Assembly: GCF_004214835.1 (NCBI RefSeq)
Contig: NZ_PIQJ01000001.1
Coordinates: 1,426,001-1,490,000 of the forward strand
DNA from: Pseudidiomarina tainanensis
GTDB taxonomy: Bacteria; Pseudomonadota; Gammaproteobacteria; Enterobacterales; Alteromonadaceae
Length of the DNA stretch: 64,000 nucleotides
Direction: 5' to 3'
Shown: positions 1 to 64,000 of the stretch, piece after piece
Layout of the letters: each line of letters opens with the position of its first letter
How positions within the stretch are numbered: the stretch's first letter is position 1
The notes under the pieces: generated by a model
The model's input: the letters and a program-made list of their open reading frames with translations, nothing else
Database searches by the model: none
Told to the model about the DNA's origin: nothing
Translations under genes and position numbers: made by a program

Positions 1-780
1 AAGCAACGAGCGAAGCTCGAAAAAGATTTACGCAGTGCTCTGACACGGAATGAGTTGCAGCTGTTCGTGCAACCTCAGGTAAATCAGCATGAGGACATCG
101 TCGGCGCTGAAGCTTTGTTGCGTTGGCATCATCCCGAACAAGGTTGGGTCTCCCCGGCTGAATTCATTCCAATCGCTGAAGAGTCAGGTCTAATCATCGA
201 AATCGGTGATTGGATTATTCAACAAGCCTGCGTGATTTTACAATCCTGGAGCAAATCCCCAGAGACAGCATCCATCACACTCGCCATTAATGTCAGTGGT
301 CGACAATTTCAACAGCCTGATTTTGTCGACAAACTCAATCAAGCATTACAACGTAATGCCATTGATGCATCGCGTCTCAAACTTGAGATCACAGAGAGCC
401 TGATGCTGCATGATATTGAAATTGTCGCAGAAAAAATGCGTCAGCTTACAAAATTTGGCGTGCAATTCGCTATCGATGATTTCGGTACGGGTTACTCGTC
501 ACTCTTATATTTGGCGGAATTACCATTTGAGACACTCAAGATTGATGTGCAGTTCGTACGCGATATGCTTCATCAGAAATCAACAGCGACGATTGTTCAG
601 GCCATCATACAATTGGCACAAAGCTTAAAACTCTCGGTCATCGCTGAGGGTGTTGAAGAACCTGAACAACGTCAATTTTTAACCCAATTGGGTTGTTACA
701 TCTATCAAGGTTATTTATTCGGCCGCCCCGTTTCTGTAAATGAGTTCAATCAAGCATTTAAACATGTTAGAACACCGTAA
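1..780 (+). CDS. EAL-domain c-di-GMP phosphodiesterase, C-terminal part (5' end outside window)
   Basis: The reading frame is open from base 1, so the gene starts upstream of the window; the first codons read like the usual linker between a GGDEF and an EAL domain. The visible part is a complete EAL domain, which hydrolyses cyclic di-GMP. Signature residues are present in order: AEALLRW, the INVSG asparagine, EITES, IDDFGTGYSS, LKID, and AEGVE near the end, so the domain looks catalytically competent. Whether a GGDEF or sensory domain precedes it cannot be seen. The TTG at 55 is not a credible start because the upstream codons continue the fold. Its stop overlaps the convergent lipoprotein gene by 14 bp. 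Confidence 0.9.
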   Translation, partial: KQRAKLEKDLRSALTRNELQLFVQPQVNQHEDIVGAEALLRWHHPEQGWVSPAEFIPIAEESGLIIEIGDWIIQQACVILQSWSKSPETASITLAINVSGRQFQQPDFVDKLNQALQRNAIDASRLKLEITESLMLHDIEIVAEKMRQLTKFGVQFAIDDFGTGYSSLLYLAELPFETLKIDVQFVRDMLHQKSTATIVQAIIQLAQSLKLSVIAEGVEEPEQRQFLTQLGCYIYQGYLFGRPVSVNEFNQAFKHVRTP

Positions 781-1081
781 TCTTAAATTGGTGTTGTTTA
801 TCATATTTTACGGTATACCCGACTGCACGACTCACTTCGTTATTCAAATAAGCATCTTGTAAGGTCACCTTCGCTGAACACAACACTTCGCCAGTTGCGA
901 AGTTGGTTCGCAATGTGGTGATCCCCATCGATTTAAACTCAACGTGTCCAGGCAATTGGGTCATAACAAACTGACGGATTTCGCGTTTCGCTAACGCCGC
1001 ATCACATGAAGGACTAAGATCACTGCATCCTGCCATTAAACAGCAGCTGCCACTTAAAATAACACAACGAATGGTGTTCAA
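767..1081 (-). CDS. small putative lipoprotein, unknown function
   Basis: A 104-residue protein that I do not recognise. The N-terminus is a short hydrophobic signal peptide ending in LMAGC, a plausible though atypical lipobox, followed by a soluble domain of about 85 residues. Predicted lipidation would place it on the outer or inner membrane facing the periplasm. The start is a TTG preceded by a G-rich stretch (GGGG, about 8 nt upstream); the only nearby ATG lies inside the signal peptide and would destroy it. It stands alone, convergent with the EAL gene. A perfect 8-bp hairpin lies upstream at 1144-1163. Existence of the gene is likely but not certain. Confidence 0.6.
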   Translation of the reverse strand: MNTIRCVILSGSCCLMAGCSDLSPSCDAALAKREIRQFVMTQLPGHVEFKSMGITTLRTNFATGEVLCSAKVTLQDAYLNNEVSRAVGYTVKYDKQHQFKITVF

Positions 1082-1143
1082 ACCTACCCCTTCACATGCA
1101 ACTCATATAAAAGGAATCCCTTCCTGACCACCTTTCCCTGAAG

Positions 1144-1163
1144 TATCTATCGGGAGATAGATA
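1144..1163. repeat. perfect 8-bp inverted repeat upstream of the lipoprotein gene
   Basis: TATCTATC, a 4-base GGGA loop, then GATAGATA. Neither strand has a U-run after it, so it is more likely an operator or a chance cruciform than a terminator. It lies in the 195-bp gap between the lipoprotein gene and the end of the mechanosensitive channel gene, which otherwise holds only A/T-rich sequence. Confidence 0.4.
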
Positions 1164-1276
1164 ACATTTAAAAAACATTTAAATATGTCGATTGACTTTG
1201 AATAGAATAGAAAGCTCTGCAGCGAAAGGCAATATAACATTCGCTAATTCGCTTGATTTATCTGGTGGAGGGATCC

Positions 1277-2161
1277 CTACTGCGTCGGTACTTCCGATTT
1301 GAGTTGCTTGGTGCTCGGAGTAAAGTCATTGTGCTGAAACACATCATTGAGAATAGATTGTTCCATGAAGCTACGCATTCCGGACTTGCATGGGAACCGA
1401 ACGATAAGGTGAATTTCGCCTGCCGCCGGAACCGAGATGGTTACACGTGGATCAGCTGATGGAACATCAATGCCACGGTGATCACTCATGCGTTGCATAT
1501 ACCGTCGAGCTTGCTCAACATAGTCGGCACAATGACGATTCGCTGACTCAAGCAACGCTTGTTGTGCGGCATGCCAATTGTCTTCGCGTTTGAACGGCAC
1601 GGTAAAAACATGCAGCACGAAATCATGAGTGTAACTTTCGTTCACTACTGGTTCGGAGACAAACAATGAATTTGGAATGGCGATCATACGACCGGTGCGT
1701 TGATGTGAAAATTTTCCAGGCCCTACTTCCAAAATAGTTGTCGTTAACAAATTTTGGTCAATTACATCCCCGCGAAAATCTTTGATTTGAATTCTATCGC
1801 CAATGCTAAATGCGCTACCGCCCGATTTTACTAAGCTCCCGGTCAAACACATAATGAGCTCTTTGGTTGCCACCACAAAGGCTACGGCGATTGCGACAAT
1901 ACCGAGCGCAAGCGTGCGCAGTTCCTCAGCCCAAATCAGCATGAGTCCGACAACCATTAACAGCAACAAAGCATTACGGGTTTGTACAAACCAACGACGA
2001 CGTAGATCGGTCGAGCGAACGCTCTTACGAATGAATTTTGACAAGATCGCACGGATAATGACTATCGCTGTCACCAGTATCAAGGTGGCGATAACCGGCC
2101 GCAATAATTGTTCCGAAAACTGAAATTCGTTAAACAAATTTGTCAATGTATCCGTATACAT
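1277..2161 (-). CDS. MscS-family mechanosensitive ion channel
   Basis: A 294-residue small-conductance mechanosensitive channel type protein, which would open under membrane tension and release solutes during osmotic downshock. Three hydrophobic segments are visible at about residues 20-40, 65-82 and 85-110; the last corresponds to the pore helix TM3. It is followed by a beta domain with FSIGDRIQIKDFRGDV and then IPNSLFVSEPVVN, which matches the MscS core. The C-terminal soluble domain is short, and no extra N-terminal helices are present. The start has AGGT at good spacing. It is divergent from yceI across a 128-bp gap that must hold both promoters. Confidence 0.85.
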   Translation of the reverse strand: MYTDTLTNLFNEFQFSEQLLRPVIATLILVTAIVIIRAILSKFIRKSVRSTDLRRRWFVQTRNALLLLMVVGLMLIWAEELRTLALGIVAIAVAFVVATKELIMCLTGSLVKSGGSAFSIGDRIQIKDFRGDVIDQNLLTTTILEVGPGKFSHQRTGRMIAIPNSLFVSEPVVNESYTHDFVLHVFTVPFKREDNWHAAQQALLESANRHCADYVEQARRYMQRMSDHRGIDVPSADPRVTISVPAAGEIHLIVRFPCKSGMRSFMEQSILNDVFQHNDFTPSTKQLKSEVPTQ

Positions 2162-2289
2162 AACATACCTAAATAGTTTTTATTTTTTATGACGGATATC
2201 TTACACCAGTTTCGTAAATATTCCGTCTGCATCTCGAGTAAAAATGATGTATATGCTATCTTTTATAGCCCAACAGGAGGAGTAACTGT

Positions 2290-2874
2290 ATGTCTATTAA
2301 AAATATTTTGTTTGCAAGCATGTGTACAGCCGCATTATTCACGAGTTCAGTACAGGCTGACACATGGCAACTCGACAGCGACAACTCCGTTCTCAATTTT
2401 GTCTCTGTAAAAAATAATCATGTGGCTGAAACACATCGGTTTACCGATTTGCAGGGTACATGGAACGACAACCGCGTCAGCATCGAAATACCTGTCGTAA
2501 GCCTCGACACGCAAATTCCAATTCGCAACGAACGCATGCTCGAACATGTATTCCAATCCAGCGAGTATTCTGTCGTGACCGCAACCGCAACATTGGAAGA
2601 TGATGTGTTAATGGCCATGGCTGTGGGCGAATCGGTACCGCTTGCCGTTGAACTTGATGTGTACATCGCCGGTGAGAGTGAAACGTTAAGTGCTTATCTG
2701 CAATTAACTCGTCTTGCTACCGATCGCTTTTTAGCAACGACCACGCAACCTGTGATTATTGATACAAAAGCTTTTAGTCTCGTTGCCGGTGTCGATAAAC
2801 TGCGTGAAATTGCTGGTCTATCGCGCATCGATTACAGCGTACCTGTTACCTTTAGTGTGCAATTCACACAATAA
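2290..2874 (+). CDS. YceI family periplasmic protein
   Basis: A 194-residue secreted protein. A Sec signal peptide spans about residues 1-23, ending SVQA before DTWQLDSDNS. The mature part starts like YceI proteins (W-x-L-D, then VLNFVSVKNNHVAETHRF) and continues as an all-beta lipocalin-like barrel. The family binds isoprenoid or other lipid-like ligands, but the physiological role is poorly defined. A strong ribosome-binding site (AGGAGGAG) precedes the ATG. The stop codon overlaps the start of the GNAT gene by one base, so the two are translationally coupled. Confidence 0.85.
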   Translation: MSIKNILFASMCTAALFTSSVQADTWQLDSDNSVLNFVSVKNNHVAETHRFTDLQGTWNDNRVSIEIPVVSLDTQIPIRNERMLEHVFQSSEYSVVTATATLEDDVLMAMAVGESVPLAVELDVYIAGESETLSAYLQLTRLATDRFLATTTQPVIIDTKAFSLVAGVDKLREIAGLSRIDYSVPVTFSVQFTQ

Positions 2875-3326
2875 TGACCATTCATATTCGCCCGGCCATT
2901 GCCGCCGATATTGAGTCATTAGCTGCCCTCGAAAGCAGTACATATGCTGACGAGGGCTATCCCGCCCCGTTATTCTACCAAGCGCTTGCGCAATGGCCGC
3001 AGTGGCTGCTTATCGCCGCAAGGGATGATGTCATCGTCGGTTATGTCTTAGCAGCTCCAGGTGCCGACAATTCATTGTGGGTCATGTCGCTATTAGTCGC
3101 TGAATCGGCGCGTGGTGAAGGCGTAGGGTCGAAATTAATGAAGGCATTACTTACAAACGTTGGCAATCAGCCCAATTCATTTTCCAAAATAGCACTCACG
3201 GTTTCACCGAATAACCATGGTGCGCTTCATTTGTATCATCAGCTAGGTTTCGAAAAAATCAAACAAATCAACGATTTTATGGGACCAGGGCAACACCGTC
3301 TATTCATGCAGATGAAAGCCTGTTGA
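2874..3326 (+). CDS. GNAT-family N-acetyltransferase
   Basis: A 150-residue single-domain GNAT protein that would transfer an acetyl group from acetyl-CoA to an amine; the substrate is unknown. The cofactor-binding loop is seen around residues 80-90 (SARGEGVGSKLM, matching Q/RxxGxG/A), and the C-terminal NNHGALHLYHQLGFEKI is the usual motif B. It begins on the last base of the yceI stop codon. It resembles the RimI-like group in size, but the sequence does not allow assignment to ribosomal protein acetylation. Confidence 0.85.
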   Translation: MTIHIRPAIAADIESLAALESSTYADEGYPAPLFYQALAQWPQWLLIAARDDVIVGYVLAAPGADNSLWVMSLLVAESARGEGVGSKLMKALLTNVGNQPNSFSKIALTVSPNNHGALHLYHQLGFEKIKQINDFMGPGQHRLFMQMKAC

Positions 3327-3395
3327 CGGTACGATTAATTCTTTCATATAGTGACTTCATAATAATTAATCAAAAAATTTAAGGCACGAAGTCCT

Positions 3396-6300
3396 TTGTC
3401 GAAAATTCGGATCAATCCATTTGTTGTTTCGGCAACATTATTCACAACCCTCGTAGCGACCTTCACAATTGGTGCGCTCGGCCTCGTCATGAATGCGATC
3501 GTCGAGCCGCAAAGCTTGTTTGAACGCATGTTGTCGAATAATTCCTCACTGATCTGCATCGCGATCAGCCTTGCCACCGCAGGCTTACTCTTCAAACGTC
3601 GATTCATCCAATGGTTCGGAGCTGGCATTATTATCCTTGCTGCTCTTCATAGTTTATTAGTGAACACCAGCCTACATGACATTTTGTTTATGTCTTGGCT
3701 TGCTGAATACGAAGCCGCGCTGTATTCACCCATGATACTTCTGTTCATAGTCCTTGGCGTCATGCTGGGGATGAACCCGAAGCACCCCGTACAACGCATT
3801 TGGATGCGCGTGACGTCAACTGTGGTAACAATTGCCGCAGCAATCATGTTAGTCCTACATGTTGACCCAAATGGTTTTATGTTGCTCGGGCCTCATCCCG
3901 ATATCACCAGCGTAGCTGCCGTACTCTTGCTGTTTATCGGTGTCGGCTACAACTTACTGTCGCGGCAAGAGCGTTTTAGTTCATCATTGCCGGGTAAACA
4001 GGCCATGGCGATTGGTTTTGTCGCAGTTTGCTTCACCAGCGCAGCTTGGTATTTCATGGGCTATTCCAGCCTAAAAGAAATTCAACAACAAGCTGAACGC
4101 GAAGTTGTGCGCTTAGCGAATGCTCGCACCACCATGGCAATGGTGAATGTGCAGTTAATGCAACGGATGACCGAACGGTGGGAAAAAGCGGCTGGCAACG
4201 GATTTCAATTTGATCGCCGGTCTGACGTGCAGGCATATCTTCGCGATATTCCTCACTTATTGAGTTTATCTGCGCTTGATTCGAATAAACGTACGTTGTG
4301 GACGGAGGATCGTCCGGATAGTCATATGCCCAGTTTAGAGGTTATGGCAATCCCCGAAGTACAGCATTGGTTAGTTGAACATCATGTTGAAATTAATTTC
4401 ATAATTCCTGAACTACAGTTTATGCAGGCTGAGTCCCCTGCTGTCGCCTTGATGATTTTACCGATTGCCGATGTTGTTGATGATATGCGCTATTTATTAG
4501 CGGTATTCAACTTAAACCAAATGATGAACCCTGCTACGCGGCTCACGAACGAAAGTATTAAGGTCTATACCAGACTCTCTGATCAGGCCGAACGTAGCTT
4601 CGAAGCAGATAAACACACTCATGAAAATGAGCTCGCGCTCGCCTCCACCATTCTATCGATACCTTTTGGGCCTGAATTAAAACTCCACGCAACGTTATAT
4701 GACTTTAAAGACCTTTCCTATGCCGCCAATATGCGTACGGCTATTGTCAGTTTAGGATTGTTATTTAGTCTTGCATTTGTGCTGATGTTCGAACAAAACC
4801 GAGCACTTCGTCATCACAGCAGTAGAATTGCGCTCACTCAAAAACATTTGCGCAAACAACGCCAAGAACTCACCGTCAATGAGCAACGTTATCGTAGCTT
4901 ATTTAGTCAGCATCCAGATCCAGTTTTCTCGCTCGACTGTGAGGGTAAATTTACCCATGTAAATGACGCGTTTTGCCAACAAGTTGAAGTGAGTCGAGAA
5001 CAACTACTCAATATGCATTTCAATGCATTTCTAGACGACAATGAGTTTGCTCGAATTCTTCCGATATTCACTGAAATTATTCAAACCGGGCAAAGCCAAC
5101 GCTATGAGGCTGAAGTCATTACGTATCAAAACAAACTAAGAAAAATTTTTGATATCACTAATTTGCCGATCATTATCGGTGGCAAAGTATTAGGTACGTT
5201 CGGTATCGGCCGCGACATTACCCAAATAAAAGAACAAGAAGAACAACTGAATTATCAAGCTCGACATGACGGACTAACCGGCCTGTATAATCGCGCCGCG
5301 TTCGAGAGCTGCTTAACTCAATTCGTTCACCAACAACAGAGAAAACCATCGGAACAGATATTGGCTGTGTTATTTATCGACTTAGATGGATTTAAGCCAG
5401 TGAATGATAGTCTTGGCTTGCAAGTTGGTGATGAAATTCTGCAGCAAGTTGCTGCACGATTGCAACATCACGTCAAACAGCCCGATATTCTGGCTCGCTT
5501 CGGTGGTGATGAATTTGTGTTGGCAACCAATCGTTGCCATTCGATGGCTCAGCTTGAAGCTGTTGTAGCTGAAATAATGAACTTTATCGATGAGCCCTAC
5601 ACCGTCGGTAAACAAAAAATATATCTGACGGCAAGTATCGGTGTTACCGTTTATAAATCGACTGATAAAGACGCGCTAAGTTTGATTCAACAAGCCGATG
5701 TCGCCATGTCTCAGGCAAAACAACAAGGGCGAAATCACTGGCAGTTTTATAATAAACAGCGTAAATCGATGTCCGCTTCTGACATTATTCTGCGAAGTCA
5801 GTTACAACAAGCGATTGATAACGAAGCCTTGCAATTGTATTACCAGCCTATTATTGACTTCAGTACAGGCAAAATTGTCTCGGTAGAGGCACTGATGCGC
5901 TGGACATTGAACGATGGCACAGCCATTTCACCAGTTGAGTTCATTCCGCTGGCGGAAGCCACAGGGCAAATTATTCCTGCCGGCGCATGGGCCTTGAAGC
6001 AAGCTTGTACGGATTTGCATAAGCTTCAGCAGGCCGGTGTTCAGCGAGTGGCTGTAAACTTATCTGCATTACAGTTCCATCGCGCCAACTTTTTTGAGCA
6101 AATTGAGAAGGTTTTAAACGATACGCAAACACCACCAGATATGTTGGAGCTGGAACTCACGGAAAGCATTCTGATGGAAAATACCGATAATGCAATTAAT
6201 GTACTCGAGCGTTTACGTGAGCGTGGCGTTCGTGTTGCAATTGATGACTTTGGTACTGGGTTTTCTGGGCTCAGTTACTTGAAAACCTTACCGGTGACCA

Positions 6301-6548
6301 AGCTGAAAATTGACCGCGCATTCATTAAAGAGCTCGACCATTCTTTAAGCGATCAGGTTATTACGCAAGGCATCATCAATATGGCCTCTCAGGTAGGCCT
6401 TGAAGTGATAGCTGAAGGTGTTGAAACAAAAGAGCAGATTGCCATCTTAAAACAATTTGGCTGTGGCTATGGGCAAGGCTATTACTTTGCCCGCCCAATG
6501 CCACTGACCGATTTATTAATTTTTCTGCAGAACAGTGACCTGATTTAA
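3396..6548 (+). CDS. membrane sensor with PAS, GGDEF and EAL domains
   Basis: A 1050-residue c-di-GMP turnover protein. About residues 1-235 hold a hydrophobic multi-span region, followed by a periplasmic or extracellular sensor region (about 240-445), one more membrane helix (about 447-465), a PAS domain (about 495-610), GGDEF (motif at 703-707) and EAL (motif at 831-833). The GGDEF motif and the EAL residues EALMRW, ELTES, DDFGTGFSG and AEGVE are intact, so both activities are possible. The allosteric I-site position before GGDEF reads KQPD instead of RxxD. The start is TTG with AAGG 11 nt upstream; the first in-frame ATG would remove part of the first helix, and an in-frame stop lies at 3363-3365. 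Confidence 0.88.
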   Translation: MSKIRINPFVVSATLFTTLVATFTIGALGLVMNAIVEPQSLFERMLSNNSSLICIAISLATAGLLFKRRFIQWFGAGIIILAALHSLLVNTSLHDILFMSWLAEYEAALYSPMILLFIVLGVMLGMNPKHPVQRIWMRVTSTVVTIAAAIMLVLHVDPNGFMLLGPHPDITSVAAVLLLFIGVGYNLLSRQERFSSSLPGKQAMAIGFVAVCFTSAAWYFMGYSSLKEIQQQAEREVVRLANARTTMAMVNVQLMQRMTERWEKAAGNGFQFDRRSDVQAYLRDIPHLLSLSALDSNKRTLWTEDRPDSHMPSLEVMAIPEVQHWLVEHHVEINFIIPELQFMQAESPAVALMILPIADVVDDMRYLLAVFNLNQMMNPATRLTNESIKVYTRLSDQAERSFEADKHTHENELALASTILSIPFGPELKLHATLYDFKDLSYAANMRTAIVSLGLLFSLAFVLMFEQNRALRHHSSRIALTQKHLRKQRQELTVNEQRYRSLFSQHPDPVFSLDCEGKFTHVNDAFCQQVEVSREQLLNMHFNAFLDDNEFARILPIFTEIIQTGQSQRYEAEVITYQNKLRKIFDITNLPIIIGGKVLGTFGIGRDITQIKEQEEQLNYQARHDGLTGLYNRAAFESCLTQFVHQQQRKPSEQILAVLFIDLDGFKPVNDSLGLQVGDEILQQVAARLQHHVKQPDILARFGGDEFVLATNRCHSMAQLEAVVAEIMNFIDEPYTVGKQKIYLTASIGVTVYKSTDKDALSLIQQADVAMSQAKQQGRNHWQFYNKQRKSMSASDIILRSQLQQAIDNEALQLYYQPIIDFSTGKIVSVEALMRWTLNDGTAISPVEFIPLAEATGQIIPAGAWALKQACTDLHKLQQAGVQRVAVNLSALQFHRANFFEQIEKVLNDTQTPPDMLELELTESILMENTDNAINVLERLRERGVRVAIDDFGTGFSGLSYLKTLPVTKLKIDRAFIKELDHSLSDQVITQGIINMASQVGLEVIAEGVETKEQIAILKQFGCGYGQGYYFARPMPLTDLLIFLQNSDLI

Positions 6549-6560
6549 CTATTTCAGGTC
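6537..6560. terminator. weak hairpin across two convergent stop codons
   Basis: GACCTGA pairs with TCAGGTC across a 10-base A/T-rich loop. The stem spans the end of the GGDEF-EAL gene and the end of the BCCT transporter gene, which meet with no gap (6548/6549). There is no clear U-run, so termination by it is only a possibility. Confidence 0.35.
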
Positions 6561-8582
6561 ATCGTCATGCTGTTCGAGATCCCACGGCAGACTTCCCGGA
6601 GAGATATGCATAAACTGCAAATAGTTCTCGAACTGATTGATCACGTCATTGATAATGTCATTCGGCTCATATCCATATAAGTCATAAGCTTGCCCACCTT
6701 GGCGCAAAAACACCTCAGCACGATAATATTCTGTTTCTCGTTTGTCTCGTTTATCTGACATAGCAAACTGCGGACGCTGGTATGCGCGCATACGCACTTC
6801 GTAGCTAAAATCGACTTCATCTTGGCGACGAATCGTCAAAATAGCGCGTACGTGATCGGCATCGAATGAAGTCTCGGTCACCCATTGTTTATCGCCAAGC
6901 TCTCTCGCGACATCGCCAAGACACTCCATAACCGTGTGCTCAACAAATTCACGTACTTCGGTTTGGCGTGGAAAATCAACAACTCCGGCTAAACGCTTTT
7001 TCCAATATGTAGGACCTGCATGAACACCGCGTCGATGCGTACGCATGGCTGTTTTTAAACTTGCATATTGGTGCCCCTCAATAACCAGCGCGCGCCACAT
7101 ACCAAAGGCAGCAATTAATATGATCACCGCGAATGGTAAGGCACTAGCTATTGATGCGGTTTGCAGTGCACCAAGACCGCCGGCTAATAATAATACGCCC
7201 GCTACAACGCCCTCTGCACTTGCCCAAAAAACGCGTTGCCAAACTGGCGTTTCAGCAATGCCACCGGAAGCGAGAGAATCTATGACCAATGAGCCAGAGT
7301 CAGATGAGGTCACGAAAAACGTTACGATTAAAATAACAGTCGCAAACGACAGGATATTCGTCCATGGCAGGCGCTCATAAAGCTTAAACAGCGCAATGGC
7401 TTCGTCGTTTTGAACTTCGCTAATGAGTGTTGTGTAGCCCTCGTTCATAATCATATTGAGAGCGGTATCACCAAACACACTAAACCAGAAAAAGGTAAAC
7501 ATGGTCGGCACAAACATCACGCCAAACACGAACTGGCGAATCGTGCGGCCACGACTAATTTTCGCAATAAAGAGCCCGACAAACGGCGCCCATGCGATTG
7601 TCCATCCAAATATAAAGAGCGTCCAATTGCCAATCCAGTCACTGCGTGAATAAGCTTGAAGATTAAATGTCCGCTCCACAATATTATTCAGATAAGAACC
7701 GGTGTTCTGTAAGTATGTCTCGAGAATATGTACCGTCGGCCCGGCAAAAAACACAAACAGCAAAATAAATAGCACCAACACCATGTTGACGTATGACAGG
7801 CGCTTCACGCCCTTATCCAAGCCGGCTACTACTGACATAATCGCAAAGACGGTGATGACGGTAATAGCGATAAGCTGCACCGCAGTACTGATTGGAATTT
7901 CCGGCCATAGATAATTCAATCCAGCGTTGATTTGAATGACTGATAATCCGAGCGTGGTTGCGATACCGAACATTGTTCCCAAAATGGCAAAGGTATCAAC
8001 GGCGTGTCCTGCTGGGCCGTGAATTTTCTCACCAATCATTGGATAGAGTGTTGAGCGCATCGACAATGGCAAACCATGTCGAAACGAGAAATAGGCAAGC
8101 ACGAGACCTACTAAGCCATAAATAGCCCAAATGTGGAAACCCCAGTGGAAATAGGCAATCTGCATCGCTTGTTTGGCAGAATCAACCGTTTGCGCAGCGC
8201 CAACAGGCGGGCTTGCATAATGAAGCACCGGCTCAGCCACCCCAAAAAACAGTAATGCGATACCGTAACCAGCAGAAAATAACATCGCGAACCAAGCTGG
8301 AAAGCTGTATTCGGGCTCAGCGTGGTCAGGGCCTAACTTAATGCGCCCCCATTTCGATATTGCGACCACCACAATAAATACCAGAAAGATCGCAACCGCT
8401 AACATGTAGAACCAACCGAAATCGGTGGTTATCCATGCTAAGACGTCGCTAAAAAGTTCTCCGGCAAGTTCTGGGCTACTCAACGTACCAATCACTAACA
8501 ATGCAATAACGGCTACAGCTGGTACAAATACCGGTACTAAAATTGCAGAGTTCCATTTCGCCTTTTTCGTAGACATGCGCAC
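6549..8582 (-). CDS. BCCT-family transporter (choline/glycine betaine type, BetT-like)
   Basis: A 677-residue secondary transporter of the betaine/choline/carnitine family, imported substrate unknown but probably a quaternary-amine osmoprotectant. About 12 hydrophobic segments occupy residues 10-510. The family signature WTIAWAPFVGLFIAKISRGR lies near residues 326-345. The long cytoplasmic C-terminal tail (about 170 residues) is typical of BetT-like osmosensing members. No betaine aldehyde or choline dehydrogenase gene is near, so it likely serves uptake only. It is divergent from the SLC13 gene. Confidence 0.88.
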   Translation of the reverse strand: MRMSTKKAKWNSAILVPVFVPAVAVIALLVIGTLSSPELAGELFSDVLAWITTDFGWFYMLAVAIFLVFIVVVAISKWGRIKLGPDHAEPEYSFPAWFAMLFSAGYGIALLFFGVAEPVLHYASPPVGAAQTVDSAKQAMQIAYFHWGFHIWAIYGLVGLVLAYFSFRHGLPLSMRSTLYPMIGEKIHGPAGHAVDTFAILGTMFGIATTLGLSVIQINAGLNYLWPEIPISTAVQLIAITVITVFAIMSVVAGLDKGVKRLSYVNMVLVLFILLFVFFAGPTVHILETYLQNTGSYLNNIVERTFNLQAYSRSDWIGNWTLFIFGWTIAWAPFVGLFIAKISRGRTIRQFVFGVMFVPTMFTFFWFSVFGDTALNMIMNEGYTTLISEVQNDEAIALFKLYERLPWTNILSFATVILIVTFFVTSSDSGSLVIDSLASGGIAETPVWQRVFWASAEGVVAGVLLLAGGLGALQTASIASALPFAVIILIAAFGMWRALVIEGHQYASLKTAMRTHRRGVHAGPTYWKKRLAGVVDFPRQTEVREFVEHTVMECLGDVARELGDKQWVTETSFDADHVRAILTIRRQDEVDFSYEVRMRAYQRPQFAMSDKRDKRETEYYRAEVFLRQGGQAYDLYGYEPNDIINDVINQFENYLQFMHISPGSLPWDLEQHDDDLK

Positions 8583-8689
8583 TAACTCCTTTTGCTTTTG
8601 TTATTTAACCCTATGCGTTCAGAGGAAAAATTTCAAATTTGCCACAACTCTGATAGCCTATTTTGAAAATCTCTGGAGCGCTATTCTCT

Positions 8690-10051
8690 ATGTTGCATCG
8701 TATTGCAGGACCTGCTGCCGCAGTGTTGTCCTATTCACTCACACATTTTATGTTCGACATGCCAAGTGCCGCAGCATGGACACTGGCAACCACGGTGTGG
8801 GTTGCGTGGTGGTGGATTACTGAAACCGTGTCGCTACCGGTTACTTCATTACTGCCATTCGTATTGTTACCTCTTGGCGGAATAGCCAACGTAAACGAAG
8901 TATCGGCGGCGCTTGGTAATCCAATTATTTTGTTGTTTATGGCAGCGTTTATGCTCGCCAAAGCTGTTGAATTAAGCGGTGTACACAAACGAATCGCACT
9001 AGGTTTAGTGCGTAAATTCGGTAACCGCAGTGCCCGCCGCATGATTTTTGCCTTTATGATAGCTACTGCTTTTTTATCGATGTGGATCTCAAATACCGCA
9101 GCCGTGCTTGCTTTGTTACCGGTCGCACTCGCGCTAGCCGACGCGAGTCCTGACCACAAATTTCAGCGCGCGCTGCTACTGGGGCTCGCCTACTCTGCCT
9201 CAGTTGGCGGTATCGCGACCCTGATCGGCACACCACCGAATCTAATTTTCGCATCGGTTTATGAGAGTTACACGGGAACAAGTTTCGGCTTTATGCGTTG
9301 GATGCAAATCGGTTTACCGTTGGTCATTATTGGCATTCCAGTCATGGCGTGGTGGTTAACCCGCGGCTTAACATCTTCGGCTCATCTCGTGATTGCCGAA
9401 AGTGGCCCCATGCGAAGTGCCGAAAAACGTGTGCTGTTAATTTTTGGTGTTGTGATTATTTTATGGATGACTCGAACTGCACCGTTTGGTGGTTGGACTG
9501 AAACACTAGGGCTAGGCGGCATGGGAGATGCAACTGTGGCATTCATGGGCGTTCTGGCATTGTTCATTTGGCACGATAAAGAAGGCGTGCCGTTACTGGA
9601 ATGGCGCGATGCTGTGTCGATTCCTTGGGGCATATTGTTGCTATTCGCTGGTGGTATTGCATTAGCGCAAGGCTTCGTTAGCAGTGGCTTAAGTCAAATT
9701 ATTGGCGATAGCTTGATTGGCTTTACGGGCGTACCGACTTGGTTATTGGTGTTTTTACTTGCCATTTCGGTCAGTTTTCTTACCGAAGTTACCTCAAACA
9801 CCGCTACGGCGACGTTATTAATGCCAGTGTTGGCAGCGGCTGCCGGGGCGTTAAATCTACCACCTGAGTTACTCATGATACCTGCTGCTATTGCTTGCAG
9901 TTGCGCCTTCTGCTTACCCGTAGCGACACCACCAAACTCCATTGTATTTGCATCAGAGCGTCTCACTATCAAAATGATGGTGCGCGAAGGTATGGTGTTA
10001 AACGTGATTATGGCGGTGATTACCACCGCCGTTGTGGTCCTGTTGGTTTAG
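8690..10051 (+). CDS. SLC13/DASS family anion:sodium symporter
   Basis: A 453-residue permease of the divalent anion:sodium symporter family (dicarboxylates, citrate or sulfate; substrate not decidable here). The two hallmark SNT motifs are present, one in each half: WISNTAAVLALLP near residue 133 and TSNTATATLLMPV near 370. Multiple membrane segments fill the length. I chose the ATG at 8690 because GGAG lies 11 nt upstream; a TTG at 8663 would add nine residues without a ribosome-binding site. Convergent with the beta-CASP gene, with a long hairpin between the two. Confidence 0.85.
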   Translation: MLHRIAGPAAAVLSYSLTHFMFDMPSAAAWTLATTVWVAWWWITETVSLPVTSLLPFVLLPLGGIANVNEVSAALGNPIILLFMAAFMLAKAVELSGVHKRIALGLVRKFGNRSARRMIFAFMIATAFLSMWISNTAAVLALLPVALALADASPDHKFQRALLLGLAYSASVGGIATLIGTPPNLIFASVYESYTGTSFGFMRWMQIGLPLVIIGIPVMAWWLTRGLTSSAHLVIAESGPMRSAEKRVLLIFGVVIILWMTRTAPFGGWTETLGLGGMGDATVAFMGVLALFIWHDKEGVPLLEWRDAVSIPWGILLLFAGGIALAQGFVSSGLSQIIGDSLIGFTGVPTWLLVFLLAISVSFLTEVTSNTATATLLMPVLAAAAGALNLPPELLMIPAAIACSCAFCLPVATPPNSIVFASERLTIKMMVREGMVLNVIMAVITTAVVVLLV

Positions 10052-10056
10052 TTCAC

Positions 10057-10092
10057 ATGGGTGTTGTTCATTTAAAAATGAATAACACCCAT
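10057..10092. terminator. 17-bp near-perfect inverted repeat at convergent gene ends
   Basis: Bases 10057-10073 pair with 10076-10092 with one G-T exception and a 2-base loop. It begins 6 bp after the SLC13 stop and includes the final codons and stop of the convergent beta-CASP gene. A U-run after the stem is lacking on both strands, but the position suggests a bidirectional terminator or stability hairpin. Confidence 0.5.
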
Positions 10093-11427
10093 ATAATCGG
10101 CAATATTCACGTCATAAGACGTCGTTTGTTTGAGATAATCGGACATGGCCTCTAAAGAATCAGGTTCGCCGTGAACCAAGTACACTTGCAAATCCGGCGG
10201 TAGTGGCGAGCTGTGTAACCAATCACCAATTTCCTCATAATCTGCGTGACCAGACAACCCATCAAGTCGGCGAATTCTTGCTTTTACCTGCAGCCACTCG
10301 CCGTGAACTTTAATGCGCTCTACGCCCTGCTCCATTTTTGCACCACGCGTTCCACCTGCTTGGTGCCCCGAAAACAGTACCGTCGCTCGATGATCAGCCA
10401 ACCAATGTTTGAAATGGTGCAATATACGTCCACCAGTGGCCATGCCGCTGCCAGCAATAATGATATGCGGTCCAGTTTGTTTCGCGATAGCCTTGGAATC
10501 TTCAACATGAGGCGTATAAATGATCTGTTGCTCTGCGGCTTGGCATTGCGCTGCTGTTAACCGATGAAATTGATGAAAGTCGCCATAAATATCTGACGCT
10601 TTTATTGCCATTGGACTATCTAGAAATATTGGCATGCGCGGTATTTTGCGTTCTGCCATTAAAGTCACCAACATGTGTTGCAATAATTGTGCACGACCAA
10701 CTGCAAAACTTGGAATCAGCAGCACTCCACCGCTGGCAGCCGTCTCATTCACCACATCGGCAAGTTGTTGCCATGGGTCACCGGTTTCGTGACGACGATC
10801 ACCATAGGTTGATTCGACTAATAGAATATCAACCGGTGGCATCGGCTCGGGCGCTTTCATTAAAATATCATGTGGACGACCGATATCTCCGCTAAAGCCG
10901 ATACGTTTACCTTGATGCTCAGCTACAATGCTGGCAGCGCCAAGAATATGTCCCATCGGATGCAACGAAAATTCAATGTCCCCCACCGCAAACTGTTGTT
11001 TAAAATCAATTGGCTGAAGTAAATTCAATGCTGCCTCAGCCGTTGCTTCGTCATACAGAGGTTCAGGATTCTCATGTCGACTCAATTTATGGCGACCATA
11101 AAACTTTGCGTCTTCTTCTTGAATTTTGCCACTATCCGGCCAGAGTAATCCGCATAATCTTGCGGTTGCATGGTGGGTGAATACGGGGCCACGATAGCCA
11201 TGTTTGTACAGCACCGGAATAAACCCAGAATGATCAAGGTGAGCATGTGTCAACACTATCGCATCAACATCTTGAATACCCTTTGGTAATGGTTGCCAAT
11301 TACGACGACGTAGCCACTTGTAGCCTTGGTACATACCACAGTCGACCAACACGCGAGTGGTGTCTGTTTCAAGTAAATACTTTGAACCAGTAACCGTTTC
11401 ACAACCACCAAGAAAGGTTAAATGCAT
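10072..11427 (-). CDS. MBL-fold beta-CASP RNA nuclease-type hydrolase
   Basis: A 451-residue metallo-beta-lactamase superfamily protein with a beta-CASP domain and C-terminal RMMBL segment, the group of RNA-processing endo/exonucleases. Zinc-binding THAHLDHSG sits at about residues 58-66, followed by the conserved histidine in MGHILGAAS, GFSGDIGRP and STYGDRRHE. The beta-CASP motifs SGMATGGRILHH and LSGHADYEE are present. It is the last gene of a leftward run after the phospholipase D gene, with a 50-bp gap. The natural RNA substrate is unknown; the family also includes single-gene orthologues annotated only as MBL-fold exonucleases. Confidence 0.85.
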   Translation of the reverse strand: MHLTFLGGCETVTGSKYLLETDTTRVLVDCGMYQGYKWLRRRNWQPLPKGIQDVDAIVLTHAHLDHSGFIPVLYKHGYRGPVFTHHATARLCGLLWPDSGKIQEEDAKFYGRHKLSRHENPEPLYDEATAEAALNLLQPIDFKQQFAVGDIEFSLHPMGHILGAASIVAEHQGKRIGFSGDIGRPHDILMKAPEPMPPVDILLVESTYGDRRHETGDPWQQLADVVNETAASGGVLLIPSFAVGRAQLLQHMLVTLMAERKIPRMPIFLDSPMAIKASDIYGDFHQFHRLTAAQCQAAEQQIIYTPHVEDSKAIAKQTGPHIIIAGSGMATGGRILHHFKHWLADHRATVLFSGHQAGGTRGAKMEQGVERIKVHGEWLQVKARIRRLDGLSGHADYEEIGDWLHSSPLPPDLQVYLVHGEPDSLEAMSDYLKQTTSYDVNIADYMGVIHF

Positions 11428-11477
11428 AGACGACTCCTGTTTGCTAACTCATATGCCAAGTGAATCACTTGTCACTC

Positions 11478-12944
11478 TTACAATAACCAATCGATTGGTA
11501 ATAACGCCAAAGTTCTCATACCTAAGCGTCGCCACCACGATACTCCAGGCTCGTTGTTATAGCGGGTAACACGTGGCCCTAGTCGTTCTTCCCAAAACAG
11601 CTTACCTTGATCATCAAGATCAACGCGATACGCATAATTAGGTACCGTATCACGAAAAGCTTTATCAATTTTTTCTGCCAGCGCAGGGCTATGAATAATA
11701 AACCCTAGTTCGGTGTTGAGTGCAATCGAGCGCGGATCAAAGTTGAACGAGCCCAAAAAGACCCGCTCTTGATCAACACTAAAGGTTTTCGCATGCAAAC
11801 TCGATGCGGAACTACCAAAACGCTCTTTCCCCTTCAAGCGCTGACGCCTGAGTTTACGCTCTTGTTTGCGCGCCAACGGCGATACCTTTTGCACTTCATA
11901 CAATTTTATTCCAGCCGAAATTAGTGCTTTACGCCACTTCGCATACCCGGCATGCACAACGGCTACGTCTGTCGCTTCTAGGGCATTGGTTAATATCGTA
12001 ATATCAACGCCATCGGCAGCTAATTGACTCAGTTGCTCTACACCGGTTTTGGTTGGTACAAAATAAGGTGAAACCAATCGTACACATTGCTTGGGATGAC
12101 CGATAGCCTGTTGAAGCTGAAACGCGAGCAAGTGCTGCTGCTTAGCCAAACCAAGCGTCTTGGTTGGACTATCTGACATCAAACTGACATGCGCCCATAC
12201 AAACTCAAGCTTCTGGGTTAAAAAGTCTTGTACAAAAGGTAATGCTTTGATGGCATCGATGTATTGTCGAGCATTTGGATCAGCTTCAATAACGCTCGCA
12301 CGTCGCTCTAATGAGGATAAACTTTGTGGTTTAGCAAGGGTAAACAAGTGCGCCAAAGGCACGGCTGAAACGCTCCCCCAATATTTCTCAAACTCTTGCT
12401 GAGCTTGTTGCACAACCGGCCCCACCATCACCGCATCAAGATCAGCAAACACGACATCATCATGCGCGGCGAAATATTCATCGCCAATATTGCGACCACC
12501 GCTTATTAATATCTGCTGATCTGCAATAAAGGCCTTGTTGTGCATGCGGCGGTTCACCCGCATAAAATCGAATAGATAATTTAAGAATCTGGGGCGGCGT
12601 AATTTCAGTGGGTTATACAGGCGAACTTCAATATTTGGATGGCTCTGCAGACCAATGAGTACCGCATCTAGTCCAGCTGTATTGTGATCATCAAGCAGCA
12701 GACGCACTTTGACGCCACGATCAGCGGCTTCATGAAGCGCCTCAAATAATAAGGTTCCAGTGCGGTCGTTGCGCCAAATATAATATTGAATATCTAGGGA
12801 AAATTGTGCGTGGCGAGCTAATACCACCCGAGCCGCAAATGCTTCGCGAGCTTTAACCAGCGGTAATACGCCACTTTGATTTGGATGCTTGGCTAATAAC
12901 GGACTTATCGCTGCGGCGAATCGACCAGCTGGCGCCTCGGTCAT
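11478..12944 (-). CDS. phospholipase D superfamily protein (ClsC-like cardiolipin synthase)
   Basis: A 488-residue protein with two HKD motifs: HNKAFIAD near residues 134-141, with the following GGRNIGDEY, and HAKTFSVD near 382, with GSFNFDPRS. Both catalytic halves are intact. Size and the arrangement (no N-terminal membrane helices) match YmdC/ClsC-type enzymes, which make cardiolipin from phosphatidylglycerol and phosphatidylethanolamine; this substrate is an inference. The ATG overlaps the stop of the 74-aa gene by 4 bp, so translation is coupled. Confidence 0.82.
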   Translation of the reverse strand: MTEAPAGRFAAAISPLLAKHPNQSGVLPLVKAREAFAARVVLARHAQFSLDIQYYIWRNDRTGTLLFEALHEAADRGVKVRLLLDDHNTAGLDAVLIGLQSHPNIEVRLYNPLKLRRPRFLNYLFDFMRVNRRMHNKAFIADQQILISGGRNIGDEYFAAHDDVVFADLDAVMVGPVVQQAQQEFEKYWGSVSAVPLAHLFTLAKPQSLSSLERRASVIEADPNARQYIDAIKALPFVQDFLTQKLEFVWAHVSLMSDSPTKTLGLAKQQHLLAFQLQQAIGHPKQCVRLVSPYFVPTKTGVEQLSQLAADGVDITILTNALEATDVAVVHAGYAKWRKALISAGIKLYEVQKVSPLARKQERKLRRQRLKGKERFGSSASSLHAKTFSVDQERVFLGSFNFDPRSIALNTELGFIIHSPALAEKIDKAFRDTVPNYAYRVDLDDQGKLFWEERLGPRVTRYNNEPGVSWWRRLGMRTLALLPIDWLL

Positions 12945-13165
12945 GATTTATCGTTTTCTTCCTGTTCTGGACTCAACGCACCAACACACAAACGACAGTC
13001 GCCGGTATCACTAACTGAGCTCTCTACATAGCGCAGTTTGTGTCGCGAGCGACCGCGATTTGCCGAAATTTGAAAAACGCGCTCACGCTCGTGCTCTTCT
13101 TCGGTTTTGACATGGCTCTGGTTTTCATTCTGGTCAGCATCGACTGTATCTTTTTGCTCATTCAT
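12941..13165 (-). CDS. 74-aa charged protein of unknown function
   Basis: I do not recognise this protein. It is very rich in Glu, Asp, Gln and Asn at both ends, with a central RGRSRHKLRYVESSVSDTGD segment followed by a CRLC cysteine pair. No signal peptide or membrane segment is visible, and the ends are probably disordered. It overlaps hemH upstream by 8 bp and the phospholipase D gene downstream by 4 bp (ATGA), which supports it as a real translated link in the operon. A shadow ORF cannot be fully excluded because it is short, but no other frame in this gap is coding. Confidence 0.6.
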   Translation of the reverse strand: MNEQKDTVDADQNENQSHVKTEEEHERERVFQISANRGRSRHKLRYVESSVSDTGDCRLCVGALSPEQEENDKS

Positions 13166-14240
13166 GCTTCACCTCCAGTTGCTTAGCACGTTCAGCGCGT
13201 TGCGCTTCATCGTGCGTTAACTGCCAGCCGTGTAACTGCTTCTCAACGATTTCCGCTAGCGCATCAATATGCGCGGGTTCTGCATTTAACGCAGGAATGT
13301 AGGCATACTCCTTACCACCCGCTTCCATGAAATACTCGCGGTTTTCTTCGCCAATTTCTTCAATAGTTTCTAAACAGTCTGCGCTAAAACCAGGACAAAC
13401 CACGTGAATGCGTTTAATACCCTGTTCTGGTAATGCTTTTAAAGTAGCATCTGTATACGGTTGTAGCCACTCTTCACGACCGAAACGTGACTGAAAAGTG
13501 GTCATATATTCGTGCTTTTCAAGCCCAAGTTGCTCAGCGATTAACCGCGAGGTTTTATGGCATTCACAATGATACGGGTCACCTTCATGCAAGTATCTCA
13601 ACGGTACCCCGTGATAGCTCAAAATCAGCTTTTCTGGTTTACCATGGGTTTCCCAAAACTTTTGAATACTGGCAACAACGGCAGCAATATACTTTGGTTC
13701 GTCGTGATAATGTCCAACAAAACGAAAGTCAGGTAACCAACGGCGGCGTGAAAAATCATGGCTAACCGCATCGAACGTAGACCCCGTGGTAGCCGCTGAA
13801 TACTGCGGATAAAGTGGTAATACAACCAGTTTACGAGCGCCAGCATCAAAGAGCTTTTGTAATCCAGAGGCAATCGACGGGTTGCCATAACGCATGGCAT
13901 ATTCCACCACAACGTCGTCCCCGTATCGCTCTGCGAGCTTTTGCTGTAACGCCTGCTGCTGGTCTTGCGTATGGAACATTAACGGTGAACCCCGTTCGGT
14001 CCATACTGTTTTATAGGCCGCTGCCGAACGCCGCGGACGAATTCGTAAAATAATACCGTTAAGTATCAACCACCACAGCAATCGTGGTACTTCAACTACT
14101 CTTGGGTCGGACAAAAACTCACGCAAATAGCGACGTAACGCCGGCGTCGTTGGCTCATCTGGGGTGCCTAAATTGGTAATAAGCACACCAATTTTATCGG
14201 TCTGGGCATGACTAAACTTTGGACTACCTTGATAACGCAT
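13158..14240 (-). CDS. hemH: ferrochelatase
   Basis: The 360-residue enzyme inserts ferrous iron into protoporphyrin IX, the last step of protoheme synthesis. Visible family features are VLITNLGTPDEPT at the start, the active-site histidine in LSYHGVPLRY, the TFQSRFGREEWLQPYTD segment, and PGFSADCLETIEEI with the metal-site glutamate. I chose ATG 14240 because GGAG precedes it by 8 nt; an upstream in-frame start at 14300 would add 20 residues and overlap the patatin-like gene. It lies between that gene and the 74-aa gene in a leftward run. Confidence 0.93.
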   Translation of the reverse strand: MRYQGSPKFSHAQTDKIGVLITNLGTPDEPTTPALRRYLREFLSDPRVVEVPRLLWWLILNGIILRIRPRRSAAAYKTVWTERGSPLMFHTQDQQQALQQKLAERYGDDVVVEYAMRYGNPSIASGLQKLFDAGARKLVVLPLYPQYSAATTGSTFDAVSHDFSRRRWLPDFRFVGHYHDEPKYIAAVVASIQKFWETHGKPEKLILSYHGVPLRYLHEGDPYHCECHKTSRLIAEQLGLEKHEYMTTFQSRFGREEWLQPYTDATLKALPEQGIKRIHVVCPGFSADCLETIEEIGEENREYFMEAGGKEYAYIPALNAEPAHIDALAEIVEKQLHGWQLTHDEAQRAERAKQLEVKHE

Positions 14241-14290
14241 TGTTGCTACTCCATTGATATAACTAAGCGTCGATATCTTATTTGACGAGC

Positions 14291-15358
14291 TTAAGTCCAC
14301 AACTGTATTTTTTGGCGAATTTTACCTGACTCAATCCACTCGCGCAGTTGATCGGCCATACGATGTCCGTGTTCAACAGCCTGCTGCCAATATTTAAACC
14401 GCTCTTCAACACTCAATTTCGCAAAATCAGTTCGATCTGGAATCTTACCGTACGGTAACGATGCAATGAATTCGGGTGATGGTGACATTAGGATCACATT
14501 CGGCCACTGTTTGCCTTGAGTTCGACGCCATTTCAAACTTTTATCAAACCATCCAGGAACAACTTGGTGATAAAAATGCGGATATAGCACCAAACCATCG
14601 ACCGCACTGAGATCAAGATCAAAGTGATAGTCGGTAATCCCACCATCACGATACATCCCTGGTGGGGCACCATGAATATCTTTTACACCTTCAAGTACCA
14701 TTGGAATTGATCCTGTCGCCAATAACGCCTGCTTAAAGTTTTCAGTGCTAAGCGGTACCGTAAAGGTTGGAATATCCTGCCATTTCTGAGCAAATTCGAC
14801 AGTTGATAGCGGATGATGCATGATGACGCGATCATAAAATCGACCAAGGTGCTTTCGACTAATCGCATTGGCCGCGGCCGAGCCCAGTAAGCCAGCAATT
14901 TGTCGGCGACCATTAGTGCCACTAAAACCGCGGCAACGCGTCACTATCCAGTGATGTCGATATTGCGACTGTTGCAAAATATCATTCACCGCAGCATCGG
15001 GTACATACTCATGAAGTAGCTTAATCGCTTCATCAGTGATTTCACGAACATCAGGCTTTTCACTATAAGTTTGCTGCCGGTAAAGTTGGCAAAACAAGTC
15101 ACTCGCGGCAATCGGATCGGTTTGCCCAAGACTGGCAAAGCGCCATGCCCCTGCCGACGTGCCCAACATGTCGAGAGGCTTTGACCGTTGTTGGAAAAAC
15201 TCACCAAATAAATAGCGATCAATCCCCTGTAATACAAACCACTTCGGACCACCAGAGGCACCTAGCAATAAGCCGATATCATCGGCTTTAAGGCCGTTAT
15301 CTTGAATCTGCAACCAAGCGTCGCGTCCCGCTTTAATGGTTAACCAATCGGTGGTCAT
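14291..15358 (-). CDS. patatin-like phospholipase family protein
   Basis: A 355-residue predicted serine lipid hydrolase. The oxyanion stretch LGASGGPKW near residue 33, nucleophile elbow GTSAGAW near 63-69 and the Asp of DGGITDYHFD near 245 make the patatin Ser-Asp dyad. No signal peptide is seen, so a cytoplasmic or peripherally membrane-bound location is likely. Substrate is unknown. It is the first gene of the leftward run ending at the beta-CASP gene and is divergent from xthA over a 166-bp gap. Confidence 0.82.
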   Translation of the reverse strand: MTTDWLTIKAGRDAWLQIQDNGLKADDIGLLLGASGGPKWFVLQGIDRYLFGEFFQQRSKPLDMLGTSAGAWRFASLGQTDPIAASDLFCQLYRQQTYSEKPDVREITDEAIKLLHEYVPDAAVNDILQQSQYRHHWIVTRCRGFSGTNGRRQIAGLLGSAAANAISRKHLGRFYDRVIMHHPLSTVEFAQKWQDIPTFTVPLSTENFKQALLATGSIPMVLEGVKDIHGAPPGMYRDGGITDYHFDLDLSAVDGLVLYPHFYHQVVPGWFDKSLKWRRTQGKQWPNVILMSPSPEFIASLPYGKIPDRTDFAKLSVEERFKYWQQAVEHGHRMADQLREWIESGKIRQKIQLWT

Positions 15359-15524
15359 GATGTCTGTATTCCTTTTTCGTACAACGTTTTATAAGACCTG
15401 AGTATATCGAAAAAGCAGGTATGAAACAGCTATTGTCGCCTCGATTGTGGCAATCTGATATGCTTGCCGCTCTGGCCTAACTTTCGTTGTTAATATTGTT
15501 CCAAATGAAGACAAGAGAGAAAAA

Positions 15525-16334
15525 ATGAAAGTCATTTCATTCAACATTAATGGTATTCGCGCTCGCTTACATCAGCTCGAAGCGCTCATTCAAAAGCACC
15601 AACCAGATGTCATTGGACTACAAGAAACTAAAGTTCACGATGAACAATTTCCTCTCGCAGATGTTGAAGCACTGGGTTATCACGTAATTTATCATGGTCA
15701 AAAAGGCCATTATGGGGTTGCACTGCTAAGTAAAAAGCCGTTGGAAAATCCAACTTTCGGCTTCCCCAACGATGGCGAAGAGGCGCAACGCCGAATGATT
15801 ATGGGTGACTACATAACTGATAACGGTGAGCGCGTGCGAGTATTAAATGGTTACTTTCCGCAAGGGGAAAGTCGTGACCATCCGTTAAAGTTTCCAGCCA
15901 AAGAAAAGTTCTATAGTGATTTAATGGCTTACTTGAACAATGAATTAGATAGCGAACAAGCTGTGATTGTCATGGGAGACATGAACATCTCGCATCAAGA
16001 CTGCGACATCGGCATTGGTGAAGATAACGCCAAGCGTTGGTTGCGCACCGGCAAATGTAGCTTTTTACCAGAAGAACGCGTTTGGCTGAATACCCTACTG
16101 GATTGGGGCTTAATTGATACTTATCGTCAAATAAACCCTGACGTAACCGACCAATATAGCTGGTTTGATTACCGCTCACGTGGGTTCGATGATAATCGTG
16201 GCCTACGCATCGACCTGATTTTAGCGACACAAAAATTAGCCGCGGTTTGTAACGATGTCGGCATCGACTATGAATTACGCGCTATCGAAAAGCCTTCAGA
16301 CCATGCTCCGATATGGAGCTCGTTCTCAATCTAA
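15525..16334 (+). CDS. xthA: exodeoxyribonuclease III
   Basis: A 269-residue AP endonuclease and 3'-5' exonuclease of base-excision repair. The Mg-binding glutamate is in [10 protein letters not shown], the [13 protein letters not shown] loop carries catalytic Asp/Asn, [14 protein letters not shown] is the DNA-binding stretch, and SDHAPIW carries the catalytic Asp-His. Length matches E. coli XthA (268). A purine-rich ribosome-binding site (AAGAGAG) precedes the ATG. Convergent with yfbV. Confidence 0.95.
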
Positions 16335-16341
16335 TGAATGC

Positions 16342-16379
16342 TTGCCGCCAGGCGTCGATTAATGTTCGTCAGGCGGCAA
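16342..16379. terminator. 13-bp hairpin between convergent xthA and yfbV
   Basis: TTGCCGCCAGGCG at 16342-16354 pairs with CGTCAGGCGGCAA at 16367-16379, with one A-A mismatch and one G-U pair. The second arm lies inside the last codons of yfbV. No U-run follows, so the function is uncertain, but its placement between convergent genes fits a bidirectional terminator. Confidence 0.45.
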
Positions 16380-16766
16380 TTCTTGCAATGCTTTTCTTAA
16401 GATTTTAGCTAAGTGCATATACGTGGGTTGCGCATGCGGTTGCACTTTTAGCTTTTTCGCCAAATCACCATACCAATGCCGCAAACGCGGATCTAATTTC
16501 GTATTGGCGCGACGCCCAAGCCAATACCAGCCTTGAAACGGTAACGATAATAAAAACAATGAAGTGACTAACGCCTGTGGAACCAATAATTGTCCTTGCC
16601 ACTGCCACTGTACAGCCAGGTTTATCACCGCAAGCGCTGGCATCCAGCGTGCTGCAAATTGTACCGCCGGCACGACACGAGTTTCGGTCATCGCCGCAAC
16701 AACTGCATGGCGAGGCCAAATGCTGGCGTAGTGTTGACCATCTTTCAGTAACTTAAATAAATTCAT
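16359..16766 (-). CDS. yfbV: YfbV/UPF0208 membrane protein
   Basis: A 135-residue protein matching the UPF0208 family: LLKDGQHYASIWP at the start, RVVPAVQFAARWMPALAV, and SLPFQGWYWLGRRA after the second membrane segment. In E. coli YfbV helps insulate the Ter macrodomain from neighbouring chromosomal regions; whether that applies here is an inference. Two hydrophobic helices, at about residues 43-60 and 65-85. The C-terminal tail is shorter than in E. coli (151 residues). Confidence 0.88.
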   Translation of the reverse strand: MNLFKLLKDGQHYASIWPRHAVVAAMTETRVVPAVQFAARWMPALAVINLAVQWQWQGQLLVPQALVTSLFLLSLPFQGWYWLGRRANTKLDPRLRHWYGDLAKKLKVQPHAQPTYMHLAKILRKALQELPPDEH

Positions 16767-17014
16767 AAGAGCGTTAATCGTTAATCGTCATTCGAAGTTT
16801 CCTTTCTAATATCTAATATCCAATAGCTAATATCCAGTTTCTTTTCACGCTAACTGTACGGAATTCAATCACCACGTCAATACCTTAATATTCATACACT
16901 TACAAACTTCAATGCAGCTAACTCACAGAGTTATCCACATAAATTGTGGAGAATTCACAGCGGCTTTGTCACAATGCAGTTACAGATGTAACAACCGCGA
17001 GAGATAATCAGCTA
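16767..17014. promoter_or_regulatory. intergenic region with short degenerate repeats and DnaA-box-like sites
   Basis: This 248-bp gap separates divergent yfbV and yffB-dapE. It contains a repeated GTTAATC string (16771-16794), a run of imperfect CTAATATC-type units (about 16805-16836) and, at 16931-16953, a perfect TTATCCACA followed after 5 bp by a near-consensus DnaA box in the opposite orientation. No RNA gene or longer ORF was seen. Confidence 0.6.
16931..16953. promoter_or_regulatory. inverted pair of DnaA-box-like sequences
   Basis: TTATCCACA at 16931-16939 is a perfect DnaA box. Bases 16945-16953 read TGTGGAGAA, one mismatch from the same box on the other strand. The 5-bp spacer makes the pair a near-palindrome, 62 bp upstream of the yffB start. 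DnaA binding is a reasonable inference but not shown. Confidence 0.5.
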
Positions 17015-17368
17015 ATGAGTATAAAAGTTTATGGTATTCCCAATTGCGATACCGTTCGCAAGGCGCGCAAATGGCTGGAACAACAGTCTGTACCATTTGA
17101 TTTTCATGATGTCCGTGCTGAACCGGTTCAACCAACTATTATTCAGGCGTGGCTTGAACAGTTGGGTGTCGAAAAAGTAATTAATAAGCGCAGCACAGCT
17201 TGGCGCGAACTTAGTGCAGCGCAACAGCATATTGCCAGCAATGCCGATGCTATCAAATTATTACAACAACACCCCACCTTGATGAAACGACCACTTCTAG
17301 ATTGTCATGGCACTTTATGTGCGGGCTTTAATGATAAACAGTGGCAAGCTGCCTTGGAGCAAGCGTAG
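17015..17368 (+). CDS. Spx/ArsC-like thioredoxin-fold protein (YffB type)
   Basis: A 117-residue protein of the arsenate-reductase-like YffB/Spx family. The N-terminal [17 protein letters not shown] carries the single redox-type cysteine, and [11 protein letters not shown] and [14 protein letters not shown] are the usual later motifs. True arsenate reduction is unproven for this subgroup, which may instead use glutathione. I chose the ATG at 17015; the upstream GTG at 16946 would add 23 unrelated residues and include part of the regulatory region. The stop overlaps the GTG of dapE, as in E. coli where yffB precedes dapE. Confidence 0.88.
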
Positions 17369-18492
17369 TGGATACTATTGCACTAACGTGTGAACTGATT
17401 AAACGCGCATCGGTCACGCCGAATGATGAAGGCTGCCAAGAACTGATTGGCGAACGTTTAGCGCGGCTCGGATTTCAACTTGAGTCGATGGTATTCGAAG
17501 ACACAACGAATCTATGGGCACGTCGCGGCTCTGAAGGCCCGGTTTTTTGTTTCGCTGGTCATACGGATGTGGTGCCGGCAGGAGCAGAACACGCGTGGGT
17601 TTACCCGCCGTTTTCAGCAACTCGAAAAGATGGTTATATCTATGGCCGCGGTGCCGCTGACATGAAAGGTAGCTTAGCTGCTATGGTCGTTGCAACGGAG
17701 CGGTTCGTAGCTAACCACCCAGATCATCAAGGCAGTATTGCGTTTTTAATCACCAGCGACGAGGAAGGCCCATTTATCAACGGCACTCCAAAAGTGATTG
17801 AAACGTTGGAGGCTCGTGAGGAAAAAATAACTTGGTGCTTAGTCGGAGAGCCGTCAAGTACCGCAGAACTCGGTGATGTCGTTAAAAACGGTCGGCGCGG
17901 CAGTTTAACGGGCGACTTAACCGTTTTTGGTATTCAAGGCCATGTTGCTTACCCGCATTTAGCGGAGAATCCGATTCATTTGGCGGCCCCTGCTCTTGCA
18001 GCATTAGCGCAATCGCATTGGGATAATGGCAATAGTTCATTTCCACCGACGAGCTTTCAGGTTTCAAATATTCATGCAGGCACCGGAGCTGGTAACGTCA
18101 TCCCCGGCGAAATGCATGTACAGTTTAACTTCCGCTTCAGCACTGAATCGACCTCCGAGCAACTGAAACAACGTGTCATGGATATTGTCGAACAGCATGA
18201 ACTCGACTACTCGTTGACTTGGAAGTTAAATGGCGAGCCGTTTTTAACGGATTCTGGCGAGTTGGTTGATGCAACAGTAAAGGCGATTGCTGAGTTTACC
18301 GGTCGACTTCCTGAGTTATCAACTGCTGGAGGAACCTCAGATGGTCGCTTTATTGCGCCAACTGGCGCTCAAGTTATCGAGTTAGGCCCAGTCAATGCAA
18401 CCATACATAAAGTAAACGAATGCGTCGCAGAAGACGATTTAGAAACCTTGACCCGCGTGTATGAAAAAATCCTTGAGAACCTCTTATGCTAA
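17368..18492 (+). CDS. dapE: succinyl-diaminopimelate desuccinylase
   Basis: A 374-residue M20 metallopeptidase-fold enzyme that removes succinate from N-succinyl-LL-diaminopimelate, giving the lysine and peptidoglycan precursor. Di-zinc ligands are seen in [20 protein letters not shown] and TSDEEGP, with the late histidine in [12 protein letters not shown]. The start is a GTG overlapping the yffB stop (TAGTG), with GGAG 8 nt upstream; this gives the usual family length, whereas the GTG at 17341 lacks such a site. The dapA gene of the same pathway lies at 21-22 kb. Confidence 0.95.
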
Positions 18493-19202
18493 CTATTGAG
18501 CAGCTCTACGGCATTCACGACAGTCACACCAGTCACGTTTCCGGTGAGCGCAACGGTGTGCGATTGCAAGAGCCTGTCGCCCAGGCCTACATCGCGATGC
18601 GTTCTGCAGCGCTGAATGATGGAATCAATATGGCAATTGCTTCTGCATTTCGCGATTTCGAGCGCCAGCGGCAGATTTGGAACCGTAAATTTAACGGTGA
18701 AGCACCGCTTTATAACGATCGCGGCGAGCAACTCGATTCGACACAGCTATCAATTGGGGAAAAAATTGAAGCAATACTGACTTGGTCGGCATTGCCAGGC
18801 GCTTCTCGCCATCATTGGGGTACCGATTTTGACATTTATGACCCTACCCCATTTAGCAGTGGCGAACGTCAACTCCAACTCATCCCTTCCGAGTATCAAG
18901 AGACCGGACCTTGTTATGCATTACATCAATGGTTGCTCAAATATGCTCGCGACTTTGGTTTTTTCTTCCCGTATGCGCGCTATCAAGGTGGCGTCGCAGT
19001 GGAACCATGGCATTTAAGTCACCAACATTTAGCGAATCAGGCACACGCCGAAGTAAACGTGAGCCAGTTAGCTGAAATCATCAGTGGTCATAACGTGGTG
19101 GGAAGCGATTATATACTCGATCAGATGGCCGAAATTAAACACCGTTATATTGACAGCATCTGCAATGCAGATATCACTTCAGGTGACATATGGTTTGGTT
19201 AA
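18486..19202 (+). CDS. M15-family D-alanyl-D-alanine carboxypeptidase-like peptidase
   Basis: A 238-residue zinc peptidase of the VanY/LAS group, expected to trim peptidoglycan stem peptides. The zinc motif [13 protein letters not shown] (SxHxxGxxxD) is near residues 103-115 and the second motif EPWHLSHQH near 175-183. No signal peptide is obvious, which is odd for a wall-acting enzyme; it may act in the cytoplasm on recycled peptides, but this is inference. The ATG overlaps the dapE stop by 7 bp. Confidence 0.83.
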
Positions 19203-19342
19203 TGATTTTACTTGCCGTGGGCATTATCGTGGGTAATTTAATGTTGCTCAAACACACAGCTCATATAAAAATGCCGTCGCTGAAAGATAAACAGCAACGG
19301 CATCAAGATGACTTAGAGGACGATGGTTGGCGCGATGATTAA
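19190..19342 (+). CDS. 50-aa small membrane protein, DUF2897-like
   Basis: A short gene read directly from the sequence. The product starts [19 protein letters not shown], a single membrane helix, followed by a basic stretch and an acidic tail ending DDGWRDD. This layout resembles DUF2897 and also the E. coli small protein YpfN, which sits just after dapE there. AGGTG lies 6 nt before the ATG. It overlaps the M15 peptidase stop by 13 bp and the convergent purC stop by 4 bp. Function unknown. Confidence 0.7.
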
Positions 19343-20052
19343 AGCGGAACGCCCAAGCGCGCCGCGACTTCTTCGTAGGCTTCAACAACGCCGCCCAAAC
19401 CTTGACGGAAACGGTCTTTATCTAACTTTTTACGGGTTTCTTTATCCCATAAGCGGCAACCATCTGGGCTAAATTCGTCGCCCAAAACAATGTTACCGTC
19501 GCCGTCCACACCAAACTCGAGTTTAAAATCAACCAAGAGCATACCAGCATCGTCGAATAGCTTTTTCAGAACGTCGTTTACTTTGAACGTTAGTTCTTTC
19601 ATTTGTGCTAGTTGTTCAGCAGTTGCCCAACCGAAGCTGATTGCTAATGATTCGTTGATCATCGGATCATGTAGCGCATCATTTTTCAAAAATTGCTCGA
19701 ATGTCGGTGGATTCAATTCTTGACCTTCAGTGACACCTAAACGGCGCACTAACGAACCTGCGGCGTAGTTACGAATGACACATTCAACTGGAATCATCGC
19801 TAGCTTTTTAACCAGCGTTTCAGTATCGCTAAGTACTTTATCTAACTGCGTAGGAATACCTGACGCTTCAAGTTTTGCCATGATGAAGTTGTTAAACTTG
19901 TTATTCACCATACCTTTGCGATCCAGCTGCTCAACTTTCTCACCATCAAAGGCTGAGGTGTCGTTGCGGAACTGAAGAATTAACCGCTCGGGGTTGTCCG
20001 TCGTAAATACGGTTTTGGCCTTACCCCGATATAATTCAGTACGTTTTTCCAT
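19339..20052 (-). CDS. purC: phosphoribosylaminoimidazole-succinocarboxamide synthase
   Basis: A 237-residue SAICAR synthetase of purine biosynthesis, joining aspartate to CAIR with ATP. The start [17 protein letters not shown], the [14 protein letters not shown] segment and the [20 protein letters not shown] segment with catalytic Asp/Glu are characteristic of the bacterial monofunctional enzyme (E. coli 237 residues). It follows bamC and dapA in the same direction, as in E. coli, though a 44-bp gap separates it from bamC. Confidence 0.95.
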
Positions 20053-20096
20053 GAGCAGCTATATCTCCGAACAGTTAGCGATTTAAATTGGCGATA

Positions 20097-21155
20097 TTAT
20101 ATGCCACTTTGGGTGCGAATTTCAGCAGCAAATGGTGCAAAAATTTGCATCACGTCATCAGCACTTAGTGGTGTTCTATCACGGAAGATAGTAATTGAAG
20201 TACGTTTTGCATCACCGGTTACCTTCACTTCATAAGCCCCTTCAGATAAGTCTAATTTACCTTCAGAGCTACCACCCCAGAACGATTCCTCAAATTCATA
20301 AGTGACATAATAACGGCCATTTTCACGGTTAAAGTCATCAACTTCAAAGCCTAGCTCAGGCAAAACATCCTGCATTAGCGCCCATGTATAGCTGAAGCTC
20401 GCACCCATGATGAAACTTGCATAGCCATCTTCATCAAAGCCCATGTCAACAAGCACGGCACCTTCATCATCAAGGTCAGCAACGCCAGTTTGTTGGGTCA
20501 TTGCAATTTCACTCACAACCATATTTAACACCGACGTGGCGGCATCACGGTCACGGAACTGAAGATAACTATTTTCAATTTCAACGGTATCGACCGCGCT
20601 CAAGTCTCGTTCAACTACAGCACTACTTACTGCAGTTGTTCGGCCATGCTCGGCGGTGTCGAACTTGAGCTCGAAGCGGCGACGAATGTTTACTTCTTCT
20701 TCATCTTCACCGTAAACAAAAGTTTCAGTAACCCAATCGGTTTGAATAAGCTTTCGGTCAACTTGCTCAGTTACTGCAATATTGCGCATTCGCAAAGCTT
20801 GTAATGCCCCCTGCCATACATATTGTTCAATATCAGACATGCCATCGAGTTCATCAAAATATACGCGAACTTGATCTTCAGCCTCTTCAACTCGACTGCC
20901 GTCGGCGACTGGCCAAACTAGTTTCGGGGCTAAAATCGGCACTGCTGTACCGATGGGCCCTGAACCTTGCACATCCGGCACCGTATAACGATTGGTTGGC
21001 TCTGGTAATTGCTTATTCGGTGCAGGTTGAATAGCACTCTCGGCAGTCAGGTCAGTGTACTCAAACTTGCCTTCAGCTTGTTGTTTTGGGGTAAACGTAC
21101 ATGCACTAGCAAGTACAGTGGCAGCCCCTGCTAGTACCAATAAATTAACTCTCAT
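20097..21155 (-). CDS. bamC: outer-membrane assembly factor BamC (lipoprotein)
   Basis: A 352-residue lipoprotein of the BAM complex, which inserts beta-barrel proteins in the outer membrane. The signal peptide ends at LASAC (lipobox, Cys 19). The following unstructured region with PEPTNRYTVPDV resembles the segment that binds BamD in E. coli. Two helix-grip domains fill the rest. Position between dapA and purC is the standard arrangement, which is the strongest support because BamC sequences diverge quickly. Confidence 0.88.
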   Translation of the reverse strand: MRVNLLVLAGAATVLASACTFTPKQQAEGKFEYTDLTAESAIQPAPNKQLPEPTNRYTVPDVQGSGPIGTAVPILAPKLVWPVADGSRVEEAEDQVRVYFDELDGMSDIEQYVWQGALQALRMRNIAVTEQVDRKLIQTDWVTETFVYGEDEEEVNIRRRFELKFDTAEHGRTTAVSSAVVERDLSAVDTVEIENSYLQFRDRDAATSVLNMVVSEIAMTQQTGVADLDDEGAVLVDMGFDEDGYASFIMGASFSYTWALMQDVLPELGFEVDDFNRENGRYYVTYEFEESFWGGSSEGKLDLSEGAYEVKVTGDAKRTSITIFRDRTPLSADDVMQIFAPFAAEIRTQSGI

Positions 21156-21167
21156 TATTACTCCGCT

Positions 21168-22043
21168 TTAGATTAAACCTGCTTGTTTTAATGTTTGTTC
21201 GATATGTTGTTGCTGCGGAAGTTCCGGCTCGGTCATAGGTAAGCGGTAATTCGCGTCTAATTTACCCATTTGTGCGAGTGCCCACTTCACTGGAATCGGG
21301 TTTGCCTGAACAAATAGCATTTCATGAAGACTCGCCAATTCAGCATCAATTGCCTTTGCTGTGGCGGCATCGCCTGCCGTTGCTGCGACTACCATCGCTT
21401 TCATTTTTTCTGGGGCAATATTGGCGGTAACGCTAATCACGCCTTGACCACCAAGTAGCATGAATTCACAACCAGTTGGGTCATCACCACTTAACAAAAT
21501 AAAATCTTCACCGCAAAGTTTGCGCAGTTGTTCGACCCGCGTAATATCACCTGTGGCCTCTTTAATACCCACAATATTGGGAATTTGTGCCAGCTCAGCA
21601 ACTTGTTCTGGCAGTATGTCAGAGGCTGTGCGCCCCGGCACGTTATATAACAATTGCGGTAAATCTGAAGCTTCAGCACATGCTTTATAATGCGCCAATA
21701 AGCCCCGTTGTGAGGGTTTATTATAATATGGGTTAACGTTTAAGAAGCCTTGGATTGGGAAACTACTCATACGTTCGGTCAACATGACTGCTTCAGCCGT
21801 CGCGTTCGAACCATTACCTGCAATCACCGAAATACGGCCATCCGCAATTTCCGCCACCGCAGCAACCACCATAATGTGTTCTTCGTGGCTCATGGTGGCA
21901 GACTCACCCGTTGTTCCCATCGCCACAATCGCGTCAGTTCCCGCTTCACAGTGCCAGTTAACGAGCCCTTCAAGAGCGTTAAAATCAACGTTACCTTGCT
22001 GAGTAAACGGCGTCACGAGCGCGACGATACTACCTGTTAGCAT
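21168..22043 (-). CDS. dapA: 4-hydroxy-tetrahydrodipicolinate synthase
   Basis: A 291-residue class I aldolase condensing pyruvate with aspartate semialdehyde, the first committed step of lysine and diaminopimelate synthesis. GTTGESATMSHEEH, YYNKPSQRGL and YNVPGRTASD are the expected motifs, and the Schiff-base lysine is in VGIKEATGDI. The bamC start follows 12 bp downstream, so the two are probably one transcript. dapE of the same pathway lies 3 kb away on the other strand. Confidence 0.95.
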   Translation of the reverse strand: MLTGSIVALVTPFTQQGNVDFNALEGLVNWHCEAGTDAIVAMGTTGESATMSHEEHIMVVAAVAEIADGRISVIAGNGSNATAEAVMLTERMSSFPIQGFLNVNPYYNKPSQRGLLAHYKACAEASDLPQLLYNVPGRTASDILPEQVAELAQIPNIVGIKEATGDITRVEQLRKLCGEDFILLSGDDPTGCEFMLLGGQGVISVTANIAPEKMKAMVVAATAGDAATAKAIDAELASLHEMLFVQANPIPVKWALAQMGKLDANYRLPMTEPELPQQQHIEQTLKQAGLI

Positions 22044-22189
22044 ATTGCCCCCAATATTTTATGTGTAGCTCATGGTACTTTTACCGCTGACTAATGACAA
22101 GGCTGGCACAGGCTTTGCTTCAATCCCATGCATCTTTTATCATGTTTGCCTCGTATATAAATATTCACACGCGATGGAACGGAGCGATT

Positions 22190-22660
22190 ATGAATACTTT
22201 AAAAGCAGGCGATAAAGCACCTCAATTTACCTTACTTGATGCGAATGAGCAGTCCGTAGCACTTGCCGACCTACTCAAGCAAGGTCGTGTTCTTGTTTAT
22301 TTTTACCCGAAAGCGATGACGCCAGGTTGTACGGTGCAAGCCCAACAACTTCGTGACCATCAACAACGACTTCAAGAGCACAATGTGCAAGTTGTCGGTA
22401 TCAGCACCGATGAACCGAAACGGCTCGCTAAATTCACCGAACGCGATCAGCTTAACTTCACGCTGCTTAGCGACGTCGACCACCAAGTCGCTGAAGCTTT
22501 TGGCGTCTGGGGCCTGAAAAAGTTCATGGGTCGTGAATATGATGGTTTGCATCGTATTAGCTTTTTAATTAATCAAGACGGCCAGATTGCTCACGTTTTT
22601 GATAAGTTCAAAACGAAAGATCATCATCAAGTCGTATTGGATTATTTAGCCGACGCTTAA
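22190..22660 (+). CDS. bcp: thioredoxin-dependent peroxiredoxin, Bcp/PrxQ type
   Basis: A 156-residue peroxiredoxin reducing hydroperoxides. The peroxidatic cysteine is Cys47 in AMTPGCTVQA. The resolving cysteine normally five residues later is Gln here, and the third E. coli cysteine (DHQVCEQF) is Ala, so this is the only cysteine in the protein; it must work by a 1-Cys mechanism with an external thiol. Start ATG 22190 has GGAG 5 nt upstream and gives the same length as E. coli Bcp; earlier in-frame starts add 32 unrelated residues. Convergent with perM, overlapping 4 bp. Confidence 0.9.
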   Translation: MNTLKAGDKAPQFTLLDANEQSVALADLLKQGRVLVYFYPKAMTPGCTVQAQQLRDHQQRLQEHNVQVVGISTDEPKRLAKFTERDQLNFTLLSDVDHQVAEAFGVWGLKKFMGREYDGLHRISFLINQDGQIAHVFDKFKTKDHHQVVLDYLADA

Positions 22661-23751
22661 GCTTTGTCATGACTTAATTCCGTTGGCTCTGGCTTGGAAG
22701 ATAACGCAGTAATCACTGCTTTTACCAAGCTTGCCAATGGAATTGCAAAAAACACGCCCCAAAAACCCCAGAGCCCACCAAACACCAGCACTGCCGCAAT
22801 AATATAGACCGGATTTAAGTTCACCACTTCTGAGAACAGCAATGGCACGAGTAAGTTACCATCCAGCGCTTGGATAATGAGATATACAATCATGACCCAA
22901 GCAAACATTCCGGTCCAACCAAATTGAAACAGTGCAACCAAAAATACGGGCAATGTCACAACAGCAGCGCCAATGTAAGGAATCAATACTGAGAAGCCGA
23001 CCAGTACCGCGAGCAATACCGCATACCGCAAGTCAAAAAAGGCAAAGCACAAATAGGTAAACACCCCAACGACAACAACTTCAACGGCCTTACCTCGAAT
23101 ATAATTCATGATCTGCATGTTCATTTCATCGCTTACCTGAGCGATGAGTCGACGGTTGCTCGGTAAAATACGACTTACGTGGCGCAATAATTGATGCTTA
23201 TCTTTCAACATAAAGAACACGAGCAACGGCACCACAATCAGATAAATTAGCAACGCCATGATGCCGACAATTCGTGATAAAGATTCGCCCAATATCGTTT
23301 CACCAAACAATAGAGCGCGTGACGTTGTTGTCTCGATAAACGTATTTATATTGGCTTGACTAATATATTCAGGAAACATTTCGGGCAGCCGGTTAAGAAG
23401 GACCTTAACTTGCCCAAACATTTGCGGCAATTCGCCAATTAATGCAACGGATTGTTGCCAAATAACTGGAGCGAGGAACAGCAATAACACGACGTTCAGC
23501 GCGACAAAACTTAAAAACACGATACCCACCGCACTCAGTCGCGGCATCCCCGCTCGCTCTAAACGTTGTACTGGCCACTCCAATAAATAGGCGAGTACCA
23601 GCGCCACCAAAATCGGCGCTAAGATATCGCTGAACAAAATAATCAGCGCAAACGTAGTCAATAACAGTAAAAACAAGGTCACCGCATCAGGATCTGAAAA
23701 CTTGCGGTTGTACCATTGCTTTAAGTAATCAAACATTTGCTGCAGCTCCAA
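22657..23751 (-). CDS. perM: AI-2E/PerM-family membrane permease
   Basis: A 364-residue inner-membrane protein of the AI-2E transporter family (formerly UPF0118). About eight hydrophobic segments are visible, with the conserved GFSVLIPYIGAAVV near residue 255 and the LVPLLFSEVVNLNPV segment near 305. The family exports small molecules or sodium/protons; the substrate is unknown here. Position between bcp and bepA agrees with E. coli perM, which supports the symbol but not the function. Confidence 0.8.
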   Translation of the reverse strand: MELQQMFDYLKQWYNRKFSDPDAVTLFLLLLTTFALIILFSDILAPILVALVLAYLLEWPVQRLERAGMPRLSAVGIVFLSFVALNVVLLLFLAPVIWQQSVALIGELPQMFGQVKVLLNRLPEMFPEYISQANINTFIETTTSRALLFGETILGESLSRIVGIMALLIYLIVVPLLVFFMLKDKHQLLRHVSRILPSNRRLIAQVSDEMNMQIMNYIRGKAVEVVVVGVFTYLCFAFFDLRYAVLLAVLVGFSVLIPYIGAAVVTLPVFLVALFQFGWTGMFAWVMIVYLIIQALDGNLLVPLLFSEVVNLNPVYIIAAVLVFGGLWGFWGVFFAIPLASLVKAVITALSSKPEPTELSHDKA

Positions 23752-23893
23752 AATTTCGGGTAAAGATATTGCATGCCACCCATAGATACCACATCATAGC
23801 TTTGAACGTACCAGAGTAACAGAGCTGCATGCTGAAAACGGGAACCTTTTCACAATTTTATACTCGAAGCAGCAGGTTAATTAGGCGTATTAA

Positions 23894-25342
23894 ATGAAGC
23901 AGTATATTGCAACCATCACAGCAGTCTCGCTTGGACTTATAATCGCATTGAGTGCGAACAGCACGCAGGCACAAGATCGCTTACCCGAAATCGGTACTGC
24001 TGGTGCTTCGGTCATGACTATCGATCGTGAACGTATCTACGGCGATATGTACATGCGGCAGTTGCGCGCACAAGCACCATTGGTCGGTGACCCTGTCCTC
24101 GATGAATACTTACGTGACCTTGGTTCACGAATGGTAAGAGAAGCAGATGGCGTTCGGTTCCCGTTTAGCTTCTTTTGGGTAAACCAAAAAGACATTAACG
24201 CCTTCGCCTTCTTTGGTGGCTATATTGGTGTTCATACAGGATTAATTTCTGAGGCTCAAACCGAGAGTGAACTAGCTGCTGTTTTGGCACACGAAATTGC
24301 CCACGTTTCTCAACGCCATATCGTTCGTAATATGGAACGCATGTCCAACGCCTCACCAACTACAATGGCAGCCATGTTAGGGTCGGTCATTCTAGCGGTC
24401 ATCAATCCGCAACTTGGTATGGCCGCATTGACCGGCACCATGGGCGTATCGCAGCAAATGCAAATTAATTATACCCGCCAATTTGAGCAAGAAGCGGACC
24501 GCGTTGGTTTGTCCATTTTAGTTAATTCTGGTTTTGACCCGATGGGTTCGCCGGATTTCTTTGGTCGTTTGAGTGAAAAATATCGCTATACATCGCGTCC
24601 ACCAGAAATTTTATTAACGCACCCATACAGCGAGAATCGACTTGCCGATATGCGAGCCCGAGCTGAATCAATGCGGCGCCCCGAAGTTCGTGACGCACAA
24701 GCATTTTTGTTAGCAAAATATCGAATTCAAGCTCGTCACTTAAGGCAGTTTAGCGAGGCCGAACTCCGTCGCCAAATAGAGTCTGCGCCTTCTGAGCACA
24801 TTAAAACAGCGGCAACTTACGCGTTGGCGATTGTGTTGTTGGATAACCGTAGAGCCCAAGAAGCTGAAGACGTGTTAGCCCCGCTTCTGAAACGGGACCC
24901 AATGAACACATTTTTTATCGATGTTCAAAGCGATATTTTGTTGGCTCAAAATCGTTATGATGATGCGTTGAAAACGCTTGAAAATGCCTATATGCGGCAA
25001 CCAAATGAACAAACGATTACGCTCAACTTCGCCAATGTGGCCGTAGAAGCTAAACAATATGACTTAGCTATCGCTTTGCTTCGCGAATTCCTGCAGCGTC
25101 ACGAAAATAATGTATTAGCACTCGACTTATTAGCTACTGCTTACCGGTTAAATGGTAACAGCAGTTCAATGCATGAAACCCAAGCTGAACTGGCCGCTTT
25201 ATATGGCGCCTTTGATCAAGCCATTGATCACTTGCATAAAGCGCACAAACAAAGCGGTCTAGAGATTGAAAAGCGACGCTTGCAGGCTCGCATTGAGCAG
25301 CTCATGGAACAAAAGCAGTTGTTGCAGAAGCTTAGTTCATAA
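23894..25342 (+). CDS. bepA: BepA-type M48 periplasmic metalloprotease with TPR domain
   Basis: A 482-residue protein with a signal peptide of about 26 residues ending STQAQD. The protease zinc motif is HEIAH at residues 133-137, with the third ligand in FEQEADRVG and the downstream LLTHPYSENR histidine. C-terminal residues about 300-470 are TPR-like helices. In E. coli BepA helps assemble LptD and degrades misfolded outer-membrane proteins on the BAM complex. Neighbours perM and arsC match E. coli. A weak ribosome-binding site precedes the ATG. Confidence 0.93.
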   Translation: MKQYIATITAVSLGLIIALSANSTQAQDRLPEIGTAGASVMTIDRERIYGDMYMRQLRAQAPLVGDPVLDEYLRDLGSRMVREADGVRFPFSFFWVNQKDINAFAFFGGYIGVHTGLISEAQTESELAAVLAHEIAHVSQRHIVRNMERMSNASPTTMAAMLGSVILAVINPQLGMAALTGTMGVSQQMQINYTRQFEQEADRVGLSILVNSGFDPMGSPDFFGRLSEKYRYTSRPPEILLTHPYSENRLADMRARAESMRRPEVRDAQAFLLAKYRIQARHLRQFSEAELRRQIESAPSEHIKTAATYALAIVLLDNRRAQEAEDVLAPLLKRDPMNTFFIDVQSDILLAQNRYDDALKTLENAYMRQPNEQTITLNFANVAVEAKQYDLAIALLREFLQRHENNVLALDLLATAYRLNGNSSSMHETQAELAALYGAFDQAIDHLHKAHKQSGLEIEKRRLQARIEQLMEQKQLLQKLSS

Positions 25343-25344
25343 AA

Positions 25345-25815
25345 CTAATGCCCCGGCGGCACTTCCAAATCCGTTGCTTTCGCCAAAGTTTCCAGGGTTT
25401 GCTCACCTAATAGCGGCCCTTTGATTTCCCCACTCGGGGTCACGATATACGTTGCCGGTAAGGCGTTGGGTTGAGCAAATGGCAACATCGGCAACGGTTC
25501 ATTTTGAATTAATGGAAACTGAATATTATATTCAGCCCGCAATGCCGCTAACTCTTCGTTATTTAGCCCATCAAAACTCACGCCAAGTAATTTCACCTGA
25601 TCGCCGTAAAGTTCATGAAACTCATTGAGTTCGGGCAATTCCCGCAAGCATGGCGCGCACCATTCAGCAAAATAATTCACGACCACATAACCACCTTCAA
25701 GCTGTTGCCAGCTATAGCTACCATCAGTATCAGTGGAAAAATCTGCGGCCGGCTGACAGCCGCTTAAAAAAACTAATGAAGCCAACGTCACTGCTGGCAA
25801 AAATCGACAACGCAT
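25345..25815 (-). CDS. TlpA-family thioredoxin-like lipoprotein
   Basis: A 156-residue predicted lipoprotein: signal peptide ending FLSGC (lipobox), then a thioredoxin fold with redox motif WCAPC in FAEWCAPCLRELPEL and the cis-proline region NALPATYIV. It would reduce or oxidise disulfides in the periplasm, membrane-tethered. Convergent with bepA over 2 bp and divergent from arsC. Partner reductase is not identifiable in the window. Confidence 0.85.
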   Translation of the reverse strand: MRCRFLPAVTLASLVFLSGCQPAADFSTDTDGSYSWQQLEGGYVVVNYFAEWCAPCLRELPELNEFHELYGDQVKLLGVSFDGLNNEELAALRAEYNIQFPLIQNEPLPMLPFAQPNALPATYIVTPSGEIKGPLLGEQTLETLAKATDLEVPPGH

Positions 25816-25862
25816 AGAGTTTCCCTTAAGCTAAAGCATTATTTAATCGAGGATTCACAGCA

Positions 25863-26219
25863 ATGGCACAGGTAACGATTTATCACAACCCACGCTGCTC
25901 AAAGAGCCGCCAAACCCTACAATTACTCGAACAACATCATATTGAACCGCAGATTGTTGAGTATCTAAAAACACCACCTAGTGTGACAGAAATACAAACC
26001 TTGATACAACAACTCGGTTTTATTTCAGCGCGTGAATTGATGCGCTCAAAAGAAGATACGTATAAAGCGCTCGATTTGGCCAATCAACACGACGAATCAA
26101 AATTGATTCAGGCAATGGCCGAACACCCAAAACTGATTGAACGCCCGATTGTGGTGGTGGGCAATCAAGCGCGTTTAGGCCGTCCTCCAGAAGCAGTGCT
26201 TGAGATATTACCTGCATGA
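25863..26219 (+). CDS. arsC: glutaredoxin-type arsenate reductase (YfgD-like)
   Basis: A 118-residue ArsC-family protein. The catalytic cysteine is in IYHNPRCSKSRQTL, and arginines in RELMRSKE, IERPIVV and QARLGRPPE match the triad that binds the oxyanion in E. coli ArsC. It is not next to arsenite efflux genes; the position after bepA equals E. coli yfgD, whose role is uncertain. It overlaps wrbA by 4 bp (ATGA) and starts an operon with wrbA and the DUF2069 gene. Confidence 0.88.
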   Translation: MAQVTIYHNPRCSKSRQTLQLLEQHHIEPQIVEYLKTPPSVTEIQTLIQQLGFISARELMRSKEDTYKALDLANQHDESKLIQAMAEHPKLIERPIVVVGNQARLGRPPEAVLEILPA

Positions 26220-26803
26220 GTGTCAACATTATTATTCTTTATTACAGTCGTCACGGTGCAACCCAAGCATTGGCGGATGCCCTTGCTGAGGGGATCTTGA
26301 AAGCTGGCGGCGAGCCGCTGTTGCGCACGGTAACTGGCGCTGGTGACCCAGCCAGCCAGCGCGATCTAACGATTAATAAAGATGAATTAAAGCAATGTGA
26401 CGGGTTAATACTCGGCAGCCCAGTGCGCTTCGGCCACATGGCAAGTGCATTACAACAGTTTTGGGAACAAACCAGCATCAGTTGGCTTAAAGGTGAACTG
26501 GAAGGTAAACCCGCGGCAGTGTTTACCTCTGGAAGCAGTATGCACAGCGGTCAAGAATCAACTCTTCTCGCGATGGGCGTGCCACTCCTTCACCACGGCA
26601 TGGTACTATGCGGCATTCCATATACCGAACCAGCCATTCAACAAACCGTCTCAGGGGCATCGCCCTATGGCGCAAGTCACGTTGAACATGGCCATGGCAA
26701 GCAATTAACTGATCACGAATATCAAGCAGCGGTCGCTCTTGGTAAACGCGTCACAGTCGTTGCAGAAGCTTTAAAAACAGCACGAAAGCAAGGTACGCTA
26801 TGA
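26216..26803 (+). CDS. wrbA: WrbA-type NAD(P)H:quinone oxidoreductase
   Basis: A 195-residue flavodoxin-like FMN enzyme that reduces quinones by two electrons. The FMN-phosphate loop YYSRHGATQALAD is at residues 9-21, SPVRFGHMASALQQFW follows, and TSGSSMHSGQESTLLA matches the family. It overlaps arsC and the DUF2069 gene by 4 bp each, so the three are likely one transcript. Cytoplasmic. Confidence 0.92.
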   Translation: MSVNIIILYYSRHGATQALADALAEGILKAGGEPLLRTVTGAGDPASQRDLTINKDELKQCDGLILGSPVRFGHMASALQQFWEQTSISWLKGELEGKPAAVFTSGSSMHSGQESTLLAMGVPLLHHGMVLCGIPYTEPAIQQTVSGASPYGASHVEHGHGKQLTDHEYQAAVALGKRVTVVAEALKTARKQGTL

Positions 26804-27195
26804 TCCTAGATGAAAAAACTCGACAAATTCGATTTCTTGCACTGGCAAGCTATCTCGGTTTACTCGCCTTAATGATTATCTGGCAAGTTTGGTGTCAACG
26901 TGACAGCGAGTTTAGTGTGGTATTTCGGATTGGACTCTGGATAGTGCCGTTGCTATTCGCATTACCAGGTATGCTGAGAGGTAAACCATACACCTATGCT
27001 TGGGCGAATTTCATTTTAATGTGGTACTTTCTGCATAGTCTTACCATGCTCTATGTCGCGCCAGAACAAAGAGGCTTCGCTATCGCTGAGCTCGTGCTAA
27101 CCAGCGCGGCTTTTGTCGGGTGCACTTGGTATGCGCGACGTCAAGGTAAGGCTTTAGGCTTGGGCTTAAAGAAGCTAAAAGACAACTCTAAATAG
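26800..27195 (+). CDS. DUF2069 membrane protein
   Basis: A 131-residue integral membrane protein with about four hydrophobic segments (residues about 13-30, 42-57, 65-85 and 92-110) and a basic C-terminal tail. Central features LPGMLRGKPYTYAWANFILMW match the DUF2069 family, which is regularly encoded next to wrbA in gammaproteobacteria. Function unknown. Its 3' end overlaps the convergent hda gene by 8 bp. Confidence 0.82.
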   Translation: MILDEKTRQIRFLALASYLGLLALMIIWQVWCQRDSEFSVVFRIGLWIVPLLFALPGMLRGKPYTYAWANFILMWYFLHSLTMLYVAPEQRGFAIAELVLTSAAFVGCTWYARRQGKALGLGLKKLKDNSK

Positions 27196-27871
27196 CGAGA
27201 ACGTCCTTGATAAAAGGAATGGTTAAACGCCGTTTCGCTGCTATGGATGCCCGATCTAATCGGGCTAAACATACCAATAAACTTCGCATATTTCGCCCAA
27301 GTCGTTGCACCATAAACTGGGCTGCGTCGTCAGCTAAATGTAAACCCAGCGCTTTTGCGCGAACTTGCAAAGCTCGCGCCTTGTCTTCATCGGTGAGCGC
27401 ATGAACGTGCATACTCAATCCCCACTGCAAACGCGAATGGACATCAGCTATTGCTACCTGTAAGTGACTCGGTGCATGTTTTGCGGTGATGACAATACAA
27501 CCCCGCCCAGCATCCTTCACCCGGTTTAGCAACGCAAATAGCTCAAAACACCAATTTTCATTGGCACTGATGGCATCAATGTCGTCTAAGCAAATCAAAG
27601 AATAATGCTCAAGACCCTGTAAAATCTGTGGCTGCACTTGGTCATGTAATTCAGCCAGCGGTACGTACATTACTGCTTCTTCAGTATTCGCACACAAAGC
27701 ATGTAGGAGGTGCGTTTTACCCACGCCTTCGGCGCCCCAAAGATAAGTTAAACCATCAGGAAGCTGCTGTAATACCTGGATTAACTCCTGGTTCGCGCCT
27801 CGCACAAAGGTCGCAAACGTTTCGTCATCGGGAAGTTGAACGGCTAAAGGTAATTGCGCTATTGCACTCAA
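27188..27871 (-). CDS. hda: DnaA regulatory inactivator Hda
   Basis: A 227-residue AAA+ protein that, with the sliding clamp, stimulates ATP hydrolysis by DnaA (RIDA) and prevents over-initiation of replication. Clamp-binding QLPLAV is at residues 6-11, Walker A GAEGVGKTHLL is near 46-56, Walker B LICLDDID is near 92. Unlike E. coli Hda, the Walker A lysine is present. It overlaps the upstream DUF2066 gene by 4 bp, and a perfect DnaA box lies in front of that pair. Confidence 0.92.
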   Translation of the reverse strand: MSAIAQLPLAVQLPDDETFATFVRGANQELIQVLQQLPDGLTYLWGAEGVGKTHLLHALCANTEEAVMYVPLAELHDQVQPQILQGLEHYSLICLDDIDAISANENWCFELFALLNRVKDAGRGCIVITAKHAPSHLQVAIADVHSRLQWGLSMHVHALTDEDKARALQVRAKALGLHLADDAAQFMVQRLGRNMRSLLVCLARLDRASIAAKRRLTIPFIKDVLAI

Positions 27872-28947
27872 GACTGACTCCAGCGATAAACTGGCATTTC
27901 GAACTCAGACCGACGTTCTGGATTGATCGGAATGAACGTGCGACTCAAATCAATCGCCTGCATAATTTGTGCCGGGTCGGTTTGAATATACAACTCAAAT
28001 TCAGCTTCGTGCTCGCCATACTGCATAAGTTGGACACGATTCACTGACGGCAACTCGAGAAGTAACTTTTCAGCCCGTAATACATCCATAAACTGGCTCA
28101 AATCATTTACCTTTATCCGCCAAGTTCCTGCCATGTCTGCATTAGTACCGATTCGAAACCGCTGCGACAATTGTTGTGTGACGTCAGCTACTAACATACC
28201 GCCAAGTAACTCAGGTTGCATGGCACTCACTTCGCCGCGCCAGCGCATTCCGCCGAGTTCCAATGTCCAATCCAGCATCCATTCATCGCTCGTTATTGCA
28301 CTATCGGCTTGATATAGTCGTGCGACAACCACCCCATCAGCATCATATCGACTGCTTGCAAACGTAATCCTATCTTCAAAACGAGCCCACAAATCAACCA
28401 CTGAAATACTCATGGAGTCATTTAAATCTAGCAACGGCAATTTCACCGGTAAACCACGTGTTTGCGCAGCTTTTCGTAATTCATTGATGACCGGCCAGTC
28501 TTCACCGCCCCCCAGAATTTGCCGTTGTAAGTTTTCATCCTCAGCAACTACCCAAAACAATAATTCTGGGCGACGACTGCTCCAAACACCAGAATCCGCT
28601 TGTTGAATGACCCGGTCAATCTGAGGTTGGTCAAACTGCACCCACAACAACAGTTCATCAGCAGCTTGTTGATAACCATACTGAACCACAAAATTACGCA
28701 CATTTTGCAATGCTAATTGCACAGATTCATGCTCTAGAACTGCATCGTCGCCAGAAACTTTCAACAGCGTGTTTGTTAAAGCTGTGCGCAATGCTTCATT
28801 ACGTTCGCTGGTGGCTTGGCTGGTTACTGCCACACGAGCTTGATAAAGCTGTTTCACTTCAACGGCTGCATGCCCTGTTTGCAAAGGCGTGAGCAAATTA
28901 AGAGCGATTATAAATAATCCAATTACAGCGATTTTTAGGGTTCGCAT
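27868..28947 (-). CDS. DUF2066 family secreted protein
   Basis: A 359-residue protein with a signal peptide ending near GHAAVEV and a long soluble region of the DUF2066 type (RNEALRTALTNTLLKVSGDD, then NFVVQYGYQ). Function unknown; it is commonly encoded before hda. I chose ATG 28947, which has GAGG 5 nt upstream and starts at the signal peptide. The in-frame ATG at 29004 would add 19 residues in front of the signal peptide. Expected periplasmic. Confidence 0.85.
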   Translation of the reverse strand: MRTLKIAVIGLFIIALNLLTPLQTGHAAVEVKQLYQARVAVTSQATSERNEALRTALTNTLLKVSGDDAVLEHESVQLALQNVRNFVVQYGYQQAADELLLWVQFDQPQIDRVIQQADSGVWSSRRPELLFWVVAEDENLQRQILGGGEDWPVINELRKAAQTRGLPVKLPLLDLNDSMSISVVDLWARFEDRITFASSRYDADGVVVARLYQADSAITSDEWMLDWTLELGGMRWRGEVSAMQPELLGGMLVADVTQQLSQRFRIGTNADMAGTWRIKVNDLSQFMDVLRAEKLLLELPSVNRVQLMQYGEHEAEFELYIQTDPAQIMQAIDLSRTFIPINPERRSEFEMPVYRWSQS

Positions 28948-29013
28948 AGCTACCTCATCACAACATCTTGTGCTCATCATAAACAGCCCTATGCTTGCTC
29001 GCAAGTAACAAGC

Positions 29014-29022
29014 TGTGGATAA
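29014..29022 (-). promoter_or_regulatory. perfect DnaA box upstream of DUF2066-hda
   Basis: The plus strand reads TGTGGATAA, i.e. TTATCCACA on the minus strand. It lies 67 bp before the DUF2066 start and 80 bp before the divergent MFS start. A perfect match to the high-affinity consensus in front of the operon for the DnaA inactivator suggests feedback control by DnaA; this is inference. Confidence 0.55.
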
Positions 29023-29101
29023 CCTCTTGGCGTTTCCGAAAATTTACCAACGTGATAAACTCGCTCAATAAATTCATCGTGACAAACTCAAGGATCGTCT
29101 C

Positions 29102-30418
29102 ATGCTTAAGCAACAATTGCGCGCTATAAGCTCTTTACTGACAAGTATTACGCTTATTGGTATTTGCACCGGCATGACCAGTACGTTGTTGAGTTTACGT
29201 GCCACGATTGAAAACTTTGGTACACTCACCACCGGTATCATCATGTCAGCCTATTTTATTGGCTTCTTGTTCGGTACCACGCGCGCCCCCAAAGATATTC
29301 GTCGAGTGGGATATATTCGAGCCTTTGGCGGCCTTGCTGCGCTAGCGGCAGCCTCTATCCTCATTCAAGCAATATGGATTGACCCTATCGTATGGTTTGT
29401 CATGCGCTTTCTAACTGGCTTTGCGATTTCAGCTATCTTCGTGATCGTTGAAAGTTGGCTGAACACTATGGCCGATAACAAGAATCGCGGCACCTTGCTT
29501 TCTGTTTACTTGGTGCTGATTTATGGTGGATTAGTCGCTGGCCAGCTCATTCTTGGTATCACCGACCCAGCTGGGTTTATTGCCTTTGCGTTGGTTGCGT
29601 TGTTAATTAACTTGTCGCTCATTCCAATTTTAATCTCCGTTACCGTTGAACCAACAACGCATGAACCGCGCAAAGTTGCTATCAGTAGCCTACTAAAAGT
29701 AGTGCCGCTCGGAATGGTGAATGCTTTCATCATGCAAGCATGTTATGCAATGTTTTACGGTATCGGGCCAATGTATGCCACCTACATTGGCTTATCAGTG
29801 GCGCAAGTATCACTATTTATGGCGTCTTTTATACTCGGCGGCATGCTTGCCCAAGCGCCAATCGGTCTGCTCTCAGATCGTATCGATCGACGCATCGTCA
29901 TGTCGTTCTGTGCAGGTACGGCGGCCATCATGGCGTTTGTCTTATCGCAACTAGATGCATCGGTCGCTTGGCTCATTTACTTATGCGTTGGCCTCTTTGG
30001 CGCGTGCGCGTTACCGCTTTATTCTCTCGGTATGGCACATACCAATGATTTTCTTGAAAAGGACCAGATGGTTGGCGCAACTGGCGCTATCATCAAAGTC
30101 GGTGGTATCGGTTCGATTATCGGCGCCCCTTCGGTCGCCGCCCTCATGCAATTTGGCGCAGTGAATTACTTCTTCTTATTAATCATGGTACTCACCAGTA
30201 TTGTTTGCGGTTACTCGTTATATCGCGTTACCAAACGAGCGAAAGCTGGCGATCAATCGCATAGCGCGTACGCAATGTTGGCACCCACACAAACATCTGA
30301 TGAGCTTTTAACAACGTTAGCGAATGAGCAAGAACTGTTGGATGAAGAGTATCAGGAAGCCCAGTTAGACGCTGAATCACAAGATGATCAGCGCCCTTCC
30401 GGTGGTGCAAGCGTTTAG
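29102..30418 (+). CDS. MFS transporter (YcaD-like)
   Basis: A 438-residue carrier with about 12 membrane helices. The loop after helix 2 (GTTRAPKDIRRVGYIRAFG) and the second-half motif GLLSDRIDRRIVM are typical of the major facilitator superfamily, and the layout resembles YcaD-type members. Substrate unknown. About 60 hydrophilic, acidic residues follow the last helix. AAGGA precedes the ATG by 7 nt. Convergent with pgm, overlapping 4 bp. Confidence 0.85.
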   Translation: MLKQQLRAISSLLTSITLIGICTGMTSTLLSLRATIENFGTLTTGIIMSAYFIGFLFGTTRAPKDIRRVGYIRAFGGLAALAAASILIQAIWIDPIVWFVMRFLTGFAISAIFVIVESWLNTMADNKNRGTLLSVYLVLIYGGLVAGQLILGITDPAGFIAFALVALLINLSLIPILISVTVEPTTHEPRKVAISSLLKVVPLGMVNAFIMQACYAMFYGIGPMYATYIGLSVAQVSLFMASFILGGMLAQAPIGLLSDRIDRRIVMSFCAGTAAIMAFVLSQLDASVAWLIYLCVGLFGACALPLYSLGMAHTNDFLEKDQMVGATGAIIKVGGIGSIIGAPSVAALMQFGAVNYFFLLIMVLTSIVCGYSLYRVTKRAKAGDQSHSAYAMLAPTQTSDELLTTLANEQELLDEEYQEAQLDAESQDDQRPSGGASV

Positions 30419-32055
30419 GCTTGCACCCAACTGGTGACGAGTTGCTGAGCTTGTTCAGCCAGCGCATCTAAGTGCTCGGCACTGACAAAACTCTCACAAT
30501 AAATTTTATAAACTGGTTCGGTACCCGATGGTCGAGCTGCAAACCAACCATTTGCAGTGGTCACTTTAACTCCACCAATTAATGCATCATTTGCCGGAGC
30601 TTTGGTGGTGATAGCCATGACTTCATCACCAGCCAACTCAGATACCTTGAGCTTGTAGGCACGAATACCGCTAAAACCAGCATTCATCTCAGCCGATGAC
30701 GCCACATCAATACGTTTGTAATACGCCGTACCATGTTCGGCGCAGAGTCCATCATAATATTGACTCGGGTTTTTCCCGGTAACGGCGCAAATTTCTGCCG
30801 CCAACAAGGCTAAGATAATGCCATCTTTATCGGTTGACCATGCTCGCCCCTCGCGGTCAAGAAAACTGGCACCAGCGCTTTCTTCACCGCCAAAGGCCGT
30901 TGTTTCTGCGAATAGCTCTTGGGCAAACCATTTGAAACCAACTGGCATTTCTCGCAACTCACGCTGATTCTGCGCCACAACACGATCAATCATAGCGCTT
31001 GAGACGAGCGTTTTTCCGATAGCGAGCTCAGGTTTCCAGTTACGGTGCTTGCACAAATAATCAATAGCAACGGCAAGATAGTGATTTGGATTCATCAAAC
31101 CGTGTGTTGGCGTGACAATCCCATGGCGGTCATAATCTGGGTCATTACCCACAGCAATATCGTATTGGTCTTTAAGCTTAAGTAAGCTGGCCATGGCATA
31201 GGGCGATGAGCAATCCATACGGATTTTGCCGTCCTTATCTAGGCTCATAAAGCGGAAGCTCGCATCGACGTCGGCATGATGAACCTCGATATTTAGGCCA
31301 TAGTGCTCAGCAATGAGAGCCCAATAAGCGGCACCTGCACCACCCATCGCATCAACACCAATTCGCAATTTTGCGTCCACAATGGCTTGCATATCAATCA
31401 CTTCATGCAAACTCTCAATATAGTTTTTACGCCAGTCTACTTGCTTCAACTTTTTACTTGCACGTGCTTCTGCATAAGAAACAGCGTTCACGCCCATCAA
31501 CTCCGAAGATAACAACGCGTTGGCATATTTTTCGATGGTTTTAGTAGCATCTGTATCAGCAGGCCCACCATGCGGCGGGTTGTATTTAAAACCGCCATCG
31601 GTTGGTGGGTTATGCGATGGAGTAATCACCACCCCATCACATAAATCTTTGCTACGCCCACGGTTGTATCGCAAAATCGCGTGGCTAATCACTGGTGTTG
31701 GCGTGTAACCATCATCCGTTTGAATATGTACTTCAATACCATTACCAATAAATACTTCTAGTGCAGTCATGTACGCTGCTTCTGACAATGCATGAGTATC
31801 GCGACCAAGTAACAAAGGTCCGGTAATACCCTGCTCTTCGCGATAAGCAACTAAAGCCTGGCTTATTGCGAGAATGTGAGCTTCATTAAATGAACTAGTG
31901 AGTGCGCAACCGCGGTGCCCTGAGGTACCAAATTTAACTTGCTGTTGTGGGTTTCGTGGGTCAACTTCGTTAACAAAATAGGCACTAACCAGTTGGGCAA
32001 TATTGGTTAAATCTTCAGCTGCTGCCGGTTGTCCGGCGCGAGGATGCAAAGCCAT
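30415..32055 (-). CDS. pgm: phosphoglucomutase, alpha-D-glucose phosphate-specific
   Basis: A 546-residue enzyme converting glucose-1-phosphate and glucose-6-phosphate. The active-site serine lies in ITPSHNPPTDGG near residues 143-154; KFGTSGHRG near 42-50, the metal loop GNDPDYDRHG and the sugar loop FGGEESAG are all present, and the phosphate-binding ARPSGTEPVYK is near the end. It starts at the seqA stop (1-bp overlap), and seqA-pgm is the conserved enterobacterial pair. Confidence 0.95.
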   Translation of the reverse strand: MALHPRAGQPAAAEDLTNIAQLVSAYFVNEVDPRNPQQQVKFGTSGHRGCALTSSFNEAHILAISQALVAYREEQGITGPLLLGRDTHALSEAAYMTALEVFIGNGIEVHIQTDDGYTPTPVISHAILRYNRGRSKDLCDGVVITPSHNPPTDGGFKYNPPHGGPADTDATKTIEKYANALLSSELMGVNAVSYAEARASKKLKQVDWRKNYIESLHEVIDMQAIVDAKLRIGVDAMGGAGAAYWALIAEHYGLNIEVHHADVDASFRFMSLDKDGKIRMDCSSPYAMASLLKLKDQYDIAVGNDPDYDRHGIVTPTHGLMNPNHYLAVAIDYLCKHRNWKPELAIGKTLVSSAMIDRVVAQNQRELREMPVGFKWFAQELFAETTAFGGEESAGASFLDREGRAWSTDKDGIILALLAAEICAVTGKNPSQYYDGLCAEHGTAYYKRIDVASSAEMNAGFSGIRAYKLKVSELAGDEVMAITTKAPANDALIGGVKVTTANGWFAARPSGTEPVYKIYCESFVSAEHLDALAEQAQQLVTSWVQA

Positions 32056-32597
32056 TATAAAAAGTCCCTAATTTTTTCTGCATGTTCCTGTGAGTAACCC
32101 AATTCGAGTGCAACTTGGGTTAGCATTGATTTCTTACGCGTGGTGTTATTGTTGGTTACCACATAATAAGGGGCATCCGGAATTTGTTTGGGATTCGTAC
32201 TCGTTCCCGAGGCCTCGAGTTCTGCCTCAGTTTTTGCAAAATACTGCCGATCACGTCCACTAATCTGCAACACCGCATCAAACTTTTTGCTATGGCATTT
32301 ATAAAGCATGCTCAAGATATATAAAAAACGAGCGACAATACTCCGTTGACCAGCCAGATCGGCGCGCGTCATCACATCAAAAATGGTGCGTCGGCCTAGG
32401 CCTTCGCTATTATCCGCTGCTACTGCAGCTGCGTCATCGACTTCGGGCATGGCAATAACCGGTTGTCCGGTTGCCTGCTCAGCTGGGCCTAGGCCAAGTA
32501 AACGACGTAAGATTGCCGATGCGCTCTCGCCAATATGTTGAGTATGGCTGGCAATATAGCGGTATAATTCATCATCAATTTCAATGCGTTTGGTCAT
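32055..32597 (-). CDS. seqA: replication initiation negative modulator SeqA
   Basis: A 180-residue protein that binds hemimethylated GATC sites and sequesters the origin after initiation. The N-terminal oligomerisation domain (MTKRIEIDDELYRYIASHT) and the C-terminal DNA-binding domain with YFAKTEAELEASG and NTTRKKSMLTQV are clear. The linker between them is Ala/Asp-rich. It needs Dam methylation, so the host likely has dam elsewhere. First gene of the seqA-pgm pair, divergent from ybfF. Confidence 0.94.
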   Translation of the reverse strand: MTKRIEIDDELYRYIASHTQHIGESASAILRRLLGLGPAEQATGQPVIAMPEVDDAAAVAADNSEGLGRRTIFDVMTRADLAGQRSIVARFLYILSMLYKCHSKKFDAVLQISGRDRQYFAKTEAELEASGTSTNPKQIPDAPYYVVTNNNTTRKKSMLTQVALELGYSQEHAEKIRDFL

Positions 32598-32702
32598 TAC
32601 CCGATCGCTTCTCGTTAGCTATATTAATTATGGATGGTGCTTTAAGGCACGTCTTCTGCACGCTATTATACCCAAGCATCGGCTAGGGTACAGGAATTCA
32701 AC

Positions 32703-33485
32703 ATGAGCACAGCACAGATTCTTAATTATGAAGTGATAGGTAGCGGCGAACCCGTGGTTTTACTTCACGGTCTATTCGGCGATTTAGACAATCTAAAAGG
32801 CCTCGGTCGCGATTTAAGCGAAGACTATCAGGTCATTCTGGTTGATGCCCGAAATCATGGCGACTCTTTTCACAGCGACCATATGAACTATGCGGATATG
32901 GCAAAGGACCTAGCCGCAACGCTCGACGAACTCAAGATTGATTCGGCGCATATCGTTGGTCACTCGATGGGTGGTAAAATCGCTATGGAATTTGCACTGA
33001 CCTACCCAGAACGCGTGCGAAGCGTCATTGCCGCAGATATTTCTCCCGTTGCTTATGACCCAAAGCATCGACATATACTCGAAGCTTTGAAAGCACTCGA
33101 TCTGAACCAAGTAAATAGTCGTACTGATGCCGACAAGCAACTCGCCCAGCATATCGATACCAAAGGCGTACGTCAGTTCTTGTTAAAAAATTTACGACGC
33201 GACGACAATGGTTATCACTGGCGCATTAATCTCGAGACATTAGATAGCTGCTATGAAGAAATTTCAGGTGCTGTGCGTGATGGTAGCTATGATGGCCCAA
33301 TTTTGTTTATTAAAGGCGGTGATTCCAACTACTTAATGAATGACCATGCCGATGAAATTAAGGCTCGCTTTAGTCAGGTTGAAGTGAAAATAATAGAGGG
33401 TACTGGACATTGGTTACACGCAGAAAAACCACGCATTTTCAATCGGCTGGTACGGGCGTTTATTGAGAATCATTCTCGCACCTAA
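32703..33485 (+). CDS. ybfF: YbfF-type alpha/beta-fold esterase
   Basis: A 260-residue hydrolase. The oxyanion HGLFGDLDNL is near residues 23-32, nucleophile elbow GHSMGGKIA near 85-93, and catalytic His in GTGHWLHAEKP near 238. E. coli YbfF hydrolyses acyl-CoA-like and short esters, but the physiological substrate is not settled. AGGA lies before the ATG. The position beside seqA matches E. coli. Confidence 0.9.
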   Translation: MSTAQILNYEVIGSGEPVVLLHGLFGDLDNLKGLGRDLSEDYQVILVDARNHGDSFHSDHMNYADMAKDLAATLDELKIDSAHIVGHSMGGKIAMEFALTYPERVRSVIAADISPVAYDPKHRHILEALKALDLNQVNSRTDADKQLAQHIDTKGVRQFLLKNLRRDDNGYHWRINLETLDSCYEEISGAVRDGSYDGPILFIKGGDSNYLMNDHADEIKARFSQVEVKIIEGTGHWLHAEKPRIFNRLVRAFIENHSRT

Positions 33486-33555
33486 GTGGCGTTCGTGCTA
33501 TACTCTGCGTTCTTTTTGAAATGATCCAAATAACCAAGAATCAGGTGTTACTGTT

Positions 33556-33771
33556 ATGCTGTCAGAACATTATGAATTGATTGAAACCTTAGGTACTAAT
33601 TTCGCCATTGCGTTTTTGTTTGTACTCATTGGATTAGCTATTCAAGATGTTCTGAAAAAAGGTGATGTGCCAAAATTTGGTCGTTGGTTTGTTTGGTTGG
33701 TATTATTTTTAGGGTGCGCTGGCTTTATTGCGAAAGGCATTATTCAAGCATTCTGGGAAGCAGGTCTTTAA
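33556..33771 (+). CDS. DUF2788 small membrane protein
   Basis: A 71-residue protein with two hydrophobic helices (about residues 15-32 and 47-66) separated by the basic stretch KKGDVPKFGR. It matches DUF2788 by size and pattern; function unknown. It sits between ybfF and fldA, 25 bp before fldA, which suggests co-transcription with the flavodoxin. AGGTG precedes the ATG. Confidence 0.8.
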   Translation: MLSEHYELIETLGTNFAIAFLFVLIGLAIQDVLKKGDVPKFGRWFVWLVLFLGCAGFIAKGIIQAFWEAGL

Positions 33772-33796
33772 TTTTTACAGCAGGTAGTAAGACTCT

Positions 33797-34321
33797 ATGG
33801 CAAGTGTAGGTATATTTTTCGGTAGCGACACTGGAAACACTGAAGCTGTTGCGCAAATGATCCAAAAAGAATTGGGCAAAAACTTGATCGATGTTTTTGA
33901 TATCGCAAAATCAAGCAAAGAAGACATCGCATCATACGATTTGCTCATGTTTGGCATTCCAACTTGGTATTACGGTGAAGCCCAGTGTGATTGGGACGAT
34001 TTTTTCCCTGAATTGGAAGAAATTGACTTCAACAACAAGCTGATCGCGATCTTTGGCTGTGGTGATCAAGAAGACTACGCTGAATACTTTTTAGATGCGA
34101 TGGGTACTATTCGTGATATCGTGGAGGCTCGTGGCGGCATCATCATTGGCCACTGGGCAACAGATGGTTATGAATTTGAAGCATCGCGGGCATTAGTTGA
34201 TGATAATCACTTTGTCGGTTTAGGCATTGACGAAGACCGTCAACCTGAGCTCACGAAAGAGCGCGTGCAAAAATGGTGTGCACAAATTCGTGACGAAATG
34301 GGCTTAGATCAATTAGGCTAA
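33797..34321 (+). CDS. fldA: flavodoxin I
   Basis: A 174-residue long-chain flavodoxin, an FMN electron carrier to reductases and radical enzymes. The phosphate loop GSDTGNTEAVAQ is at residues 9-20, the FMN-stacking Trp in TWYYGEAQCDW, and FGCGDQEDYAEYF near 90. The acidic surface is typical. fldA followed by fur is the standard order. No Fur box was recognised in the 71 bp before DUF2788 or in front of fldA. Confidence 0.94.
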   Translation: MASVGIFFGSDTGNTEAVAQMIQKELGKNLIDVFDIAKSSKEDIASYDLLMFGIPTWYYGEAQCDWDDFFPELEEIDFNNKLIAIFGCGDQEDYAEYFLDAMGTIRDIVEARGGIIIGHWATDGYEFEASRALVDDNHFVGLGIDEDRQPELTKERVQKWCAQIRDEMGLDQLG

Positions 34322-34359
34322 GCATTATTAGCGAATCGAACTCGAGTAGCGAAGAAATC

Positions 34360-34809
34360 ATGAGCAACAAAGACGAATTACAATTAAAAAAAGCTGGCCT
34401 TAAGGTCACGTCTCCCCGAGTCAAAATCTTAGAGATTTTAAAAGATCCAAATAATCAGCACATTAGCGCTGAGGATGTGTATAAGATATTACTCGAGAAA
34501 AACGAAGAAATTGGCTTGGCCACGGTTTACCGTGTGCTCAATCAATTTGACGATGCCGGTATTGTAAGTCGTCACCACTTTGAAGGTGGCCGCTCAGTGT
34601 TTGAGTTGAGCGCGAAAGATCATCACGACCATTTGGTGTGTTTAACTTGTGGTCATGTCTTCGAATTCGAGGACGACGTGATTGAGCAACGTCAGCTGCA
34701 AGTTGCTGAAGCTAATAATATTAAGCTAACCAATCACAGTTTATATCTGTATGGTGAGTGCAAAGCACCAGACACATGTGTGAACAATCAAAACGCTGAT
34801 ATGGACTAA
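34360..34809 (+). CDS. fur: ferric uptake regulator Fur
   Basis: A 149-residue iron-responsive repressor. The winged-helix N-terminus includes LKVTSPRVKILEIL and GLATVYRVLNQFDDAG; the metal sites are HHDHLVCLTCGHVFEFED and the C-terminal CKAPDTC cysteine pair. It lies 38 bp after fldA, as in enterobacteria, and is followed by a strong bidirectional terminator. Confidence 0.95.
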   Translation: MSNKDELQLKKAGLKVTSPRVKILEILKDPNNQHISAEDVYKILLEKNEEIGLATVYRVLNQFDDAGIVSRHHFEGGRSVFELSAKDHHDHLVCLTCGHVFEFEDDVIEQRQLQVAEANNIKLTNHSLYLYGECKAPDTCVNNQNADMD

Positions 34810-34835
34810 TTAAGGCAGCCATCAGATTGACATAA

Positions 34836-34861
34836 AAAACGCGACATCATGTCGCGTTTTT
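34836..34861. terminator. bidirectional terminator between fur and glnS
   Basis: AAAACGCGAC, loop ATCAT, GTCGCGTTTT. The A-run on one side and T-run on the other allow termination of both fur (+) and glnS (-). Confidence 0.88.
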
Positions 34862-34889
34862 CGTTTTTGCGTTATCTATTGGGCAGCGA

Positions 34890-36563
34890 TTATTCGCTAT
34901 CGCTCCAAGTATCGCGTAAACCAACCGTTTGGTTGAATACTAGCTTGCCTTCTTCGCTATCTTTACTGTCAGCACAAAAATAGCCAATACGTTCAAACTG
35001 GTAAGCTTGCTCAGCACTAGCAACAGCCAAACTAGGCTCAACAAAGCCATGTTTTACCACCAACGACTCTGGGTTTAAGGTGCTAAAAAAGTCTTCTTCC
35101 GCACCAGGGTTTGGCACTTGGAACAAACGGTCATACAAGCGGAATTCGCACGGCAGTGCGTGAGCGGCAGCTACCCAATGAATCACCCCTTTCACTTTAC
35201 GACCATCCGCAGGATCTTGACCCAAGGTGTCTGGATCATATGTGCAATAAATGGTCGTAATATTGCCTTCGGCGTCCTTTTCTACGCGCTCTGCTTTAAT
35301 TACGTAAGCGTTACGCAAACGAACTTCTTTTCCTAATACCAGACGCTTATATTTCTTGTTCGCCTCTTCACGAAAATCTTCGCGCTCAATTAGAATTTCA
35401 CGTGCAAACGGAACCTGACGCGTCCCCATACTTTCATCATTCGGGTGATTTGGTGCATTCAGTTGTTCTTCGTGAGTTTCTGGGTAGTTTTCAATGACCA
35501 AACGAACCGGATCAATCACCGCCATCGCACGTGGTGCATTTTGGTTTAATTCGTCACGAATACAGGCTTCGAGCATGCTCATCTCAACTTGGTTATCCAT
35601 TTTGGTAACCCCGATGCGATGACAGAACTCGCGAATCGAGCCTGGTGTATAACCACGACGGCGCATGCCGGCAATGGTTGGCATGCGTGGATCGTCCCAG
35701 CCGCTTACCTTACCCTCTTCCACCAGTAAGTTCAGCTTACGCTTACTCATCACCGTGTATTGCAGATTTAAGCGCGAAAACTCAATTTGCTGTGGGTGAC
35801 AATCAATACTGATGTTGTCCAATACCCAATCATACAAACGGCGATTATCTTGGAACTCCAGTGTACATAATGAGTGTGTAATACCTTCGATTGCATCCGA
35901 AATACAATGGGTAAAATCGTACATTGGATAAACGCACCACTTGTCACCAGTTTGGTGGTGATGGGCAAAACGCACCCGATAAATTACCGGATCGCGCATA
36001 CACATAAATGGCGAGCTCATATCAATTTTGGCGCGCAAACACACTTCGCCTTCTTGATATTTACCGGCGGTCATATCAGCAAAAATCTTCAGATTGTCGT
36101 CAACGGCAGTGTCGCGATAAGGGCTATTGGTACCTGGCTCTTTCAAGGTACCGCGCATTTCTCGCATTTGCTCCTGCGACGAAAAATCACAGTACGCTAA
36201 GCCTTTTTCAATCAGTTCAATTGCGTAGCCATGTAAACGGTCAAAATAGTCTGATGAATAGCGTGGCTTACCTTCCCAGGTATAACCGAGCCATTGCACA
36301 TCGGCCTGAATAGAATTGACGTAATCCACTTTTTCTTTCAGTGGATTGGTATCGTCAAAGCGCAGGTTACAGCTGCCCTGATAATCTTCCGCAATGCCAA
36401 AGTTCAACACGATCGATTTAGCATGACCAATGTGAAGGAAACCATTCGGCTCTGGTGGGAAACGCGTGTGGACGCTCTGATGCTTCCCTGAAGCCAGATC
36501 TTGGTCAATAATTTGGCGGATAAAATTACTGCGGGGCGCGTTTGCTGCCATATCTGCGGCCAT
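34890..36563 (-). CDS. glnS: glutaminyl-tRNA synthetase
   Basis: A 557-residue class I aminoacyl-tRNA synthetase. The HIGH motif is in [15 protein letters not shown] and the KMSKS-equivalent is VMSKRKLN; the catalytic domain is followed by an anticodon-binding barrel region. Length matches E. coli GlnS (554). The first ATG has GGAG 11 nt upstream; a second ATG four codons later is also possible. Monocistronic, closed by the bidirectional terminator. Confidence 0.95.
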
Positions 36564-36636
36564 GAATTATTCTACTCCGATGCTAATTCAAAAAAATGAG
36601 CGTTATGATCGCAGTTTATCGACACCTACGCAAGAC

Positions 36637-37602
36637 CTATAGAGTGAGGTTAAAGAAACGATAAGCCTGTTTTACCTCAGCTTGAGCCTGTGCCAACGAG
36701 ATGAGTTGAAAACGCAGTGACGTGCCGGCCGTTGCCTGTGCTAGAGCCATCCGGCCTGACCAACTCACCACACCAATTTTCGGGTAGCCACCTAGTGTTT
36801 GGCAGTCGTTTAACATGATGATAGGCTGCCCATCCGGCGGAATTTGAATAGTGCCAAGCGGCAGTGGCTCTGAGATAATCTGTGGCTGTGCCCATAAAAT
36901 CGGTTCCGACGCCTGTAGTCTCACTCCCATGCGATCTTGTTTGGCGGTTACCTGCATGGTCTGCTGCACCAGTAGTTGCCGAGCTTGCGCCTCAAACTGC
37001 TCATATTGCGCCGTTGCAATAATAGGCAAACATAACTCTGACGTACTCGAAATACGTGGTACGAATTGATGCTGGGGACGTCGATACGGAACCACTCCAC
37101 TAGTATTGTATGCGCCGGCATTTAATTCATCTCCACCACGCAATGGTAGACCGTCATCGTGCAAACCACCCAAACCATCGCGCATCACCGTGGCAACTGA
37201 GCCAAAACTTGGCGTGGCCAAGAATCCCCCCGCTACCGCAAGATAGCTACGCAAGCCTCGCTCTGGTGCATCGATACGCACAGTATCACCGGCTTCTACC
37301 GAAAATACTTCCCACGTTGGTATGGGCTGTTGGTTTTTCGTCAGCTGTACCGGTGCTCCGCAGACCACCCAAAAGCTGTGAGATAATGCTGTGACGCTCA
37401 AACCACCCAGAGTAATCTCTAATTGTGCGGCTGTGGCTTTATTACCTAATAGCTTATTCGCCCATAAAAATGCACGCTCATCGATTGGCCCGCCGCGAGT
37501 GATGCCCTGCGATAAATGTCCAAATCGCCCCCAATCCTGCAAGGTTGCCAGTAGCCCGGGCTGTTCGATGCGAAGGGCTGCGTATTGACTACGACCGCTC
37601 AT
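36637..37602 (-). CDS. pxpC: 5-oxoprolinase subunit C (biotin-dependent carboxyltransferase-like)
   Basis: A 321-residue KipA/PxpC-type subunit, one of three proteins that hydrolyse 5-oxoproline (pyroglutamate) to glutamate with ATP. GHLSQGITRGGPIDERAF at the start and NDCQTLGGYPKIGVV are typical. It overlaps pxpB by 4 bp. Together with pxpA and pxpB it makes a complete set. Confidence 0.92.
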   Translation of the reverse strand: MSGRSQYAALRIEQPGLLATLQDWGRFGHLSQGITRGGPIDERAFLWANKLLGNKATAAQLEITLGGLSVTALSHSFWVVCGAPVQLTKNQQPIPTWEVFSVEAGDTVRIDAPERGLRSYLAVAGGFLATPSFGSVATVMRDGLGGLHDDGLPLRGGDELNAGAYNTSGVVPYRRPQHQFVPRISSTSELCLPIIATAQYEQFEAQARQLLVQQTMQVTAKQDRMGVRLQASEPILWAQPQIISEPLPLGTIQIPPDGQPIIMLNDCQTLGGYPKIGVVSWSGRMALAQATAGTSLRFQLISLAQAQAEVKQAYRFFNLTL

Positions 37603-38333
37603 GACTGCCCCTCTGTAGAACCCGCAGAACCCTCAAAACGTACGTTGGCAGTTGCTTCTATCTCAATAAAGCGTTGTTTCGAGACAGCGATAAAGCGAAT
37701 TTGGTCACCGGCTCGTAATTGTAACCCTGACTGCGTGCGCCAGCCTGCTACGCGACCGATAATATTCCAACCGCCAGGTGAAGTACGTGGATAAATTGCG
37801 GTTTGTTGATTAGCAATGGCAACACTACCCGCTGGCACTTTGGTACGCGGTGTGTCAACGCGCGGCACCTGCAAGGGCTCTGGAACATCACCAAGATAGG
37901 CAAATCCGGGAGCAAAACCAATGGTATAAACATGATACGTTTCTGCGCTGTAACGCTCGATAACTTCGCTTGAACTCAAGCAAGAGTGTTCGCATACACG
38001 TTCCATATCCAACGCAAACTCAGCATCGAAACACACAAAAAACTCGTGAATGTTAGCCTGATGCCCATCAACTTTATGCTGTTGTAATTGATTCAACTGG
38101 TTCTTGAGCCACTGCTCTACGCGATCAAAATCAGTCGTTTGGATATCATAAACAATCATTAAACTATGGTAAGCAGCGACAACATCGATCAACCAGCTTG
38201 GCTGTGCCCGAATGATCATATCGCGCAAAATATGAACCTGGTGATTCAATTGCTTATTAACTTTAGGTTCAAAAACGACCATGGCCGAATCAATACCGGC
38301 AACTTCTATCGAAACCTGCATACTAGACGCCAT
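37599..38333 (-). CDS. pxpB: 5-oxoprolinase subunit B (KipI-type)
   Basis: A 244-residue PxpB subunit. The late GFAPGFAYLGDVPEPL, PRTKVPAGSVAIA and PGGWNIIGR segments are the family signatures of the KipI fold. It overlaps pxpA by 11 bp and pxpC by 4 bp, so the three are translated as one unit. Cytoplasmic. Confidence 0.92.
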   Translation of the reverse strand: MASSMQVSIEVAGIDSAMVVFEPKVNKQLNHQVHILRDMIIRAQPSWLIDVVAAYHSLMIVYDIQTTDFDRVEQWLKNQLNQLQQHKVDGHQANIHEFFVCFDAEFALDMERVCEHSCLSSSEVIERYSAETYHVYTIGFAPGFAYLGDVPEPLQVPRVDTPRTKVPAGSVAIANQQTAIYPRTSPGGWNIIGRVAGWRTQSGLQLRAGDQIRFIAVSKQRFIEIEATANVRFEGSAGSTEGQS

Positions 38334-39081
38334 TCAAGGCTTGACGAATGGCAACGACAGTTGCGATAGATTCAGCGTTGTCGCCATGCACACATAGTGT
38401 TTGTGGGACAAGCTGCAGCTGCGAACCATCGCTGGCTATGATTGGCTCGCCGTTCGCAAACGCACGTGCTTGCGCCAAAATCGCATTGCGATCCGTTAAT
38501 ACAGCATCTGCATATTGGCGCGACCGCAAGGTTCCATCGGGTTCGTAGCGTCTATCTGCAAATGCTTCGAAACAAAGTGTCACTTGCGCTTGCTCGGCAA
38601 TACGTTGCTGGATAGAGTTATTCGCTGTAGCCAGTGTTAGTAAATACAGTGATGGTTGATCTGGACACATCTGGTTTTGTTCTGCAATCACACGACAAAC
38701 CAGTTCAAACAGTTCTTGATCGCGTTGCATGTCATTATACAAAGCGCCGTGCGGCTTCACGTAAGTCAAATCGGCGCCTGCTTGGCGACACAAAGCGCGC
38801 ATGGCGCCAATTTGATAATGCAATATCGCCTTTAGTTCAGCTGGCGGAAAATGCAATGTCCGGCGGCCGAAACCAGCCAAGTCAGGATAAGCTGGATGCG
38901 CACCTATTTCGACCTGATGTTGAAGCGCCAGTTGAATGGTCTCCGCCATAATGGCTGGCCCACCAGCATGAAACCCACAAGCAATATTGGCCATATCAAT
39001 ATACGGCATGACCGCATCATCATCGCCCATCTGCCATGCGGCAAAACTTTCTCCCATGTCACAATTAAGTTTGATCATCAC
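38323..39081 (-). CDS. pxpA: 5-oxoprolinase subunit A (LamB/YcsF family)
   Basis: A 252-residue PxpA subunit. The start KLNCDMGESFAAWQMGDD, the ANIACGFHAGGPAIM segment and GAHPAYPDLAGFGRR are conserved, as are YVKPHGALYND and AFADRRYEPDG. It overlaps the 136-aa membrane gene upstream by 4 bp, tying that protein to the operon. Confidence 0.93.
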   Translation of the reverse strand: MMIKLNCDMGESFAAWQMGDDDAVMPYIDMANIACGFHAGGPAIMAETIQLALQHQVEIGAHPAYPDLAGFGRRTLHFPPAELKAILHYQIGAMRALCRQAGADLTYVKPHGALYNDMQRDQELFELVCRVIAEQNQMCPDQPSLYLLTLATANNSIQQRIAEQAQVTLCFEAFADRRYEPDGTLRSRQYADAVLTDRNAILAQARAFANGEPIIASDGSQLQLVPQTLCVHGDNAESIATVVAIRQALNGV

Positions 39082-39488
39082 TGCTTATCAACCGAATCCT
39101 CTGACTTTTGGCTGCGCGCGCCAGTAAACCGTGCATAACTATAGGCAAATAGATACACGCCGACACCGACACTGGTAATAAATAATGGTGCTAAGGTTAA
39201 CCCACCAATTTGGTGAGCACCGTACACAGCCGCAGCGCCGGTTAATCCGAGTGTAATCAGTGAAGCTGCAACCAAAGTAATCGGTTCGAGCCACTTTAAT
39301 AACACGGTACCGCCTAACAAATTCACTAATGCGCCGAGAATAATCCCCCACGCAATCGGTACCCCTAATTTATACCACCCCAATTGCCAATCAATAATTG
39401 CGGCCCACAATTGTTGTTCGCTGGCATTATAAAACATCAAACCGACCAAGCCTGCTAAAATCACTAATCGCGTGGTTAATGACATCAT
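39078..39488 (-). CDS. 136-aa four-helix membrane protein of unknown function
   Basis: I do not recognise this protein. Four hydrophobic helices are visible at about residues 6-20, 40-62, 68-90 and 95-118, and the tail is basic then acidic. It overlaps pxpA by 4 bp. A role in moving or sensing pyroglutamate would fit the context, but it does not look like the DUF969/DUF979 permeases often found beside pxp genes. Inference only. Confidence 0.65.
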   Translation of the reverse strand: MMSLTTRLVILAGLVGLMFYNASEQQLWAAIIDWQLGWYKLGVPIAWGIILGALVNLLGGTVLLKWLEPITLVAASLITLGLTGAAAVYGAHQIGGLTLAPLFITSVGVGVYLFAYSYARFTGARSQKSEDSVDKQ

Positions 39489-39508
39489 TGTTTCCTATAT
39501 TAATTATT

Positions 39509-39799
39509 CTAGATGAGCAACCAGGACAAAATCGCAATAACTGCGGCAATTACCGGAACCCACAAAATAGGTGATTGATACCACTTTAAAACAGGCCGCT
39601 GATAAGGCTCTACTCGTTCTTCCGTAGCAGGTTCTGGCCGTTTTTGGCGAAGTAACCACACCACACCAATCACTAATAATACAACGCCTAATTGACGGTA
39701 ACTTGACGTTGCCTCTCCGGCTGGTGCTAGTACTGCGAGTAGTATACCAATTACGATAATTGCGAGTGCGCTAATTCGTGTTGTACTTGTTGTTTTCAT
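39509..39799 (-). CDS. 96-aa membrane protein of unknown function
   Basis: A small protein with helices near residues 8-25, 35-48 and 75-95, and a hydrophilic loop (KRPEPATEERVEPYQRP) between the second and third. Not recognised. The start is 4 bp downstream of the 54-aa gene stop, and the stop is 20 bp before the 136-aa gene, so it is part of the same leftward operon as pxpABC. No clear ribosome-binding site of its own, suggesting coupling with the 54-aa gene. Confidence 0.62.
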   Translation of the reverse strand: MKTTSTTRISALAIIVIGILLAVLAPAGEATSSYRQLGVVLLVIGVVWLLRQKRPEPATEERVEPYQRPVLKWYQSPILWVPVIAAVIAILSWLLI

Positions 39800-39803
39800 A
39801 AGC

Positions 39804-39968
39804 TTATGTTTGCCCTTTTTGTTTTTCTTTTCGCCAAACCATGAAGAACCATATCCAACCGACTAATTGCATGATGATACCGACAATGATGGTACTTAAG
39901 GTTTGCTCCCAAATACCGCTGAGCATGGCAGCAAAACCTACAACCGCTAAGATGAGAGGATAAATCAT
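39804..39968 (-). CDS. 54-aa membrane protein of unknown function
   Basis: A short gene found by reading the minus strand by hand. It starts MIYPLILAVVGFAAMLSGIW and has a second helix (IIVGIIMQLVGWIWFFMV), then a basic tail ending KEKQKGQT. A strong ribosome-binding site (AAGGAG) precedes the ATG by 7 nt, better than any other start in the neighbourhood. It is the first gene of the unit leading into the 96-aa, 136-aa and pxpABC genes. Function unknown. Confidence 0.68.
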   Translation of the reverse strand: MIYPLILAVVGFAAMLSGIWEQTLSTIIVGIIMQLVGWIWFFMVWRKEKQKGQT

Positions 39969-40127
39969 CGCAATCTCCTTATTTGAACCTACACCTTACT
40001 TAAATCTTCAGCATCGTGAAAGGCTTCAATCATTATATTCGACTATTGTCGGGGCGAGTGCCATACTGCCGTGAGAGATTTTTATGCTAGTTTTTATGGG
40101 AATACTAACATCAGCCACGAGGCAGCT

Positions 40128-41048
40128 ATGACCCGAGCCGCACAAGAAACGCAACTTGAAACATGCGAATCCGAGCACTTGCAACATGACGCAACAATTT
40201 ATGCATCGGTACAACGTCAATTAACGCCCTATTTAGCCGTACACCGGATTTTGCCGCAAAAAGCTATTCGAATGCTTGGACCATGGTGCTTTCTTGATCA
40301 TTTCGGCCCCGTTGCACCTACCAACTACCGCCAATTCGATGTGCCACCACACCCGCATATTGGTCTGCAAACCATCACTTGGTTGCTATCCGGACAACTA
40401 TTACACCAAGATAGTTTAGGCTACGAACAACCACTACGCCGTGGTCAACTGAACTTAATGACAGCAGGTCGCGGCATTACCCACGCAGAAGTCGCCGACC
40501 ATGATCCAGACCAACCGCTACACGGCTTGCAGTTATGGCGTGCGCTACCACCTGAACATGAGCAAACCGAACCGCGTTTTGACCATTATCAAGAAGTTCC
40601 AAAGTTTAGTCTGGGCGATTGTACCGCAACGCTAATTTGCGGTAGTTACGCAACGTCACAACGCCGTTGGAATAGTCCTGCTTTAAGCTTTAGCCCAAGT
40701 ATCGCAATGCTGTTGCAAACACCGCGCACAACGGCCATTGAGCTGCACCTAGAGCGTGACTTTGAGTACGGACTGTATGTGATTAGCGGGCAACTCGAAA
40801 CACTCGATAAAACCGTGCGCACGCATCAATTATTGAGCCTTGGCAGTAATCGTCAGAAACTTGTTCTCGAGTTTGCGGCAGACACTCAAGTGCTTTTATT
40901 GGGTGGTGAGACATTTGAGCAACCGGTAAAAATGTGGTGGAACTTTGTCAGTGCCTCACAGCAACGAGTCGAGCAAGCACAGCAAGATTGGGACGCCAAG
41001 CATAAGCGGTTTGGTACGGTTGAACATTATCATGCCAAAAAAGGTTAG
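40128..41048 (+). CDS. pirin family protein
   Basis: A 306-residue bicupin. The metal-binding residues are in DVPPHPHIGLQTITWLLSG (His-x-His), LMTAGRGITHAEV and the following segment. Bacterial pirins act as quercetinases or bind other enzymes; the target here is unknown. I chose the ATG at 40128 because GAGG lies 5 nt upstream; an earlier GTG at 40071 would add 19 residues with no such site. It is followed after 2 bp by the 159-aa gene. Confidence 0.85.
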   Translation: MTRAAQETQLETCESEHLQHDATIYASVQRQLTPYLAVHRILPQKAIRMLGPWCFLDHFGPVAPTNYRQFDVPPHPHIGLQTITWLLSGQLLHQDSLGYEQPLRRGQLNLMTAGRGITHAEVADHDPDQPLHGLQLWRALPPEHEQTEPRFDHYQEVPKFSLGDCTATLICGSYATSQRRWNSPALSFSPSIAMLLQTPRTTAIELHLERDFEYGLYVISGQLETLDKTVRTHQLLSLGSNRQKLVLEFAADTQVLLLGGETFEQPVKMWWNFVSASQQRVEQAQQDWDAKHKRFGTVEHYHAKKG

Positions 41049-41050
41049 TC

Positions 41051-41530
41051 ATGGGACTCGTTCGTTTTGTCAGTAGAGCCACACGTCGACTCGGACTATG
41101 GTTTCTCGCTGCGGGAATCACACTTGCGGTGTTGTTTACGGCGGTTCTCATTTATAAACTGACGGTGTTTGAACCGGATCCACCTGTGGTTGCAAATTGC
41201 CAGTCGTTACAGCTAATTACAACTACCGATAGCGCCGCCGAAATTCATGTCTATGAGTGTCAGCGTGGCAGTACAAATAACAACTGGCAAAGCTTCGAAG
41301 TATGGCTCTATGAACCAAAAGTTAATGAGTGGCTACGTATTGCGACAGCCGAGCAAGGGCCATGTTTAACAGTATCGTGGCAACGCCAAGGTCAACTGAT
41401 TATCCACCACGGTCACAGCCGCGGCGATCTCAATATTGCGAAAGCCTCGGTGATTTACAATGACGCCAACGGTCGACCTGCAACCATCAGCGTCACGACT
41501 CAACGTGAAGAAAAAGAGTGTCCGCTTTAA
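41051..41530 (+). CDS. 159-aa single-pass membrane protein of unknown function
   Basis: Not recognised. One membrane helix near residues 16-36 (LWFLAAGITLAVLFTAVLIY), then a soluble region of about 120 residues with cysteines in VVANCQSL, VYECQRG, QGPCLTV and EKECPL, which may form disulfides if this part is periplasmic. It follows the pirin gene after 2 bp with AGG 6 nt before its ATG. Convergent with the SDR gene, overlapping 4 bp. Confidence 0.7.
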   Translation: MGLVRFVSRATRRLGLWFLAAGITLAVLFTAVLIYKLTVFEPDPPVVANCQSLQLITTTDSAAEIHVYECQRGSTNNNWQSFEVWLYEPKVNEWLRIATAEQGPCLTVSWQRQGQLIIHHGHSRGDLNIAKASVIYNDANGRPATISVTTQREEKECPL

Positions 41531-42279
41531 CCAAGCTTCATCACCCATTTCAGTGGTAAGCGCTTCATCAAGAAGCCGATAAATGCCCACGGCCAAGTTG
41601 GCACATAAGCTTGCACAGGTTCTTTCTCAATTGCTTGTACGAGCTTCCGGCAACCGGTTTCAGTATCAATCATAAATGGCGTATTTTTAACTTTCTCGTT
41701 AATCTCTGAGCGAATATAACCCGGAAGAATGGCACTGACTTTTATCGGCGAGCGTGACTTGATTAAATCGGCTCGGATACCTTCTGTAAGTGCGAGCAAA
41801 CCAGCCTTTGTTGCCGCATAAACAGTCATTGCGCGCGGCATACCGCGTAGCGCACTAATAGAACTAATAGTGACCAAGTGACCACTATTTTGCTCGCGGA
41901 AAATTTCAAGCGCAGCTTCGCACTGGGCCAGAGCGGCAACAAAATTGGTTTGAGCGGTTTGCACATTCGCATAAAAATACCCAGTGCCAAGTGATGCACC
42001 CTTGCCCATTCCAGCATTAACGATCACTCGGTCTATACTGCCAAACTCTTCTTTGAAGGCTTTAAACACCGCAAATACATCATCGTGCTGGTTCACATCT
42101 AAAGCCTTCACACTAACCTTAATTTCTGGGTAGGCTTTCTCAAGTTCTTGCTTTAAGGCATTAAGCCGTTCAGTACGCCGTGCGCACAAAGCCAAATTGC
42201 GGCCATGTTTGGCAAACTCACGTGCCATCCCCTCACCCAAACCTGAGCTAGCTCCGGTTATCAATATTGTTTTGCGCAT
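41527..42279 (-). CDS. SDR-family oxidoreductase
   Basis: A 250-residue short-chain dehydrogenase/reductase. The cofactor loop GASSGLGEGMA is at residues 8-18, NAGMG near 91, and the catalytic YAATK near 155. A C-terminal hydrophobic segment (WPWAFIGFLMKRLP) could attach it to the membrane. It is the third gene of a leftward unit with an acyl-CoA dehydrogenase and an APH-type kinase; gaps are 0 and 3 bp. Its role is probably in the same acyl-CoA pathway. Confidence 0.85.
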   Translation of the reverse strand: MRKTILITGASSGLGEGMAREFAKHGRNLALCARRTERLNALKQELEKAYPEIKVSVKALDVNQHDDVFAVFKAFKEEFGSIDRVIVNAGMGKGASLGTGYFYANVQTAQTNFVAALAQCEAALEIFREQNSGHLVTISSISALRGMPRAMTVYAATKAGLLALTEGIRADLIKSRSPIKVSAILPGYIRSEINEKVKNTPFMIDTETGCRKLVQAIEKEPVQAYVPTWPWAFIGFLMKRLPLKWVMKLG

Positions 42280-42282
42280 TAA

Positions 42283-43350
42283 TTATCCTTGTTTTATCAG
42301 TTTACGAGCTCGCCAATGCAAGTAATGCACTAAGAACCAAAAGTTTTTGAACGCTGGATTGCGTGTTTGTTTGTGGTGATAACGAAAATAAATTTGTTGG
42401 GCAATCACGCTAAGTCGAAACAAACCAAACACTTCATAGAAGCGAAAATCTTTGACGTTAACACCCATTTTTTCACAGTAATACTCAATTACTTGTTGGC
42501 GTGTGAGCATGCCCGGCAAATGTGTGGGTTGGCGTCTCGTTGAACGCGCAATTGGATCGTCATCAGCCTGAATCCAGTAAGCTAAACTATTGCCAAGATC
42601 CATGAGTGGATTACCTAAAGTGGCCAGCTCCCAATCAAGTACGCCAATAATCTTGGTGGGGTCACTCGTATCTAACACTAAATTATCGAAGCGAAAATCA
42701 TTGTGTGTCATACAAATCGTTTCATGCGTTGGCATATTCGCATTCAGCCAATGCATAATCTTTTTGCCCGAGGGGACATTCCACGTTTTTGCTTTGGTGT
42801 AACGCTCGCTCCAACCGCGAACCTGACGTTCGGTATAACCAGCGCCTTTTGCCAAATCACTCAACCCAGCGGCGTTTATGTCGACTTGATGCAATTCAAT
42901 GAGAACGTCTAGCGCGTTCAAACAAAGTTGGCGAGTTTGTGCTTCATTCAGTTCCAGATCCCGGGGCATGTTTTTGCGCGGAATGATGCCAGCAACGCGG
43001 TCCATGACGTAAAACTCATCCCCTATAATGCTATTGTCGTCGGTGTACAAACGCATCTCAGGAACATAAGAAAACACTGGCTTCAATGCTTTTTGAAGCC
43101 GATATTCACGCCCCATATCGTGAGCAGATTTTGCTTTTGTACCTGCCGGTGGGCGGCGCAGAATCAAATCGGCATTATCGAACTGCAAACGGTACGTCCA
43201 GTTTGATGCGCCACCACTGTATTGAGTGACTCGCATCTCACCGGACAAGTCTGGTAGTTGCATACGTAACCAGTCAGCTAATACTGTTTCAGGTAATTCT
43301 TCACCGCTACGTACGGCGCTGGCTTGGTCTTCAAGTTTATCGCTATGCAC
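42283..43350 (-). CDS. APH-type phosphotransferase, ACAD10/11-kinase-like
   Basis: A 355-residue aminoglycoside-phosphotransferase-fold kinase. Key motifs are the nucleotide loop SGGASNWTYRL, the ATP-binding LRRPPAG, the catalytic MTHNDFRFDNLVLD (HxDxxxxN), and VLDWELATLGNP with the Mg aspartate. This subgroup is the kinase half of human ACAD10/11 and of LvaA in Pseudomonas, which phosphorylates 4-hydroxyacyl-CoA. It abuts the acyl-CoA dehydrogenase gene. The substrate here is inferred only. Confidence 0.88.
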   Translation of the reverse strand: MHSDKLEDQASAVRSGEELPETVLADWLRMQLPDLSGEMRVTQYSGGASNWTYRLQFDNADLILRRPPAGTKAKSAHDMGREYRLQKALKPVFSYVPEMRLYTDDNSIIGDEFYVMDRVAGIIPRKNMPRDLELNEAQTRQLCLNALDVLIELHQVDINAAGLSDLAKGAGYTERQVRGWSERYTKAKTWNVPSGKKIMHWLNANMPTHETICMTHNDFRFDNLVLDTSDPTKIIGVLDWELATLGNPLMDLGNSLAYWIQADDDPIARSTRRQPTHLPGMLTRQQVIEYYCEKMGVNVKDFRFYEVFGLFRLSVIAQQIYFRYHHKQTRNPAFKNFWFLVHYLHWRARKLIKQG

Positions 43351-44577
43351 CTACGCCTCCCGATATTTCGCTAATTCAACTTTAGCGATAGTTGTTCGAT
43401 GCACAGCATCGGGACCATCAGCAATACGCAACGCACGTGCCATCGCGAATAACGCGGTTAACGGTGTATCGTGGCTCATGCCGGCGCCACCATAAATTTG
43501 TATGGCCTCGTCAACAACCTGCTGGAGTACATTTGGAGCAGCCACTTTTATCGCAGAAATCTCTGCGAGTGCTTTCATGGCGCCAACTTGATCAATCTTC
43601 CATGCGGCATAAAAGGTTAATAGCCGAGCTTGATCGATCGCGATGCGCATATCTGCAACGCGCTCGAGATTGCCATTTAACTGTAACAGCGGCTTGCCAA
43701 AGCCAATGCGCTCCTGTCCACGCCGAATAAACAACTGTAACGCTTTCTCTGCAGCTCCTAACGCACGCATGCAGTGGTGAATACGACCCGGCCCAAGTCG
43801 CCCTTGCGCAATCTTGAAGCCATCGCCAAGTTCACCAATCACGTTTTCTTTAGGTACCCGCACATTATCAAACAGCACTTCACCGTGACCATAGGGTGCG
43901 TCGTACTCACCAAATGCCGGCAACATACGCTCAACGGTTACCCCAGCGCTATCCAATGGCACCAATACCATTGAATGACGTTGATGCTTTGGCGCATCCG
44001 CATCGGTTAAACCCATGACAATGGCAAATTTAGCTTGTGGATGTCCAAGTCCGGTAGACCACCATTTGCGACCGTTGATAACCACATCATCGCCATCAGC
44101 CACAATACTCGCCTGCATATTGGTCGCATCTGACGAGGCCACATCAGGTTCGGTCATGCAAAATACGGAACGAATTTCGCCGTTCAACAAGGGGGTTAAC
44201 CACCGTTGCTGTTGTGCTTCGCTACCGAAGTGATAGAGCACTTCCATATTGCCGGTATCTGGCGCGTTGCAGTTGAAAATCTCGGGAGCTAATAGGCTGT
44301 GTCCCATAACTTCGGCCAAGGGCGCGTACTCAAGCGTAGTTAATCCAGCGCCTAATTTTTCATCAGGTAGAAATAGGTTCCACAGTCCTGCTTGCTTAGC
44401 TTTCGCTTTTAATTCCGTAACGATTGGCGCCACCTGCCAATGGCGCCAGTTTGAATCAGGGTTAAGGCGACGATTTTCTTTATGATAATTGGCTTCGATG
44501 GGTTCTATATGCTCTTGCATAAACGCTATCAAACGCTTGCGATATTCAAGAGTCTTTTTGCTTGGCGTAAAGTCCAT
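43351..44577 (-). CDS. acyl-CoA dehydrogenase family protein (ACAD10/11-like)
   Basis: A 408-residue FAD flavoprotein of the acyl-CoA dehydrogenase type. FCMTEPDVASSDATNM, KWWSTGLGHP, RLGPGRIHHCMRALG and EAIQIYGGAGMSHDTPL are family motifs. First gene of the three-gene leftward unit with the APH kinase and SDR. In ACAD10/11 and Lva-type systems the dehydrogenase acts on the phosphorylated 4-hydroxyacyl-CoA; that activity is suggested by context, not shown. Confidence 0.9.
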   Translation of the reverse strand: MDFTPSKKTLEYRKRLIAFMQEHIEPIEANYHKENRRLNPDSNWRHWQVAPIVTELKAKAKQAGLWNLFLPDEKLGAGLTTLEYAPLAEVMGHSLLAPEIFNCNAPDTGNMEVLYHFGSEAQQQRWLTPLLNGEIRSVFCMTEPDVASSDATNMQASIVADGDDVVINGRKWWSTGLGHPQAKFAIVMGLTDADAPKHQRHSMVLVPLDSAGVTVERMLPAFGEYDAPYGHGEVLFDNVRVPKENVIGELGDGFKIAQGRLGPGRIHHCMRALGAAEKALQLFIRRGQERIGFGKPLLQLNGNLERVADMRIAIDQARLLTFYAAWKIDQVGAMKALAEISAIKVAAPNVLQQVVDEAIQIYGGAGMSHDTPLTALFAMARALRIADGPDAVHRTTIAKVELAKYREA

Positions 44578-44663
44578 AGGGCTACCCTGCTGTCCAGAAA
44601 ATTCATTATTATTTAAACGACTGTTTGAATGATTGTAGTGAGTCAGCGCAAAATTAAAAGTCT

Positions 44664-45596
44664 TTATGTCGTGTTTAATGATCGTTGTGCCGTAGCCGGT
44701 AGCCGCTCTGCCAGAAAATCAATAAATACGCGTACAGCTGGTAATAGTCCGCGTCGGTATGGATAAACCATGTGCATGATGCCCACTGGTAGTGACCAGT
44801 CCGGCAATATCGGCACAAGCAAGCGATCTTGCACCGCTTGTTCACCTAAATAGTTCGGTAATGACACAATACCCAAACCTTCAATGGCTGCTTCGCGCAG
44901 TACAATCATGTCATCAGTAATTAACCGCGGCCGGAAACTGACGGTCAACTTCTCGCCACTTTGAGCGGTTAAATCATAACGATAACGGCCACTCGTATAG
45001 TGCAAACTCAAATGTGGATAATGCACGAGATCAAGAGGATGCCGTAAAGGTTTATCGATGCGCGCAACATCACCGCGATTAGGGCTACGAAACAGTGTAC
45101 TCGGGGAATCGGCAAGCGGCCTTGCAATAAGTGACGAATCCTCTATAAATGGGCGCACTCGCAAAGCCACATCAACTCCCTCATCGATCAGGTTAACTGG
45201 CCGATTAGTTACCATCAGATTAATACGAACTTCTGGATACAACGCTAAAAACTCAGGCAATAGCGTAACTAACATACTTTGGCTGATGGCGTAGGGTGAG
45301 CTGACATGAATTTCACCGCGCGGTGTTTCTTGCACCATCTGTGTCACTTGCTGGGCAGCTTCAGCTGCCGCCACGAGTGTTTCGCAATGTACCAAAAATG
45401 CTTGACCAATCTCCGTTAACTTGAGACCTCGCGTGCTGCGGTGTAATAGTCGAACGCCCTGCTCCTCTTCCAATTCAGTAAGGCGCCGGCTAACTGTTGA
45501 TTTCGGCATATTGAGCTCGCGTGCGCCGGCACTAATACTGCCAGTTGCCACTACGCGCGCAAAAATAAGGTAGTTCGTTAAATCAGGTATCGCCAT
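44664..45596 (-). CDS. LysR-family transcriptional regulator
   Basis: A 310-residue regulator: N-terminal winged helix (FARVVATGSISAGARELNMP, then STVSRRLTELEEEQGVRLL) and a substrate-binding domain from about residue 90. I chose the ATG at 45596, since the longer start at 45665 would run the coding region through a perfect palindrome that looks like an operator. Divergent from azoR, which it probably regulates. Confidence 0.88.
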   Translation of the reverse strand: MAIPDLTNYLIFARVVATGSISAGARELNMPKSTVSRRLTELEEEQGVRLLHRSTRGLKLTEIGQAFLVHCETLVAAAEAAQQVTQMVQETPRGEIHVSSPYAISQSMLVTLLPEFLALYPEVRINLMVTNRPVNLIDEGVDVALRVRPFIEDSSLIARPLADSPSTLFRSPNRGDVARIDKPLRHPLDLVHYPHLSLHYTSGRYRYDLTAQSGEKLTVSFRPRLITDDMIVLREAAIEGLGIVSLPNYLGEQAVQDRLLVPILPDWSLPVGIMHMVYPYRRGLLPAVRVFIDFLAERLPATAQRSLNTT

Positions 45597-45618
45597 CGTA
45601 TTGTTGCCCCAAGCAAGC

Positions 45619-45634
45619 GTTCCATATATGGAAC
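45619..45634. promoter_or_regulatory. 16-bp perfect palindrome between lysR and azoR
   Basis: GTTCCATATATGGAAC is its own reverse complement. A further half-site ATGGAAC lies at 45668-45674. The 136-bp divergent promoter region and the LysR neighbour make it a likely operator. Confidence 0.65.
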
Positions 45635-45732
45635 GATATTTCCCAATATAGCTAACTACCATCATAAATGGAACATCATTAAACTAGCGTCATTGAATAA
45701 AAACCACAGCGCAAATGATTAGAGAGGTTTCT

Positions 45733-46293
45733 ATGAAAATTTTACATATTGATTCAGGTATTTTTGTTGAGCAATCTGTTAGCCGTAAAATTAGTCGCGA
45801 TATCGTGACGCATCTAACAGCACAACAACCAGCAGAAGTCGTCCATCGCGATGTCGTCTTGAATCCGATTCCACATTTGGATGCCGAAACATTACTGGCA
45901 ACTGAAAACCCGCTGAGTGACGAATTGATTGCCGAATTGCAGGCCGCCGATGTGTTAGTGATTGGTGCCCCGATGTATAACTTTACGATTCCGACGCAAT
46001 TGAAAGCGTGGTTGGATCGCGTATTGAAAGCCGGTGTCACCTTCAAATATACCGAGCAAGGTCCTGAAGGTCTGCTCAAGGGCAAAACGGCATATATTGC
46101 CTCTGGTCGTGGCGGTATCTACAGCAAAGGCGACGCGGCGGCACTTGACCATCAAGAGAGCTATCTACGCAATGCATTAGCTTTCATTGGTATTACCGAT
46201 GTGCACGTGGTTCGTGCAGAGGGTGTTAACTTAGGCGACGAGCCCCGCCAACAAGCATTAGCAGCTGCTGAAGAAGCGGTAGCGGAACTGTAA
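45733..46293 (+). CDS. azoR: FMN-dependent NADH-azoreductase
   Basis: A 186-residue flavoprotein reducing quinones and azo compounds. Typical segments are the start MKILHIDSGIF, QSVSRKISRDIV, the FMN loop GAPMYNFTIPTQLKAWLDRV and SGRGGIYSKG. I chose ATG 45733, with AGAGG about 6 nt upstream; an ATG six codons earlier lacks a site. Divergent from a LysR gene and followed by a strong terminator. Confidence 0.92.
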   Translation: MKILHIDSGIFVEQSVSRKISRDIVTHLTAQQPAEVVHRDVVLNPIPHLDAETLLATENPLSDELIAELQAADVLVIGAPMYNFTIPTQLKAWLDRVLKAGVTFKYTEQGPEGLLKGKTAYIASGRGGIYSKGDAAALDHQESYLRNALAFIGITDVHVVRAEGVNLGDEPRQQALAAAEEAVAEL

Positions 46294-46341
46294 TTAAGAT
46301 TTGAGTGACGGTTCGACGACCTCCCCCGATTGGTCGTGATT

Positions 46342-46370
46342 AGCGCACCACCCTTGGTGCGCTTTTTTTT
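46342..46370 (+). terminator. Rho-independent terminator of azoR
   Basis: AGCGCACCA, loop CCCT, TGGTGCGCT and a run of eight T. It reads on the plus strand after azoR; no T-run on the minus strand. Confidence 0.9.
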
Positions 46371-46379
46371 ACTTCTCCA

Positions 46380-47771
46380 TTACTCGTCGTATGCCAAGTA
46401 ACGAAGCACGGCGGCTTGCTGAGCAATCGTTTCTTGTCGTAATGCTGATTCATACAAGGTTATCCATGCGGTACACAGCAGTTTGGGTTGTGCGCGATAC
46501 GACTCTGAATCAGCGATAATGTTTCGATAATTCGGATTATCGCGCGAGATATTGTCTAACATATTATTCGCTAACACCGGCGTACTGCCAAACACCGCTT
46601 TATAATCGGCTTGTAAATCAGTGGTTTCAATAACCTGCTCAATAGCGCGACGATGGGTTGCGTATAAATTTGTAGGTAATACGGTTTCCAACGCTAAGGC
46701 AGAATCAAACCATTCTGGAAATAAATACTGAACGCATTGCTGTGAATTAGTGAAGTTTAAATAATTAAGATTATCCACCACGCTTTGCCAATATCTAACT
46801 AATGCATCATCCGGCGCTTGCTGCAAATGTTCAGGTTGCCACGATTTCTGTAGTTGTGGCGTCGCATTACTACTTGCAAATCGTTCGCTCTCAACAATCT
46901 CATCAACAACTCGCGATGCTATCAACTCGATGTGTCCGGGATACCACATACTCGCGCCATCCACCCCAACCGCATGACGAATAAATTGCTCAGAAACCCC
47001 ATGGCGACGATAAATACGTTTAAATTCATCATTTAATTGAGCGAGGTTTTCACTCGACTGGGTAGGTAGCGAAGCGCTATGGAATCCCAAGATGCCCCGT
47101 TTGCTTAAATAACGTTTATTCCCGCCCATGAATGCCAACGTACAAGCACTTGAGCATTCACTCGCCACATAGGTATCGAATTGTTGCTGTTGAATAAACT
47201 CGTATAACTTGACCGCTTCACTGACTCGGCCACCTTTTGAATTTAAATGAATGACCTGTACCGACGGATACTGCTTCACAACTTCACGAACACTCTCAGT
47301 GGTACCAAACGGCATGCTTCCAATGAGTTCGAGTTCGGTGCCTTGATTCAGCACTCGCAACTCAAAATCCCCAACCATATCGCCATTCGACATTAAATCG
47401 ACCCCCTCTTTAAACTGCGGGATCCCGATTGCGGTGAAATCTAATACAGCACGGACAGCTGCAAGAACCACCATGACCTTGGCAGTATTAGCCCAAAGCA
47501 ATCGTCCGCCTTCTGAAGTATGGTATTTTGCCGAACGCCAAATTCCCACGAGCTGCCAAATGGTTAGCGGCACAATGAGACTGCATAGAAGAACCAGAAT
47601 TGAGCCAAACAGGCTTGAGCTTACGGCATAGGAACTGACAAACTCATTGGTTATTGCGACACCAATCGACACCGCAACAGTCAGCCCGACGCCAATGATC
47701 CAGTAAGCGAAGCCAAGGGAATAATCGCCACGCCAGTGCTTAAGAATGATATTTTTCAGTGCAACGAGCAT
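46380..47771 (-). CDS. membrane protein with ClpP/crotonase-like domain (COG3904 type)
   Basis: A 463-residue protein. Three hydrophobic segments lie at about residues 20-40, 50-75 and 92-112, then a periplasmic domain resembling the ClpP/crotonase fold: VIHLNSKGGRVSEAVKLYEFI, then YVASECSSACTLAFMGG with a serine at the usual nucleophile place, then GILGFHSAS. The His and Ser suggest a protease-like site, but the family is uncharacterised. About 170 C-terminal residues are not assigned. Stands alone before the excalibur gene. Confidence 0.7.
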   Translation of the reverse strand: MLVALKNIILKHWRGDYSLGFAYWIIGVGLTVAVSIGVAITNEFVSSYAVSSSLFGSILVLLCSLIVPLTIWQLVGIWRSAKYHTSEGGRLLWANTAKVMVVLAAVRAVLDFTAIGIPQFKEGVDLMSNGDMVGDFELRVLNQGTELELIGSMPFGTTESVREVVKQYPSVQVIHLNSKGGRVSEAVKLYEFIQQQQFDTYVASECSSACTLAFMGGNKRYLSKRGILGFHSASLPTQSSENLAQLNDEFKRIYRRHGVSEQFIRHAVGVDGASMWYPGHIELIASRVVDEIVESERFASSNATPQLQKSWQPEHLQQAPDDALVRYWQSVVDNLNYLNFTNSQQCVQYLFPEWFDSALALETVLPTNLYATHRRAIEQVIETTDLQADYKAVFGSTPVLANNMLDNISRDNPNYRNIIADSESYRAQPKLLCTAWITLYESALRQETIAQQAAVLRYLAYDE

Positions 47772-47804
47772 AATTTAGCGAGTTCCTTGAGCTACTTGAT
47801 GCAT

Positions 47805-48089
47805 TCAAAAACGTGAATCGTTTTCACACGGAATACCATTATTGTTGTCATCTAGATAAGTGCCTGGGCAGAACTCTAAAAAGAACTCAGCTTCTGCGCG
47901 AGATTTCATTTGCGCACAATATACGCGTCCATCACAGTGAAACTCAGGTTTCTTTTGAACCACCTTACCTTTTACCGACTGTACAAAATAGCTCAAAAGC
48001 CCACTGCGGTTTTCCGGCGTAGGTTTTTGTTCTTCGAAGTAATTCCAAATAGCAAGAATTAGCGCACAAATTAATATTATTTTTTTCAT
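47805..48089 (-). CDS. excalibur calcium-binding domain protein
   Basis: A 94-residue protein with an N-terminal hydrophobic segment (MKKIILICALILAIWNYF, uncleaved anchor or signal), then the C-terminal excalibur motif with LDDNNNGIPCEN and upstream cysteines in FHCDGRVYCAQM. The domain binds calcium in other proteins; function here unknown. Chosen start ATG 48089; an upstream in-frame start at 48128 adds 13 residues that spoil the signal. Confidence 0.78.
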   Translation of the reverse strand: MKKIILICALILAIWNYFEEQKPTPENRSGLLSYFVQSVKGKVVQKKPEFHCDGRVYCAQMKSRAEAEFFLEFCPGTYLDDNNNGIPCENDSRF

Positions 48090-48240
48090 GAGGCGTTCCC
48101 GATTAACATCAGAGTTAATAACACTCACACCACATTTGTTATGGATTTATCTTAGACAATAAAATCATATATTACAATTTTATAAAAATAATACCCATTT
48201 TTTAATATTTAACGGCGCTCTTATATCATTAGATATAGTT

Positions 48241-49092
48241 TCAAGTGCGGAATTTAAGGACGTTAATGAGAATGCCGCCAATAATTAATAATGCGGCAAT
48301 TGAAAGTCGTGATGTAATCGTCTCATCGGCGACGATAATTCCACCAACCGTTGCGATTAGCGGAACACTCAGCTGCCCGATTGCTGCAGTGCTCACATGA
48401 AGCCGTGGTAGCACCAAATACCAAACGGCATAGCCTAAACCTGACGTCACCGCTCCAGACAACAGTGCAAGTCCGACACCTTTGCTTGTCACTTGTAGAT
48501 CGGGTAGAAACCACATCAAGGCAAAGGTAACCACGACTATCGCGCGACTAAAGTTATAGGTTGTATCGATTAATGGTGTGGCACTGCCGCGACCATGAAT
48601 TGAATAAAAGCCCCACGCCGTGCCAGCAATTATCATCAGCACTACCGATAACCATGATTCCGGCAGTTGCAAACTCGGTGCTACTAAGTAAGCCAGCCCA
48701 GCAAAAGCAATGGCACTGCCTAGCCACTCTCGAACGCACACAGAGGCGCCCTGTACGAGATTAATACCAAACATTGATAACTGCACTGCGGCAAATAAAA
48801 CTAATGCGCCAAAACCTGTTTCAAGCACGACATAAGCGAACGAAAATGCAATTGCGTATATCGACAACGTCAATGCGCCCCACCAATTACCCTTGCTGGT
48901 TTGTAACGCCTTAACAGAAGATGCTCGACCTAAAATTGCTACGAGCAACCACAGCGCTAGCGCACCACTAACAATGCGTAACCAAATAAATGATGCGGGA
49001 TCAATACTATTATCTAGCAAAGCGTAGCGAGCAATAATCGAGTTACCTGCAAATGCTAACAGGGCAACAAGAAAGAGCATGGTTGTTTTCAT
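48241..49092 (-). CDS. EamA/DMT-family transporter
   Basis: A 283-residue permease with about ten hydrophobic helices in two EamA repeats (the second from about residue 145). Drug/metabolite transporter type; substrate unknown. The GTAWGFYSIHGRG loop and the end of the second repeat near IGQLSVPLIATVGG fit the family. Downstream of sucD, separated by its terminator, so it is a separate unit. Confidence 0.85.
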   Translation of the reverse strand: MKTTMLFLVALLAFAGNSIIARYALLDNSIDPASFIWLRIVSGALALWLLVAILGRASSVKALQTSKGNWWGALTLSIYAIAFSFAYVVLETGFGALVLFAAVQLSMFGINLVQGASVCVREWLGSAIAFAGLAYLVAPSLQLPESWLSVVLMIIAGTAWGFYSIHGRGSATPLIDTTYNFSRAIVVVTFALMWFLPDLQVTSKGVGLALLSGAVTSGLGYAVWYLVLPRLHVSTAAIGQLSVPLIATVGGIIVADETITSRLSIAALLIIGGILINVLKFRT

Positions 49093-49131
49093 TGTTTGCG
49101 CTCAATTCTCAAAGTCGGTTGTTAAAAACAA

Positions 49132-49157
49132 AAAAGCCGCTCAAATGAGCGGCTTTT
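49132..49157 (-). terminator. Rho-independent terminator of sucCD
   Basis: Plus strand AAAAGCCGCTCA, loop AA, TGAGCGGCTTTT; on the minus strand the stem is followed by a T-run. It lies 23 bp after the sucD stop. Confidence 0.88.
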
Positions 49158-49179
49158 AGCATGACTTAACTGGAAGTAA

Positions 49180-50052
49180 TTACCAACCAGTTTTTTCGCG
49201 CAACGCTTTACCGATATCGGCCAAGCTACGCACAGTTTTAACACCAGCAGCTTCAAGCGCAGCAAATTTCTCGTCTGCAGTACCTTTACCACCAGAGATA
49301 ATTGCACCAGCATGGCCCATGCGCTTACCTGGAGGAGCGGTAACACCAGCAATGTAAGAAACAACTGGCTTAGTCACGTTGTGCTTGATGTACTCGGCTG
49401 CTTCTTCTTCTGCAGTACCACCAATTTCACCAATCATTACGATTGCTTCAGTTGCAGGATCTTTCTCGAACATTTCAAGAATATCGATGAAGTTTGAACC
49501 AGGAATTGGGTCACCACCGATACCAACACAGGTCGATTGACCGAAACCTTCGTCAGTCGTTTGCTTCACAGCTTCATAAGTCAACGTACCAGAACGCGAT
49601 ACGATACCTACTTTACCTGCTTTGTGAATGTGACCAGGCATGATACCAATCTTACATTGATCAGGAGTGATAACGCCTGGGCAGTTAGGACCAATCATAC
49701 GCACGCCTTTGTGCGTCAAGTACTCTTTCACGTAAAGCATATCCAATGTTGGAATACCTTCAGTGATACATACGATCAGCTCGATACCAGCGTCTGCAGC
49801 TTCAATGATTGAATCTTTACAGAATGGTGCTGGTACATAGATAACAGATGCTGTTGCACCAGTTGCTTCTACCGCTTCACGTACAGTATTGAACACTGGT
49901 AAACCAAGGTGCGTTTGACCGCCTTTACCTGGAGTTACACCGCCAACCATTTGCGTACCGTAAGCAATTGCTTGCTCAGAGTGGAAAGTACCCTGACCAC
50001 CAGTGAAACCCTGGCAGATAACTTTGGTGTTTTTATCGATCAAGATAGACAT
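49180..50052 (-). CDS. sucD: succinyl-CoA ligase, alpha subunit
   Basis: A 290-residue alpha subunit with CoA-binding [12 protein letters not shown] and [10 protein letters not shown] near residue 124. The catalytic histidine is in [10 protein letters not shown] near 247. Acts with SucC to convert succinyl-CoA and ADP/GDP to succinate and nucleoside triphosphate. It overlaps the sucC stop by one base (TAATG). Confidence 0.96.
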
Positions 50053-51218
50053 TATTGACCTCCTGCCGCAGCAACCACTTTATCAGCAGCATCAGACAAG
50101 CTCTCTGCTGCGATGATGTTCAGGCCACTTTCTGCTAATTTTTGACGACCTAGTTCTGCGTTGTTACCTTCAAGACGAACAACAACTGGAACTTTCACGC
50201 CAACTTCTTCAACTGCGCCCATGATGCCTTCAGCAATCATGTCACAACGAACGATACCGCCGAAAATGTTAACCAATACGGCTTTAACAGCGCTATCAGA
50301 CAGGATAATTTTGAATGCTTCGGTTACGCGCTCTTTGGTTGCGCCGCCACCAACATCCAAGAAGTTTGCAGGTTGGCCACCAGCAAGCTTAACGATGTCC
50401 ATGGTACCCATAGCCAAACCAGCACCGTTAACCATACAACCGATGTTACCGTCTAGGGCAACGTAGTTCAGTTCCCACTTAGCCGCTTGTGCTTCGCGCT
50501 CGTCTTCTTGCGACGGGTCGTGCATTTCGCGGATTTTAGGCTGACGATACAGTGCGTTGCTGTCGATATTGATTTTACCGTCTAAGCAGTGCAGATTGCC
50601 TTGCTCAGTGATAACCAACGGGTTGATTTCCAACAAAGCGAAATCATACTGCTCGAACATTTTTGCTAGGCCCAAGAAGATTTTAGTGAACTGCTTCACT
50701 TGCTCTGGGTTTAGGCCTAATTTGAAGCCAAGCTCACGACCTTGGTATGGCTGTGCACCAACAGTTGGGTCAATCACCGCTTTCAAGATTTTTTCTGGCG
50801 TTTCTTCAGCAACTTTCTCGATTTCAACACCACCTTCGGTTGACGCCATGAACACGATTTTACGTGTCGCACGGTCAACAACTGCGCCTAAGTACAGTTC
50901 TGAAGCGATATCAGTCAAGCTCTCTACCAAGATTTTAGCAACCGGCTGACCGTTTGCGTCTGTTTGGTAAGTCACTAAGTTTTTACCTAACCAGTTGCTC
51001 GCAAATGCGTGCACTTCGTCAAGGCTAGATACTAATTTAACACCGCCGGCTTTACCGCGGCCGCCTGCGTGTACTTGAGCTTTAACAACCCAACGATCAC
51101 CGCCGATTTTTTTGGCAGCTTCAACGGCTTCGTCTGCAGTGTCTACTGCAAAGCCTTCAGATACTGGCAAACCAAACTCTTTGAAGAGTTGTTTAGCCTG
51201 ATACTCATGCAAGTTCAT
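50052..51218 (-). CDS. sucC: succinyl-CoA ligase, beta subunit
   Basis: A 388-residue ATP-grasp subunit: [19 protein letters not shown] at the start, [25 protein letters not shown], and [16 protein letters not shown]. Length equals E. coli SucC (388). GGAAG precedes the ATG. It is separated from sucB by 145 bp with two hairpins. Confidence 0.96.
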
Positions 51219-51247
51219 GATGATCTTCCGATTCGTTTGAACAACAA

Positions 51248-51266
51248 AAGCAGCGTCATGCTGCTT
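51248..51266 (-). terminator. hairpin upstream of sucC
   Basis: Minus strand: AAGCAGC, loop ATGAC, GCTGCTT followed by TTGTTG. A short stem with a weak U-run, 30 bp before the sucC start; could be a second terminator or a leader hairpin. Confidence 0.45.
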
Positions 51267-51308
51267 ACCCGAAAATTCGCGCGTATTTTACAGTTTCGCG
51301 CGGAAAAA

Positions 51309-51357
51309 ATACAGCCGCTGTTCGAATTGACATGCAATTGCAACACAGCGGCTGTGT
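51309..51357 (-). terminator. terminator-like inverted repeat between sucB and sucC
   Basis: ACAGCCGCTGT (51311-51321) pairs with ACAGCGGCTGT (51345-51355); the loop holds its own AATTG/CAATT stem. On the minus strand the stem is followed by ATTTTTTCC. It lies just after the sucB stop. Confidence 0.65.
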
Positions 51358-51363
51358 ATTATG

Positions 51364-52899
51364 TTATAGGTCCAACAACAAACGCTGTGGATCTTCTAAC
51401 AAATCTTTGATGGTCACTAAGAAACCAACAGATTCTTTACCGTCAATGATGCGGTGGTCATAAGACAATGCCAAATACATCATCGGTAAAATTTCCACTT
51501 TACCGTCAACCGCCATCGGGCGATCTTGAATTTTGTGCATGCCCAAGATTGCGCTTTGCGGTGGGTTGAGAATTGGCGTCGACAACAGTGAACCGAATAC
51601 ACCACCGTTGGTAATGGTGAAGTTTCCGCCTTGCATATCTTCCATAGTCAACTTGCCATCACGACCTTTGATTGCGAGGTCACGAATACCATTTTCGATT
51701 TCTGCAATGCTCATCTTATCGGTGTCACGTAATACCGGCGTTACCAGACCACGTGGCGTTGACACTGCGATACTGATATCAAAGTAGTTGTGGTAAACAA
51801 TATCGTCGCCGTCAATTGACGCGTTCACTTCAGGGAAACGCTTGAGCGCTTCGGTTACAGCTTTCACGTAAAAGCCCATGAAACCTAAACGTGTATCATG
51901 ACGTTTTTCGAATTCGTCTTTGTACTTCGAACGCAAGTCCATGATTGGCTTCATGTTCACTTCGTTAAAAGTCGTCAACATTGCAGTTGCGTTTTTCGCT
52001 TCAAGCAAACGCTTCGCAATTGTTTTACGTAAACGAGTCATTGGCACACGTTTCTGGTCACGGTCACCAGCTACTGGTGCGGGAGCACTTGCAGTCTTAG
52101 CCGGCTCAGATTTTTTCGACGCACCGTCTTTCAGATGCTTCTCAACATCTTCTTTCGTGACACGGCCACCTTTACCAGTGCCTTTGACGTCAGACACTTT
52201 CAGGTTATTTTCAGCCAACATACGGCGTACCGCAGGGCCTGCAACTTCGCTATCACCGTCATCAGCAGATTCTTCTTTACTGGCATTTGAAGATTCTTTG
52301 GCTGAATCACTTGAATCTGCTGAAGCACCGGCTTCAACAATGCCGATGACGTCATCAGCACCAACAGTTGCGCCTTCTTCTTGCTTAATCTCAGCTAACA
52401 CACCGTCTGCCGGAGCAACAACTTCAAGAACAACTTTATCCGTTTCGATATCGACCAAGTTTTGGTCGCGAGTCACGGCTTCACCTGCTTTCACGTGCCA
52501 AGTCGCAATCGTTGCGTCAGCGACAGATTCCGGTAACTGAGGAACTTTAACTTCAAGCTTTTCGCCTGAACCAGAAGCTTTCTTCTCAGCTGGCTTATCC
52601 GCTTTTTTCTCTGCTTTTTTGTCATCGGCCTTGGTTTCAGATTTTTCAGCTACTGCGCCGTCACCTTCTTCAAGCTTACCAATAACTTCTTCAGCACCAA
52701 CAGTAGCGCCTTCTTCAGCAATGATTTCACCGATTACGCCATCAGCAGGTGCAACCACTTCCAACACCACTTTGTCGGTTTCGATATCGACCAGATTCTG
52801 ATCGCGCGATACTTTGTCACCTGGCTTCACGTGCCAAGTAGCAACTGTTGCGTCAGCAACAGATTCAGGGAGTTGTGGAACTTTAATATCAATAGCCAT
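51364..52899 (-). CDS. sucB: 2-oxoglutarate dehydrogenase E2, dihydrolipoyl succinyltransferase
   Basis: A 511-residue E2 core with two lipoyl domains (lipoyl lysines Lys43 and Lys155, both in [10 protein letters not shown]), an Ala/Lys/Glu-rich linker between them, an E3-binding domain ([14 protein letters not shown]) near residue 220, and the acyltransferase domain ending [13 protein letters not shown]. coli SucB has one lipoyl domain and about 405 residues. ATG 52899 is chosen because AGGTGA lies 9 nt upstream; the TTG two codons earlier does not. It follows sucA by 13 bp. Confidence 0.94.
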
Positions 52900-52912
52900 G
52901 GTCAATTGTCAC

Positions 52913-55720
52913 CTATTTAATGGTTAGCGCGTCATCGACTAATTTTTGTTGCTGTTTGTTATGCTCAGACAAATAACCTACTGCTGGTGCAGCCGAAGCT
53001 TCGCGACCTGCGTAAGTTAATTCTGCGCCCTTCGGAATTGCCGCACGGAAGTTGTGCTGACTGCTATACCAAGCACCTTGGTTTTGCGGTTCTTCCTGAC
53101 ACCAAACAAAATCTTTCACATGCTGATAATCTTTCATGATTTCAGCGACTTCTTCAGCAGGGAACGGATACAATTGTTCGATACGAATAATTGCAACGTC
53201 TTCTTGCTCACGCTTGCGGCGCTCTTGGAGTAAATCGAAGTAGACTTTACCCGAACAGATTACCACGCGTTTTACTTTTTTCGGTGTCAAAGAATCGATT
53301 TCACCAATCGCATTCTGGAAAACACCTGTTGTTAATTCATCTAACTCAGATACCGCTAACGGATGACGAAGCAATGATTTTGGCGTCATCACAATCAACG
53401 GACGGCGAACCGGACGTAGATGCTGGCGACGAATCATATGGAACACCTGAGCTGGTGTAGTAGGTACGCACACTGACCAGTTATGGTCTGCAGACAACTG
53501 TAAGAAGCGCTCAAGACGCGCCGAGCTGTGCTCCGGGCCTTGACCTTCATAGCCGTGTGGCAGCAACAACGTCAGACCACACAAACGACCCCACTTCTGC
53601 TCACCTGAGCTCAAGAACTGGTCAATAACGACCTGTGCTCCGTTGGCGAAATCACCAAACTGCGCTTCCCACATCACCATTGATTTTGGCTCTGCGGTTG
53701 CGTAGCCGTATTCAAAAGCAACTACGGCTGCCTCTGATAGTACTGAGTCATAAATTTCAATTTGGCCTTGGCCGTCACGAATATTGTTCAGTGGCATGTA
53801 GGTGCTTGCATCTTTTTGATTATGCAATACCGCATGACGATGGAAGAACGTACCACGACCGCTGTCTTGACCAGTTAGACGAATATGCACGCCTTCGTCA
53901 ACTAAACTTGCATACGCAAGATTCTCGGCAAAGCCCCAGTCAGCTGGTTTTTCACCTTTCGCCATTTTCATGCGTTCTTCGTAAACTTTCTGCACGCGCG
54001 AGTGCAACTTATGCTCTTTCGGCACAGTGCTCATCGCTTTACCAAGCTTTTCAACTTGTTGCTTACTCATTTTCGCGTCGTATTCAACATCCCATTCTTG
54101 GCCTATATACGGAGACCAATCTGATGAGTGGCTCTTCATTTCACGCCATTCGTCGACGACAATTTCGCCTTTATCCAGCGCATCACGATAATCGCTAACC
54201 AGACTTTCACTCGTATCGCCATTAATAACGCCAGACTTTTCAAGACGCTCTGCATAGATAGCGCGAGCAACAGGATGCTTTTTCACCTTCGTATACATCA
54301 CTGGCTGTGTTGCACTTGGCTCGTCTGCTTCGTTATGACCGTGACGACGATAACAAACCAAGTCAATCATCACATCACGTTTAAACGTGTTACGGAAGTC
54401 AAGCGCAAGCTGAGTCACAAACACAACGGCTTCTGGGTCATCGGCATTCACATGGAAAATCGGAGCCTGAACCATTTTTGCAATATCAGTACAATATTGC
54501 GTTGAACGAGTATCTTCACGTTTTGACGTGGTAAAGCCAACTTGGTTGTTCACCACGATACGAATTGAACCACCCACTTGATACGCACGAGTTTGCGACA
54601 TGTTGAAGGTTTCTTGCACGATACCTTGACCCGCAATCGCCGAATCCCCGTGAATGGTTATTGGTAATACTTTCGCACCCGTTTTATCACCCAAACGATC
54701 CATACGCGCTCGCACTGAGCCCATAACCACTGGGTTAACGATTTCAAGGTGTGAAGGGTTAAATGCCAAGGCAAGGTGAACATCGCCACCTGGTGTTGCA
54801 AAATCAGACGAGAAGCCCGAGTGATACTTCACATCACCTGAGCCCTTGTTATTCGAATGCTTACCAGCAAATTCATCAAACAAATCTTGTGGCTTTTTAC
54901 CGAGAACGTTTACGAGCACGTTCAAACGGCCACGGTGTGCCATACCAATAACGACTTCTTTACTGCCTTGCTCACCAGCGCGGCTGATCAGCGCTTTCAG
55001 CATTGGAATGAGGCTATCGCCACCTTCTAGTGAGAAGCGTTTCGCACCCGGGAATTTTGAGCCGAGATATTTCTCGAGGCCATCGGCTGCGACAAGCTCT
55101 TTTAGAATGCGTTGTTGCTGCTCTTTAGCAAACTCTGGACGACCACGAACGCCTTCAAGACGTTGCTGAATCCAGCGCTTCTCTTCAGTCGAGACAATAT
55201 GCATGTACTCGGCACCAATTGAGCCACAGTAGATATTGTTTAAGACCTCATAGATTTCGCCCAGCTTCATGGTCTCTTGACCAACAGCTAACGAACCCAC
55301 GTTAAATTCTTTATCGAAATCATCTTTCGATAGATCGTGGTGTTCTAGCGCTAGGTCTGCAACTGACTCTTGCTTCCATAAATCGAGTGGATCAAGGTTC
55401 GCGTGCTGATGACCGCGGAAACGATAAGCGTTGATCAACTGCAAGACTTTAACTTGCTTCTGATCGGGAGCGCCCGCTGTCACCGTGCCGGCTTGCTTGA
55501 GCTTATTTTTCGCAAGCGAACGGAATTGTTCACGAACCGCACTATGCTTTGTATCAACACCTGCGCCTTCACGCGGCAATTGATCAAAGAATTTGCGCCA
55601 CTCATCACTAACCGCCGTCGGATCGTCGAGATACAACTCGAACAACTCCTCGACATAGGCCATATTACCACCAGCCAGGTGGGAGGATTCTAGCCAGGCC
55701 TGCATTACGCCATCTTGCAT
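52913..55720 (-). CDS. sucA: 2-oxoglutarate dehydrogenase E1
   Basis: A 935-residue thiamin-diphosphate decarboxylase. SLEGGDSLIPMLKALI, GMAHRGRLNVLVNV, NPSHLEIVNPVVMG and the ThDP motif region GDSAIAGQGIVQETFNM are visible, with GYEGQGPEHSSARLERFL near the C-terminus. Length agrees with E. coli SucA (933). Start ATG with AAGGA 6 nt upstream. sucB follows; lpd (E3) is not in the window. Confidence 0.96.
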   Translation of the reverse strand: MQDGVMQAWLESSHLAGGNMAYVEELFELYLDDPTAVSDEWRKFFDQLPREGAGVDTKHSAVREQFRSLAKNKLKQAGTVTAGAPDQKQVKVLQLINAYRFRGHQHANLDPLDLWKQESVADLALEHHDLSKDDFDKEFNVGSLAVGQETMKLGEIYEVLNNIYCGSIGAEYMHIVSTEEKRWIQQRLEGVRGRPEFAKEQQQRILKELVAADGLEKYLGSKFPGAKRFSLEGGDSLIPMLKALISRAGEQGSKEVVIGMAHRGRLNVLVNVLGKKPQDLFDEFAGKHSNNKGSGDVKYHSGFSSDFATPGGDVHLALAFNPSHLEIVNPVVMGSVRARMDRLGDKTGAKVLPITIHGDSAIAGQGIVQETFNMSQTRAYQVGGSIRIVVNNQVGFTTSKREDTRSTQYCTDIAKMVQAPIFHVNADDPEAVVFVTQLALDFRNTFKRDVMIDLVCYRRHGHNEADEPSATQPVMYTKVKKHPVARAIYAERLEKSGVINGDTSESLVSDYRDALDKGEIVVDEWREMKSHSSDWSPYIGQEWDVEYDAKMSKQQVEKLGKAMSTVPKEHKLHSRVQKVYEERMKMAKGEKPADWGFAENLAYASLVDEGVHIRLTGQDSGRGTFFHRHAVLHNQKDASTYMPLNNIRDGQGQIEIYDSVLSEAAVVAFEYGYATAEPKSMVMWEAQFGDFANGAQVVIDQFLSSGEQKWGRLCGLTLLLPHGYEGQGPEHSSARLERFLQLSADHNWSVCVPTTPAQVFHMIRRQHLRPVRRPLIVMTPKSLLRHPLAVSELDELTTGVFQNAIGEIDSLTPKKVKRVVICSGKVYFDLLQERRKREQEDVAIIRIEQLYPFPAEEVAEIMKDYQHVKDFVWCQEEPQNQGAWYSSQHNFRAAIPKGAELTYAGREASAAPAVGYLSEHNKQQQKLVDDALTIK

Positions 55721-55749
55721 CGCTGTTCCTTCACACTCGTTTTATAAAA

Positions 55750-55778
55750 AAATAGCCACCCAAGCTGGATGGCTATTT
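55750..55778 (-). terminator. Rho-independent terminator after sdhB
   Basis: AAATAGCCA pairs with TGGCTATTT; C/G pairs extend the stem around one bulge. On the minus strand it is followed by TTTTTTTAT. It lies 44 bp past the sdhB stop and before sucA, so part of the sdh transcript should end here. Confidence 0.75.
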
Positions 55779-55821
55779 CGATACAGCTCGGCCACTACTA
55801 TAGCAAATCTGCGCAATTAAA

Positions 55822-56541
55822 TTAAATTGCGCGATTCAATAGCATGGATTTGATGTTACCAATAGCCTTCGTTGGGTTGAGCCCTTTTGGACACACGTTG
55901 ACGCAGTTCATGATACCGTGGCAACGGAATACGCTGAACGCATCGTCAAGGTCGTTTAAACGCTCTTCTGTCGCCGTATCACGGCTATCAATCAAGAAGC
56001 GGTAGGCGTTTAACAAACCTGCTGGTCCAATAAATTTGTCTGGGTTCCACCAAAACGAAGGACATGACGTTGAGCAGCATGCACATAAAATACATTCGTA
56101 CAAACCATCCAACTTCGCCCGATCTTCTACCGATTGCAAACGCTCACGCGCTGGTGGGGTTTTGTCATCGTTAATCAGATACGGTTTGATTTTTTCATAC
56201 TGCGTATAGAACTGACTCATGTCGACAATCAAGTCACGGATAACCGGAAGACCTGGTAATGGACGAATCACAATCTTCTTGTCACCGCCTTTAAGCGCTG
56301 ACAATGGCGTGATACATGCGAGGCCGTTTTTGCCGTTCATGTTCAGACCGTCAGAACCACACACACCTTCACGGCATGAGCGACGGAACGCCAACGTTGG
56401 ATCTTGCTCTTTCAACAACAACAGCAAGTCGAGCACCATCATGTCACGGTTTTTCTCCACCTCAATGGTGTACTCTTTCATGTATGGTGCGTTATCAACG
56501 TCTGGGTTGTAACGATAAACTGAAATATTCAACTTCTTCAT
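55822..56541 (-). CDS. sdhB: succinate dehydrogenase iron-sulfur subunit
   Basis: A 239-residue subunit with 2Fe-2S ligands in SCREGVCGSDG and NGLAC, 4Fe-4S ligands in CILCACCSTSCPSFWW, and 3Fe-4S ligands in CHGIMNCVNVCPKGLNP. Start chosen at ATG 56541 with AGGTG 6 nt upstream; a GTG three codons earlier is less likely and would lie inside that site. Same length as E. coli SdhB (238). Confidence 0.95.
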   Translation of the reverse strand: MKKLNISVYRYNPDVDNAPYMKEYTIEVEKNRDMMVLDLLLLLKEQDPTLAFRRSCREGVCGSDGLNMNGKNGLACITPLSALKGGDKKIVIRPLPGLPVIRDLIVDMSQFYTQYEKIKPYLINDDKTPPARERLQSVEDRAKLDGLYECILCACCSTSCPSFWWNPDKFIGPAGLLNAYRFLIDSRDTATEERLNDLDDAFSVFRCHGIMNCVNVCPKGLNPTKAIGNIKSMLLNRAI

Positions 56542-56556
56542 CGTTGTCACCTAACC

Positions 56557-58323
56557 TTAGTAAGTCCGCGCTTTCGGCGGGAATGCTTCACGCAGTTTTG
56601 GCTGCATATTCACTTCGCGCTTCACAATCGATTCGTCCTGTGGACGATATACGGTGTGCACCAACCAGTTTTCGTCATCACGATCTGGATAGTCGGCACG
56701 GCTGTGAGCACCACGGCTTTCAGTACGGAAGTTTGCAGCAACTGCTGTTGAATAAGCTGTTTCCATCAAGTTATCTAACTCTAAGCATTCAATACGCTGT
56801 GTGTTAAATTCTTTACTGGTGTCATCCAAACGCGCATTTTGCAAACGTTCACGGATTTTCTTCAGTTCTTCTAAACCTTCAGCCATCGCTTTGCCTTCAC
56901 GGAATACCGAGAAGTTCAGCTGCATGCACTTCTGCAAGTCTTTCTTAATTTGTACTGGGTCTTCGCCATCTTTGTTGTTTTCCCAACGACGAACACGTGC
57001 CAGTGCGGCTTCGACTTGCTCTTCTGATGCTTCTTTCGCATCACCAAGTGATTTCATCGCGTCAGCAAGATGCAGACCAGTCGCACGACCAAATACCACC
57101 AAGTCTAGCAACGAGTTACCACCTAAGCGGTTAGCGCCGTGTACTGATACGCAAGCGATTTCACCACAAGCAAATAAGCCATGGATTGGCGTTGCGTTAC
57201 CATTCTCATCGATCTGTAACGCTTGACCGTTTACGTCAGTTGGAATACCACCCATCATATAGTGACAGGTTGGGATAACCGGAATTGGCTCTTCAGCTGG
57301 GTCGACGTGCGCAAAGGTTTTCGCTAAGTCACAAACGCCAGGTAAGCGACTTTCTAAAACATCACGGCCTAAATGGTCGAGCTTCAGTTTCAAGTGCGGA
57401 CCTAGTGGACCATCACAACCACGACCTTCACGAATCTCAGTCATCATTGAACGCGCAACAACGTCACGCGACGCCAAATCTTTAGCATTCGGTGCATAAC
57501 GCTCCATGAAGCGTTCACCATCTTTATTCAAAAGGTAACCACCTTCACCACGGCAACCTTCAGTTACCAAGGTACCCGCACCGGCGATACCGGTTGGGTG
57601 GAACTGCCACATTTCCATATCTTGAACTGGTACACCAGCACGCAGTGCCATACCAACACCGTCACCGGTATTGATGTGCGCGTTCGTGGTCGATGCATAG
57701 ATACGCCCTGCACCACCCGTCGCTAGCACAACGGCTTTAGCTTTGACGTAAAAAATTTCGCCGGTTTCGATGTTCAGTGTAGTCACACCAACAATCGCAC
57801 CCTCGTCATTTTTGACTAAATCTAATGCATACCATTCAGAGAAAACGGTGGTTTTGTTTTTCACGTTCTGTTGATACAACAAGTGCAACAACGCATGGCC
57901 AGTACGGTCAGCTGCTGCAGCAGTACGTGCTGCTTGTTCGCCACCGAATTCTTTTGATTGGCCACCAAACGGACGTTGATAAACTTTACCGTTCTCAAAA
58001 CGTGAGAAAGGCAATCCCATATTTTCAAGCTCTAGAATAGCTTCAGGCCCCGTTTTACACATATATTCGATAGCGTCTTGGTCACCGATGTAGTCTGAAC
58101 CTTTTACGGTATCAAACATGTGCCATTGCCAGTTATCTTCGTGCGCGTTACCTAGCGCTACGGTGATACCGCCTTGGGCAGAAACTGTGTGAGAACGAGT
58201 TGGAAATACTTTCGACATCAAGGCACAAGTCATGCCTGATTGCGAAATTTGTAAGGCAGCGCGCATACCTGCGCCGCCAGCGCCGATTACTACGGCATCA
58301 AATTCGAGTGTTTGTACGCTCAC
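56557..58323 (-). CDS. sdhA: succinate dehydrogenase flavoprotein subunit
   Basis: A 588-residue FAD subunit. The FAD-binding motif [16 protein letters not shown] is near residues 12-27, the flavin-linking histidine in [10 protein letters not shown] near 44, the substrate loop [13 protein letters not shown], and [20 protein letters not shown]. The start is a GTG directly following the sdhD stop, with GGAGG 8 nt upstream. Confidence 0.96.
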
Positions 58324-58680
58324 TTAGACACCCTCCACTGGCCACACAACCAATAAACCGGCTAACCAGTATACGATTAATGCGACACATACTGCGTATT
58401 GAAGAAAAGCTCGTAAGCCCGTGTTTTTAACGTAGTCAGTCAACACTTGGAAGATACCAATCCAACCGTGAATCAATACGGCAGTTAGCGCTAACATGGT
58501 AAAGATCTTCATACCCAAGTGCGCGAATAAATTGGTCCAAGTAGCGTACGTAATCGCTTCTGCTGAAACTAGGAAGCTCACCATGAAGATGGTGTACAAC
58601 GCCATGATGATGGCTGACGCACGGAGCAAGATGAAATCATGGCTACCGGTGCGGCCGAATGTTGAAGCTGCTTTTACCAT
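58324..58680 (-). CDS. sdhD: succinate dehydrogenase membrane anchor subunit D
   Basis: A 118-residue anchor with three helices (about residues 20-40, 53-75 and 90-113) and the heme-region histidine in LIHGWIGIFQVLTDYV. ATG 58680 is chosen, with AGGAG 7 nt upstream; a TTG two codons earlier lacks it. Overlaps the sdhC stop by 7 bp and abuts sdhA. Confidence 0.92.
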   Translation of the reverse strand: MVKAASTFGRTGSHDFILLRASAIIMALYTIFMVSFLVSAEAITYATWTNLFAHLGMKIFTMLALTAVLIHGWIGIFQVLTDYVKNTGLRAFLQYAVCVALIVYWLAGLLVVWPVEGV

Positions 58681-59048
58681 AACCAAACTCCTGCTAGTAC
58701 TGAAAGTACGATAGCTAACACGAAAACGATCTGTGCGCTCACTCGACCAGAATCGAGTTCTTCAAAATAGCCCATGTCCATGAACATGTGGCGAACGCCA
58801 GCAAGTAAGTGATAACCCAACGCGGTCATGATGCCCCAAGCGATAAACTTGGCAATGAAGCCGGTCAGTAAACCGTGCACCATGTCAAAACCTTCTGCGG
58901 ATTGAAGTGAGGTTGCCAAAGCCCAAACCAGAAAACCAACGCCCACCAGCATAATCACGCCAGAGATACGATGGAGAATGGAACTAATGGCTGCAGCCGG
59001 GAAGCTGATAGTGTTTAAGTCTAAATTTACAGGTCTTTGTTTTTTCAC
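58674..59048 (-). CDS. sdhC: succinate dehydrogenase cytochrome b556 subunit C
   Basis: A 124-residue subunit with the N-terminal RPVNLDLNTISFPAAAIS and SILHRISGVIML quinone-site segment, and the heme-binding histidine in LLAGVRHMFMDMG. Three helices. The start is a GTG with AGG 10 nt upstream. First gene of the sdh-suc cluster; divergent from gltA over about 500 bp. Confidence 0.93.
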   Translation of the reverse strand: MKKQRPVNLDLNTISFPAAAISSILHRISGVIMLVGVGFLVWALATSLQSAEGFDMVHGLLTGFIAKFIAWGIMTALGYHLLAGVRHMFMDMGYFEELDSGRVSAQIVFVLAIVLSVLAGVWLW

Positions 59049-59545
59049 GATTGTTGTGCCTTTACGAAAAGCATTGTTAACATGCTCGGAACTTCAAACA
59101 TCCTCGTCCCGTAGAAATGGTAGAGAGGACCCTGTGAGATCGCCGCCAAAGTATATAAGCCATGCTTATGAATTACAATTCCTTAGCGACGTCTTTCGTT
59201 TAAAAACGTAAATTATTTATCAATAGATCAAGCCAATAAAATCCAGCACTCGATGACAATTCTACCTTAGTCGCATACAACCGCTTCGCAGATCGGCGTA
59301 TAACGTTCAGGCTCAATTTTTTTTCAGGTGATTGTCATCCGACTGTCACGTTGTAGCGTAACAATGGCGTGTTAAACTAGCACCCAGTATTGGAGCTTTC
59401 GCTCAAATTTCCGGGCTTTTACTTGACCTGAATCAGCAGATTTATTCGGTTTAAACGGTCGTTTGAATTGACATTCACGGTTAAGATCAAGTAAATTCTA
59501 TCGCCCTTTTAGTGATGAAGCAGACTTAAACAAGGAGATTTCCTT
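59049..59545. promoter_or_regulatory. divergent sdhC/gltA control region
   Basis: A 497-bp gap without a credible ORF or RNA gene. It must hold promoters for both TCA operons. A candidate gltA promoter is TTGACA at 59468-59473 with TAAATT at 59492-59497 (18-bp spacing). A short inverted repeat ATAAGC-CAT-GCTTAT lies at 59155-59169 on the sdhC side. No ArcA, CRP or FNR site was recognised with confidence. Confidence 0.6.
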
Positions 59546-60826
59546 ATGGCTGATCGTAAAGCCACCCTGCAGATTGACGGCCAATCCATTGAATTGCCAG
59601 TTCTATCTGGTACAGCCGGCTATGATGTAATTGACGTGCGTACTCTCGGCAAACATGGTTTTTTCACCTTCGACCCAGGCTTTTTAGCAACCGGTTCGTG
59701 TGAATCAAAAATCACCTACATCGACGGTGAAAACGGCATTCTTCTGCATCGCGGATATCCAATTGATCAGCTTGCGACTCAAGCGGATTATCTCGAAGTA
59801 TGTTATATGCTGCTACACGGTGAAGCACCGAACGAAGAAGAGTATGCAAAATTTAAGCAAACCATTACCAAGCACACGATGGTTCATCAAGGTTTGCACA
59901 ACTTCTTTAACGGCTTCCGTCGCGATGCGCATCCAATGGCGATGCTGTGTGCAGTAACCGGTGCCCTGTCATCGTTTTATCACGACGATTTGGATATTCA
60001 TGACGAAAAGCAACGTTTACGTAGCGCTTATCGCTTAATTGCGAAAATGCCAACGATTGCTGCCATGGCATACAAATTCAGTATTGGTCAGCCATTCGTC
60101 TATCCACGCAACGATTTAAGCTATTCAGAGAACTTCCTGAACATGATGTTCTCAGTGCCAGCAGAAGACTACAAAATTAGTCCGACTATCGCGAAGGCGA
60201 TGGACCGTATCTTCACATTGCATGCAGACCACGAACAAAACGCATCAACTTCAACTGTTCGTCTGGCTGGTTCTTCTGGCGCTAACCCATATGCGTGTAT
60301 TGCAGCAGGTGTTGCATCACTGTGGGGGCCTGCTCACGGCGGCGCAAACGAAGCGTGTTTGCGTATGTTGAAAGAAATCGGCAGTGTCGAAAACATTCCT
60401 AAATACATTGATAAAGCAAAAGACAAGAACGATCCGTTCCGTCTCATGGGCTTTGGTCACCGTGTTTATAAAAACTTCGACCCACGTGCAACAGTGATGC
60501 GCGAAAGTGCTCACGAAGTTTTGAAAGAGCTCAACATCAACGATCCGTTGTTAGATGTCGCGATGGAGCTTGAGCGCATTGCGCTTGAAGACCCTTACTT
60601 CGTTGAGAAGAAACTGTATCCGAACGTTGATTTCTATTCAGGTATTATCTTGAAAGCAATCGGCATTCCAACCAATATGTTCACAGTAATCTTCGCATTA
60701 TCACGTACCGTTGGCTGGATTTCACACTGGCATGAAATGATGGGCGAAGAAAATCAGAAGATTGGTCGTCCGCGTCAGTTATACACTGGCGAAGCGAAGC
60801 GCGATTTTAAGCCACTCAAGCGCTAA
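59546..60826 (+). CDS. gltA: citrate synthase
   Basis: A 426-residue type II (hexameric) citrate synthase. RGYPIDQLA near residue 73, [20 protein letters not shown] near 230, and the catalytic [15 protein letters not shown] near 304 are seen. A strong AAGGAG precedes the ATG. A UUCG-loop terminator follows. Divergent from the sdh-suc cluster as in E. coli. Confidence 0.96.
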
Positions 60827-60856
60827 GCAATCGGTAAAATTCACCACTTGTTAGTG

Positions 60857-60883
60857 AAAAGCACTCTTCGGAGTGCTTTTTTT
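60857..60883 (+). terminator. Rho-independent terminator of gltA
   Basis: AAAAGCACTC, loop TTCG, GAGTGCTTTT then more T. The UUCG tetraloop gives a stable stem, 30 bp past the stop. Confidence 0.9.
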
Positions 60884-61068
60884 ATTTCTCTTGCCCGTAA
60901 ACCATTCCATGTTACGCCTCATCTAAAACACCAACACCTTCTTAGAACGCCTTTAAAACAAAGGGTTAACCAACTTTTTAATACACCACCTTAATTATTG
61001 GCACGTTCTATGCATGTATATCGATACCAAGTCTTAACAGACAGGCGCCGGCGCAGAACCCGGAGCTA

Positions 61069-61101
61069 CGAATAACGAATAACCCATAACGATTAACGAA
61101 C
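61069..61101. repeat. degenerate AACGAATAACG-type repeat before the efflux operon
   Basis: The string of CGAATAACGAATAACCC then ATAACGATTAACGAAC is made of near-repeats of a 7-bp unit. A similar string in reverse orientation (GTTAATCGTTAATCG) lies at 16771-16794. Located in the 292-bp gap between gltA and the RND adaptor gene, which otherwise holds only the gltA terminator. Confidence 0.5.
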
Positions 61102-61118
61102 TAAATCGGGATAAGAAA

Positions 61119-62207
61119 ATGAACACGTACATCAATCGCTTTGCCGTTTTAACTCTCACATCACTTCTGGCCCTCAGTACTGCGGCTTGCAGCGATGCTG
61201 GAGCGAATGACGAAACAACAGCGGCGCAAGAGCAAGCTCAAGTCGCCCGTATTCCAGTCGCTACCCAAACCGTTAAAGCGGGTGAGATCACTTCAAGTTT
61301 CAAGACAACGGCAACCCTAGAAGCACGTGATGAAGCGGATGTGACGAGCAAGGCGACCGGTATTATCGAGGAAATCTTGGTCGAAGAAGGCGATTACGTA
61401 AAAGCCGGCCAAATTCTTGCCCACATGCGCGACGATGAATATCGCATTCAAGTAGCGCAAGCAAACGCCGAGTTAAATTCCATCAAGCAAGAATTAAAAC
61501 GTGTGAAAGACATGGCCGAACGCGAAATGATTAGTGCCGATGCCTACGATAAATTACGTTTTCAAGCAGATATGCTGCAAGCTAAATACGACATGGCAGC
61601 ACTAAATCTTGCCGAAACTGAAATCCGCGCGCCAATCAGTGGCTACGTTGCGTATCGCTACGTTAAACCTGGCAATCTTGTACGTCAGTATGAACAGCAA
61701 AAGCTCTTCCACATTGTGGCATCAGATGTTTTGCAAAGTAATGTCTACTTGCCTGAGCGCGAACTACAACGCGTTAAAGTTGGACAAACCGCACAACTGC
61801 AATTAACGGCTTTGAATAATCAAACAGTTACCGCCACCGTGGCTCGAATCAGTCCGGTTGTGGACACTCAATCAGGCACATTTAAAGCGGTTTTGCACGT
61901 TGACAATCAAGATAACCAGCTTAAACCAGGCATGTTTGCACACGTGAATCTGAATTATGCAACCCGTCAAAATACCGTGACCGTGCCGCGTTATGCTGTG
62001 CAAAGTCTCGATAATCAACACAGTGTGTTTACCGTGGATGCCGACGGAATCGCACACAAAGTTGACGTAAAGATTGGTTTTGAAGATGAAACCCATCTCG
62101 AAATCACGCACGGCTTACAAATTGGTGATGCGATTGTCGTTAGCGGCCAAGCTAATCTAAAAGATGCCGCTTTAGTTGAAGTGATTCGGAGCGAGCAACA
62201 ATCATGA
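61119..62207 (+). CDS. RND efflux periplasmic adaptor, lipoprotein
   Basis: A 362-residue membrane-fusion protein. The signal peptide ends STAAC (lipobox). Barrel-sandwich halves surround a coiled coil at about residues 110-160, with ATGIIEEILVEEGDYVKAGQ near 85-104 and APISGYVAYRYVKPGNLV near 175. It bridges the RND pump and an outer-membrane channel; no TolC homologue is near. It overlaps the pump start by 4 bp. Confidence 0.9.
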   Translation: MNTYINRFAVLTLTSLLALSTAACSDAGANDETTAAQEQAQVARIPVATQTVKAGEITSSFKTTATLEARDEADVTSKATGIIEEILVEEGDYVKAGQILAHMRDDEYRIQVAQANAELNSIKQELKRVKDMAEREMISADAYDKLRFQADMLQAKYDMAALNLAETEIRAPISGYVAYRYVKPGNLVRQYEQQKLFHIVASDVLQSNVYLPERELQRVKVGQTAQLQLTALNNQTVTATVARISPVVDTQSGTFKAVLHVDNQDNQLKPGMFAHVNLNYATRQNTVTVPRYAVQSLDNQHSVFTVDADGIAHKVDVKIGFEDETHLEITHGLQIGDAIVVSGQANLKDAALVEVIRSEQQS

Positions 62208-64000
62208 GTATTGTTAAACTTGCGGTCAAACGCCCCGTCACCATTGCAATGCTGACGCTCGCCGTGATGTTATTCGGCTTTGTTTCACTGGGTCGAATTC
62301 CGGTGACTCTCCTACCCGATTTAGCCTACCCAACTTTAACTGTGCGCACCGACTATCCTGGCGGCGCGCCAGGTGAAGTTGAGCAGCTAGTGAGTAAACC
62401 CATTGAAGAAACACTCGGTACAGTGAAAGGAATTCGTCGTATCGAATCAATTTCGCGCGCTGGTCAAAGTGATGTTCTACTTGAATTTAGTTGGGGCACG
62501 GACATGGAAATGGCTAGCCTTGATGTACGCGAGAAACTCGACTGGGTTGAGTTACCACTCGATTTGGATGAACCCGTTTTACTACGTTTTAACCCAAGCG
62601 AAGAACCGGTTTATCGATTAGCGTTAAGCTTAACCAACAATGAGCAATCGATTTCGGCACTAAAACAATTACGCACCTATGCTGAAGAAGATTTAAAACG
62701 TCAACTAGAGAGTATTGAAGGCGTCGCCTCAGTGCGTCTCGGTGGCGGTCTCGAAGATGAGATACAAGTTCTTGTTAATGAACGCCAAGCTGCTGCATTA
62801 CAGATTCCAATGACCTTAATCACGCAGCGGCTACGCGAAGAGAATATCAACTTATCAGGCGGCCGTATTGAAGCGGACCGTGCAGAATACTTAGTTCGCA
62901 CACTTAACCAATTTGAAGATCTTGATGATATCCGCTCAATTTATTTAACCACCCGCAATAACCGTCCAATATTACTAAAAGACATCGCTGTGATTGAAAA
63001 CAGTTACAAAGAACGCGATGCGATTAGTCGTGTTGGCGGTATGGAAGCCGTCGAAGTATCGCTTTATAAAGAAGGTGATGCTAATACAGTGCAGGTTTCA
63101 AAAGCTATTCAGTCTCATTTGCAGCAACTGAAAGATGCCAAACTACTGCCGGAACAATATGCGATTAAACCAATCTATGACCAAGCGGTGTTTATCAGCG
63201 CAGCAATTGCCGAAGTCCGCGATGCGGCCATAGTCGGTGGTCTGCTCGCGATGGTGATTATCTATCTCTTTTTGCAACGCGTCTGGCCGACCATAGTCAT
63301 TAGCTTAGCGATTCCAATCTCAATTATTGCGACCTTTAATCTACTTTATGGTTATCAAGTATCGCTGAACATGATGTCATTAGGTGGTATTGCACTTGCG
63401 GTAGGTATGCTGGTTGATAACGCCATTGTGGTGCTTGAAAATATTGCCCGCCATCAACAAACATCTGACGTCGAAACAGCGGCAGAAACTGGTACTCGCG
63501 AAGTTGCTGGAGCTATCGTCGCCTCCACCTTAACTACGATGGCCGTGTTTTTCCCGCTCGTTTTTGTCGAGGGTATTGCCGGGCAACTCTTTCGTGATCA
63601 AGCGTTAACCGTAACCTTCTCACTTGCTGCGTCGCTTATCGTTGCACTAACGCTTATCCCGATGCTCTCGAGTCGTCAACGCCAAGGCAATGCAAATGCC
63701 GTAGTACCGTTTGAGTACGCAACAGGATGGCGGTTTTGGGTAAAAACACCAATTTACCTCGTGTTTCGTTGGGTCCCATTCTTGCTGATCAGCATTGTGG
63801 TTGGCATCGCGCGCCTCGTTTCTAAACTATTTGCATTGCTTACAACACCATTGTTGAAGCTTTTTAATGCGATGTATTCTGCGTTAGAAACCAGCTACCA
63901 AAGTTTACTAAACCTTGCGCTCAAGCGTGCTGGTATTACCTTAAGTGTTATTCTGCTTAGCGCAGCCGCATGCTATACCCTATTACCGCGATTACCGGTT
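62204..64000 (+). CDS. RND efflux pump permease, N-terminal part (3' end outside window)
   Basis: 599 codons are open to the window end with no stop. KRPVTIAMLTLAVMLFGFVSLGRIP is split here as the first helix region, followed by the porter domain TDYPGGAPGEVEQLVSKPIE. The TM4 motif is LAVGMLVDNAIVVLENIARH near residue 400, where AcrB has an Asp-Asp pair and this protein has Asp-Asn. Proton-driven export of drugs or metabolites; substrate unknown. Start overlaps the adaptor stop (ATGA). Confidence 0.93.
   Translation, partial: MSIVKLAVKRPVTIAMLTLAVMLFGFVSLGRIPVTLLPDLAYPTLTVRTDYPGGAPGEVEQLVSKPIEETLGTVKGIRRIESISRAGQSDVLLEFSWGTDMEMASLDVREKLDWVELPLDLDEPVLLRFNPSEEPVYRLALSLTNNEQSISALKQLRTYAEEDLKRQLESIEGVASVRLGGGLEDEIQVLVNERQAAALQIPMTLITQRLREENINLSGGRIEADRAEYLVRTLNQFEDLDDIRSIYLTTRNNRPILLKDIAVIENSYKERDAISRVGGMEAVEVSLYKEGDANTVQVSKAIQSHLQQLKDAKLLPEQYAIKPIYDQAVFISAAIAEVRDAAIVGGLLAMVIIYLFLQRVWPTIVISLAIPISIIATFNLLYGYQVSLNMMSLGGIALAVGMLVDNAIVVLENIARHQQTSDVETAAETGTREVAGAIVASTLTTMAVFFPLVFVEGIAGQLFRDQALTVTFSLAASLIVALTLIPMLSSRQRQGNANAVVPFEYATGWRFWVKTPIYLVFRWVPFLLISIVVGIARLVSKLFALLTTPLLKLFNAMYSALETSYQSLLNLALKRAGITLSVILLSAAACYTLLPRLPV

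Follow-up and report, generated by a model that had tools for sequence, protein, structure and literature searches.

A conserved DnaA box beside a predicted promoter of the DUF2066-hda operon in three genera including Pseudidiomarina

The stretch of DNA considered here (64,000 nt of the Pseudidiomarina tainanensis genome, hereafter the window) carries on its minus strand a gene for a DUF2066 protein (27868..28947; PF09839, 219.3 bits), the first gene of a predicted operon. It is followed on the same strand by hda (27188..27871), which encodes the DnaA regulatory inactivator (NCBIfam TIGR03420, 249.7 bits against a cut-off of 194.8, with a match to Hda_lid). A QLPLAV sequence near the N terminus of this Hda is presumably a clamp-binding-like motif. 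The apparent TTG start of hda overlaps the DUF2066 stop and, given this overlap, the two genes are predicted to be co-transcribed; translation from such a start may further brake Hda. Elsewhere in the genus, the hda start codon is TTG, GTG, or ATG at or near the same place. The closest named DUF2066 locus is that of Pseudidiomarina marina (88% identity). Divergent from the operon is a gene for an MFS transporter (29102..30418, plus strand; PF07690). About 4 kb from hda, at 32055-32597, lies seqA (NF008389, 196.0 bits, cut-off 185), which encodes a negative regulator of replication initiation.

The DUF2066 open reading frame extends up to a TTG at 29004. We place its start at the ATG at 28947 because the −10 element described below falls between the two. 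With the MFS gene starting at the ATG at 29102, the intergenic gap is 154 bp long, as the original prediction had it. The minus strand of this gap holds the predicted DnaA box, TTATCCACA (TGTGGATAA on the plus strand), at 29014..29022, and its sequence is as first reported; the distance from the box to the DUF2066 start, initially given as 67 bp, is 66 nt by our count. The box agrees with TTWTNCACA at nine of nine positions and is the best form of that consensus. Pattern scans, including those that allowed up to one mismatch, find this one consensus DnaA box in the gap.

A scan by consensus alone of 28900-29150 returns a single sigma70-like site, TTGCGA-17-TATGAT, on the minus strand, with the −35-like hexamer at 28999..29004 and the −10-like hexamer at 28976..28981. 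Shuffled sequences yield 0.4 promoter-like sites (SD 0.8) versus the one found, so that, taken alone, the scan does not exceed chance and proves little; the weight of the promoter call thus rests on conservation. In all 62 genomes compared (see below), the pattern TTGCnn-17-TAnnAT is present, and CTTGC is invariant in the 43 nonredundant sequences. Both hexamers expected of a sigma70 promoter are present and conserved, with a spacer in the 16-18 nt range. The −35 element is considered weak because its last two positions vary, with only TTGC conserved. A transcription start may plausibly be placed at the A at 28969, 7 nt after the −10 element, a position suggested by the spacing; the corresponding column of the alignment carries 1.05 bits, compared with 0.1-0.3 in neighboring columns. 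Counted from this predicted start, the box is centered at about −49.

The genomes compared comprise 26 of the genus of the window (Pseudidiomarina/Idiomarina), 19 of a second genus (g28), and 17 of a third (g11). DUF2066 was located in all of them and is followed by a match to Hda at all 62 loci. Some records were set aside to avoid counting a genome twice: L089 (a second piece of G122, which is represented by L091), L244-L247 (second pieces from g11), and seven named records that are partly duplicates (L031-L037), all seven of which have a perfect box at the expected place. One record, L100, lacks a DUF2066 match and its genome was counted via L234. L044 and L047 yielded no in-frame start, and for these two we relied on the projected one.

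Absence of the box from close relatives had been named at the outset as grounds for giving up the original prediction. What we find is a perfect box upstream of DUF2066-hda in 56 of the 62 genomes, spread over all three genera (24/26 in the genus of the window, 19/19 in g28, and 13/17 in g11). It is retained in g28 and g11 even though their DUF2066 proteins are only ~26%-38% identical to that of the window. In four g11 genomes, the box at this position is decayed (CTTTCCACA, CTATTCACA, and, in two genomes, ATTTCCACA), and two genomes of the genus of the window (G131 and G137) have no box but keep the promoter. As 2 of 26 genomes lack it and 4 of 17 have it in decayed form, the site is dispensable in those genomes. 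When the labels are mapped onto a tree of the MFS protein, they require two changes if decayed boxes are counted as boxes and three otherwise. The four decayed boxes form one clade in this tree, which has no inferred root, and the two genomes without a box are not firmly placed (one is a long branch). The simplest reading of this unrooted tree is an ancestral box with few losses.

Information content was calculated from 43 nonredundant sequences chosen out of all 62, including rows without a box. The alignment was anchored on the perfect box where present and on CTTGC for the other six rows; both anchors yield the same alignment, because all 56 perfect-box genomes have the same 17-nt distance from the start of the box to CTTGC. 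The columns of the box average 1.63 bits, compared with 0.25 for the 50 columns upstream and 0.27 for the spacer between the −35 and −10 elements. Conservation takes in all nine box positions together and falls off abruptly on the upstream side. Invariant spacing relative to a conserved promoter-like sequence strongly supports the idea that this is a regulatory site.

How surprising is the box by count alone? Under a first-order model, ~0.0012-0.0013 perfect boxes are expected in the 154-bp gap (both strands). The claim that a chance 9-mer would be uncommon thus stands for one chosen gap (~0.001), but lapses when all gaps of the genome are considered, among which such a match is unremarkable: ~20-22 perfect boxes are expected in the 2.37-Mb genome by the same model, and we observed 30 (14 for the reversed pattern). 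In the window, the perfect 9-mer occurs three times against a model expectation of 0.54; looser patterns are at chance level (TTWTNCACA, seven observed and 9.0 expected; boxes with up to one mismatch, 16 observed and 15.2 expected). The genome-wide expectation and the lack of enrichment of looser patterns are what one would cite for a functionless chance match. The box rises above chance owing to its conservation, not its count, and in-place retention across three genera makes a chance match extremely improbable. We consider it ruled out, unless another factor accounts for all of the conservation.

The genomic distribution of perfect boxes adds context. Seven of the 30 lie outside open reading frames, with 1.8 expected from the non-ORF share of the window. 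The rule used (ORFs of at least 90 amino acids, no annotation) is crude, and some boxes near listed ORF starts (e.g., L005) may be intergenic as well. By this rule, the seven sit in only five gaps: between mnmG and mioC, the inferred oriC (two boxes); before dnaA; adjoining tRNA-Asn-like sequences (two boxes); between yfbV and an arsC-like gene, in the window; and upstream of hda. The company that the hda gap keeps among box-bearing gaps, namely that between mnmG and mioC and that preceding dnaA, is telling.

Two of these gaps contain clusters that deserve a description of their own. At 16908-16977 of the window, between yfbV and an ArsC/Spx-like gene, is a noncoding TTATCCACA, separated by a 5-nt spacer from TGTGGAGAA in the opposed orientation, and then in most cases an end of TTCACA or TCCACA. 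This cluster is present in 24 of 26 genomes of the genus, and the opposed pair is invariant in the 24 aligned. The core of DARS is described as having three boxes, the first two opposed (PMC8682772), a layout that the cluster recalls; it is a candidate DnaA-reactivating or DnaA-titrating site in the same window as hda. A blastn search for likeness to E. coli gave no match at E≤10 among 20,395 records, a result that is little informative given the 73-base query. The second cluster, near tRNA-Asn-like sequences (L014, 1501-1570; G000 contig C1, 971045-971114), has TTATCCACA followed by TTATCCACT-AAATC-TGTGGATAA. Its first and last boxes are invariant in 25 aligned genomes, and the middle one varies in a few. 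By layout, this is a putative DARS- or datA-like site. Elsewhere, TTATCCACAGCTGGTTAA recurs, among the matches listed, in many g18 genomes (e.g., G017, G063, G186, and G289) and in a few of g11, g24, and g25, and is probably another conserved DnaA-box site.

Returning to the hda gap, conservation runs past the 9-mer through TTGTYACTTGC, so it may be asked whether the whole conserved 22-mer is bound by some other regulator and resembles a DnaA box by accident. The 22-mer does occur just once in the genome, with no other copy within three mismatches. Against such a regulator, the nine positions of the DnaA box are kept together, with conservation ending abruptly at their upstream side, and the 9-mer recurs both in the inferred oriC gap and in front of dnaA. 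We regard an accidental likeness as highly unlikely. The block between the box and the −35 element (TTGTTA at 29006..29011 on the minus strand, TTGTYA in the alignment) carries 0.7-1.8 bits per column and could belong to another factor. It is found in 55 of 56 perfect-box genomes (the exception, L090, has TTGTGA) and in two of the six genomes without a perfect box; the block is altered in the two genomes that lack the box and in two of those in which it is decayed (L045, and L234 through a single letter). We considered whether TTGTYA is a second DnaA box and rejected this, as there is no resemblance.

The original prediction called for a comparison across Alteromonadales, and its outcome was divided: conservation holds within the three genera and fails in the rest of the GTDB family. 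DUF2066 was found in 117 of 118 sampled family genomes (G029 had no match), nine of them from the three genera and 108 from others. The box is absent from this place in all 108, of which 22 were scanned to 300 nt upstream and 86 up to ~560 nt and again to ~360 nt. TTWTNCACA occurs somewhere in the scanned stretch in seven of the 86 (six in the shorter scan, plus G098 at −436 in the longer one), and one of these seven is a perfect box (G033, ~230 nt upstream, on the other strand). Beyond the family, 1,400 nt upstream of each of 30 hda loci from other families of the order were scanned, and none contains TTATCCACA. These 42 kb contain two degenerate matches, TTTTTCACA at 1,201 nt and TTATTCACA at 1,043 nt upstream, and a reversed control gives one. 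The 22-mer, written with NN and N at the variable places and allowing up to one mismatch, is found in one of 158 genomes of the order, that of the window itself; this sample contained no further genome of the three genera. An 18-mer with up to two mismatches matches somewhere in at least 175 of 395 family genomes and is too permissive to be informative. The 108 family genomes that lack the box at this place rule out a feature common to Alteromonadales, and absence from these and from the 30 loci of the order makes the element lineage-specific. It looks like an innovation of one lineage.

Because the gap is shared, the box could instead serve the divergent MFS gene, alone or additionally, with its closeness to the hda promoter being incidental. 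All 62 genomes with this arrangement have the MFS gene as the divergent neighbor, whereas outside the lineage none of 138 loci has it beside DUF2066 (139 were provided, but the one match, L135, is a g11 genome), although 86 of the 138 reach only ~560 nt upstream. As the MFS gene thus accompanies the box, synteny cannot separate the two targets. Visual inspection shows a −10-like TAAACT at 29056-29061 that is oriented toward the MFS gene and would put the box near −50 of an MFS promoter as well, although the promoter scan did not report this site. The MFS side of the gap is also poorly conserved (0.25 bits). Most useful is the spacing: the projected MFS start lies anywhere between 66 and 126 nt from the box, whereas the distance from the box to the hda-side promoter is fixed, and this points to DUF2066-hda. 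The variable distance disfavors the MFS gene as sole target, and a role for the box at that gene is, in our judgment, improbable.

We therefore turn to DnaA acting on hda. The DnaA of this genome contains DHTTV, which we take to be its DNA-binding signature. This motif, together with the two occurrences of the same 9-mer in the inferred oriC gap, makes binding of DnaA to the box likely. It is, we judge, quite probable that DnaA controls hda in one direction or the other. The form that we favor, with a probability of roughly 0.55, is that the DUF2066-hda operon is driven by a DnaA-activated sigma70 promoter that is part of a negative feedback loop. DnaA would bind the high-affinity box, which spans about −53 to −45 and lies a little ahead of the weak −35 element, and alter transcription of hda, most likely upward, so that more DnaA would give more Hda. 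Hda, with the sliding clamp, would then convert DnaA-ATP to DnaA-ADP, closing a homeostatic loop. The box, its conservation and fixed spacing, the promoter-like sequence, and the adjacency of hda to DUF2066 are observed; we infer promoter use, binding, activation over repression, and the loop itself. Activation is favored because the box is upstream of the core promoter, in fixed phase to a −35 element that is poor, and because a precedent is available from Caulobacter.

The opposite sign must also be weighed. DnaA could bind the box and repress DUF2066-hda, by oligomerizing toward the −35 element or by hindering RNA polymerase. Position alone does not fix the sign, since at E. coli nrdAB it is DnaA at promoter boxes that is thought to hinder the polymerase (PMC8682772). 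E. coli dnaA, which has a box between its two promoters, is reported to be under repression by its own product (PMC8203912). A second DnaA could be guided by the conserved TTGTYA that separates the box from the −35 element. Against repression, the box is upstream of the weak −35 element instead of overlapping the core promoter, scans for the consensus show no further box over the −35 or −10 element, and the hda-type precedent in Caulobacter is one of activation (PMC3193534). Repression seems to us unlikely, while deserving to be taken seriously. Were it the case, more DnaA would mean less Hda and more DnaA-ATP, that is, a switch-like rather than a homeostatic loop.

To our knowledge, models of replication timing seldom consider that the supply of Hda may be regulated. 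One modeling paper does name growth-rate-dependent hda expression as a possible mechanism (PMC3309966). A conserved DnaA site on the hda promoter would mean that, in these marine bacteria, the supply of Hda depends on DnaA. Species with intact, decayed, and missing boxes permit direct comparison. A larger picture can be drawn, which we offer tentatively and hold with some doubt: a Gammaproteobacterial lineage may have wired hda under DnaA by one box beside the −35 element, independently of Caulobacter, such that the capacity for RIDA tracks DnaA, the two box-less species are natural mutants of the loop, and TTGTYA is a second part of the DnaA-activator site.

The presence of DnaA boxes in promoters of replication-linked genes is shared with E. 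coli dnaA and nrdAB, from which the arrangement differs in target and detail. DnaA represses its own gene in E. coli (PMC8203912), whereas nrdAB, for which inhibition by ATP-DnaA is the accepted view, carries at least two boxes (PMC8682772). The hda genes of other families in the order (RIDA), whose products belong to the same protein family (TIGR03420), are without TTATCCACA at the 30 loci scanned. Searches of the open-licence PMC literature turned up no description of a DnaA box upstream of hda in these bacteria. The closest known system is hdaA of Caulobacter crescentus, which DnaA directly activates at a promoter containing as many as six boxes, as supported by reporter data (PMC3193534); this activation is also covered in PMC8203912. 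Like hdaA, the operon described here has a DnaA-box promoter in front of an Hda-family inactivator: it encodes a true Hda, and the box is placed to act on its promoter. In Caulobacter, the level of DnaA feeds into that of the inactivator, and the same may be proposed for the hda of the window. Unlike hdaA, the promoter here has a single box rather than several, which limits the likeness to the Caulobacter promoter but not to DnaA-regulated hda-type promoters generally. It also belongs to a distant bacterial class, has an operon led by DUF2066, and is known from its sequence. A DnaA-controlled gene for an Hda-type protein is thus already established in Caulobacter, and what appears to be new is a conserved single-box version in a Gammaproteobacterial lineage.
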